From positions 1 through 40,615 of the forward strand of contig PLOU01000081.1 in the NCBI GenBank assembly GCA_003142235.1: a DNA stretch of 40,615 bases, written 5' to 3'. The stretch's first letter is position 1. Every line of letters starts with the position of its first letter. This DNA is from Granulicella sp. Its GTDB lineage: Bacteria > Acidobacteriota > Terriglobia > Terriglobales > Acidobacteriaceae. Positions 1 through 40,615 of the stretch are shown here, in pieces. A model generated the notes under the pieces. That model was not told the origin of the DNA. It ran no database searches and saw only the letters and a list, made by a program, of their open reading frames with translations. Position numbers and translations under genes: made by a program.

Positions 1-32
1 ATTTACGGATAAGCTCTAAGTCTTTGCGCTGA

Positions 33-1757
33 CTAGAACGTCAACGACAGCCCGCCCTGAATCGTCCGCGGAGTCTGCGCCAGAAACAGCGTGCGTCCAT
101 CCGCCGACAGAAACGGCTGATAGCCCTCAGCCAGCAGGTTGGTGCCGTCGATGGTGGCTTCCAGCCCTTCGGGCAGTCTGTCTCCCCAGCGAACCGCCTG
201 GCGCAGAGTGAAGCTGAGGAACGCCTGGTCGCTGAACGCATCGTACGGCCCCACTGGGGTCGCAAGACGCCGCGGCTGCCAGCGGTAGGCCGCGCGCAGC
301 TTGGTGCCGGTGCGCAGCACCCGCCCCTTCACAGCGACGGTCGCCGCCTCGGCCGATGCCGGTTGCAGCCCCGCCAGCCCTTGCCCGTTTCCTGTCTCCA
401 GCGCAGCGCCGCTCACAAACTCCAGAGCCGCCCACAGGCCCTCGGTCAGCGGCTCGCTCAGCGTAAGGCTCACCCCATTGGTCGTAATCCCCGCGCCCAG
501 TGCGCGGAAGCTCCCCGTCTCCGTATCGACGACGACTCCGCTCGGACCGCCGCTCCCAGCCAACTCCGCCGCGTCCATCGCGCCCGTTCCCGCAATGGAA
601 GTCCGCGCGATCGCATCGTGGTACACGGCTGCCTGCAGCAGACCGCCTCCGGCCCTCCGGCTCAGCGCAATCTCCTGATGCGTGCCGCTCTCGGTGCAGA
701 GCCGCGCGCCGCACGCGACAGCTACGGGAACCTCCGCCGCGATTGAGTCCAGTCCGTCGAAGTCCTGCACGTCGCGCGAGGTCGCCAGCCTGTAGCGCAC
801 CGCCCACACCTCGCCCGGATGCACCGTCACGTTCAGGAACGGGTGTGCCGTCAACGCGGTTCCCGCGGTTCGGATCGCGTAGACCGTGCCTCCGGCCTCC
901 ACGTCCACACTGTCGCCCAACTGCATCTTCTCGGCGCTCGCCATGCGCATCGTCTGCATGCCCATGACGTTGCCGTTGCCAGCGCCGCCGGAGGTCATCA
1001 TCTCCGGATGCGACGCATAGCTCACCACCAGCCGCGACCCACCAGCGAGCAACCCCCGCCGTTCGTATCCCGCATCGATCTCAGTCGCCGGCGCGCTCGC
1101 ATAGGCCGCCGCAACCGATGCCCGCATCGCCACATCCGAACCGTCATTCCCTGCCCGGTCCAGCGCAACCACGCCGTGGGCCCCGCCCCCGCCAAATCCT
1201 CCGTCGCCGCTCATCATGGCGACGCGCGCCTCGACCGGCACACCGCGCGGGGCCTCGCTCGCACCCGATGAAACCAGCTCCACGCTGCCATCGCCCATCA
1301 TGCGCAGGATCGGCCGGTTCGCCGCCGAGCGCAACGTCCAGGTCCAGTCGTCGCCCGGCTCATCCGCCTTGCGCCGCTGGGCCGGCAGCCACGCCACCGG
1401 GTCGCTCAACATGCTCAGCGTCAGGTCCACCGTCGCCCGCATCCCGGCGGTGAGCCGCAGATTGCCCCGCGTCGCGGGCGCAAACAACGCCGCCGTCGCC
1501 CGCACCTGGTATCTGCCCGCAGCCAGATTGGCGATCCGGTACCGCCCAGCCATGTCCGTGTACGCCGTGCCCACGCTGCCCGATGCGGCTGAGACCGCCT
1601 CCACCAGCGCTCCCATCTGCGCCACTCCGTGGATGTCGCGCACCACCCCGGAGACCGTCGCGGCCGAAGCCGCAACCATCATCCCCGGCGCCAGTGAGAG
1701 CGTCAGAGCGCCGAACGCAAACCCGAACCGTATCCAGCAGCGTTGCACAGTCCGCAT
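33..1757 (-). CDS. Outer-membrane protein with carboxypeptidase-regulatory-like domain (short TonB-receptor-like)
   Basis: 574 residues from an ATG at 1757. The N-terminus has a basic start and a hydrophobic stretch ending near ASAA, which reads as a signal peptide. Residues about 34-115 (TVSGVVRDIHG... YTDMAGRYRIANLAAGRYQVRA) form a CarboxypepD_reg-like beta-sandwich. The remainder is beta-rich and the chain ends in GLSLTF, the aromatic C-terminal signature of outer-membrane barrels. Acidobacteria have many CarboxypepD_reg/TonB-receptor fusions of about 1,000 residues; this one is much shorter and I see no clear plug domain, so it is either a reduced relative or a different small barrel. Substrate cannot be inferred. 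It lies 199 bp downstream of, and co-oriented with, the GWxTD gene. A purine-rich GAGGAGAAGG lies upstream but about 16 nt from the ATG, so the exact start is moderately certain. Confidence 0.6.
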   Translation of the reverse strand: MRTVQRCWIRFGFAFGALTLSLAPGMMVAASAATVSGVVRDIHGVAQMGALVEAVSAASGSVGTAYTDMAGRYRIANLAAGRYQVRATAALFAPATRGNLRLTAGMRATVDLTLSMLSDPVAWLPAQRRKADEPGDDWTWTLRSAANRPILRMMGDGSVELVSSGASEAPRGVPVEARVAMMSGDGGFGGGGAHGVVALDRAGNDGSDVAMRASVAAAYASAPATEIDAGYERRGLLAGGSRLVVSYASHPEMMTSGGAGNGNVMGMQTMRMASAEKMQLGDSVDVEAGGTVYAIRTAGTALTAHPFLNVTVHPGEVWAVRYRLATSRDVQDFDGLDSIAAEVPVAVACGARLCTESGTHQEIALSRRAGGGLLQAAVYHDAIARTSIAGTGAMDAAELAGSGGPSGVVVDTETGSFRALGAGITTNGVSLTLSEPLTEGLWAALEFVSGAALETGNGQGLAGLQPASAEAATVAVKGRVLRTGTKLRAAYRWQPRRLATPVGPYDAFSDQAFLSFTLRQAVRWGDRLPEGLEATIDGTNLLAEGYQPFLSADGRTLFLAQTPRTIQGGLSLTF

Positions 1758-1956
1758 CCCCTGTGCGTCGCCGGCCTTCTCCTCAAATGCGGGCCGCCAA
1801 AAGCTGGCCCGTCAGGACGCTCTGCGCCGGCATCCGGTCATCGCAAACAATCCGCGTAACCGTTTCGCCGTATTGACCCCGCATCCGTCCTCAATCTGCT
1901 TCCGCCGAGCGCTCTTCGACCGCGGCGCTTCGGCCCCACTCCGCGCAAACCCGCAA

Positions 1957-3714
1957 TCAGTTCACGGTAAACTTTGCCGACTCCTCGGTCTCCTGCTTGG
2001 TCACTCCATCGTTCACCTTGATCTTCACCTGGTACTGTCCCGGCTGCAAACTGGCCAGCGGAAGGCTCTTCTCCAGCGTCAACTGGTCCGCATTGGGGCT
2101 CAGCGCCGAGGCCGGCTCCTGCGAATTCAACACCAGCTTGTTCGTTCCCAGGTCCAGGATCTGGTAGTTGATCGTCGCATTGTTCTGCTTGCTCTTCTCG
2201 TCGATCCCGAGGTTGTACACCTGCATCCAGAAGTTCAGGTTCTGCGCGCGGCTGAAGCTGACCGGCGCCGCCACAGGCCCATTGGCCGCCACGCGCGGCC
2301 TGATCCGCGTGTTGCCGATCACGAAGTTCCCGCCCCCGATCTCCTTCGACGGGACGCGTTCCATCTGGTCGGCCAGGATCAGCGACGAGTGGCCCAGCGT
2401 GTCGTCGTCGAACTTGGGCACATTGATGCTGCGCGTCCATCGTCCCACATGGTCCGGGTTGTTCGTGTCCTTGATCACGATATCGATCTTGTACAGACCC
2501 GGCTTCAGCGGAAGGGCCTTCCAGTACACCCTGGACCCCTTCTGAGTCGCCGCCAGCAACTCGCTCGGCGTACTCACCTCCACCGTGTCCCCGAACCATC
2601 CCCCGGGAACGACCTTGTGCGTCATGTTGGAGACGCGCCCCTCGATGTCGATCTTGCCCACCGACACCCCGTCCTTGGTCTCGAATGTGATGTCCGAGGT
2701 CTTCACCTGGACCGTGATCGGCACAATCACCGTGTCGTTGGTCACCTTCACATAGTCCGTGCGCACATCGAAGAGGAACGGCGGCCCGGTCAGGATCTTG
2801 GAGCTCGCCAAGAACTCATCCATGTCCTGGTACTTCACCGGCGGCGGCGCCATGATCTTCGCCATCAGATCGATGCGGTCGAACTGCTTGTTCTGCAACT
2901 GCTGCTGCATCCCCGGGCCCAGGCCAAGCTGCTCCAGCCCGCCGCCCTGGAACCGGTCCTCCTTCTTGGCCTGTCCGCTCTCCTCGGCCTGGGTCAACCC
3001 GGCGTTGGGAACGTGCAGCAGGGCGTCTTTCTCCGACCGGTCGATGGTGTAGTGGTAGTCGCCGCACTGGCAGGTGTCCACAAACTCCAGGTCGATGTTG
3101 TCGCCGATCCCCTCGATATACCGGTAGTGCCACACCTCGAACGGGAAGGTCACCGTGTTTCCGCCGCCCTCGTCCATTGGCCGATCGTACGAGCCGCCGC
3201 TGGGGTGCGCATCGATTTCGTCCGGCTTGCCGTATGCAATGTAGACGTGCCCGCGGTCGGTCATCCAACCGGGCTTGCCCGCGGCGAAGTGCTCGTCCGC
3301 ATAGGCAATTCGCGCGTAGATCTCGTCGCGGTACTCGTTCTCGGGTGAGTCGGGACTGGGGTTGCGCCGCTGCCAGAAGTTCTCGATGAACTGTTCCCGC
3401 TCCTCATCGTTGGTCAGGTGCATGAACGCCTGGTGCTCGGTGTCGGTGATGATCCAGCGCACATCCTCATCCAGCCAGGTCTTGAAATCGCCCCGCAACT
3501 CCTGCTTCAGGTCCTTTTGCTGAGCAACCCGCTCCTTGTCGGTGATCCGCCGATGCAGCGGGTTCGGCTTCTCCACCGTCGGCGCCGACTGGGTCACGCC
3601 ATCGGGGGCCGTCGCAGCCTGGGCTGCGGGAGCCGTCGCCTGCTGCCCATGCGCGCTGCCCCACCCCATCGAAAACAACATCGCGCCCAGAACCAATCCA
3701 CCCGCTGCTCTCAT
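1957..3714 (-). CDS. GWxTD domain-containing secreted protein
   Basis: 585 residues from the ATG at 3714. I chose this start because CAGGAG lies 11 nt upstream and it opens directly onto a signal peptide (MRAAGGLVLGAMLFSMG... SAHG); the open frame runs on to 3819 without support. After a Gln/Ala-rich linker comes the GWxTD region (WLDEDVRWIITDTE, NFWQRRNPSP, then GWMTDRGHVYIAYGKPDE), which defines the family. The C-terminal half is beta-rich with repeated Ig-like strands (QPGQYQVKIKVNDGVTK). GWxTD proteins are common in Acidobacteria and Bacteroidetes and have no established function; an extracytoplasmic role is inferred from the signal peptide. Divergent from the MacA-like gene at 4000, so the 285 bp between them probably holds both promoters. 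Confidence 0.8.
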   Translation of the reverse strand: MRAAGGLVLGAMLFSMGWGSAHGQQATAPAAQAATAPDGVTQSAPTVEKPNPLHRRITDKERVAQQKDLKQELRGDFKTWLDEDVRWIITDTEHQAFMHLTNDEEREQFIENFWQRRNPSPDSPENEYRDEIYARIAYADEHFAAGKPGWMTDRGHVYIAYGKPDEIDAHPSGGSYDRPMDEGGGNTVTFPFEVWHYRYIEGIGDNIDLEFVDTCQCGDYHYTIDRSEKDALLHVPNAGLTQAEESGQAKKEDRFQGGGLEQLGLGPGMQQQLQNKQFDRIDLMAKIMAPPPVKYQDMDEFLASSKILTGPPFLFDVRTDYVKVTNDTVIVPITVQVKTSDITFETKDGVSVGKIDIEGRVSNMTHKVVPGGWFGDTVEVSTPSELLAATQKGSRVYWKALPLKPGLYKIDIVIKDTNNPDHVGRWTRSINVPKFDDDTLGHSSLILADQMERVPSKEIGGGNFVIGNTRIRPRVAANGPVAAPVSFSRAQNLNFWMQVYNLGIDEKSKQNNATINYQILDLGTNKLVLNSQEPASALSPNADQLTLEKSLPLASLQPGQYQVKIKVNDGVTKQETEESAKFTVN

Positions 3715-3999
3715 CGCCTGCAATACTCCTGCTTCGGAAACTTCACCAGCACGGTTCCGTCTCACGCCGCGGCGTTTGGCCCCGTAGCCCCTTGGTACGG
3801 CGCAGGGACCGAAACCCATGCCTCATTGTAGTGCGCCCTCTCCAGCGTTTCAAGCCGGGCCGCCGCCCCATCCCTGCTATCATCGACTACGAAGAGCTTG
3901 TCTTGCACAGCCATTGACAACCCGCAACGGAACCATCGCACCCGGATCCGCGTACCTGCTCTCAGCGCACCCTCTCCGTCAGGAGCATAGAAAGATCGC

Positions 4000-5421
4000 A
4001 TGAGCACTAAAAAGATCGTCATCGTCGTCGTCATCGTCCTTGCCCTTGCGGGCATCGCCGCCGGCACCATCCTGCACGGGCAGGCCGGCATCACCAAGGT
4101 CGCCACCGGCAAGGTGGTGCGTGAGGACCTCATCTCCACCGTCAGCGGCACCGGCCAGATCAAGCCGAAGAACTATGTCAACATCGGCGCAACCTCCTTT
4201 GGACGCATCACTCACCTGTATGTCAAAGAGGGAGACCGCGTCCATAAGGGAGACATCCTGGCGCGGGTTGAGAGCGTGCAGCCGGAGGCCACCGTCGATG
4301 CCCAACAGGCCGCCATCGCCAGCTCCAAGACCGACATCGCCTCCTACGTCGCGGCCGAGAACACCGCCCAGGCCAACATCACCCAGGCCAAGGCCGACCT
4401 GGAGCAGAAAAAATTCGACTTCGACCGCGCCCAGGCCCTCTACACCGCCCAGCTCATCGCCAAGCAGGACTTCGACGCCAAGAAAGCCGCCTACGACGTC
4501 TCCGCCGCCACCCTGGACCAGCGCGTCGCCGTGCTCGCCCAGTCCCGCGCCCAGACCGCATCCCAGCGCGCCCATCTCGATCAGGCCGTCGCCAGCCAGC
4601 GCGCCAACTTCGACGCCCTCGACAAAACCATCAGCCGCGCCCCCTTCGACGGCCTGGTCACCAACGTTCCCGTGCGCGAGGGAGAGACCGTCGTGGTGGG
4701 CATCCAGAACGCCGAGGGTTCCACCCTGATGACCCTCGCCGACATGTCCGTCATCACCGCCGAGATCAAGGTCGACGAGACCGACATCGTCAACCTCCGG
4801 CTCGGCCAGTCCGCCGATGTCACCGTCGACGCGCTCCCGGGGCGCACCTTCAAGGGCCACGTCACCGAGGTCGGCGATCAGGCCCTGCTGCGCACCACCG
4901 GCGTCGCCACCTCGCAGTCCACCACCGGAACCGAGGAGGCCAAGGACTTCAAGGTCGTCGTCACCCTCGACCAGATTCCCGAAGCACACCTCGAAGACCT
5001 CCGCCCCGGCCTCTCCACCACCGCCAAAATCACCGTCGCCGACAAGCCCAATACCCTCACCATCCCCATCCAGGCCCTGGTGCAGCGCGACCCCGCCATC
5101 GAAAAGGACCTCGCAGCCCACGCCGGCAAACCCTCCAACGCACCCGTCTCCGCCACCACAAACTCCGGCGCGCTCGTTAAGCCCGTACTCGCCCAGGGCG
5201 TCTACCTGCTCACCACCAGCGGAGGAAAGCTCCGCGCCAACTTCGTCCCCGTCACCACCGGAGTCACCGGGGCCACCGATATCGAAGTCCTCTCCGGCCT
5301 CAAGCAGGGCGACGAGATCGTCACCGGCCGCTACCAGGTGCTGCGCGCCCTCAAGAGCGGCACCCCGGTCAAGCGCGACAACTCCACTCCCGTCACCACC
5401 GACGACGACAGCAAGTCATGA
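4000..5421 (+). CDS. MacA-like periplasmic adaptor (HlyD/RND membrane-fusion protein)
   Basis: 473 residues. An N-terminal membrane anchor ([20 protein letters not shown], about residues 6-26) is followed by a biotinyl-lipoyl-like half motif ([25 protein letters not shown]), a long Ala/Gln-rich alpha-helical hairpin (about residues 100-205), the second lipoyl half ([24 protein letters not shown]) and a beta-barrel domain. This is the order seen in MacA and related adaptors, which link an inner-membrane ABC transporter to an outer-membrane channel. The ATG at 4000 lacks a strong ribosome site; GGAG is 14 nt upstream. Its stop overlaps an ATG (ATGA at 5418) leading into the ATPase gene, so the two are co-transcribed. 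No FtsX/MacB permease or TolC-like channel is seen nearby. Substrate unknown. Confidence 0.85.
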
Positions 5422-5438
5422 TCCATCCGGAGCAACCG

Positions 5439-6218
5439 ATGCCCCTTGAAACCGCCACCGACACCACGCCTGAAACCGCCGACGGCCCCCACGACGGCGA
5501 GGTCATCGTCACCAGCAATCTCTGGAAGACCTACGAGATGGGCGAGCAGCAGGTCAACGCCCTCTGCGGCATCAACCTGCGCATCCTGCACAACGAGTAC
5601 GTCGCCATCATGGGCCCCTCCGGGTCCGGCAAGTCCACCCTGATGAACCTCATCGGATGCCTCGACTCGCCCACCCAGGGCCGCTACTGGCTCAACGGAC
5701 ACGACGTCTCCGCGCTCAACGACGACGAGCTGGCCCGCATCCGCAACAAGGAGATCGGCTTCGTCTTCCAGACCTTCAACCTGCTGGCCCGGGCCACCGC
5801 CCTGCACAACGTCGAGCTGCCGCTGATCTACAACGGCACCCCCTCGGCCGAACGCATCGCGCGCGCCAAGGAGGTGCTCGAGTCGGTCAGCCTCGGCGCC
5901 CGCATGACGCACAAGCCCAACGAGCTCTCCGGAGGCCAGCGCCAGCGCGTCGCCATCGCCCGCGCCCTGGTCAACCACCCCTCCATCATCCTCGCCGACG
6001 AGCCCACGGGAAACCTCGACTCCAAGACCGGAGACGAGATCATGGCCCTCTTCGACCACCTCCACGCCCAGGGAAACACCGTCATCATCGTCACCCACGA
6101 GCCGGACATCGCCGAGTACGCCCACCGAATCGTCACCCTCCACGACGGCGTCATCGCCAGCGACCACCCATCCCATCGCCAAGCCACCGGCGGCTCCAAG
6201 CACTCCCACTCCGACTGA
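5439..6218 (+). CDS. ABC transporter ATP-binding protein, MacB/LolD type
   Basis: 259 residues from the ATG at 5439, preceded by GGAG with 6 nt spacing. An alternative ATG at 5418 overlaps the adaptor stop as ATGA but has no ribosome site. All ATPase motifs are present: Walker [10 protein letters not shown], signature [15 protein letters not shown], Walker [14 protein letters not shown] and the switch His in [11 protein letters not shown]. The sequence is closest in style to the MacB/LolD branch ([33 protein letters not shown]). Family knowledge: such ATPases drive FtsX-fold permeases for macrolide/peptide export or lipoprotein release. In MacB the ATPase is fused to the permease; here it is a free subunit, and the next gene at 6243 is on the opposite strand, so the permease must be elsewhere or absent. 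Confidence 0.9.
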
Positions 6219-6242
6219 CCCGCTCTTCCGTCGCAACGCAAG

Positions 6243-6932
6243 CTACAGCCGCTTGAGATACGCCTTGGCCGCCTCCAACTCGGGAAACAGCCGCTCCTCC
6301 GCCTGAAACGCCCTGGAATGCACGCAGCGCCGCCCCGCCTTCACCCGCACCGGATGCTTCAGGTGCAGCATCTCGTGATAGAGCAGATACTCGATGGCAC
6401 ATCGAGGGGTGTCAGCCCGGTCGAAGACGCGGCTCACTATGATGGTGTTGTGCGCCGCGTCGTAGTGGCCCAGCATCCGCCGCGCGTGGTGCGCGCTCCA
6501 GGTCAGTTGCGGCCGTCCCAGCAGCCCGTGAAAGAAGCGCGTGTTCAGGCCCTCGAAGACCTCGTCCAGATCGTAGCAACGACCCTCGGCCGTGAGGACC
6601 GTCTTGCGCCCGCGCGTCTGGCGGATCCGTTCCGCCTGCCGCGCCACCGCCTCCGAAGTGATATACCGCCGATAGCGGTCCGCATGGGCGCGCGCGATCG
6701 GCAATTTCTTGTAGAGCTTGGCCAGCAGGATGTGCGCGATCGCGTGGTGCACCGGCTCCGGCGCCGCCTCCAGCAGGTCTGAAAGCCGCACCAGCAGCCG
6801 CCCCTCGCGCAGCCGGATCGTGGTATTCAGCGAAGTGAACCGGCGGAAGCGGATGTCCAGCGCAGGAATGGGCGCGCGCGGGCGCAGCTCGCGGTACTCC
6901 TGCTCAAAGATTTCGATCAGTGCGGTAGACAC
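6243..6932 (-). CDS. HExxH zinc peptidase-like protein (SprT/M48-like)
   Basis: 229 residues if started at GTG 6932, which lies 16 nt after the stop of the upstream VWFA gene. The open frame continues to 7049 but those extra residues are Arg/Pro-rich and overlap the neighbour, so I prefer the shorter form; no clear ribosome site supports either. The diagnostic part is C-terminal: YLLYHEMLHLKHP contains the HExxH zinc-binding helix, followed by HSRAFQAEERLFPE, where the second His and Glu could complete the site. N-terminal FEQEYRELRPRAPIPALDIRFRRF resembles SprT-like/M48-like proteins. Substrate is unknown. Family members include SprT/Spartan-type proteases, but a DNA-linked function should not be assumed. 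Probably co-transcribed with the VWFA gene. Confidence 0.7.
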   Translation of the reverse strand: MSTALIEIFEQEYRELRPRAPIPALDIRFRRFTSLNTTIRLREGRLLVRLSDLLEAAPEPVHHAIAHILLAKLYKKLPIARAHADRYRRYITSEAVARQAERIRQTRGRKTVLTAEGRCYDLDEVFEGLNTRFFHGLLGRPQLTWSAHHARRMLGHYDAAHNTIIVSRVFDRADTPRCAIEYLLYHEMLHLKHPVRVKAGRRCVHSRAFQAEERLFPELEAAKAYLKRL

Positions 6933-6948
6933 GCTACGTTTGAGCTTA

Positions 6949-8946
6949 CTACGGAGTGGCCACCCCGCCCGCCGGAGCGGGAGTCTGCGTCGTCGGGGCA
7001 GTGGGCTTGCCGGTCGCATCGGGAGCAGAGCTGGAAGGCCCTCCTGCAACCTCCTTCAGCGGGTCTAGCCGCGCCACCGCCGAAACCGGGACCTCCACCG
7101 CCCCTACGTTGTCCGATTCCAGATCGTGAATCGCGGTGCGCAGATAGTACTGGCCCTTCACCGGCACGCTGATCTGCTGGTGGAACGCCATGACCCCGCT
7201 CAGCAAGCTGTTGTACTGCGCCGGAGTCAGCATCTGATGCACGCGCCGGCTCGCGGTGATGAGCTTGTCTCCATTGGTGTTGTAGACGAAGGTCCAGACC
7301 TCCAGCGCGCAGTGGTGGTTGCCGTCGGCCCCCAGGCGGCAATTGACCGCGTGCGCATCCGGCACCAGGTCCACTCCAAACTGTTTGAACGGCCCCTCGA
7401 TCTTTACCTTGGGATCGGGATTGGACTCGTTGCTCGCCAGTATCGCCGCCTGCGGTGGCGTATTCGCGGGGCGAATTCTCACCTTGAACAGGATCTCCGC
7501 CGGGTCCGGCCCGCCGTGCATCATGGCCGCCGACATGGTGTTCGTCTGGACCAGGGCCGTGGCCGCCCCTTGCACGTTCACCCGGTTCCGGTCGCTGGGG
7601 TCGATGGCAAAGTAGCCATTGCGATATGTAAGTTGCACGCTCGGCTCAGCCACCTTGACCTTGATCGTCCGGAACCTCTCATCCCACTGCAGGTTGGCCG
7701 GCGAGTACGTCAGCGTGTAGTAATTCGAGCCTTCCTCGACCGCCTTCGACACCGCCTGCGTCAGTCCATTGGTGTTGTAGAACGCCTCGCCGCCGGTGTC
7801 CTGCGCCATGGCCTCCATCGTCCCTTGCTCATTCGCCCTCTGAACCTGGAAATCCATCGATGCGGTGGAGGCGGCGGCCCCGGTGGGAACACCATTCATC
7901 TCCATGTTCGTCACGCTGATGGTCGGATCGGTCTGCAGCCCACGCGCGTCCACCGGATACATCGCAACCTGCGCGCGCGTCAGCAGGTTGTCCGTCTTGC
8001 GCACCGCATCGTCGTTGCGGATCACCGAGTCGTTCGGATCGGCCTCGTTGACATTGGGCTCGACGTTCAGAGGAAAGCTGGCGGAGTACCAGATCACGTT
8101 CTTCCGCCCGGGAATGCCCACCAGGTACCGCGCCAGTTGGTCGAACGAGTTCAGAGTGTAGAGCATCCGGTTGTTCTGCTCCTCCGCGGTAATCTGAGCA
8201 TCGACTCGCGCCATATCGTCGAGCATCTCTTGCGTCACATCGGGATACTGCGCAGCAGCGTCCGAGAACGCGGTTGTGCCCATCGGCCCACTGTTGACCG
8301 CGTCCGTCAGGATGTCCGAGACCTGCGGCGTCCCCTTCTTCGACGTCAGCGCGGCCTTCAACACCGCCATGTCCGATGTAAACCCCTGCAGCATGTACAA
8401 GTGCGTCGTCATGCCGAAGATGGCAATGCGCGTTCCAGCCGGCGCCTTGTCCAGAAACTCGAGCAACTGCCTGCGCGCGTATGGCTGCGAGGCCACCGGA
8501 GTGTTCAGATAATCCAGCAGAAGCACGTTCACCGGCCCATTGGCCGGGGCTGCCGACTTGTTGGTGAACAGGCCGGCAGGCAGCTTCGGTGCCGACTCAA
8601 TCTGCTCCGCCGCGGGCGAGGAGCTATGCTCCTCGAAGCTCCGGACCACCTGCAGCTTTCCATCTTCCATCAGGGTAAAATCCGACTTCTGCAACCCATG
8701 CACCGGGTTCTTCTTCGAGTCGGTGACCACCACATCGACCACCACCAGGTTGGTGCGCGCATGGATCGTGGCAACCGCGGTCGTGGCCGCCGGCTGCGTC
8801 CCATTCGTCGCCGCCAACGCCGCTGCTGGAGCGGCCGGGAGCGTCGAAGGTCCCGTCTGCCCGTGCATCCCGAACGCAAGAAACGCAGTGGCGAGCGCAA
8901 ATGCAAAAACTGCCTGAAACCAACGCGACTGGGTTGGACGAAGCAC
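6949..8946 (-). CDS. VWFA-related secreted protein (acidobacterial type)
   Basis: 665 residues from a GTG at 8946. The start is decided by a perfect AGGAGG six nt upstream; reading on to the TTG at 8973 would place that ribosome site inside the gene. A signal peptide follows (WFQAVFAFALATAFLAFGMHGQ). Next comes the hallmark N-terminal strand region of acidobacterial VWFA-related proteins (RTNLVVVDVVVTDSKKNPVHGLQKSDF) and a VWA-like fold with NVLLLDYLNTP in place of the metal-site strand (the usual DxSxS motif is not conserved). The middle contains IPGRKNVIWYS and EGSNYYTLTYSPAN, which recur in this family. These proteins are multiplied in Acidobacteria and lack assigned roles; adhesion or protein interaction is inferred from the VWA fold. 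Ends PAGGVATP just before the peptidase gene. Confidence 0.85.
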   Translation of the reverse strand: MLRPTQSRWFQAVFAFALATAFLAFGMHGQTGPSTLPAAPAAALAATNGTQPAATTAVATIHARTNLVVVDVVVTDSKKNPVHGLQKSDFTLMEDGKLQVVRSFEEHSSSPAAEQIESAPKLPAGLFTNKSAAPANGPVNVLLLDYLNTPVASQPYARRQLLEFLDKAPAGTRIAIFGMTTHLYMLQGFTSDMAVLKAALTSKKGTPQVSDILTDAVNSGPMGTTAFSDAAAQYPDVTQEMLDDMARVDAQITAEEQNNRMLYTLNSFDQLARYLVGIPGRKNVIWYSASFPLNVEPNVNEADPNDSVIRNDDAVRKTDNLLTRAQVAMYPVDARGLQTDPTISVTNMEMNGVPTGAAASTASMDFQVQRANEQGTMEAMAQDTGGEAFYNTNGLTQAVSKAVEEGSNYYTLTYSPANLQWDERFRTIKVKVAEPSVQLTYRNGYFAIDPSDRNRVNVQGAATALVQTNTMSAAMMHGGPDPAEILFKVRIRPANTPPQAAILASNESNPDPKVKIEGPFKQFGVDLVPDAHAVNCRLGADGNHHCALEVWTFVYNTNGDKLITASRRVHQMLTPAQYNSLLSGVMAFHQQISVPVKGQYYLRTAIHDLESDNVGAVEVPVSAVARLDPLKEVAGGPSSSAPDATGKPTAPTTQTPAPAGGVATP

Positions 8947-9077
8947 TGGAAACCTCCTGCGGGTACACCTCAAGAATACACTCCTGCGAAATCACGCATT
9001 CATAGAATTAGACGCGAATCTGGAGGCAAAGTTGCCGCTGCATCTCCCGATTCCGGTCCGGCTCCGGGCAGTCTCGT

Positions 9078-9722
9078 TCAGCGTTCTGTCGCCGTCTGGG
9101 GCACGATCGCGCCAGCCCCTTCGGGCCCATCCTCAACAAGATGAGCGATGTGGCCCACCTGCAGCTTCACCAGCTCCGGCTGCGCGATGCGCGTCGGCCC
9201 AAGCACTGCAATCCGGGGCAGCGGCCCGCGCACCATCGCCACTTCGTCGCACGCATACAGCCGCGGACAGGCCTGGCAGTCCTTGTATATCTTGTCCGGC
9301 AGCGTCGTCCGGTCGGCCAGCCGGAAACCGAAGTGGAAGAAGAAGTCGGGAATCCGCGTGAACAGGCACACCGACGCGACGCCCTGCTCCTCGGCCTCCT
9401 CCAGCAACGCGAGCAGAATCCGCCCGCCCGCGCCCTGCCCCTTGGCCTCCGGTTTCACCACGATCGACCGCACCTCGGCCAGGTGCGGCCCATACAGGTG
9501 CAGCGCACCGCAGCCCAGAAAGATGCCGCTCTCCGACTCGGCCACCGCGAAGTCGCGCACGTTCTCGCAGATGTCCGCGTAGTTGCGGCGCAGCAGAGTT
9601 CCATCGCCGGAGAGCGAGTTGACCAGCTCGAAGATGTTGACCGCGTCCTGTAGCCGCGCCTTGCGCACCACCGCGCCACCCGCACGCGCGCGCGTCGATG
9701 CGGTGGATTCGCTGGCGGCCAT
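9078..9722 (-). CDS. argA: Short N-acetylglutamate synthase-type GNAT acetyltransferase, last gene of the arg operon
   Basis: 214 residues from the ATG at 9722; a TTG at 9740 with GAGGAG 10 nt upstream is an alternative start. GNAT fold: VRKARLQDAVNIFELVNSLS (strand 1/helix 1), FLGCGALHLYGPHLAEVRSIVV (strands 4-5), then the acetyl-CoA loop KPEAKGQGAGGRIL and CLFTRIPDFFFHFGFR. This matches the short-form N-acetylglutamate synthase group known from actinobacteria, which acetylates glutamate to open arginine synthesis. A tail of about 45 residues after MVRGPLPRI is unusual. It follows argH by about 45 bp on the same strand, in an operon that otherwise lacks argA and argJ, which supports the assignment. 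An alternative is a generic GNAT enzyme with another substrate. Confidence 0.75.
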   Translation of the reverse strand: MAASESTASTRARAGGAVVRKARLQDAVNIFELVNSLSGDGTLLRRNYADICENVRDFAVAESESGIFLGCGALHLYGPHLAEVRSIVVKPEAKGQGAGGRILLALLEEAEEQGVASVCLFTRIPDFFFHFGFRLADRTTLPDKIYKDCQACPRLYACDEVAMVRGPLPRIAVLGPTRIAQPELVKLQVGHIAHLVEDGPEGAGAIVPQTATER

Positions 9723-9767
9723 CAGGGACGAGCTGGACAAGTTGATGAAGCTCCTCTCTCTATCTTC

Positions 9768-11432
9768 TCAGAGTTGCGCCAATGCGTCCGAACTCAGCCG
9801 CTGGCGGGCCTCGGTCAGCGCGGCACGCACCCGCGCGCGCGCCGTGCCGCCGATTACATCGTGGCAATCCAGCGTGGCCTCCAGCAAAATCGCCGCATGG
9901 AAATCTTCGCCGAACGCCGGACTCAACCCCTGCAACTCCGCTAGCAAAAGCGCGTCCAGCTCGCGCCCGCTCTCCAACCCCAGCCGCACCGCATTGCCCA
10001 CAATCTCGTGCGCCTTGCGGAACGGAACGCCCTTGTTCGAGAGATAGGTCGCCGCAGCCATCGCGTTCAGATAGCCCATCGCCGCAGCCGTCTTCATCCG
10101 TTCAAAGTTGAACTTCAGCGAGCGCGTGAACGCAGGCAGAATCCCCAGAATCCCGCGGACTGTGTCCGCTGCGTCGAAGACCGGTTCCTGGCCCTCCTGC
10201 AAGTCCTTGTTGTACGCCAGCGGCAGCCCCTTCAGCAGCACGGCCAGCGTCGTCGCCGCACCAATCAGCCGCGCGCTCTTGCCGCGTAGCAGCTCCGTAA
10301 AGTCCGGATTTTTCTTCTGCGGCATCGCGCTCGATCCGGTCGAGAAGGCCTCCGGCAGATCGAGAAACCCAAACTCCGCCGTCGAGTAAATCGTCAGTTC
10401 CTCGGCAAACCGCGAGATGTGAACGCCCAGCGTGGCCAGGGCTTGCGTGAACTCAAGCAGAAAGTCGCGGTCGCTGGTCGCGTCCATGCTGTTGGGCGTA
10501 GGCCCGTCGAACCCCAGTTCCCGCGCCGCGATCGCGCGGTCCAGCGCAAGCGTCGCGCCCGCAACCGCTCCCGAACCCAGAGGACACAGATTCATCCGCC
10601 TGCGCGCATCCGCGAGCCGCGAAACATCGCGCTCGATCATTGCCACATACGCCAGCAGCCAGTGCGCCACCAGCACCGGCTCCGCCCGCTGCATGTGCGT
10701 GTACGAGGGCATCGCCGCCTCGCCCGCCTGTTCCGCGAGTTCGAGCAGCGCCAGCGCCCACCTGCGCAGGCCTTTCATGATGTTGTCGATCGCCTCGCGC
10801 ACAAATAGCCGCATGTCGGTGGCAATCTGCTCGTTGCGGCTGCGTCCCGTGTGCAGCTTCAACGCCAGCGGACCGATCACCCGGGTGAGCTGAAGCTCGA
10901 CGAAGTGGTGAATGTCCTCGGCGTGGACCATGGAGGCGGCGAGATCGGCCTCTGCCGTGGCAGAAAATTCCTCGTACGCAGCATCGCCGTCCAGGTTGAG
11001 ATTTGCCTGGATGGCAAAGTGGTTCTTCATCCGCAGCAGCAGGGGATCGTCCTTCGCCAGAACGATGCGCGTGTGCTTCACATGGTCTTCGCAGAACTCC
11101 GGCTGCCTGCTGAGCCAGCGGCGTATAGACCGCGGCGTCGTTCCCAACTCCGCCCCCAGCAGCCTGGGGTTGACGAATCCCGGCTCAACCGGCGCGAACT
11201 CGGGCACGATGTCCCCAACCTGGTCGAGGCCGTCGATCATTCGTTCCAGCTCGGCATCCGTCAGAATACCGACAGCCGCAATCATCCGCGCGTGCGCCTT
11301 CGACGCGGCCACTTCCTGTGGAAGCAGACGCACATCGAACGGAAACGACCGCTGCCACTGCTCGAATGCGGCGTCCAGAGGTTCGCGGAAGCGCCCCGAC
11401 CACATCTTTGCGGATTGTTCTGTGTTGGACAT
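9768..11432 (-). CDS. argH: Argininosuccinate lyase with an internal ~90-residue insertion
   Basis: 554 residues, against about 460 in the family. It splits argininosuccinate into arginine and fumarate. The N-terminal part (MWSGRFREPLD... AHARMIAAVGILTDAELERMIDGLD) and the core from residue 171 (EDIHHFVELQLTRVIG, KLHTGRSRNEQIATD) align by eye with normal ArgH. The catalytic His loop (PSYTHMQRAEPV) and the fumarate-lyase signature (GSSAMPQKKNPDFTELLRGK) are intact. The excess lies at about residues 77-170 (nt 10923-11204), where E. coli has about 15 residues; it includes GTTPRSIRRWLSR, which looks like a helix-turn-helix recognition helix. Frame is kept throughout, so this is an insertion, not a frameshift. 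It sits between argG and argA in the operon. Confidence 0.93.
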   Translation of the reverse strand: MSNTEQSAKMWSGRFREPLDAAFEQWQRSFPFDVRLLPQEVAASKAHARMIAAVGILTDAELERMIDGLDQVGDIVPEFAPVEPGFVNPRLLGAELGTTPRSIRRWLSRQPEFCEDHVKHTRIVLAKDDPLLLRMKNHFAIQANLNLDGDAAYEEFSATAEADLAASMVHAEDIHHFVELQLTRVIGPLALKLHTGRSRNEQIATDMRLFVREAIDNIMKGLRRWALALLELAEQAGEAAMPSYTHMQRAEPVLVAHWLLAYVAMIERDVSRLADARRRMNLCPLGSGAVAGATLALDRAIAARELGFDGPTPNSMDATSDRDFLLEFTQALATLGVHISRFAEELTIYSTAEFGFLDLPEAFSTGSSAMPQKKNPDFTELLRGKSARLIGAATTLAVLLKGLPLAYNKDLQEGQEPVFDAADTVRGILGILPAFTRSLKFNFERMKTAAAMGYLNAMAAATYLSNKGVPFRKAHEIVGNAVRLGLESGRELDALLLAELQGLSPAFGEDFHAAILLEATLDCHDVIGGTARARVRAALTEARQRLSSDALAQL

Positions 11433-11511
11433 CGTGCGGGCTCTTGCCTCGGGATTCTCTAGTCGAACGGTACGAAGATACTATGCAATCCGTGGACCCA
11501 CAGCATGTGGG

Positions 11512-12912
<1,401 letters not shown>

Positions 12913-14004
12913 TCAGCCTCGCTTCCTCGCCTGCAAGCCGCGGTCGCGCGCATTGGATATCCGCTTCGCCCCGCCCAGCAGCATCAGCAGCAGCGCTTTC
13001 TGCGCGTGCATCCGGTTCTCCGCCTGGTCGAAGACGATCGACTGCGGCCCATCCAGCACGGCATCGGTCACCTCGGCGTTGCGGTGCGCCGGAAGGCAGT
13101 GCATGAAGACCGCGTCCTGCCGCGCGTGGGCCATCAGCGCCTCGTTCACCTGGTATGGCTTGAAGATGGGCGCGCGCTTGGTCGCCTCGTGCTCGAACCC
13201 CATGCTGGTGCATACGTCCGTGTACACCGCATCCGCGCCCGTCACCGCCTTCACCGGGTCCTGCATCAGCGTGATGCTGCCGCCGGTCTGCTCGCATATC
13301 TCGATGGCCTTGTGAATAATGTCCAGCTTCGGCGCATATCCCTTGGGACTGGCAACCGTGCAATGCACGCCCAACTGCGCCGCCGTCAGCATCAGCGAGT
13401 GGCACACATTGTTGCCATCGCCCACATAGGTGAAGCGCAGGCCCTCCGCCGAGCCGAAGCGCTCCTCCAGCGTGAAGAAGTCCGCGATCGCCTGGCACGG
13501 GTGCTCATAGTCGCTGAGCGCGTTGATGACTGGAATGCGCGAGCACGCAGCCATCTCCGTGATGGTCTCGTGCGAGTAGGTGCGCAGCACGATCACGCTC
13601 ATCCATCGCTCGATATTGTGCGCCATGTCGGCCAGCGACTCGCGCTCGCCCAGCGGCGACTGCGTCTGGTCGACGAAGACCGCGTTGCCGCCCAGCGTGT
13701 TGATCGCCGCCTCGAAGGTCAGCCGTGTGCGCAGCGAGGCCTTCTCAAAAAACAAAACCATCTGCCGCCCATCCAGCGAGTGGCGAAAGTCCTCGGGGCT
13801 GCTCTTGACCGAGTGCGAGAGGTCCATGATCGCCGCCATCTCGTCCACCGACAGATCGGCGATGGAGCACAGGTCGCGCCCAGATAGACGCTTGGAGGCC
13901 TCGGCAAACGCGCTGTCGGACTGGATGCCGAGCTGCTTGGCGGAATGCGCCGGCTCTGCGGCGGCGTCCGGCTTCGGGTTCATCATATCGGCTTTGCTAC
14001 CCAT
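12913..14004 (-). CDS. argF: Ornithine carbamoyltransferase
   Basis: 363 residues from the ATG at 14004, chosen because AGGAG lies 9 nt upstream; it overlaps the argD stop by 8 nt, whereas the longer frame (14046) would overlap by 50. It makes citrulline from ornithine and carbamoyl phosphate. The carbamoyl-phosphate loop reads SLRTRLTFE instead of the commoner STRTR, and the usual DHPCQ reads EHPCQ. The ornithine-site loop DVCTSMG and the HCLPAHR motif are intact, which argues for ornithine rather than N-acetyl- or N-succinylornithine as substrate. The N-terminal ~30 residues (PKPDAAAEPAHSAKQ...) are an extra, low-complexity leader compared with typical enzymes of about 310-330 residues. Confidence 0.93.
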   Translation of the reverse strand: MGSKADMMNPKPDAAAEPAHSAKQLGIQSDSAFAEASKRLSGRDLCSIADLSVDEMAAIMDLSHSVKSSPEDFRHSLDGRQMVLFFEKASLRTRLTFEAAINTLGGNAVFVDQTQSPLGERESLADMAHNIERWMSVIVLRTYSHETITEMAACSRIPVINALSDYEHPCQAIADFFTLEERFGSAEGLRFTYVGDGNNVCHSLMLTAAQLGVHCTVASPKGYAPKLDIIHKAIEICEQTGGSITLMQDPVKAVTGADAVYTDVCTSMGFEHEATKRAPIFKPYQVNEALMAHARQDAVFMHCLPAHRNAEVTDAVLDGPQSIVFDQAENRMHAQKALLLMLLGGAKRISNARDRGLQARKRG

Positions 14005-15286
14005 GGGTTTCTTCTCCTGCCGGCGCTCGGCCGGCCATTGCTGCACTGTTCAAAGGTTGTGTGGTGAGGATTCCATCGAGCGCCGCGATGGCCCGGTCTA
14101 CATGCGCGCGCTCAAGGATGTACGGCGGCAAAAATCGAAGCACGGTCTCGCTGGTACGATTCACAATAATGTGTTGCTTCATCATCTCCGAGGCCGCATT
14201 CTTCGCCAGCTCCTCCGAGTCCAGCTCGATGCCCAGCATCAGCCCCATGCCGCGCACCGCGACGATGCAATCGTGCCGCGATTGAAGCCACTCAAGCTGT
14301 TGCTTGAAGTATCCGCCCACATCGCGGACGTGCGCCAGCAGGTCCGTCTGCTTCATGGTGTCGATCACCGCAATGGCGACCGCGCACACCAGCGGCCCGC
14401 CGCCGAAGGTGCTCCCGTGCATCCCCGGGGTGAAGGCGCGCGCGGCCTCTTCCGTGCATAGCATCGCGCCCATCGGCAGGCCATTCGCCATCGGCTTGGC
14501 CAGCGTCGTGATGTCCGGCAGAATCCCGTAGTGCTGATAGGCGAACCACTCGCCCGTGCGCCCCAGTCCAGACTGTATCTCGTCGGCCAGCAATAGCGCT
14601 CCGGTGGAATCGCACAGCTCGCGCGCCGCCGCAATGAATTCCTTGCTCACCGGACGAACGCCGCCCTCGCCCTGCACCGCCTCGATGCAGATTGCGCAGA
14701 CCTCATCGCTGAACTTCGCGCGCAGGTCCGCCACATCGTCGAAGCGCACGAACTCCACGCCCCCCATCACCGGCTCAAACGGCTCGCGGTACTTCTGCTT
14801 GTGCGTCGTCGCCACCGCGCCCATCGTCCGTCCGTGGAAGCTCTGTTCCACCGCCAGGAAGCGCGTCCCAACTTTCTTGCCCTCTGCGCGCAGCAGCGCC
14901 GCGTGCGCCCGCGCCAGCTTCAGCGCAGCCTCCCACGCCTCCGTGCCGGAGTTGCAGAAGAATACGCGGTCCAGCCCGCTGATCTCGGTCAGCCGCAGCG
15001 CCAGCTCCGCCGTGTGCTCGTGATAGAAGAGATTCGAGGTGTGCAGCAGCCGCTTGCTCTGCGCCGCAATCGCCGCTTCCACCGCGGGATGCGCGTAGCC
15101 CAGCGCAGACACGCCGATGCCGCTCAACAGATCCAGGTACTCGTCGCCCTGCTCGTCGCGCAGAGTCACGCCACTGCCGCCCACAAACAACACCGGGGTG
15201 CGCTGATATGTATTCAACAGCAGCTTCTTCTCCGCCGCCTGGATTGATGCCAGCTTCATCGAACCATCCTTCATTGCATCCCTCAT
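13997..15286 (-). CDS. argD: Acetylornithine aminotransferase
   Basis: 429 residues from the ATG at 15286, which overlaps the argB stop as ATGA and has GGAGG 10 nt upstream. In-frame ATGs at 15274 (GAGGG, 5 nt) and 15259 (AAGGA, 7 nt) are equally credible starts. It is a class III PLP aminotransferase: [18 protein letters not shown] near the cofactor phosphate site, [18 protein letters not shown] containing the PLP-nitrogen Asp, and [17 protein letters not shown] with the Schiff-base Lys. It converts N-acetylglutamate semialdehyde to N-acetylornithine; such enzymes often also serve lysine synthesis. Its position between argB and argF makes the arginine role secure. Confidence 0.95.
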
Positions 15287-16065
15287 GCGACCGTGACCTC
15301 CGTTCCGTCGTTGACCTTGGTCGAGCACAGGTCCGGTAGTAGATGCGCCGACTCCGCAGGCAGAATGCGCACGCGCTTCACGCCATGGGTCAGCGCGTCG
15401 CGGCACGCATTCAGCTTGGGCAGCATTCCGCCGGTGACAACCCCCTGGCGCTCCAACTCCGGCACGTCCTTCAGCGAGAGCCAGCGCATCACCTCGCCAT
15501 CAGCTCCCTTCACGCCGGGAACGTCGGTGAGAAACACCAGCGCGTCGGCCTTGGTGCAGATTGCGCAGGCCGCGGCCATCTCGTCGGCGTTGATGTTGTA
15601 GTACTCGCCGTCAAACCCCAGCGCGATCGACGAGATCACAGGCACCGCGTCCATCTTCCAGATCGCTTCGAGCCACAGCGGATCGGTCGCTGCAATCTCT
15701 CCCACAAATCCCAGGTCGGGCACGGTCTTCTTCTTGCGCGCGCGAAAGACGTTGCCGTCGCCGCCCGCCAATCCCATCGCCGATTGCCCATGCGTGCGCA
15801 GCGCGGCCACCAGCGACTTGTTCACGCGCCCGGCCAACACCATCAGCGCGGCATCGCGCGTCTCCGCATCGGTGACACGCAGGCCGCTGACGAACTCGCT
15901 CTTCTTGCCCATCTGCTCCAACACGCGCGTCAGTTGCTTGCCGCCGCCGTGGACCAATGCCACCTGGTTGCCGTCGCGCACCAGCTCGAAGATCGCCTTG
16001 CCGCACGCGTGCAGCAAAGCCTTGTCCTCGATGGAGGCACCGCCCAGCTTGACCACATATTTCAC
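15283..16065 (-). CDS. argB: Acetylglutamate kinase
   Basis: 260 residues starting at a GTG (16065) that overlaps the argC stop as GTGA, with GGAGG 7 nt upstream; the open frame extends to 16095 but those residues lie inside argC. It phosphorylates N-acetylglutamate. Amino-acid-kinase fold: N-terminal KLGGASI glycine loop, VHGGGKQLTRVLEQMG, substrate region FVSGLRVTDAETRDAALMVLAGRVNK, then NINADEMAAACA and VFLTDVPGVKG for nucleotide binding. The sequence begins directly at KYVVKLGG, so it lacks the N-terminal helix that makes many ArgB enzymes hexameric and arginine-inhibited; feedback control by arginine is therefore less likely (inference). Confidence 0.95.
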   Translation of the reverse strand: MKYVVKLGGASIEDKALLHACGKAIFELVRDGNQVALVHGGGKQLTRVLEQMGKKSEFVSGLRVTDAETRDAALMVLAGRVNKSLVAALRTHGQSAMGLAGGDGNVFRARKKKTVPDLGFVGEIAATDPLWLEAIWKMDAVPVISSIALGFDGEYYNINADEMAAACAICTKADALVFLTDVPGVKGADGEVMRWLSLKDVPELERQGVVTGGMLPKLNACRDALTHGVKRVRILPAESAHLLPDLCSTKVNDGTEVTVA

Positions 16066-17174
16066 AGCAGGCCCTCCGCTTCGTCCCAGCCGCACATCAC
16101 ATTCATGTTCTGCACCGCCTGGCCCGCCGCGCCCTTCAGCAGATTGTCCAGGCAGGAGACAACCACCAGGCGCCGGCCGTCCTTGTTCAACTCAAATCCC
16201 AGGTCGATGTAATTCGTGCGCACCACATGCTGGATCTGCGGCAGCTCCGGCGTGGCATGGACGCGGACCATCGGACTCGCCGCGTAGAACGCGCGCAGGC
16301 ACGCCTCAATCTGCTCCGGCTCCATGCGTTCCGCAAGCCGCACATAGATCGTCGAAAGAATGCCGCGCGGAATCGGCAGCAGGTGCGGCGTGAACTGAAG
16401 CTGCTCCGCCGTCAATCCAAGCTGCTCCAGCATCTCGCCCACATGGCGATGCCCGAAGACCGCGTACGCCGAAAGATTGTCCGCCGCGTACATGAAGTGC
16501 GTCTTCGCCGTGGCAGCCTTGCCCGCGCCGCTCACGCCGCTCTTCGCATCGCACACGATCCCGTGGTCCAAATCCACCAGCCCCGCGCGCAGCAGCGGAG
16601 CCAGCGCCAGAATAATCGACGTGGCATAACATCCGGGATTCGCCACCAGCCGCGCCGCGGCGATCGCCTCGCGATGCAGTTCCGGCGCGCCAAAGACAGC
16701 CTCCGCCTGCAACTTCTCCGCCAGCGCCGCATCCGCATCGTGCAGCTTGTAGACAGCGCGGTTCGCCGGGTCGTCGAGCCGCCACGCGCCGCTCAGGTCG
16801 ATCACGCGCACCCCATGCTCCAGCCACTCCGGGGCCCACTGGCGCGAGGTCTCGTGCGGCAGCGCCAGGAACACAATCTCCGTGCCCGCATCGCGAATCA
16901 ACTCCCAGCTAAACGCGCGGACCTCCGGCTGCAGCTTGCCCTCGCCCAGCGCCAACTGCGGGTGCAACTGCTCCAGCGGAACGCTGTTTCCCGCAGCGTT
17001 GTCGGCCACGCGCCCCAGAAAGAGCGGCTTGGCCCCGGCCAGCCGCGGGTGCGCCAGCAACAACCGTGCCAGCTCTCCGCCCGCATATCCGCCAACTCCG
17101 GCCACAGCCGTGCGCACCGTCGCGTTGCCGTGCACTTTCGTCGCCGCTTCGAGTTCAGTTTCTAGTCCCCGCAT
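16062..17174 (-). CDS. argC: N-acetyl-gamma-glutamyl-phosphate reductase
   Basis: 370 residues from ATG 17174; a TTG at 17183 in the same frame has AGGA 5 nt upstream and may be the true start. It reduces N-acetylglutamyl phosphate with NADPH. AVAGVGGYAGGELARLL is the nucleotide-binding loop, LVANPGCYATSIILAL carries the catalytic Cys, and GHRHVGEM and FTPHLLPIPRGILSTIYVRL are family signatures. The N-terminus has about 20 extra residues before the Rossmann strand. It is the second gene of the operon, separated from argR by 123 bp that contain a palindromic repeat; the 3' end overlaps argB by 4 nt. Confidence 0.95.
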   Translation of the reverse strand: MRGLETELEAATKVHGNATVRTAVAGVGGYAGGELARLLLAHPRLAGAKPLFLGRVADNAAGNSVPLEQLHPQLALGEGKLQPEVRAFSWELIRDAGTEIVFLALPHETSRQWAPEWLEHGVRVIDLSGAWRLDDPANRAVYKLHDADAALAEKLQAEAVFGAPELHREAIAAARLVANPGCYATSIILALAPLLRAGLVDLDHGIVCDAKSGVSGAGKAATAKTHFMYAADNLSAYAVFGHRHVGEMLEQLGLTAEQLQFTPHLLPIPRGILSTIYVRLAERMEPEQIEACLRAFYAASPMVRVHATPELPQIQHVVRTNYIDLGFELNKDGRRLVVVSCLDNLLKGAAGQAVQNMNVMCGWDEAEGLL

Positions 17175-17238
17175 ATCAACCAATCAATTCCTGAAGTCGT
17201 CATCCTGTTCGAGCCGTCATTCCAGTTATTGAGCCGTC

Positions 17239-17257
17239 ATTCCGGCGTAGCCAGAAT
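17239..17257. repeat. GTCATTC-type palindromic repeat, copy 1 (argR-argC gap)
   Basis: ATTCCGGC-GTA-GCCAGAAT, an inverted repeat with one mismatch and a 3-nt loop, preceded by GAGCCGTC and followed by CTCCGTATTT. A partial copy (GAGCCGTCATTCC without the second arm) lies just before it at about 17211-17224. Near-identical elements occur at 34168 and 37872. Confidence 0.7.
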
Positions 17258-17297
17258 CTCCGTATTTGTCTTTCGCTCCCGCAATACTCCGTTCAAT

Positions 17298-17741
17298 TCA
17301 GCCAATATATCCTTCGATGCGTACCTTCAACGTGCGCGCCTGCCGCTCGTCCGGGCAAACAATCAAGACCGTGTCGTCGCCGGCGATGGTGCCCACCACC
17401 TCCGGCCAGTCCTCGTAGTCGATGCCTGCCGCCACCGGCTGCGCGGCGCTGGTGGTGGTAATCAGCACCAACTGGTTCATGGCCTGGCGGACCTCGATGC
17501 CAAAGCTGCCCAGCACTTCGCGAATTCCCGGCAAGCTGTCCTCATCCTCGTCCGCCCCATTGCCCGGCAACGCATAACCCGCCGGCCCCTTGGACAGCCG
17601 CAGCTCGTGAATATCGCGCGAGAGCGTCGCCTGCGTCACATGGAACCCGCGCCGCGCAAGCCTGCGGCGCAGCTCGTCCTGGCTCGGCACCGGAGCCTGG
17701 TTGAGTAAATCGCGGATTGCGGTATGGCGCTGCTGCTTCAT
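17298..17741 (-). CDS. argR: Arginine repressor
   Basis: 147 residues, the usual ArgR length. The N-terminal winged helix-turn-helix is clear (QRHTAIRDLL, SQDELRRRLARRGFHVTQATLSRDIHELRL, about residues 4-48). The C-terminal hexamerisation and arginine-binding domain includes AAGIDYEDWPEVVGTIAGDDTVLIVC, with the Asp-Asp pair that contacts arginine in characterised members. With arginine bound, ArgR hexamers bind paired ARG boxes. It is the first gene of the arg operon, about 145 bp downstream of two such boxes, so it probably represses itself together with argCBDFGHA. The 5' leader of roughly 160 nt shows no obvious ribosome site next to the ATG. Confidence 0.95.
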   Translation of the reverse strand: MKQQRHTAIRDLLNQAPVPSQDELRRRLARRGFHVTQATLSRDIHELRLSKGPAGYALPGNGADEDEDSLPGIREVLGSFGIEVRQAMNQLVLITTTSAAQPVAAGIDYEDWPEVVGTIAGDDTVLIVCPDERQARTLKVRIEGYIG

Positions 17742-17883
17742 ATTGGCCCGTCTGTCTGTACTCTCGAATGCCGTTGCAGCTCAAAGCGGAGCAGTTCAAA
17801 GAAAGGCTTGCGGCTTGAATTGCCTCTGTTCCTTAAACCAACCTACGGAGGCCGTCTTCCGTTGTCGGCTCCGCAACTGACGA

Positions 17884-17922
17884 AATGCATAAACATGCAC
17901 TTTATATGTATAAATATACACG
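17884..17922 (-). promoter_or_regulatory. Paired ARG boxes (ArgR operator) of the arg operon
   Basis: Two 18-bp palindromes. Box 1 (17884-17901) has core TGCATAAACATGCA; box 2 (17905-17922) has core TGTATAAATATACA. Both fit the TGNAT-N4-ATNCA layout of known ARG boxes. Their centres (17892.5 and 17913.5) are exactly 21 bp apart with a 3-bp gap, the spacing bound by one ArgR hexamer in E. coli. Box 2 covers the -10 element and box 1 the expected transcription start, so binding should block RNA polymerase. Confidence 0.8.
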
Positions 17923-17935
17923 GGCCTTATGTCAA
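17907..17935 (-). promoter_or_regulatory. Sigma-70-type promoter of the arg operon
   Basis: Read on the minus strand: TTGACA (plus-strand 17930-17935), 17 nt, then TATACA (17907-17912). The -35 is a perfect match and the spacer is optimal. Transcription should start near 17900, giving a leader of about 160 nt before argR. The -35 falls in the loop of the hairpin at 17918-17944. Confidence 0.7.
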
Positions 17936-17944
17936 GGCCCGTGT
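17918..17944 (-). terminator. Hairpin downstream of uxaC (candidate intrinsic terminator)
   Basis: ACACGGGCCTT and AAGGCCCGTGT form a perfect 11-bp GC-rich stem with a 5-nt loop. It lies 46 bp beyond the uxaC stop. In the uxaC direction it is followed by ATATTTATAC, only a moderate U-tract, so termination is likely but not certain. It overlaps the arg operon promoter. Confidence 0.5.
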
Positions 17945-17989
17945 CTTACTCTCTGCTCGTCTGTGTCGGAAGCGAGTCCGCCTCAAACC

Positions 17990-19387
17990 TCAGAACTTGT
18001 AGGCCTTGCGTACCAGGTTCACGGTCAGGTCCTTCACCAACTCGAACGCCTCGGCCTCGTCCAGGCGGTGTTCGGCGACCAGCCGCGCCAGGAACGCGCA
18101 GTCGACGCGGCGCGCGACGTCGTGCCGCGCCGGAATCGACAGAAACGCGCGCGTGTCGTCGTTGAAGCCGACCGTGTTGTAGAAGCCCGCGGTCTCGGTT
18201 GCACTCTCGCGGAAGCGCATCATCCCCTCCGGCGAGTCGAGGAACCACCACGGCGGGCCCAGCTTGACCGACGGGTAGTGGCCGGCCAGCGGCGCCAGCT
18301 CGCGCGAGTAGGTTGTCTCGTCGAGGGTGAAGAGGATCAATGTCAGGTTTGGCTCGTTGCCGTACTTCGTCAGCAGAGGACGCAGCGCGCGCACATACTC
18401 GGTGGGCGAGGGGATGTCGGCGCCCTTGTCGCGCCCGAACTTCTTGTACACCGCCGCGTTGTAGTTGCGGATGGCGCCGGCGTGAAGCTGCATCGTCAGC
18501 CCGTCCTCAACGCTCATGCCGGCCATCTCGGTCAGCATCTGTGCCTGGAACAGTTCCTCATCGCCCGGCTGCAGGCGTCCGCTGAAGATGCGTTGATACA
18601 GCCGCTCGGCCTCCGCCAGCGGCAGGTCCGCGGTCTGTGCGGTCAGGTGTCCGTGGTCGGTGGCCGTCGCTCCGTTCTTCTTGAAATAAGCCCGTCGCGA
18701 ACGAAGCGCCGCAAGATAGCCCTTCCAGTTCGACACGTCCTCGCCGGAGACCTCGCCCAGCTTCTTCAGCTTGTCCTGAAAGCCCAGAAACTCCGCATCC
18801 ACCACGGCGTCGGGGCGGAACGTAGGCAGCACACGGCCCTTCCAACCCGAGGCCTTGATCGCCTGGTGGAACTCCAGCGAATCGACCGCGCCGTCCGTGG
18901 TCGCCAGCACTTCGATATTGAATCGCTCAAACAGAGCGCGCGGCAGAAACTCCGGCGTCTGCAGCTTCTTCTCAATCGCTTCATAGAACTCGTCTGCGTT
19001 GGCCGCCGACAGCCGCTCCCTCAGGCCAAAGACATTCTCCAGCGCGAAGTCCATCCACAGCCGCGTCGGCGTGCCGCGGTACAGATAGTAGTGCCTGGCG
19101 AAGATGCGCCACACCTCGCGCGGGTCGGCGCTCTGCTTGCCGTCCTCCTGCGGGATTCCCAGCGATTCCAGCGGGATTCCCTGCGAGTAGAGCATACGGA
19201 AGATGTAGTGGTCGGGCTGGATGAACAGCGCCGCCGGATTGGGAAATGGCTTGTTCTCGGCGAACCAGCGCGGATCGGTGTGGCCGTGCGGAGAAATAAT
19301 CGGCAGGTTGCGGACCGTCTCATACAACTTCACGGCAACGGCGCGGGCGGTGGCTTCGGCAGGAAATAGCCGCTTTGCATCCAGCAT
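17990..19387 (-). CDS. uxaC: Glucuronate (uronate) isomerase
   Basis: 465 residues from the ATG at 19387, which has AAGGA and GAGGAG just upstream and matches the usual N-terminus of the family; in-frame ATGs at 19423 and 19444 are alternatives. It interconverts D-glucuronate/D-fructuronate and D-galacturonate/D-tagaturonate. The amidohydrolase-fold metal motif is PIISPHGHTDPRWF; the conserved TRLWMDFALENVFG, PTFRPDAVVDAE, ATATDHGH and LPARHDVARRVDC-like region (SIPARHDVARRVDCAFL) are all present. No other uronate genes adjoin it; the gene upstream is an MDR dehydrogenase 167-224 bp away and could share its transcript. A strong hairpin follows the stop. Confidence 0.93.
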   Translation of the reverse strand: MLDAKRLFPAEATARAVAVKLYETVRNLPIISPHGHTDPRWFAENKPFPNPAALFIQPDHYIFRMLYSQGIPLESLGIPQEDGKQSADPREVWRIFARHYYLYRGTPTRLWMDFALENVFGLRERLSAANADEFYEAIEKKLQTPEFLPRALFERFNIEVLATTDGAVDSLEFHQAIKASGWKGRVLPTFRPDAVVDAEFLGFQDKLKKLGEVSGEDVSNWKGYLAALRSRRAYFKKNGATATDHGHLTAQTADLPLAEAERLYQRIFSGRLQPGDEELFQAQMLTEMAGMSVEDGLTMQLHAGAIRNYNAAVYKKFGRDKGADIPSPTEYVRALRPLLTKYGNEPNLTLILFTLDETTYSRELAPLAGHYPSVKLGPPWWFLDSPEGMMRFRESATETAGFYNTVGFNDDTRAFLSIPARHDVARRVDCAFLARLVAEHRLDEAEAFELVKDLTVNLVRKAYKF

Positions 19388-19611
19388 GGGGTCCTTCACT
19401 CCTCTAACTTTGGCGCTGTACATGGTCTGACGAGTCCTGAACATGGCGTTGTTCGCGGTCTTCGACCGGGCGAAGGCCCGTTCCCATGCTCTGGAGTACG
19501 CACATATGAATCAGGTTACTGTCAGAAATAGTATAGCCCCGCTTGCCAACAGGCCCTCCGTCAGGCGACCAAACCGCTGACCTGGAGCACTTCGTGATCA
19601 GCGCATCGCCG

Positions 19612-20724
19612 CTACGGCTTGATCACGATCTTCATCGAGCTGGCCTGCGGGTGCGACGCCAGGTCGATCGCCTCCGCCGCATCCTCCAGCGGAAAACGGT
19701 GCGAGATCAGCCGCGTCAAATCGAAGCTCCCGTCGCGATAGCCCTCGAAGACGAGCTGCGCCACCGCGTCATTGATCTCGACCGACGACGAGTAGGAACC
19801 CATCAGCGTCTTCTCGTCCATGCACACCGCCGCCGGATCGAACGGCGCCTCGCCGTGCTGCGTCGAGGCAAACAGCATCACGCGCCCGCCCGGCCGAATC
19901 GCGTCCATCGCCGTGCGGATCAGCGCGTCCGCTCCCACCGCGACCAGAGCCACATCCGCGCCGCGCCCCTCCGTCGCCTCCTTCGCGGCGGCCACTACAT
20001 CGCCCCGCGCATCCAGTGGCCGGTCCAGGCCAAACCCCGCTGCAATCGCGTACCGCTCCGCATACAGATCGCTGGTCAGCACGGTCGCCCCCGTCCGCCG
20101 CGCCAGCGCCGCCAGCAGAGTCCCAATCGGCCCTTGTCCAATCACCAGCACCGTCTCATCCGCCTGCAACCCAAGCAGCCGCACCGCCTTGTAACACGTA
20201 TTCACCGGCTCGATAAACGAAGCCTGCTCGAAGGGAATGTCGTCGGGAATCCGGATGAGGCCCGCCGTCTTCCCCTCCCTGCCAACGATCCAGTCCATCA
20301 CGCGGATGTACTCCGCAAACCCGCCGCCCGCCCCCGCAAAGCCCGCCGTGCATCCCACCTTCTTGTAGGTCTCGCACTGCGCAAAGGTCTGCTTGCGACA
20401 GTAATAGCACCGCCCGCAGGGGATGTGGTGATACGCCATCACGCGGTCGCCAATCGCGAAGTGCGAGACGCCCTCTCCTACCATCGCAATCGTACCGGCC
20501 ATCTCGTGGCCGAAGATTCTCGGCGCCGAATGCGACCCCGAATGGATCTTCTTCAGGTCCGTCCCGCAGATGCCGCAGGTGTCGATGCGCACCAGCACCT
20601 CGCCGCGCCCAATCCCCCCATTCGCATTCAGCGGCACTGGCACCGTCTCCACGCGCACGTCGTTCACCCCGCGATACACCGCCGCGCGCATCGTCGCCGA
20701 AATTCTATTATTGGCTTCGCTCAT
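19612..20724 (-). CDS. Zinc-dependent MDR alcohol dehydrogenase coupled to the hopanoid genes
   Basis: 370 residues from the ATG at 20724, whose A is also the last base of the nucleosidase stop (TGATG), a strong sign of translational coupling; an in-frame TTG at 20727 precedes it. Medium-chain dehydrogenase: catalytic-zinc CGICGTDLKKIHSG and GHEMAG, structural-zinc Cys cluster CGRCYYCRKQTFAQC, Rossmann loop VLVIGQGPIGTLLAA. It is closest in style to sorbitol/threonine/galactitol dehydrogenases acting on polyols or sugars. Substrate is not shown by sequence. Because it ends the hopanoid run, a role in reducing or oxidising the hopanoid ribose side chain is plausible; proximity to uxaC allows a sugar-acid role instead. 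Confidence 0.85.
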   Translation of the reverse strand: MSEANNRISATMRAAVYRGVNDVRVETVPVPLNANGGIGRGEVLVRIDTCGICGTDLKKIHSGSHSAPRIFGHEMAGTIAMVGEGVSHFAIGDRVMAYHHIPCGRCYYCRKQTFAQCETYKKVGCTAGFAGAGGGFAEYIRVMDWIVGREGKTAGLIRIPDDIPFEQASFIEPVNTCYKAVRLLGLQADETVLVIGQGPIGTLLAALARRTGATVLTSDLYAERYAIAAGFGLDRPLDARGDVVAAAKEATEGRGADVALVAVGADALIRTAMDAIRPGGRVMLFASTQHGEAPFDPAAVCMDEKTLMGSYSSSVEINDAVAQLVFEGYRDGSFDLTRLISHRFPLEDAAEAIDLASHPQASSMKIVIKP

Positions 20725-21455
20725 CAATCTGAAATAGCACCTGTCCGATTAATTTCATACACATTGCGTTGCTTGTCATGAATGAGAAAGTGAAGGATTG
20801 CAGAGGCTAAATAATTCGCCCCGCTCGCACTTGCCCTGCCCAACCGAATTAGCGCGGGCCAATAGCCGGGACGCAAAAGCACATGCCCTATCAATCTCGC
20901 CATCTCCATCTGTCCCATCGCATTGATAAACGGATTCAGATTGGGCAGCCTCGCGGTCACACCATCCGTAACGATCTTCATGCAGCAGACCGGAATTCCA
21001 CGCATCTGCGCCAGCCGCGCAATCGTCGCAGATTCCATATCCACCAGCATACCGCCGTAGGTCTCCGCCAACCGCCGCTTTTCCGCCTCATTCGCCACCT
21101 GCGCCGTCGTCACCAGCACAACCGGCTTCTCGCGCTCAGCCAGCATAAATCTCTCCCCGGTCTGCGCATTCACCACAATGTTCGGAATGAAAAACTCGCC
21201 CGGATATCCTTCATCGCGCAACGCACCAGCCCAGCCAATCGACAGCACCATATCCACTGGGCCATCCATCTCTGCCTGCGCAAAGGCTCGCGTTGCAGCC
21301 TCAGCACCCATCCCGGCGCATACGGCAATCCATCTGTCGCAACCAGCATCCTGCGTCCACTTGGAAACAAATTGCTGCCGTGTCGGCACGCGCTTCCAGC
21401 CCTTCACCAGAGGCTTCAATTCTCCAGGCAGCGCGGCAATGATGCCAATCCTCAT
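20724..21455 (-). CDS. hpnG: HpnG-type hopanoid nucleosidase/phosphorylase
   Basis: 243 residues. MRIGIIAALPGELKPLV at the start and VLSIGWAGAL and GMLVDMESATIARLAQMRGIPVCCMKIVTDG in the middle are those of the MTA/SAH nucleosidase-purine nucleoside phosphorylase family; the DMES motif carries the ribose-binding Met and Glu. In hopanoid producers HpnG removes adenine from adenosylhopane to give ribosylhopane (or its phosphate). Its start overlaps the hpnA stop by 4 nt (ATGA) and its stop overlaps the dehydrogenase start. The C-terminal ~50 residues (GRASASGANYLASAILHFLIHDK) contain a hydrophobic stretch that may sit at the membrane. Confidence 0.85.
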   Translation of the reverse strand: MRIGIIAALPGELKPLVKGWKRVPTRQQFVSKWTQDAGCDRWIAVCAGMGAEAATRAFAQAEMDGPVDMVLSIGWAGALRDEGYPGEFFIPNIVVNAQTGERFMLAEREKPVVLVTTAQVANEAEKRRLAETYGGMLVDMESATIARLAQMRGIPVCCMKIVTDGVTARLPNLNPFINAMGQMEMARLIGHVLLRPGYWPALIRLGRASASGANYLASAILHFLIHDKQRNVYEINRTGAISD

Positions 21456-22474
21456 CGCGCCTCACTCGGCGGCATACTCGCCAGCGCAGGCGCGTAGCCG
21501 TTGGCCAGGAACCACTCGATCGCGGCGCGCAGTGCGTTGTAGACCGGCAGCACGCGAAATCCAAGCTCGCATTCCGCCTTCGCCGACGACGCAAACATCT
21601 GCTTGCGCGACAGCCGCACCTCCTCCACCGTCGCGCGCGGCTCCTTGCCCAGCAGCCTGCCTGTAATCGTCTCGTCGAAGAACGCGAACGCCAGCGCCAC
21701 CGCGTGCGGCACCTTCATCGTCGGCGAAGGCAGCCCCGTAATCGCCGACATGCGGTCCAGAATCTGCTTCAGCGTCAGGTTCTCGCCGCCCAGAATGGTT
21801 CGCTCGCCTGGCGTCCCGCGCTCCAGCGCGACAACGTGCATGCGCGCCACCTCCGAGACATCCACCAGGTTCAGTCCCGTGTCCACATACGCGGGAAATT
21901 TGCGATTCAGGAAGTCCACCACAATCCGCCCCGTCGGCGTCGGCTTCGCGTCCCCCGCTCCAATCGGCGTCGTCGGGTTCAGAATCATCACATGCTGTCC
22001 CGCGCGCGCCGCCTTGATCGCCTCCTGCTCGGCCATGAACTTCGACCGCTTGTACGGCCCAATCATCTCGTCCAGCGAGACCGGCGTCTCCTCATCCACG
22101 ATAGAGCCATCCATCTTGAAGCCCATCGTCGCCACGCTCGACGTGTATACCACCCTGGCTACACCCTCTTCGCGCGCCAGTCGCAGCAGCTCGCGCGTGC
22201 CGTCCACGTTGGCCGCGTACATCTGCTTCGGATCGCGCACCCACAGCCGATAGTCCGCCGCCACATGCACCAGCGCATCGCACCCGGCCAGCGCCGTGCG
22301 CAGCGACTCCGGCTGCCGCAGGTCGCCGACAACAACCTCCCCGGCAATTCCCTCGATCGCCGCCAGCCGGCTGGTCTTGCGCGTCAGCAACCGCAACTCC
22401 GCCCCCGCCGCGGCGTAAGCCCGCGCCACATGACTCCCAACAAATCCCGTGGAACCCGTAAGAAATACCTTCAT
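21452..22474 (-). CDS. hpnA: Hopanoid-associated sugar epimerase HpnA
   Basis: 340 residues, an extended short-chain dehydrogenase. NAD(P)-binding loop MKVFLTGSTGFVGSHVARAYAAAGAELRLLTRKTSRL, YTSSVATMG with the catalytic Ser/Thr strand, and YKRSKFMAE giving the YxxxK pair. VNGTRELL-type and GGENLTLKQILDRMSAITG segments are typical of HpnA. HpnA is found in hopanoid clusters next to hpnH and hpnG; its precise reaction is not established. A palindromic repeat separates it from the upstream 142-residue gene, so its expression may be set apart from that of hpnH. It overlaps hpnG by 4 nt. Confidence 0.85.
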   Translation of the reverse strand: MKVFLTGSTGFVGSHVARAYAAAGAELRLLTRKTSRLAAIEGIAGEVVVGDLRQPESLRTALAGCDALVHVAADYRLWVRDPKQMYAANVDGTRELLRLAREEGVARVVYTSSVATMGFKMDGSIVDEETPVSLDEMIGPYKRSKFMAEQEAIKAARAGQHVMILNPTTPIGAGDAKPTPTGRIVVDFLNRKFPAYVDTGLNLVDVSEVARMHVVALERGTPGERTILGGENLTLKQILDRMSAITGLPSPTMKVPHAVALAFAFFDETITGRLLGKEPRATVEEVRLSRKQMFASSAKAECELGFRVLPVYNALRAAIEWFLANGYAPALASMPPSEAR

Positions 22475-22525
22475 GTCGATGAAGCCTATCTTACGTGAAT
22501 CTCTGAATGAGTCATGTTTTGAAAG

Positions 22526-22579
22526 GGCGGGACTTTAGTCCCGCCATGAGTATCGCAATTGCGTCGCGGCTTTAGCCGC
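22526..22579. repeat. CTTTAG-type REP element, copy A (inside hopanoid run)
   Basis: Two palindromes in tandem: GGCGGGACTTTAGTCCCGCC (22526-22545, perfect) and GCGGCTTTAGCCGC (22566-22579, perfect), then GAGGGGA. The same two-part layout recurs at 39156-39209 and, with a degenerate second half, at 33255. Could fold in RNA and act as a terminator or 3' stabiliser. Confidence 0.8.
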
Positions 22580-22611
22580 CGAGGGGAGTCTGACGCTTGT
22601 TCAGACCTTCC

Positions 22612-23040
22612 CTAGCACAGCCTCTCCGGCTCGATCTGAATATTTTTTTCGCCGGCGGCCTTCTTCTCCCAGTACTTCTTCACCCAGGCATCGAAGGTCT
22701 TGCCCGCTGCGTTGTCGCGTCCTGTAAACGCCAGCGCGGCAATCTCCGAGTAGGCAATGCTCAACTTGGTTTTTTCATTAATCGGAATAATCCGCACATA
22801 TGACTCGGCCAGCGTCGCGCCCGTGCGCCGGTCGAATAAATAGCCCTGTACCTGCGTGCCGTCCTTGCGCGTCACCGTAATATCGCCGCGATAGTCGAAG
22901 GCCTTCTCCAGCGCCTCGCGCACCTCGTCCTCGCCGGCCAGCTCGGGCACCCAGCCCTCAAGCTGCGCGCGCTCGCGTCCCGCCGCAACCTCCATCTCGT
23001 CCGCGCTCGCCTGTGCCAACTTCGCTGCCTCCTGCGTCAT
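22612..23040 (-). CDS. Unrecognised 142-residue protein between hpnH and hpnA
   Basis: Starts at ATG 23040, one nt after the hpnH stop, so it is translationally linked to hpnH; the open frame runs to 23145 inside hpnH without support. No signal peptide or membrane segment, so it should be cytoplasmic. Residues 1-50 are helical and acidic (ASADEMEVAAGRERAQLE, EVREALEKAFDY). Residues 50-105 are strand-rich (GDITVTRKDGTQVQGYLFDR, YVRIIP, KLSIAYSEIAALAFTG), which looks like a small Sm- or SH3-like barrel. The end is a basic helix (KTFDAWVKKYWEKKAAGEK). I do not recognise the family. Its place suggests an accessory role in hopanoid synthesis, for example holding HpnH, but this is only context. Confidence 0.75.
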   Translation of the reverse strand: MTQEAAKLAQASADEMEVAAGRERAQLEGWVPELAGEDEVREALEKAFDYRGDITVTRKDGTQVQGYLFDRRTGATLAESYVRIIPINEKTKLSIAYSEIAALAFTGRDNAAGKTFDAWVKKYWEKKAAGEKNIQIEPERLC

Positions 23041-23041
23041 G

Positions 23042-24190
23042 CTACTCACGCGAAACCCCCTGCAACTCCGCAGCCTGCTCCTCCGCTGCGGCATCCGGTG
23101 CCGCGATCTGCACCAGCGGCCCGTGCTGCGCCTTCGGCCACTCATTCAGCAGCTTCCGGGCGTTCTCATCCTCATACAGCGGCGGGAAAATATATTTCAT
23201 CGCCGTCACCAGAAATCCCTTCAGCGAACTGAAGTTATAGTCCACCGCCGAAGCCTCGTGCCCGGAGTGCACCATGCAGTTGGCGCACTTCGGGTTCCCG
23301 CTCTTCGCGCCGTACTTCTCCCACTCCACCGAATCCAGCAGCTCCTGGAAGGTGTCCGCGTAGCCATCCTGTAGCAGGTAGCAAGGCTTCTGCCAGCCGA
23401 AGATCGAAAACGTCGGCATCCCCCATGGCGTGCACTCGAAGTTCTGCTTCCCCATTAAATATTCCGAAAATAATGGATGGGTATTGAATTGCCACGTCTT
23501 TTTTCGATTGGACAGGATCGCCCGAAACAGCCTGCGCGAGCGCGCCTTGCCAAGAAAATGGTTCTGGTCGGGGGCCTTGTCGTAGGTATAGCCCGGCGAC
23601 ACCATCATGCTCTCCACGCCCGCCGCCATCATCTCGTCGAAGTGCGCGCGCACGCTGTTGGGATCGGCCCCGTCGAAGAGCGTCGTGTTGGTCGTCACGC
23701 GGAACCCCGCCGCCACCGCGGCACGCACGCCCTCCATCGCAATGTCGTACCCACCTTCGCGGCACACGGAGAGGTCGTGGTGCTCGCGTTGCCCATCCAC
23801 ATGCACCGAGAACGAGAGGTACTTGCTGGGCTTGAACAGGTGCAACTTTTCTTTCAGCAGCAGCGCGTTGGTGCACAGGTAGACGTACTTCCTGCGCGCC
23901 ACCAGGCCGGCCACAATCTCCGGCATCCGCGGGTGCAGCAGCGGCTCCCCGCCGGGAATGGACACCATCGGCGTGCCGCACTCCTCCACCGCGCGGAAGC
24001 ACTCCTCCGGCGTCAGGTCGGTCTTCAGGATATGCGCTGGATACTGGATCTTTCCGCATCCGGCGCATGCCAGGTTGCAGCGAAACAGAGGCTCCAGCAT
24101 CAACACCAGCGGGTACCGCCTGCGCCCCTTGAGCTTCTGCTTCAGCACATAGGTCGCCACGGTCCACATTTGTGAGATCGGCACTGCCAT
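23042..24190 (-). CDS. hpnH: Adenosyl-hopene transferase HpnH (radical SAM)
   Basis: 382 residues from the ATG at 24190, which has GGAG 8 nt upstream; the frame extends to 24238 without support. The radical-SAM cluster is FRCNLACAGCGKI (CxxxCxxC), followed by SIPGGEPLLHP and the HpnH-typical MMVSPGYTYDKAPDQNHFLG and WQFNTHPLFSEYLMGKQ, with a second Cys group near the C-terminus (CANCMVHSGHEAS). HpnH couples the 5'-deoxyadenosyl group of SAM to diploptene, giving adenosylhopane, the first side-chain step for extended hopanoids. It follows shc by 163 bp and is fused by position to the 142-residue gene. Confidence 0.95.
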   Translation of the reverse strand: MAVPISQMWTVATYVLKQKLKGRRRYPLVLMLEPLFRCNLACAGCGKIQYPAHILKTDLTPEECFRAVEECGTPMVSIPGGEPLLHPRMPEIVAGLVARRKYVYLCTNALLLKEKLHLFKPSKYLSFSVHVDGQREHHDLSVCREGGYDIAMEGVRAAVAAGFRVTTNTTLFDGADPNSVRAHFDEMMAAGVESMMVSPGYTYDKAPDQNHFLGKARSRRLFRAILSNRKKTWQFNTHPLFSEYLMGKQNFECTPWGMPTFSIFGWQKPCYLLQDGYADTFQELLDSVEWEKYGAKSGNPKCANCMVHSGHEASAVDYNFSSLKGFLVTAMKYIFPPLYEDENARKLLNEWPKAQHGPLVQIAAPDAAAEEQAAELQGVSRE

Positions 24191-24353
24191 CCGTAGTTCT
24201 CCTTTACACATCGACGAGCGAAACGCCTGCCAATGCAACCGCTGATTGTTATCGATCTACCGCAGGGCCCACCACTCTACTTTAAGATGACATCCGCGTC
24301 GCCGCAGACTCTCGCCAGTTCCTCAACCAGCAACCAACAACCAACAACTGTTC

Positions 24354-26384
24354 CTACGCCGCCCCAACCTCCCGCTCCATCACGCGCTTGTAGGTCGTCA
24401 GCGCCAGTAGCGGGAAGTAGTCGCGATACAGGTGGTACGCCAGGTAGAAGACGCGGGGAAATCCCGTCCCGGTGTAGATTGCCTCGCCATTGCGGCCTTC
24501 GGCGGACTCGTCCCAGGTCCCGCTCGGCAACTGCTTCGACACCAGCCACCGTATCCCCTTGGCCACCGAGTCCGACCGCGTGTCGCCCGCCGCCAGCAGT
24601 CCCAGCACCGCCCATGCCGTCTGCGAGGGCGTGCTTGGCCCGATGCCGCGCTGTCCGGGATCGTCGTAGCTGTCGCAGGTCTCGCCCCACCCGCCGTCCG
24701 CGTTCTGCACCATGCGAATCCACTCCGCAGCCTGCACAATCGGCGGCTCGTGGCTCCACATCCCCATCGCCTCCAGCCCGCGCAACACCAGAAACGTCCC
24801 GTACAGATAATTGACGCCCCAGCGCCCGAACCAGCTTCCGTCGGGCTCCTGCTGCTTGAACACAAACTGCACCGCACGCTCCACCCGCTTGTCGCGCCGG
24901 GTGTAGCCGTAGCTCGCCAGCATCTCCAGAATCCGCCCCGTAATGTCGACCGTCGGCGGGTCCAGCATCGCGTTGTGATCGGCAAACGGGATGTACTGGA
25001 AGATCATCTTGGTATTGTCGCGGTCGAAGCTGGCCCATCCGCCGTTCTTGCACTGCATGGCGAAGATCCAGTCCAGCGCGCGCTGCGACACCTCATGCTG
25101 ATATCGCTCCCGCGGATTGCGCACGCAATTCAGCGCCAGCAGCACCTGCGCGGAGTCGTCCACGTCCGGGTAAAACTCATTGTTGAACTCGAAGTACCAA
25201 CCGCCCGGCGCCACATCCTTGATGCTCTCCGCCCAGTCGCCCTTGTGGCGCACCTCCTTGGAGAGCAGCCAGTCCGCCGCCTTCAGCAGCCGCGGATCGT
25301 TCTTGGCCACTCCCGCCTCGCCCAGCGCGTAGACCGCCTGCGCCGTGTCCCACACCGGAGAACTGCATGGCTGCATTCGGAAGGTAGGCGTGGGGTAGCC
25401 CGGCTCGCCGTTCGGCTTGTCGATGCCCAGCCGCTCGAACTCATCCATTGCGCGGATGAACTGCGGGTCGTCCTGGGTGTATCCCAGGCAGGCCAGCGCG
25501 ACGATCGCATTCAGCATGGCGGGATAGATCGCGCCCAGCCCGTCCGACATCTCCATGCGCTCCAGCAGCCACTTCTCCGCTCTCTTCAACGCCATCTTGC
25601 GCAGCGGCCGGATGTGGACGCGCTCCGCCCAATGGAAGATGCGGTCCGCCGCCAGAAAGATGTTGCGCCAGCCGATCAGGCGCTTGCGGTCCCACTTCAG
25701 GTGCAGGTTCGCCTTCTTGCGCCCGCCCACAAACAGTTCGCTGATCCCCTGTTCCGGCGGAATCTTCTTGAACGGCTTCTTGGCGTAGGCAACCGACAGC
25801 GGAACCAGGATCGCGCGCGACCACGACGAGATCTCGTAGATATTGAAATAGAACCAGTTGGGGAACAGGATAATCTCGGGCGGCACGGCGGGCACGGCGT
25901 TGTAGTCATACTGCCCCAGCGTGCAAAGGTAGATCTTGGTGAACGTATTGACCGCGGTCACGCCGCCATGGGCCAGAATCCACTCCCGCGCCTTCACCAG
26001 CACTGGATGGTCCGCCGGCCATCCCATCAGCTTCAGCGCCAGGTACGCCTTCACGCCCAGCGAGATGTTCGACGGCCCGTTGGGGTAGATGCTCCATCCG
26101 CCGTCCGCGTTCTGGTGGCGCAGAATCTCATTGACCGCGCGCTCCATCTTGCCGCGGTCGCCTGTCCCCAGCATGGTGTGCAGGAAGATGTAGTCCGACT
26201 CCAGCATGGAATCGGCTTCCAGTTCGCCGCACCAGTAGCCATCCGGATGCTGTAGGCCGAGCAGCCAGTCCGTGGCCCGGGCGATGCCCTCGGAGACCCG
26301 GTCCAGTCCGATGTCCATCCGTCCATAGCGCGGCCGCACAGGCATTGCGGTCACCATCTTCGGATTCCGAGGAAATGTGCTCAT
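24354..26384 (-). CDS. shc: Squalene-hopene cyclase
   Basis: 676 residues from ATG 26384 (TTG 26393 also opens the frame). It cyclises squalene to hopene/hopanol on the cytoplasmic membrane. The catalytic acid motif is present as DVDDSAQ (DxDDTA family) at about residue 405. Several QW repeats that brace the alpha-barrel are visible: QHPDGYWCGEL and QNADGGWSIY near the N-terminus, QCKNGGWASFDRDN, QQEPDGSWFGRWGVNYLYGTF, QNADGGWGETCDSYDDP and QLPSGTWDE toward the C-terminus. Length is in the upper normal range. It is the second gene of the hopanoid run, 111 bp after ispH. It ends in a conserved YLAYHLYRDYFPLLALTTY segment. Confidence 0.97.
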   Translation of the reverse strand: MSTFPRNPKMVTAMPVRPRYGRMDIGLDRVSEGIARATDWLLGLQHPDGYWCGELEADSMLESDYIFLHTMLGTGDRGKMERAVNEILRHQNADGGWSIYPNGPSNISLGVKAYLALKLMGWPADHPVLVKAREWILAHGGVTAVNTFTKIYLCTLGQYDYNAVPAVPPEIILFPNWFYFNIYEISSWSRAILVPLSVAYAKKPFKKIPPEQGISELFVGGRKKANLHLKWDRKRLIGWRNIFLAADRIFHWAERVHIRPLRKMALKRAEKWLLERMEMSDGLGAIYPAMLNAIVALACLGYTQDDPQFIRAMDEFERLGIDKPNGEPGYPTPTFRMQPCSSPVWDTAQAVYALGEAGVAKNDPRLLKAADWLLSKEVRHKGDWAESIKDVAPGGWYFEFNNEFYPDVDDSAQVLLALNCVRNPRERYQHEVSQRALDWIFAMQCKNGGWASFDRDNTKMIFQYIPFADHNAMLDPPTVDITGRILEMLASYGYTRRDKRVERAVQFVFKQQEPDGSWFGRWGVNYLYGTFLVLRGLEAMGMWSHEPPIVQAAEWIRMVQNADGGWGETCDSYDDPGQRGIGPSTPSQTAWAVLGLLAAGDTRSDSVAKGIRWLVSKQLPSGTWDESAEGRNGEAIYTGTGFPRVFYLAYHLYRDYFPLLALTTYKRVMEREVGAA

Positions 26385-26495
26385 CAATGGCAAACTCTCT
26401 GAAATCTCCAGGCGCTCGATCGAACTCTGCCTGGCCTATCTGGAACGACAGCTCGCAGGCTTCTGTCGGAAGACCGGCCTGCGTAGGATTGCGTT

Positions 26496-27479
26496 CTACT
26501 GCTGGACCGGCGGGGCCGACGCAATCGCCTGCACGATCTCCGGAGGAAGTCCGAAGCGCACATTCTCAGGCATCACCTCAACCTCGTCAACCGACCCGTA
26601 CCCCATCTCCTGCAGATAATCAACCACATGCTGCACCACAACCTCGGGGGCCGAAGCGCCCGCCGTCACGGCTACCGTATTCACGCCTGCAAGCCATTCC
26701 GTCCGGATCGCGTCCGCCGAATCGATCAGGTAAGAATGCGTGCCCAGGTTCTTCGATACCTCCACCAGCCGGTTGGAGTTCGAGCTGTTCTTCGACCCCA
26801 CCACCAGAACCAGGTCCGCGCCGTGGGCCACTTTTTTGACCGCAACCTGCCGGTTCTCCGTCGCATAGCAGATGTCCTGCGCATGGGGCCCGGCAATATT
26901 CGGGAACTTCCGCTTCAACGCGTCGATCATGTATCGCGCTTCATCCAAAGATAGTGTAGTTTGAGTAAGATACGCAACCTTGTTGGGGTTCGGAACCACC
27001 AGCGCATCCACCTCCTGCACGGTCGAAACCACATGCGTCACATCCGGCGCCTCGCCCTGCGTCCCCTCCACCTCTTCGTGGTCGCGATGCCCAACCAGCA
27101 CCAGCGAATAGCCCCGCCTGGAGAACTTGATCGCCTCCTGATGCACCTTCGTCACCAGCGGGCAGGTCGCGTCGATCACCTTCAGCTTCCGCTCCAGCGC
27201 GCGCTCCCGCACCGCCGGCGATACGCCGTGCGCCGAGAAGATCACCCGCGCCCCCTCCGGCACCTCGTCCAACTCGTTGACGAAGATCGCGCCCTTCTTG
27301 GCCAGGTCGGTCACCACATAGCTGTTGTGCACGATCTCCTTGCGAACGTAGATCGGGGCGCCAAAGGTCTCCAGCGCAATCTGCACAATGTCGATGGCCC
27401 GCACCACCCCCGCGCAGAAGCCCCGCGGCTTCAAGAGAAGTACCCGCTTGGTGGCAATCGCCGCGCCGCTCTGCTCCAT
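26496..27479 (-). CDS. ispH: 4-hydroxy-3-methylbut-2-enyl diphosphate reductase (LytB)
   Basis: 327 residues from ATG 27479, which best fits the family; the frame is open to 27566 and a GTG at 27509 is also possible (a TATACT box at 27517-27522 would place transcription start almost on it). It makes IPP and DMAPP in the last step of the MEP pathway. The three Fe-S cysteines are in RGFCAGV, DATCPLV and DICYATENRQ; the acid/base region VGHRDHEEVEGTQGE and TQTTLSLDEA are conserved. Being first in the run, it ties precursor supply to hopanoid synthesis. Confidence 0.95.
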   Translation of the reverse strand: MEQSGAAIATKRVLLLKPRGFCAGVVRAIDIVQIALETFGAPIYVRKEIVHNSYVVTDLAKKGAIFVNELDEVPEGARVIFSAHGVSPAVRERALERKLKVIDATCPLVTKVHQEAIKFSRRGYSLVLVGHRDHEEVEGTQGEAPDVTHVVSTVQEVDALVVPNPNKVAYLTQTTLSLDEARYMIDALKRKFPNIAGPHAQDICYATENRQVAVKKVAHGADLVLVVGSKNSSNSNRLVEVSKNLGTHSYLIDSADAIRTEWLAGVNTVAVTAGASAPEVVVQHVVDYLQEMGYGSVDEVEVMPENVRFGLPPEIVQAIASAPPVQQ

Positions 27480-27716
27480 GCCTGGATGGTCCAGTGTGGT
27501 TGTAGTCACAGGTTCGAGTATACCGTGTCCAGACCCGCCGCAACACCTGTCAGGAGCCCCAGACATCCCTCGGCGGTCCGCTCATGGCTCAAAGCTCATC
27601 GCTCATGGCAGATACACAAATCCACCTTCAGCTTCGGTAAACGGCGCAGAGCTTCAGCCCACGAATTTCAATCCAACGAACGCCGCCCCGTCCCCCGGTC
27701 TCCGCCCGGTCCGGAT

Positions 27717-27887
27717 CTATGCCGCCGCTGCCTTCTCATCGCAGCCAGCGTGGCCGCAATGGCAGCTCAGTGTCATCATCTTCTTCGTGTCCTCGCAGTG
27801 CCGGGAACAATACTTCTTGCCTACGGGGGCCATGCAGGTACAAGCCATATGCGCGCATTTGATGGGTGTAGTGGGTGTGGTCGACAT
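27717..27887 (-). CDS. Small metallothionein-like protein
   Basis: 56 residues from an ATG at 27887 preceded by a perfect TAAGGAGG at 4-nt spacing. Eight Cys and four His are packed into it: KCAHMACTC (residues 10-18), YCSRHC (26-31) and SCHCGHAGC (41-49). This is the layout of bacterial metallothioneins of the SmtA/BmtA type (CxxxxCxC ... YCSxxC ... CxCGHxGC), which hold Zn, Cd or Cu in a cytoplasmic cluster. The N-terminal Thr/Pro stretch and the Lys/Ala tail are not conserved features. It stands alone: the ispH start is about 230 bp away, so expression is probably independent. No metalloregulator gene or clear operator is seen in the 293 bp upstream. Confidence 0.8.
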   Translation of the reverse strand: MSTTPTTPIKCAHMACTCMAPVGKKYCSRHCEDTKKMMTLSCHCGHAGCDEKAAAA

Positions 27888-28180
27888 GGAACCTCCTTAA
27901 AGTAGTCAGGCTCCGGACACTCCCGCGGGCGTACCCGAAGTGCCAGAATTGTACTGCTATCTCTCGCGATAAGATGCTATTTTTTTGCTCGGGCCATCTC
28001 TCCATTCCCGCCCGCACCGGCCCGTCCGCCGCGCCCAGCTCCTCCCCGAGGCCCTCGAATACAACTGGCAGGGCTACCCCATTGCCGGAGCAACAAAGTG
28101 ACTCAACAGCGCCGCTGTGGTGCCGCAACCAGCTCAACGGCGGCGTATCATGGGTTCTTCCTGGAACCACGGGGGCACCC

Positions 28181-28369
28181 ATGAACCTATTCAAATCCTT
28201 TACGTTGCAATGGTGGCAAGCCGGCCTCTTCAAGGTCGGCTTGCTGGCGCTGGGAATCGCAGCCGGAGCATATTGGCACGGCCTCTTCACAGGCTTCCTA
28301 CCCGCCCTCATCATCCTTGCCGTGGTCTGCCTGGCCTACATCACTGTCGTCTGGTGGAAGCAACCCTAA
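28181..28369 (+). CDS. Small two-helix membrane protein
   Basis: 62 residues from ATG 28181 (GGGGG 5 nt upstream). Starts LFKSFTLQWWQAGLFKVGLLALGIAAGAYW (first helix) and continues GLFTGFLPALIILAVVCLAYITVVWWKQP (second helix, aromatic end). Short proteins with the same KxxLxxxGxxxGAYW and VWWKQ endings occur in many bacteria, but I know no function. Both ends are probably cytoplasmic or periplasmic together. It converges on recN, with only 8 bp between the stops. The open frame extends upstream to 27875, but that part overlaps the metallothionein leader and has no coding character. Confidence 0.65.
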   Translation: MNLFKSFTLQWWQAGLFKVGLLALGIAAGAYWHGLFTGFLPALIILAVVCLAYITVVWWKQP

Positions 28370-28377
28370 CCAACCCT

Positions 28378-30102
28378 CTACCGGCTCGACTTCAGCAGAC
28401 TCCGCGCGTGCTCCAGGCTCGTCTCCGTCAGCTTCGCCCCCGATAGCATCCGCGCAATCTCCTGCGCGCGTTCCCCCTCCTCCATCCGCCGAACGCTGGT
28501 GCGCGTCCGTCCGCCCTTGTCCGCCTTCTCGATCAGAAAATGCTGGTCGGCAAACGCAGCAATCTGCGGCAGGTGCGTGATGCACACCACCTGCTGCCGC
28601 CGGGCCAGCGTCTTCAGCTTCCGCCCCACCGCCTCCGCCGCCCGCCCGCCAATCCCAATGTCGATCTCGTCGAAGACCAGCATTCGCGGCGTAGGCAGTT
28701 GCGCCTTCTTCCGCCCATGCCCAACACCAGCGGCAAAGCTCTCCTCCACCGTCACCTTCAGTGCCAGCAGAACGCGAGACATCTCCCCGCCCGACGCAAT
28801 CTGGTCCAGTGGCTTCAGCGGCTCGCCAGCATTGGTCGCAATCAGGCACTCCACCCGGTCCCACCCATGCGCCGCCCAGTTCGCCGCCTCCTCGCCCCCC
28901 GTCTCTCCAGAACCAGCCACCTGCACCTTGAACCGCGCCGTCATCGCCAAGTCGTTGATCTCCGCCGTCGCCAGCTTCTCCAGCCGCGAGGCCGCCGCCC
29001 GCCGTGCCGCCGTCAACTTCTCCGCCGCCGCGCGATACAACGCTGCGTCCCGCTCCAGCTTCACCCGTAGCTCGGCCAGCAGCTCGTCGCGGTTCTCCAC
29101 CTCGGCCAGCCGCCGCGCCGCTTCTTCGCCAAACCGCATCACCTCGCCCAACGTCCCGCCGTACTTCCGCTTCAGCCGGTCCAGCGCCGCCAGCCGGTCC
29201 TCAATCTCCTCCAGCCGCACGGGCGATGCGTGGACCTTCTCGGCAAAGTCCCTCACCTGCGCGCTCACGTCCTCCACCGCCGCCTTCGCCGCGGCAAGCT
29301 GCGCCGCCGGCTCCGCGAACCGTGCGTCGAACTTCGCCAGCTCCTCCACATGCTTCAGCGCCGCCGTCAGCGTCGTCTGGGCCGCGCCCTCCGACTCATA
29401 CAGCAGCTCATGCGCGCTTCGTGCCGCCGTATACAGCTTTTCTGCATTGGCCAGCACGAGTTTTTCCGCCTCCAACTGCGCGTCCTCGTCCTCGGCCGCA
29501 AGCTGCGCGTCGGCAATCTCGCGCGCCTGAAATCGCCACAGATCGGCCATGCGCATCCTGTCCTGCTCGGAGGCCTGTAGCTCCGCAAGCCGCTCCGTCG
29601 TCGTCCGCCAGTCCGCAAATGCCGCCGCCACGTCGTCGGTCGCAATCCCGCCGAAGCGATCCAGCAGCCCCCGCTGCTGCGCCTGGTCGAACGAGCCCAG
29701 CGTCTCTCCCTGCGTGTGGATCAGCCCCAACTCCGGCGCCAGCTCTCGCAGCACCGCCACCGTCGCCGGCTGGTTGTTGACGAAGACGCGCCCCTTGCCT
29801 CCCGCCGCAATCTCCCTCCGCAGCAGGATGTCGTCGCTGAAGGCCCCCGTGTCGATCCCATTCGCGTCTAAAATTGCCACGGCTCCAGGGGTAGATTCAA
29901 AGACGCACCCCAGCACGGCCTTCTCCGCGCCGTGCCGCACCACATCTGGCGAAGCCTTGCCGCCGAGTAAGAGCGCAAGCGCGTCGATCAGGATCGACTT
30001 GCCCGCGCCCGTCTCGCCCGTCAGCAGGTTCAACCCCGGCCCAAAGCTGGCCACCGCCTGGTCGATCACCGCATAGTTTTCCGCCCGCAGCTCCAGCAGC
30101 AT
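28378..30102 (-). CDS. recN: DNA repair ATPase RecN
   Basis: 574 residues, close to the family norm of about 550. SMC-like protein that acts at double-strand breaks with RecA. Walker A GETGAGKS is at residues 29-36; the long central part (about 150-370) is a heptad-rich, Ala/Glu/Arg-rich coiled coil. Near the C-terminus come the ABC signature region SGGEMSRVLLALKV, Walker B MLVFDEIDIGIGG and ITHLPQIAAFADQHFLIEK. It starts at ATG 30102. The upstream gene on the same strand is a broken small membrane-protein ORF. I see no LexA box in the 77 bp before it. Confidence 0.95.
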   Translation of the reverse strand: MLLELRAENYAVIDQAVASFGPGLNLLTGETGAGKSILIDALALLLGGKASPDVVRHGAEKAVLGCVFESTPGAVAILDANGIDTGAFSDDILLRREIAAGGKGRVFVNNQPATVAVLRELAPELGLIHTQGETLGSFDQAQQRGLLDRFGGIATDDVAAAFADWRTTTERLAELQASEQDRMRMADLWRFQAREIADAQLAAEDEDAQLEAEKLVLANAEKLYTAARSAHELLYESEGAAQTTLTAALKHVEELAKFDARFAEPAAQLAAAKAAVEDVSAQVRDFAEKVHASPVRLEEIEDRLAALDRLKRKYGGTLGEVMRFGEEAARRLAEVENRDELLAELRVKLERDAALYRAAAEKLTAARRAAASRLEKLATAEINDLAMTARFKVQVAGSGETGGEEAANWAAHGWDRVECLIATNAGEPLKPLDQIASGGEMSRVLLALKVTVEESFAAGVGHGRKKAQLPTPRMLVFDEIDIGIGGRAAEAVGRKLKTLARRQQVVCITHLPQIAAFADQHFLIEKADKGGRTRTSVRRMEEGERAQEIARMLSGAKLTETSLEHARSLLKSSR

Positions 30103-30179
30103 ATCCGCCCGTGCCTCATCCTCAATGCGAAAAGCCTAGCACGTCAGCGCAATCTGTTGGTGCAGGATGCACTCCGTCG

Positions 30180-30527
30180 TCACTTCCCGCTCGACGGCGC
30201 CGCTTTCTTCACCTTCACTGACCACAACCCAGGAGCCAGCTTCGCTAGCAGAAAGAAGAAAAGTCCAACAGAAATCATCCAGAGAAGCACCAGAAAAAGC
30301 ACTATTCGCCAGCCTTCAAGGTTGAGAAAGTCAGCTAGAACGACTGAGTCATTCACATGCAGATGCTTGACGACAGGACTCAAGCAAAACAAAGCGACAG
30401 TCGCGCACAACCCTTGCACAAGGTATATCCAGCCTCACCTGACACCTCTGCGGAACAGCGACACCGACAGTAGAGCAGTCAGAGTCGCAACCAGCGGCCA
30501 GTACAGCAACAGGATCAGCGTCTTCAT
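30180..30527 (-). pseudogene. Small membrane protein ORF split by an in-frame TGA
   Basis: From ATG 30527 (2 nt after the stop of the upstream gene) the frame gives 30 residues (MKTLILLLYWPLVATLTALL...RRGVR), then TGA at 30435-30437. The same frame continues open for 84 more codons to 30180: GWIYLVQGLCATVALFCLSPVV, a loop, and GWRIVLFLVLLWMISVGLFFFLLAKL with a basic tail. Read through, this is a coherent 115-codon protein with three membrane helices, the TGA falling between helices 1 and 2 after Arg residues. The second part alone would have to start at GTG 30419, in the middle of helix 2. A CGA-to-TGA nonsense change is the simplest reading; two separate small peptides or readthrough are alternatives. 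Family not recognised. Confidence 0.5.
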
Positions 30528-30529
30528 AC

Positions 30530-31834
30530 TCACTGCCCTCCCGGCGATCCCGACCCTCCCGGCGCGTCCCCGCCGCCACCGCCCATTCCGCCACCACCGC
30601 CCCTCCCCCCCATTCCTCGCCCGCCCATGCCCATTCCGCCACCGCCCATCGAACGCATGTAGTAGCTGGTTTCAAAGCTGGCCGGGTGGCCATTCTCCTG
30701 ATACGGAACATAGACCAGCAGCGTCGCCCTGGAGTAGCCCGCATCTGCGGATTCCTTGTCGTCGGCATCCTCAACCACCGCCTTCGATACCTGTCCCTTT
30801 TGATCCACCCAAACCCTCACCACCGCCTGGCCGCTGACCATCGGAGGAGGAGCAGCCTGCGACGCAATTGAATTTGGAGTCGGAGGCAGTTGCGGGTGCG
30901 GGTTCTGCCGGAACACCAATCCACGCTGCTCATCGATCCTCGTGCCGGCCGGTTCTTCGGTCGCCCCAGCCGGAACGGCAAGCGCATCCGGCGATACCTC
31001 AGTCGACGCGTCCGTCAGCTTCGCCTCAAAAAGCTCATGCTTCCCAAAGCTCTTGCGGACAGTGGTCGCCAGATGCAGTGGGCCAACCTGCTTCCAGTCC
31101 TCGTACGCCACCTTCTCTGTGTCCCGAATTGCCAGCGCGACGTACCCAGTCGCCGGGTCGAAGCAGACAGCGCCTCTGTCGTCTTGCCCTCCACAGGTCA
31201 GCGAGACGCCATCGACCGTGCGCGCCTTCATCTTTTGGTCTCCGCGCATGGCCATCACCAGCGCAACGCGGTCCATCCAATGCACCTCCGCGAACTCCAT
31301 AATCCGCAGAGGCCGCAGTCCTTTTTCCGTCGCCCAGACACTATTGCCCTTCGTCAGATCGCTCTCGTCGTAGGCGTCTGTATGGATCGCGGTGCGCACC
31401 CCGTCTTTGCTGATCCACGTCTCATAGGTGCCCGTGTGCGGCTTATTCTTGTAGTCCGTAATCTTCAGCTCGTATCGCAGGTGCAGGGGAGTCGCTGGTT
31501 CTCCCTTCGCATTGGTTGCCATGGTTGCAATCAGGCTCCGCTGCAAGGCCTGGGCAAGGGTGTCATCCCCCATTGCGCGTGGTAGCCCGGAGGGATTTGC
31601 CGCAGTCCCTCCGGTCGGCGGTGGAATGGTCTGCGCCGCTGGCTGTGCCGCTGCCTGTGCCCCGGCCTGCATCCCTCCCTGCCCCCGTCCCTGCATCCCG
31701 CCCTGCCCCCCGCCCTGCCCTCGTCCCTGCGCCCAAACCGTGCCAGCCAGCGCCAACAGCATCACCAACCCAACTCCACGCCAACTCCAACCAGCCAGCC
31801 GATTGACCATCTTCCCATCCATCAAGTAGTTCAC
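30530..31834 (-). CDS. Secreted Gly-rich protein with TonB-C-like domain
   Basis: 434 residues from GTG 31834 (GGAGG 4 nt upstream). A signal peptide (WRGVGLVMLLALAGTVWAQ) leads into a low-complexity Gly/Gln/Met repeat (GRGQGGGQGGMQGRGQGG...). A beta-rich middle (residues about 95-310; LRYELKITDYKNKPHTGTYETWIS) has two Cys (LTCGGQDDRGAVCF) that may form a disulphide. Residues about 335-395 (GQAVVRVWVDQKGQVSKAVVED... YVPYQENGHPASFETSYYM) resemble a TonB/TolA C-terminal domain but are short. The tail is almost pure Gly/Met/Arg. It is divergent from the tolQ gene. Function unknown; being periplasmic is inferred from the signal peptide. Confidence 0.7.
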   Translation of the reverse strand: MNYLMDGKMVNRLAGWSWRGVGLVMLLALAGTVWAQGRGQGGGQGGMQGRGQGGMQAGAQAAAQPAAQTIPPPTGGTAANPSGLPRAMGDDTLAQALQRSLIATMATNAKGEPATPLHLRYELKITDYKNKPHTGTYETWISKDGVRTAIHTDAYDESDLTKGNSVWATEKGLRPLRIMEFAEVHWMDRVALVMAMRGDQKMKARTVDGVSLTCGGQDDRGAVCFDPATGYVALAIRDTEKVAYEDWKQVGPLHLATTVRKSFGKHELFEAKLTDASTEVSPDALAVPAGATEEPAGTRIDEQRGLVFRQNPHPQLPPTPNSIASQAAPPPMVSGQAVVRVWVDQKGQVSKAVVEDADDKESADAGYSRATLLVYVPYQENGHPASFETSYYMRSMGGGGMGMGGRGMGGRGGGGGMGGGGGDAPGGSGSPGGQ

Positions 31835-31968
31835 ATTGCCTCCGTGTGCTTGTGTGCGATCCTCACCAATCTAGGTCGTCCCATGTGCAAGGATCAAGTT
31901 AATTCCCCGAACCTTCCCGTATACGCGCGCCACCATCCCCAGCCCCGCCGCGCCTTACAATAGTGCTA

Positions 31969-32775
31969 ATGATTCTGCATCCATTGGCCTCGCCCATCGC
32001 CCTCGCGCTCTGCTTCTTTCAGGATGACGCCACGCTTCCGCCGGTTGGCGCCTCCGGCGGCGCGCTGATGGAGATGGTGCGCAACTCCGGCCCCGTCGCC
32101 TTCGCCGTCCTCATCATCCTGCTCATCGCCAGCCTCTGTTCCTGGGCCATCATGATCTCCAAGTGGCGCCGCTTTGGCCGCGCGCGCCGCCAGAGCCAGG
32201 GCTTTCTGCGCGCCTTCCGCAAGTCCGGCCGCCTCTCCGAGATCGCCGCCATCGCCGGCAGCTTCAAGCCCAGCCCGCTGGTCTCCATCTTCAACGAGAT
32301 CAACGACGAGTACCAGCGCCAGAGCGGAGGCCGCGGAACGCCGCGCAACCCCGCCGCCCTGGAACGCGCCGCCCAGACCGCATCCTCCGAGGCCCTCACC
32401 GCCATGGAGACGCGCATGACCTGGCTGGCCACCATCGCCAACGGGGCCACCTTTGTCGGCCTCTTTGGCACCGTCATGGGCATCATCGACGCCTTCCACG
32501 GCCTGGGCACCGCCGGCGCGGCCACTCTGCGCGCCGTCGCCCCCGGCATCTCCGAGGCGCTCATCACCACCGCCGCCGGCCTGGCCGTCGCCATCCCCGC
32601 GCTGGTCGGCTACAACCAGCTCACCGCGCAGTTGCGCGACTTCGCCGCCCGCATGGACGACTTCGGCCGCGAGCTGCTGAACGCCATCGAGAACGCGGCA
32701 TTACTCACCCCGCAGCCGCCGCCCACCCCAACACCTGAAGACCTCGCCGCCCAGCCCCGCCGGAGGACCTTCTAG
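31969..32775 (+). CDS. tolQ: TolQ/ExbB-type proton channel
   Basis: 268 residues from ATG 31969 (in-frame GTG at 31963). MotA/TolQ/ExbB family: helix 1 at about residues 45-68 (VAFAVLIILLIASLCSWAIMISKWRRF), a cytoplasmic loop, then helices 2 and 3 (WLATIANGATFVGLFGTVMGIIDAFHGLG and ISEALITTAAGLAVAIPALVGYNQL). Together with TolR it uses proton-motive force to energise the envelope-spanning Tol-Pal machine. TolQ rather than ExbB is chosen because tolB, pal and cpoB follow. TACAAT lies 7 nt before the ATG, and there is no ribosome site, so the message may be leaderless (weak). Ends 3 bp before tolR. Confidence 0.92.
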   Translation: MILHPLASPIALALCFFQDDATLPPVGASGGALMEMVRNSGPVAFAVLIILLIASLCSWAIMISKWRRFGRARRQSQGFLRAFRKSGRLSEIAAIAGSFKPSPLVSIFNEINDEYQRQSGGRGTPRNPAALERAAQTASSEALTAMETRMTWLATIANGATFVGLFGTVMGIIDAFHGLGTAGAATLRAVAPGISEALITTAAGLAVAIPALVGYNQLTAQLRDFAARMDDFGRELLNAIENAALLTPQPPPTPTPEDLAAQPRRRTF

Positions 32776-32778
32776 CTT

Positions 32779-33243
32779 ATGGCCTTCTCCACCAGAAGCG
32801 GCGGCCAGACGCGCACCCAGACCGCGCTGGCAGATATCAACATCACGCCGCTGGTCGACGTCGTGCTTGTGCTTCTGCTCATCTTCATGCTCACCGCGCC
32901 GGTGCTGCAATCCGGCATCAACGTCAACGTGCCCCACACCCGCTCGGTCAACCAGCTCACCGAGCAGCGCACCGTCGTCACCATCGACAAGGACCAGAAC
33001 GTCTTCCTCCAGGCTGGCGGCCCGGACCGGCCAACCAACCTCGCCGACCTCACCGCAAGTCTAAGAAGCACAGGCCGCGGCGATCCGGCCAAGCGCATCA
33101 TCTACCTGCGCGCCGACGAAAAAGTTCCCTTCGGCGCATTCGCCTCCGTCATGGACGCCGTCAAACGCGCAGGCATCACCAACATCAGCATCGTCACCCA
33201 GCCGCTGGAATCCACCCCGGCGGACCAAACCGCCGCAAAGTAG
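32779..33243 (+). CDS. tolR: TolR/ExbD-type protein
   Basis: 154 residues. Short cytoplasmic N-terminus, then the defining membrane segment ADINITPLVDVVLVLLLIFML with the proton-carrying Asp in PLVDV, and a periplasmic domain (INVNVPHTRSVNQ, RTVVTIDKDQNVFLQ, IIYLRADEKVPFGAFASVMDAVKRAGI) of the ExbD/TolR fold. GGAGG lies 12 nt before the ATG, inside the end of tolQ. It forms the stator with TolQ. A palindromic repeat separates it from the TonB/TolA-like gene. Confidence 0.93.
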   Translation: MAFSTRSGGQTRTQTALADINITPLVDVVLVLLLIFMLTAPVLQSGINVNVPHTRSVNQLTEQRTVVTIDKDQNVFLQAGGPDRPTNLADLTASLRSTGRGDPAKRIIYLRADEKVPFGAFASVMDAVKRAGITNISIVTQPLESTPADQTAAK

Positions 33244-33254
33244 AGCTTTGAAGG

Positions 33255-33309
33255 GGACGGGCTTTAGCCCGTCCGTATCGGGCCCACAATTTGAACGGGA
33301 TTTAGCCCC
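33255..33309. repeat. CTTTAG-type REP element, copy B (inside tol operon)
   Basis: GGACGGGCTTTAGCCCGTCC (33255-33274) is a perfect 20-bp palindrome; about 25 bp on, GGGATTTAGCCCC (about 33297-33309) followed by AAGGGA is a degenerate second half. Same family as the copies at 22526 and 39156, with paired base changes that keep the stem. Confidence 0.75.
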
Positions 33310-33347
33310 TAAGGGAATCTTTCAGGACCGAATTTTTCCCGCAAACC

Positions 33348-34154
33348 ATGGAGACCCAGCTCACAACCCGCGCCCTCAACATCGCCCCCAACGGCGACCA
33401 GCTTGGCGGCGGCTTCATGGGCTCCTTCGCCCTGCACGCCGCGCTCATCGCGCTGCTCCTGTCCTGGGCCTGGATCTTCCACTCCGGGCAGAGCTGGGGC
33501 GACGCCGGCGCAACCTCGGGAGCCATCCAGGCCACCATGGTCGACGCCCTCCCGCTGCCGTCCAAGCAACCCATGGACCAGAACAACGTCCTTGCCACCG
33601 ACCAGCCCTCGCCCGCGCCCATCACCTCCACGGCGCGCACCGCCGACACTCCCCAGCCCGACGCCATCGGCCTCCTCAGCAAGTCCGCCAAGCCGCTCAA
33701 GACCGCCGACCACGCCACGCCGGCCCCGCCGCTCCATCCCCAGCCCGGCAAGGCCGATCTCAACAAGGTCCAGACCGGCGAAGCCGGAGGCTTCAACCTC
33801 GCCATGAGCACCGCCCAGACCAGCGCCGGCACAATGAGTATCGGCACCGACGCCGCCTTCGGCACCAAATACGCCTACTACGTCCAGCAGATCACGCAGA
33901 AGGTTGCCCAGCAGTGGTACACCAACATGCTCGACCCGCAGGCCGCCGGCCACCGCGTCTACATCACCTTCCAGGTGGAGCGCGACGGCTCGCTCACCCA
34001 CATCGTGCTGGCCCAGCGCAGCGGCGATGCCACCCTCGATATGACCGCCCTCAATGCCGTCCGCCACATCGACACCTTCGGCTCCCTGCCCGACGCCTAC
34101 ACCGGAAGCCACATCAACGTCACCTACTACTTCGATCCCCCGCCCCGCCCATAG
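33348..34154 (+). CDS. TonB/TolA-like energy transducer
   Basis: 268 residues. One N-terminal membrane helix (FMGSFALHAALIALLLSWAWIF, about residues 23-44), a Pro/Ala/Thr-rich periplasmic linker (about 70-150), and a C-terminal TonB/TolA-type domain (YAYYVQQITQKVAQQWYTNML, VYITFQVERDGSLTHIVLAQRSGDATLDMTALNAVRHIDTFGSLPDAY). In this operon position it does the job of TolA: transmitting force from TolQR to Pal/TolB at the outer membrane. The C-terminal domain is TonB-like in sequence, as is usual outside proteobacteria, so no gene symbol is given. No clear ribosome site before ATG 33348. Confidence 0.88.
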   Translation: METQLTTRALNIAPNGDQLGGGFMGSFALHAALIALLLSWAWIFHSGQSWGDAGATSGAIQATMVDALPLPSKQPMDQNNVLATDQPSPAPITSTARTADTPQPDAIGLLSKSAKPLKTADHATPAPPLHPQPGKADLNKVQTGEAGGFNLAMSTAQTSAGTMSIGTDAAFGTKYAYYVQQITQKVAQQWYTNMLDPQAAGHRVYITFQVERDGSLTHIVLAQRSGDATLDMTALNAVRHIDTFGSLPDAYTGSHINVTYYFDPPPRP

Positions 34155-34167
34155 GGATGAAGTCGTC

Positions 34168-34186
34168 ATTCTGGCGCAGCCAGAAT
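34168..34186. repeat. GTCATTC-type palindromic repeat, copy 2
   Basis: ATTCTGGC-GCA-GCCAGAAT, perfect 8-bp arms, preceded by GAAGTCGTC and followed by CTCTGTATT. Lies between the TonB/TolA-like gene and tolB. Arms match copy 1 (17239) with one change. Confidence 0.75.
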
Positions 34187-34290
34187 CTCTGTATTGTGTT
34201 CGCAGCAACCCAATCTCCCCCTTCACTGACAATGTTCTCCGCCCTCCGGTTACAACCAAAGATTCATCCTGACCGTCTACCATAGAGAGC

Positions 34291-35685
34291 ATGGAGAGCA
34301 CGCCCCGCACATTCCGCACGCACGCAGCCCTGTCCCGATCCACCATCGCCGTCCTGCTGTTGGCGCTGGCCGCTTGCTTCGCCCCACCCGCCCGCGCCCA
34401 GGACAACATCCTCACCGGAACCAGCACAGGCGTCACCTCCATCCGCATCGCCGTCGCCGACTTCAAGCCGCTGGCCGACGACCCCCAGACCGCCCCCTTC
34501 AAGCAGACCTTTGACGCCACCCTCTACGCCGATCTGGCCAGCGCCGGCATCTTCGACATCGTCTCCAAGAGCCTCATGCCGCCCGGCTCTCCCGGCGCGC
34601 CCGCCGAGATCCAGTTGCAGAGCTACTCCAACGCGCCCGCCAGCGCAGCCATGCTGGTCTTCGGCTCCCTCGGCCAGGCCGGCGGCAAGCTGCTGGCCAA
34701 CGGCTATCTCTTCGACGTCAAGAACCTCCAGTACCCCCAGGTCATCGCCAAGCAGTACAGCGAGGCCCCCAGCGAAGACTCCGCCCGCCAGATCGCCCAC
34801 CGCTTCGCCGACGAGATCATCTACCGCCTGGGCGGAGGCACTCCCGGCATCGCCGAGACAAAAATCTACTACGTCCAGATGACTGGCGACCTCACCAGCG
34901 ACGTCAGCAAAGAGATCTGGCAGATGGACTACGACGGGGCCAACCAGCGCCCTATCACCCACCTCGGCGCCATCTCCATCTCGCCGCGCGTCTCGCCCGA
35001 TAACACTCGCCTCGCCTTCGCCTCGCTCGGCCGATACGGCTTCCAGCTCAAGATGTACTCGCTCCTGCTCGACCGTTACGTCGCCTTTCCCATCGGCAAC
35101 GGCAGCACCGAGTCGCCCGCCTGGGCGCCCAGCGGCAACGAGCTGGCCTACGCCTCCGCTCCCAACGGCTCCTTCGAGATCTGGGTCGCCGACTCCAACG
35201 GCAACCTCGGCCGGCGCATCACCAGCTTCCGCGGAGGCAACGTCAGCCCCACCTACAACCCCAAGACCGGGGCCCAGATCGCCTTCATCAGCGACCGCAC
35301 CGGCCTGCCCCAGCTCTACATCATGAACTCCGACGGCTCCAGCGTGCAGCAGATGACCGACGGAGGATACGCCTCCTCGCCCTCCTGGTCGCCCAACGGA
35401 CAGTTCCTCGCCTTTGCCTGGGACCGCAAGTACGGCCCCGGAGCGCCCGGCGGACAGGACATCTACGTCATGGAGGTCGCCACCAGGAAATGGACCCAGC
35501 TCACCCACGACGGAGGCCGCTGCGACTTCCCCTCCTGGTCGCCCGACAACCGCCACATCGTCTACGCCAACTCCAGTGACGGTCGCGCCAACCACATGCG
35601 CGTCTGGACCATGCTCACCGACGGCACCCAGCGCCGTCCCCTCACCGGCCCAGGCGCCGATATGCCCAACTGGAGCTGGAAATAA
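34291..35685 (+). CDS. tolB: Tol-Pal system protein TolB
   Basis: 464 residues. Signal peptide (STIAVLLLALAACFAPPARAQ), an N-terminal alpha/beta domain (IRIAVADFKPLADD... FDATLYADLASAGIFDIVSKSL) and a six-bladed beta-propeller with repeated WxxxG/SPxW elements: EIWQMDYDGANQRPITHLG, SPAWAPSGNELAYAS, IAFISDRTGLPQLYIMNSDGSSVQQMTDGG, SPSWSPNGQFLAFAWD, FPSWSPDNRHIVYA. Full length. TolB is periplasmic and binds Pal. The 136-bp gap before it contains a palindromic repeat; AGAGAG immediately precedes the ATG. Confidence 0.95.
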   Translation: MESTPRTFRTHAALSRSTIAVLLLALAACFAPPARAQDNILTGTSTGVTSIRIAVADFKPLADDPQTAPFKQTFDATLYADLASAGIFDIVSKSLMPPGSPGAPAEIQLQSYSNAPASAAMLVFGSLGQAGGKLLANGYLFDVKNLQYPQVIAKQYSEAPSEDSARQIAHRFADEIIYRLGGGTPGIAETKIYYVQMTGDLTSDVSKEIWQMDYDGANQRPITHLGAISISPRVSPDNTRLAFASLGRYGFQLKMYSLLLDRYVAFPIGNGSTESPAWAPSGNELAYASAPNGSFEIWVADSNGNLGRRITSFRGGNVSPTYNPKTGAQIAFISDRTGLPQLYIMNSDGSSVQQMTDGGYASSPSWSPNGQFLAFAWDRKYGPGAPGGQDIYVMEVATRKWTQLTHDGGRCDFPSWSPDNRHIVYANSSDGRANHMRVWTMLTDGTQRRPLTGPGADMPNWSWK

Positions 35686-35768
35686 TGCGCCCCATCTCCC
35701 ACAATCTCTCCGCTGCAAAAAACTTCCCTGACGCAAATCTTGATTTTCAGTAACATGGAATAGACAAA

Positions 35769-35813
35769 GCGTTGGAAATCGTGCCGGACATAGCGTTGGA
35801 AATCGTGCCGGAC
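35769..35813 (+). repeat. 24-bp tandem repeat in the pal leader
   Basis: GCGTTGGAAATCGTGCCGGAC occurs at 35769-35789 and again at 35793-35813 (period 24). A decayed third unit (CACTGGAAACACCGTTGGATGTAGC region, about 35818-35845) follows. It lies 50-95 bp upstream of the pal start. The period is a whole number of codons and the frame is open, but nothing shows it is translated. Confidence 0.75.
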
Positions 35814-35864
35814 GGCCCACTGGAAACACCGTTGGATGTAGCATTGGCAACGCAGGAGAAACCG

Positions 35865-36659
35865 ATGACCCACACGCACTCGTCTCAGCCGAAGTCCTTC
35901 CTCACCCGGTCGCTTCGCTCCGCCCTCTTCCTGGCGGTCGCGCTCGGGGCCGTCTCCGGCTGCCACAAGACCCCCGCCGCCAACGCGAATCCAGACAGCT
36001 TCGCGCCCACGCCCGCGCCGCTGCCGCCTGTGCCCACCGCTTCGCTCACCGCCGATCCGCTGGCCATCGACCTCGGCCAGTCCGTGGTCCTCAACTGGCG
36101 CACCACCGACGCCACCAACGTCAGCATCGAGGGCCTCGGCCCGGTCAACCCCAACGGCACCCAGACCGTCTCGCCCACCGCCTCCACCAACTTCCACATC
36201 GTCGCCAAGGGCGATGGCGGCACCACCGAAGCCAGCGTCCGCGTCACAGTCCGCGTTCCCGTCGCGCCCACCGTCCCCGTGGACAACACGGCAACCGCGG
36301 ACATGGGATCCGAGTCCGTCTTCCACGACAACGTCCAGGACGTCTACTTCGACTACGACAGCTACGAGCTGCGCGCCGACGCGCAGGCCTCCGCCGTCAA
36401 GTCCGCCTCCTTCCTCGTCGCCCACCCCGACATCCGCATCGTCGTCGGGGGCTACTGCGACGACCGCGGCTCCGCCGAGTACAACCTGGCCCTGGGAGAG
36501 AACCGCGCCAACGCCACCAAGACCGCGCTGGTCAACGCCGGAGTCGCCCCCGCGCGCGTCCGCGTCGTCAGCTACGGCAAGGAGAAACAGTTCTGCACCG
36601 ATGAGAGCGAGTCCTGCTGGCAGCAGAACCGCCGCGCCCAGTTCTCCCTCGACCGCTAG
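35865..36659 (+). CDS. pal: Peptidoglycan-associated lipoprotein with extra Ig-like domain
   Basis: 264 residues from ATG 35865 (AGGAG, 6-nt spacing); the frame is open back to 35772 through the tandem repeat but has no support there. Lipoprotein signal peptide ends AVSGC (lipobox). Residues about 45-125 (ASLTADPLAIDLGQSVVLNW, ATNVSIEGLG, STNFHIVAKGDGGTTEASVRVTV) form an Ig-like beta-sandwich absent from the classic ~170-residue Pal. The C-terminal OmpA domain is typical: DVYFDYDSYELRADAQ, GGYCDDRGSAEYNLALGENRANATKTAL, RVVSYGKEKQFC, QNRRAQFSL. It anchors the outer membrane to peptidoglycan and partners TolB. Two Cys near the end (FCTDESESCW) may pair. Confidence 0.93.
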   Translation: MTHTHSSQPKSFLTRSLRSALFLAVALGAVSGCHKTPAANANPDSFAPTPAPLPPVPTASLTADPLAIDLGQSVVLNWRTTDATNVSIEGLGPVNPNGTQTVSPTASTNFHIVAKGDGGTTEASVRVTVRVPVAPTVPVDNTATADMGSESVFHDNVQDVYFDYDSYELRADAQASAVKSASFLVAHPDIRIVVGGYCDDRGSAEYNLALGENRANATKTALVNAGVAPARVRVVSYGKEKQFCTDESESCWQQNRRAQFSLDR

Positions 36660-36696
36660 AGCAGGAGCCGGGTTGATGGTTCAACAATCGAACGAT

Positions 36697-36751
36697 GTCA
36701 TCCTGAGCGGAGCGGTTCGCGTCGTTTGCGAATCGCGCAGTCGAAGGACCC
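36697..36751. repeat. GTCATCCTGAGC dispersed repeat-like element
   Basis: GTCATCCTGAGCGGAGCGG followed by TTCGC-GTCGTTT-GCGAA and CGCAGTCGAAGGACC. This phrase recurs as an interspersed intergenic repeat in many bacterial genomes (from memory), and its opening resembles the GTCATTCTGAGCGCAG of the repeat at 37872. It fills part of the pal-cpoB gap. Confidence 0.45.
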
Positions 36752-36852
36752 CGATGGATCCGGCGCTGCCACAACCGCCGCAACCGTTCCAACCACGGAG
36801 CTTGTTCTTCCGCTCGTTCGGGCCACGAATCTGCTCCTGAGGTACAAGACTT

Positions 36853-37845
36853 ATGATCCAACACAGCACTCGATTCGCCTGCGCTCTCCTCGTTCTCGCC
36901 CTCGCCGCCCCTCCCGCCTTCGCCGCCAACAAGGACATGATTCAGCTCCAGACCCAGGTCCAGGAGTTGCAATCCGCCGTCGCACGCCTCCAGCAGTCCA
37001 ACGACGAGCGCATGGGAGTCCTCAAGGACCTCGTCCAGCAGAACGCCGATTCGGTCAACAAGATGTCGGTCGCCGTCGACGCCCTGCAGCAACAGGTCCG
37101 CGCACAGCACGACTCGACCAACGCCAAGCTCGACCAGTTCTCCGGCCAGATGCAGACCCTCAACGACTCGCTCGACGAGGTCAAGGCGCGCCTCAACAAC
37201 CTGGAAAAAGCCATGAAGTCCGTCCAGGACCAGCAGCAGTCGATCGACGCCGCCCTGCAGAACATTGCCCCCGGCTCCCCCGCCGCACCCGCTGCAACAG
37301 GCACGGCAACCCCCTCCCCGGACTCCTCTATGCTGCCGCCGCCCTCCGCCACCCGAAAGGGCAAGCCGATCGCCGCAGTTCCAGCCAGCGCGCCGGACGC
37401 CGCAGACGCCTCATCCGCCCTTCCGTCGAAGCTGGTCGCGCCCGCCCCTTCCGCCCTCTACAAAACAGCCCTCAGCGACTACATGGCCGCCCACTACGCA
37501 CTGGCCTCCACCGAGTTCGCCGAGATCATCCGCTCCAGCCCCGCCGACCCCCTGGCCGGAAACTCCTTCTACTATCTGGGCGAGATCGACTACCGCGCCG
37601 GCAAGTACGCCATCGCCATCAAGGACTACGACCGCGTCCTGGAGCAGTTCCCCAGCAACGCCAAGGGGCCCGTCTCGCACCTGCACAAGGGCCAGGCCCT
37701 CTTCGAGACCGGCAAGCGCGAGGCCGGCATCAGTGAGCTGCGCGCCCTCATCTTGCGCTTCCCCAACTCCCCCGAAGCCGCCCAGGCCCGCAGCAAGCTC
37801 AACGGAATGGGCGTCCCCATCGCCCCCCGCCGTCCCGCCCAATAA
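36853..37845 (+). CDS. cpoB: Tol-Pal system protein CpoB (YbgF)
   Basis: 330 residues. Signal peptide (ACALLVLALAAPPAFA), then a coiled coil of about 115 residues (IQLQTQVQELQSAVARLQQSNDERMG... LNNLEKAMKSVQDQQQ), a Pro/Ala/Ser linker (about 140-195) and a C-terminal TPR domain (YKTALSDYMAAHYALASTEFAEIIRSSP, NSFYYLGEIDYRAGKYAIAIKDYDRVLEQFP, LHKGQALFETGKREAGISELRALILRFPNSPEA). This is the YbgF/CpoB layout: periplasmic, coordinating Tol with cell-wall synthesis at division. The coiled coil is longer than in E. coli. TGAGG lies 10 nt before ATG 36853. Confidence 0.92.
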   Translation: MIQHSTRFACALLVLALAAPPAFAANKDMIQLQTQVQELQSAVARLQQSNDERMGVLKDLVQQNADSVNKMSVAVDALQQQVRAQHDSTNAKLDQFSGQMQTLNDSLDEVKARLNNLEKAMKSVQDQQQSIDAALQNIAPGSPAAPAATGTATPSPDSSMLPPPSATRKGKPIAAVPASAPDAADASSALPSKLVAPAPSALYKTALSDYMAAHYALASTEFAEIIRSSPADPLAGNSFYYLGEIDYRAGKYAIAIKDYDRVLEQFPSNAKGPVSHLHKGQALFETGKREAGISELRALILRFPNSPEAAQARSKLNGMGVPIAPRRPAQ

Positions 37846-37871
37846 CGCGGCCTCCGCCTATTGAAGCCGTC

Positions 37872-37892
37872 ATTCTGAGCGCAGTTCAGAAT
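37872..37892. repeat. GTCATTC-type palindromic repeat, copy 3
   Basis: ATTCTGA-GCGCAGT-TCAGAAT, perfect 7-bp arms, preceded by GAAGCCGTC and followed by CCCCGTATTT. Between cpoB and the Nudix gene. Compared with copy 2, both arms changed together so that pairing is kept. Confidence 0.7.
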
Positions 37893-38017
37893 CCCCGTAT
37901 TTCGTTGTTTCCTGTTCCTGCGCTTTTCTGGCTCCATCCTCCGTGAAATGCGTTTAAGCTATAGATGCTGAGCCGCATCGCCGCTGAACGCACGATGCAG
38001 GAGAGACAGACCCCCGC

Positions 38018-38485
38018 GTGAAAGAGCGTATTCGCAAACTGGACAATCGCCCCAACGCAGGCAGCAAGCCTCTTCGGCTGGTGGCCGCGGCGCTGATTCT
38101 GCGCCCCGCCGCCAGCGAGAACGGAGGCACCGAAGTCCTCGTCTGCCAGCGGCGCCAGAACCAGCCCATGAGCCTCAAATGGGAGTTTCCCGGCGGCAAG
38201 ATCGAGCCCGGCGAGACCCCAGAGCAGGCCCTCGCCCGCGAGCTTGACGAGGAACTCGGCATCGCGGCCGTCATCGGCCGCCGCATCGCCCAGATCCGCC
38301 ACCGCTATCGCAACGGCGGTGCCGTCGATCTTCAGTTCTTCGTCGTGGACACCTTCACCGGCGAGCTGGACAACCGCATCTTCAACGCCCTCGAGTGGTC
38401 CCCCCTCAGCCAGCTCCCCACCTTCGACTTCCTCGCCGCCGACTACAACCTCATCCGCGACCTCGCCGAGGGCAAGCTCCTCTAG
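38018..38485 (+). CDS. Nudix hydrolase, MutT type
   Basis: 155 residues from GTG 38018 (no ATG in frame upstream; GGAG is about 17 nt away). The Nudix box is complete: GGKIEPGETPEQALARELDEELGI, with the REL-x-EEL metal-binding helix, preceded by WEFPGG as in MutT, which hydrolyses 8-oxo-dGTP. LVAAALILRP and VLVCQRRQNQPMSLKWEF are typical MutT strands; VDLQFFVVDTFTGEL and FNALEWSPLSQLPTFDFLAADYNLI close the fold. An 8-oxo-dGTP or related nucleotide role is likely but not proven, since Nudix specificity is hard to read. It lies 172 bp after cpoB beyond a palindromic repeat. Confidence 0.85.
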   Translation: MKERIRKLDNRPNAGSKPLRLVAAALILRPAASENGGTEVLVCQRRQNQPMSLKWEFPGGKIEPGETPEQALARELDEELGIAAVIGRRIAQIRHRYRNGGAVDLQFFVVDTFTGELDNRIFNALEWSPLSQLPTFDFLAADYNLIRDLAEGKLL

Positions 38486-38496
38486 CTGCCAAAACC

Positions 38497-39072
38497 CTAC
38501 AGCGCGCCCACAATCTCCTCGGTCGCGCGCACCCGCCCAATCCGCGGAAAAATCCGCTCCACCGCATTGGCGTGGCTCTGGGCGCTGCGGCCCGTCATGG
38601 CGTCCTCCGCAAACACAATCTCATAACCGCGCTCGTATGCATCTCTCGCCGTGCTCTCCACGCCGAACTCGGTCGCAATGCCGCACAGCACAATCGTCGT
38701 CAGCCCCCGCCGCCGCAGTTGCAAATCGAGGTCCGTCCCGTAGAACGCGCCCCACTGCCGCTTCAGGACCGCAACATCGCCCGGCTGCCGGTCCAGCTCC
38801 GGAATTAACTCGCTCCAGTCCGCCGCCGGCGGCGCAGCTCCTCGCATCGGCTGGTCCACCATCGAATGCAGCCGGTCCGCGCCATTCGCCGCGCCTCCCA
38901 CATGCACCAGCACAGCCTGTGCCCCCTTGCCGCGTGCCGCAGCCAGCAGCCGCGCGCAGTTCGCAATCACCGTCGCCGCCGGATGAGGATCGCCCTCGAC
39001 CCCCACAATCCCCTTCTGTAGATCGATCACCACCACCGCCGTCCGCCGCGCTTCCAGTACCAGCTCGCTCAT
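38497..39072 (-). CDS. Isochorismatase-family (cysteine) hydrolase
   Basis: 191 residues from ATG 39072 (AAGGA, 8-nt spacing); the open frame to 39189 runs through a palindromic repeat and is not used. Catalytic triad by family rule: Asp in VVVIDLQKG, Lys in AVLKRQWGAF, Cys in TIVLCGIATEFGVESTARDAYERGYEIVFAEDAMTG, with the usual cis-peptide Gly-Ile-Ala. These enzymes hydrolyse amides or vinyl ethers (isochorismate, nicotinamide, N-carbamoyl compounds); Lys-Arg-Gln-Trp and GTDLDLQLRRRG fit the broad hydrolase branch. No siderophore or NAD genes adjoin it, so the substrate stays open. It converges on the Nudix gene with 11 bp between stops. Confidence 0.85.
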   Translation of the reverse strand: MSELVLEARRTAVVVIDLQKGIVGVEGDPHPAATVIANCARLLAAARGKGAQAVLVHVGGAANGADRLHSMVDQPMRGAAPPAADWSELIPELDRQPGDVAVLKRQWGAFYGTDLDLQLRRRGLTTIVLCGIATEFGVESTARDAYERGYEIVFAEDAMTGRSAQSHANAVERIFPRIGRVRATEEIVGAL

Positions 39073-39130
39073 CCCCGGATTCCTTTCCCTACAACACATT
39101 TTGCTCCAGTGAACCTCTAAACCGTTTTGA

Positions 39131-39209
39131 AAGGGCGGGACTTCAGCTTTGAAGGGGCGGGACTTTAGTCCCGCCGTAAATGCTGCCATCGCAACGCGGC
39201 TTTAGCCGC
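39131..39209. repeat. CTTTAG-type REP element, copy C, with a partial duplication
   Basis: GGCGGGACTTTAGTCCCGCC at 39156-39175 and GCGGCTTTAGCCGC at 39196-39209, then TGAGGGA: the same bipartite layout as at 22526. Just before it, AAGGGCGGGACTTCAGCTTTG (about 39131-39151) is an aborted copy of the first half, giving a local duplication. Confidence 0.8.
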
Positions 39210-39267
39210 TGAGGGAATGTCGTGCCCAGGTTCACACCCTCCCCTGTCGGCTTGCGCCTGCCCGCTC

Positions 39268-40521
39268 CTACCCGCCGTGCATCTGGTTCCACATCATCAC
39301 CAGCGATAGCCCGATCACAATCGCCGCCGTCGCCCATGCCACCCAGTTGAACCAGGTCGAGTTGGTATGCTTCCCCATCAGCTCGTGCTTGTTGATCAGC
39401 TTCAGCATGAAGATCATGATCACCGGCAGCAGCACGCCATTCAGCACCTGCGACAGGATGATTACCCTCACCAGCGGGAAGTTTGGCCACAGCACCAGGC
39501 CCGCGCCCAGCACGATCAGCGCCGTGTAGAACCAGTAGAAGAACGGCGCCTCCTTCAGGCTCTTGTCCAGTCCGCTCTCGAAGCCCATCCCCTCGCACAC
39601 CGTATACGCCGTCGACAGCGGCAGGATCGACGCCGAGAAGATCGAGGCATTGAACAGCCCCGCCGCGAACAGGATGAACGCAAAGTCTCCCGCCAGCGGC
39701 TTCATCGCGCCCGCCGCTTCCGACGCATCCTGAATGTTGCGCATCCCGTGCGTATACAGAGTCGCCGCACAGGCCACAATGATGAACCACGCCACAATAT
39801 CGGTGAAGAAGCAGCCCACAATCACATCCAGCCGCGAGGCCTTGTACTGCCGGATCGTGATCCCCTTGTCCACCACCGACGACTGAAGATAGAACTGCAT
39901 CCACGGCGCAATCGTCGTTCCAATCACTCCGATCGTCAGATAGATATAGTTCTTGTCGCTCCACACCGAGCGCGGCGGCGGCATGATGGTCGCTTTCAGC
40001 GCCTCATGCCAGTCGGGATGGCTCACCACCCCCGCCCCAATGTACGCAAGGTAGATGACGCTGGCCACCAGAAAGAACTTCTCCACGGTCTTGTAGTCGC
40101 CCTTCACCACCAGCACCCACACAATCGCCGCGCAGATCGGCACACTCAGGTATTTACTGACGTGAAACAGTTGCATCGATCCCGCAATGCCGCTGAACTC
40201 CGAAACCACGTTGCCGTAGTTCACAATCACCAGCAGGATCATCATCACGAACGTCATGCGCAGGCCGAACTCCTCGCGGATCAGGTCGCTCAGTCCCTTG
40301 CCCGTCACCACCCCCATGCGCGCGCTCATCTCCTGCACCACGATCAGCGCCAGCGTCACCGGCAGGATCGTCCACAGCAGCAGCAAGCCGTACTGCGCAC
40401 CCGCCTGCGAGTATGTGAAGATCCCGCCCGTGTCGTTGTCCACATTGGCCGTTATGATTCCCGGTCCCAGCACTGCCAGGAACAGCAGGATGCGCAGCCG
40501 CCATTGCCGCCACAGCTTCAT
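39268..40521 (-). CDS. Nramp-superfamily divalent metal transporter with atypical metal site
   Basis: 417 residues from ATG 40521 (in-frame GTG at 40527). About eleven hydrophobic helices, beginning LRILLFLAVLGPGIITANVDNDTGGIFTYSQAG. The LGPG...A start, VVQEMSARMGVVTGKGLSDLIREEFG and the inverted-repeat helix pattern mark the Nramp/LeuT fold. The helix-1 motif that is DPGN in manganese/iron transporters reads DNDTGG here, and the helix-6 MPH reads APW (IGTTIAPWMQFYLQSSVV), so the metal-binding Met is lost. Family knowledge: Nramp relatives without this Met include magnesium transporters (NRMT) and aluminium-linked proteins. Mg/Mn uptake is therefore a better guess than Fe/Mn (inference). Stands alone; the next gene would lie beyond the window. 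Confidence 0.85.
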   Translation of the reverse strand: MKLWRQWRLRILLFLAVLGPGIITANVDNDTGGIFTYSQAGAQYGLLLLWTILPVTLALIVVQEMSARMGVVTGKGLSDLIREEFGLRMTFVMMILLVIVNYGNVVSEFSGIAGSMQLFHVSKYLSVPICAAIVWVLVVKGDYKTVEKFFLVASVIYLAYIGAGVVSHPDWHEALKATIMPPPRSVWSDKNYIYLTIGVIGTTIAPWMQFYLQSSVVDKGITIRQYKASRLDVIVGCFFTDIVAWFIIVACAATLYTHGMRNIQDASEAAGAMKPLAGDFAFILFAAGLFNASIFSASILPLSTAYTVCEGMGFESGLDKSLKEAPFFYWFYTALIVLGAGLVLWPNFPLVRVIILSQVLNGVLLPVIMIFMLKLINKHELMGKHTNSTWFNWVAWATAAIVIGLSLVMMWNQMHGG

Positions 40522-40615
40522 CGACACCCCGTTCCGGCGTCCGTCACCGGCCGCGCTCCAGCCGCGTCCAGCCCGCGCCCCCGCGGCGCGTCCAGCCCCG
40601 CGCCCCGTGCGAAGC
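40522..40615. other. Window edge, no gene identified
   Basis: Very GC-rich stretch with repeated GCGTCCAGCC/GCGCC units (GCGCTCCAGCCGCGTCCAGC, GCGCGTCCAGCCCC). It is upstream of the Nramp gene. Too short to judge whether it is a promoter region or the end of another gene. Confidence 0.4.

Follow-up and report, generated by a model that had tools for sequence, protein, structure and literature searches.

An argininosuccinate lyase with a candidate DNA-binding domain in the loop before its AEDIHH motif in peat-bog Granulicella

What is a segment that resembles a helix-turn-helix (HTH) doing inside an argininosuccinate lyase (ArgH)? The question is raised by a stretch of 40,615 nucleotides from Granulicella sp. 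(contig PLOU01000081.1, genome G000; hereafter the window). An original prediction, made from the letters alone, claimed that the ArgH encoded there is 554 residues long and contains an extra in-frame block at positions 10923-11204, possibly a regulatory or interaction domain. The block is indeed there: 10923-11204 corresponds exactly to residues 170-77 of the protein, and both peptide segments quoted in that prediction are found in the window ArgH. The gene and its main parts are as follows.

9768-11432, minus strand: argH, argininosuccinate lyase with inserted domain, 554 amino acids (intact open reading frame; 503 bits against TIGR00838)
9771-10925, minus strand: catalytic core and C-terminal domain of ArgH, residues 170-554, conserved
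10923-11216, minus strand: expanded loop, residues 73-170, from the helix of the N-terminal domain to AEDIHH (98 residues; genus 11-44, other families of the class 13-19)

Outside the block, the protein is predicted to be an otherwise normal argininosuccinate lyase. The reading frame contains no internal stops, and the product scores 502.8 bits with the NCBIfam argH equivalog TIGR00838, above the cut-off of 279.5. The catalytic motifs are intact, as had been claimed: AEDIHH, TGRSRNEQ, YTHMQRAEP and GSSAMPQKKNP are all present and are invariant or nearly so across 42 genus members. In the AlphaFold model the core superposes on known lyases. The whole protein is acidic (pI 5.6, charge -12). Residues 1-72 and 170-554 resemble the argininosuccinate lyase/delta-crystallin family (TIGR00838; PDB 1tj7, 2e9f, 9ggj, 1k7w) in sequence, conserved residues and predicted fold, but where solved members have a loop of about 11-16 residues the window ArgH has a domain that adds about 80 residues.

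The size of this difference follows from several comparisons. Solved structures align to the window ArgH in two stretches, residues 9-74 and 170-547, which in the solved proteins are separated by about 11-16 residues. Measured from residue 72, where the N-terminal helix ends, to AEDIHH, the window ArgH has a loop of 98 residues and its close relative G017 one of 17; in the other measured members of the genus, carriers of the block excepted, the length is 11-44 residues, and across 21 measured genomes from other families of the class it is 13-19. With such short loops in genus and class, this leaves a net excess of about 80 residues. Hence, the original figure of about 90 extra residues was right about the place and somewhat too high about the amount.

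What kind of domain fills the loop? Three parts can be told apart.

11001-11180, minus strand: inserted HTH-like domain, residues 85-144 (GFVNPRLL...HFAIQAN), basic, pI 10.3
11109-11168, minus strand: helix-turn-helix, with helix 89-96, a turn and the putative recognition helix 100-108 (Pfam HTH_23 and MerR matches of a homologue; AlphaFold helices; invariant PR-IRRWL)
10929-11000, minus strand: acidic, poorly conserved linker, residues 145-168 (pLDDT below 50 at 145-161; pI 4.05; 42-73% identity)

The block also occurs in two related genomes, G080 and G035, and the HTH label rests on homology to the G035 copy because the window copy alone is not significant. Against Pfam, the window copy matches HTH_28 weakly (E=0.09). 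The G035 copy, which is 57% identical, matches HTH_23 (4.9e-5), HTH_29 (1.9e-4) and MerR (1.3e-3), although its HTH_23 score of 23.5 bits lies below the Pfam gathering score of 24.6. It also matches a phage excisionase family (E 1.6e-5 to 2.7e-5; for the excisionase/regulator phrog_66, 1.6e-5 over residues 6-60 of 74). Thus the HTH-like segment read from the window finds backing in a homologue, and little in the window's own sequence. All three copies share GFV-P--L--E-G--PR-IRRWL--QPEF, in which the putative recognition helix is invariant at PR-IRRWL. The domain is basic in each copy (pI 10.3-10.8, charge +4 to +5).

Structure prediction points in the same direction. The AlphaFold model of the full window ArgH, built with 42 sequences, has a mean pLDDT of 79 and about 73 over the HTH. 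It places a bridge at 86, helices at 89-96 and 100-108, a short helix at 113-116, a second bridge at 126 and a helix at 130-144, followed by the low-confidence acidic linker; the linkers on both sides of the domain are of low confidence. The isolated G035 domain is modeled with strand 9-10, helices 12-19, 23-32 and 34-43, strand 46-47 and helix 54-68 (mean pLDDT 68). When this isolated domain was compared with the PDB by Foldseek, the top neighbors included phage Xis, RacA-DNA and BldC-DNA, all with E>1 and hence not significant, and a viral structure library returned many excisionase- and MerR-like neighbors that were not significant either. Taken together, profile matches, predicted fold and basic charge support an Xis/MerR-like HTH domain. 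The block is modeled as a domain of its own and not as elongated native helices, the outcome that would have spoken against the original prediction. Two other candidates fared poorly: an RNA element was looked for and found no support, and an intein was rejected because, on inspection, the ends of the block are unlike splice junctions.

Compared with Xis/RacA/BldC/MerR-type HTH domains (PDB 4j2n, 5i44, 6ama; PHROG 66; Pfam HTH_23, MerR), the insert is alike in its predicted order of strand, HTH, helix, strand and helix, in its basic charge and in the profile matches of the G035 copy. It differs in that no fold match is significant and the G035 score stays below the gathering score. Furthermore, those domains are free-standing or terminal, whereas the insert is embedded inside an enzyme loop.

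The reading we favor, with a probability of only about 40%, is that the block is a candidate DNA-binding module that would make ArgH a candidate trigger enzyme. A domain of about 60 residues and of nucleic-acid-binding type (Xis/MerR-like HTH, short strand pair, C-terminal helix) would sit in frame in the loop before AEDIHH. The enzyme would remain active and tetrameric, with four domains projecting from each tetramer. These domains would bind DNA (or RNA), and the lyase would double as a local regulator or as a DNA-tethered enzyme; a regulatory role of the block is possible. Substrate binding could then alter DNA binding or the reverse, which is conceivable because the loop adjoins the active-site His region, but this is the least certain step. 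Weighing against the trigger-enzyme reading is that the HTH match of the window copy and the fold matches are individually not significant, and that the model of the isolated domain averages a pLDDT of only 68.

Enzymes with HTH domains are known. PutA, BirA and NadR are enzyme-HTH fusions with an N-terminal DNA-binding domain, whereas the candidate domain of the window ArgH is internal. Also comparable are trigger enzymes such as PepA, whose part in carAB control provides an experimental precedent from arginine/pyrimidine regulation (PMC6245113), and the BzdR-type evolution of enzymes into regulators (PMC3602430). Like ArgH, these combine a metabolic enzyme with a candidate DNA-binding part; for them, regulation has been shown experimentally, whereas ArgH is a candidate known from sequence and model. 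An ArgH with an HTH insert is, as far as we searched the open-access literature, unreported. If the domain does bind DNA, then this would be a case of a DNA-binding module inside an argininosuccinate lyase, at an early and patchy stage in which close relatives are still without it, and the transition from enzyme to regulator could be tested directly in paired species.

One could also argue that the block acts on catalysis alone, as a lid or allosteric element that alters a mobile loop close to the active site and adjusts the kinetics of the lyase without binding nucleic acid. The block directly precedes the AEDIHH motif, and its region probably corresponds to a mobile loop of delta-crystallin and argininosuccinate lyase (about residues 74-89). 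However, this leaves the HTH signature and the basic charge unexplained, and the low-confidence linkers on both sides suggest a tethered rather than a docked domain. We consider such a role quite improbable.

Is the block real? In three species it belongs to argH as an open stretch under codon constraint, and it contains no stops. Its dN/dS is 0.29 (G000/G080), 0.37 (G000/G035) and 0.24 (G080/G035), and over the HTH part it is 0.26 (G000/G080) and 0.31 (G000/G035); these are rough values from pairwise counts on short stretches. In the core of ArgH the ratio is 0.12-0.19, so that constraint on the block is weaker than on the core. In GC3 the HTH part (0.85) and the core (0.82) are similar. It is true that the assemblies of all three carriers are fragmented (two are titled MAGs), and that argH of G080 is split over two contigs, of which C176 ends at residue 53 and C260 starts at residue 85; since the break lies within the gene, we infer the join of block and gene there. 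In the window and in G035, however, the block lies inside a single contig. A single assembly error is excluded by the occurrence of three distinct sequences (85% and 57% identity) at one site; these sequences, together with the open frames and the codon constraint, make an artefact of assembly, binning or a misread gene boundary, already largely refuted, extremely improbable.

The block is lineage-restricted and sparse even within the genus. A search of 399 relatives with the block alone found it in three genomes: the window's own, G080 (84-85% identical to the window copy) and G035 (57%). This agrees with the expectation that the block is specific to a lineage and not common in ArgH. A pattern scan of 84,980 GTDB species genomes returned the same two relatives only, the Granulicella bog MAGs PLOT01000200 and PLUT01000358, with the limit that the scan requires exact matches to short peptides and could let distant relatives escape. 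The three carriers are related peat-bog Acidobacteria and make up 3 of the 62 genomes of the genus; a few of the remainder have a broken or missing argH. That only three species carry the block, and that the closest relatives manage without it, weighs against the trigger-enzyme reading.

Where the domain came from could not be traced: no donor was found among phages, plasmids, viral contigs, the PDB, the 399 relatives or the GTDB pattern scan. An HMM search elsewhere in the genus gave weak matches only, either at chance level or through the shared AEDIHH anchor, and a search for terminal repeats or a target duplication at the block yielded nothing convincing.

How the carriers are related is informative about the history of the block. 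In trees of the ArgH core, built without the insert, G000 and G080 form a sister pair (97/87), followed by G017 and G008 and then by G009, and these last three are without the block. G035 is placed elsewhere, in the larger tree with G004. The carriers were united in 0 of 200 bootstrap trees. An AU test rejects a single carrier clade on the DNA core tree (p=0.003), and the protein core tree does not reject it (p=0.21). A tree of the N-terminal part comprises 62 codons, too short to place G000 with G035. The scatter of the carriers in the core trees suggests repeated loss or exchange; at this loop, hypervariable in the genus, one or the other is probable though not proven.

Loop lengths in the genus fall into discrete classes of 11, 15-19, 23, 27-28, 32-39, 44 and 95-98 residues, and other expansions at the same site are unrelated to the HTH-like block. 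By their N-terminal 62 codons, G025 and G085 group with G020, G031 and G005 (97/87), with which they share the 44-residue loop class, although the cores of G025 and G085 lie among G002-like sequences. This conflict makes exchange at the N-terminal end of argH plausible. The N-terminal part together with the 44-residue loop appears to have been exchanged between distant members of the genus (L011 and L042 vs L012, L014 and L020), which would make this housekeeping gene a mosaic. The loop looks like a place where length changes and segments are exchanged in mosaic fashion, the HTH domain being the extreme case.

Since the genus accepts unrelated expansions at the same place, the domain may simply be tolerated. 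This is the main rival to our reading, and a serious possibility: a permissive loop gains, loses and exchanges segments, and a captured HTH-like piece folds there without any DNA-binding or regulatory function. The discrete length classes of the genus, set against only 13-19 residues in other families of the class, fit it well, and so do the scattered carriers with close relatives (G017, G008) that are without the block, and the weaker constraint on the block than on the core. Less easily accommodated is that the basic charge and the HTH signature residues have been kept over 43% divergence with dN/dS well below 1, although a constraint on folding alone could suffice. Should the block prove an ornament, a housekeeping enzyme with loops of 11 to 98 residues next to its active site would still provide, within one genus, a natural insertion series for engineering by domain insertion and for the study of recombination within such a gene.

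The neighboring arginine genes bear on the remaining possibilities.

11512-12852, minus strand: argG, upstream of argH (context)
17316-17504, minus strand: match to the C-terminal domain of argR, repressor of the arg cluster (context)

ArgR is present in 60 of the 62 genomes of the genus, including all three carriers, near arg genes. The idea that the HTH of ArgH replaces ArgR was therefore rejected; with ArgR kept in all three carriers, the domain is not a substitute for the known repressor. That no regulator is missing, with ArgR in the same cluster, also weighs against the trigger-enzyme reading. A more elaborate version of this reading, a bifunctional sensor, would have the HTH bind operator DNA, whether in the arg cluster or at other sites, with argininosuccinate in the active-site loop gating the binding as a substrate-level feedback alongside ArgR; in addition, the ArgH loop would serve in this genus as an evolutionary docking site for domains exchanged by recombination. 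We regard this combination as improbable.

Alternatively, the block could be a domain for protein interaction or channelling, with partners such as ArgG, ArgR or the ArgA-like acetyltransferase. Protein contacts through HTH-like domains are known, and argH adjoins argG and the acetyltransferase gene. Yet the block of G080, 85% identical, lies next to an ArgG that is not orthologous (29% identity), and G017 and G008 have an ArgG that is 93-94% identical to that of the window and no block. Hence, interaction with ArgG, suggested originally as a possible purpose of the block, is not borne out, and docking to ArgG in particular is argued against by the exchange of ArgG in G080. We think an interaction domain unlikely overall.

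Some observations on these genes stand apart from the question of the block. The argH of G024 (L111, G024:C1:235000-237500) appears as two overlapping pieces in different frames, which suggests a frameshift, and G024 also has a second ArgH-like gene, 34% identical. A second ArgH-like protein with 32-34% identity occurs in a subset of the genus (e.g., G005:C173, G030:C105, G034:C3) and was not found in the window assembly. Two types of ArgG, of about 446 and about 400 amino acids and about 30% identical, alternate in the genus. The long type is found in the window, G017, G008 and G035; only the short type was matched in G080, G015, G030, G036, G062, G063, G067, G070, G074 and G079. In G080 the short-type gene (L112, 7801-9078) lies directly before argH. 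Directly after argH, positions 9078-9740 of the window encode a GNAT-type acetyltransferase of 220 amino acids that is kept in G035; it probably serves the cluster as its ArgA-like N-acetylglutamate synthase.
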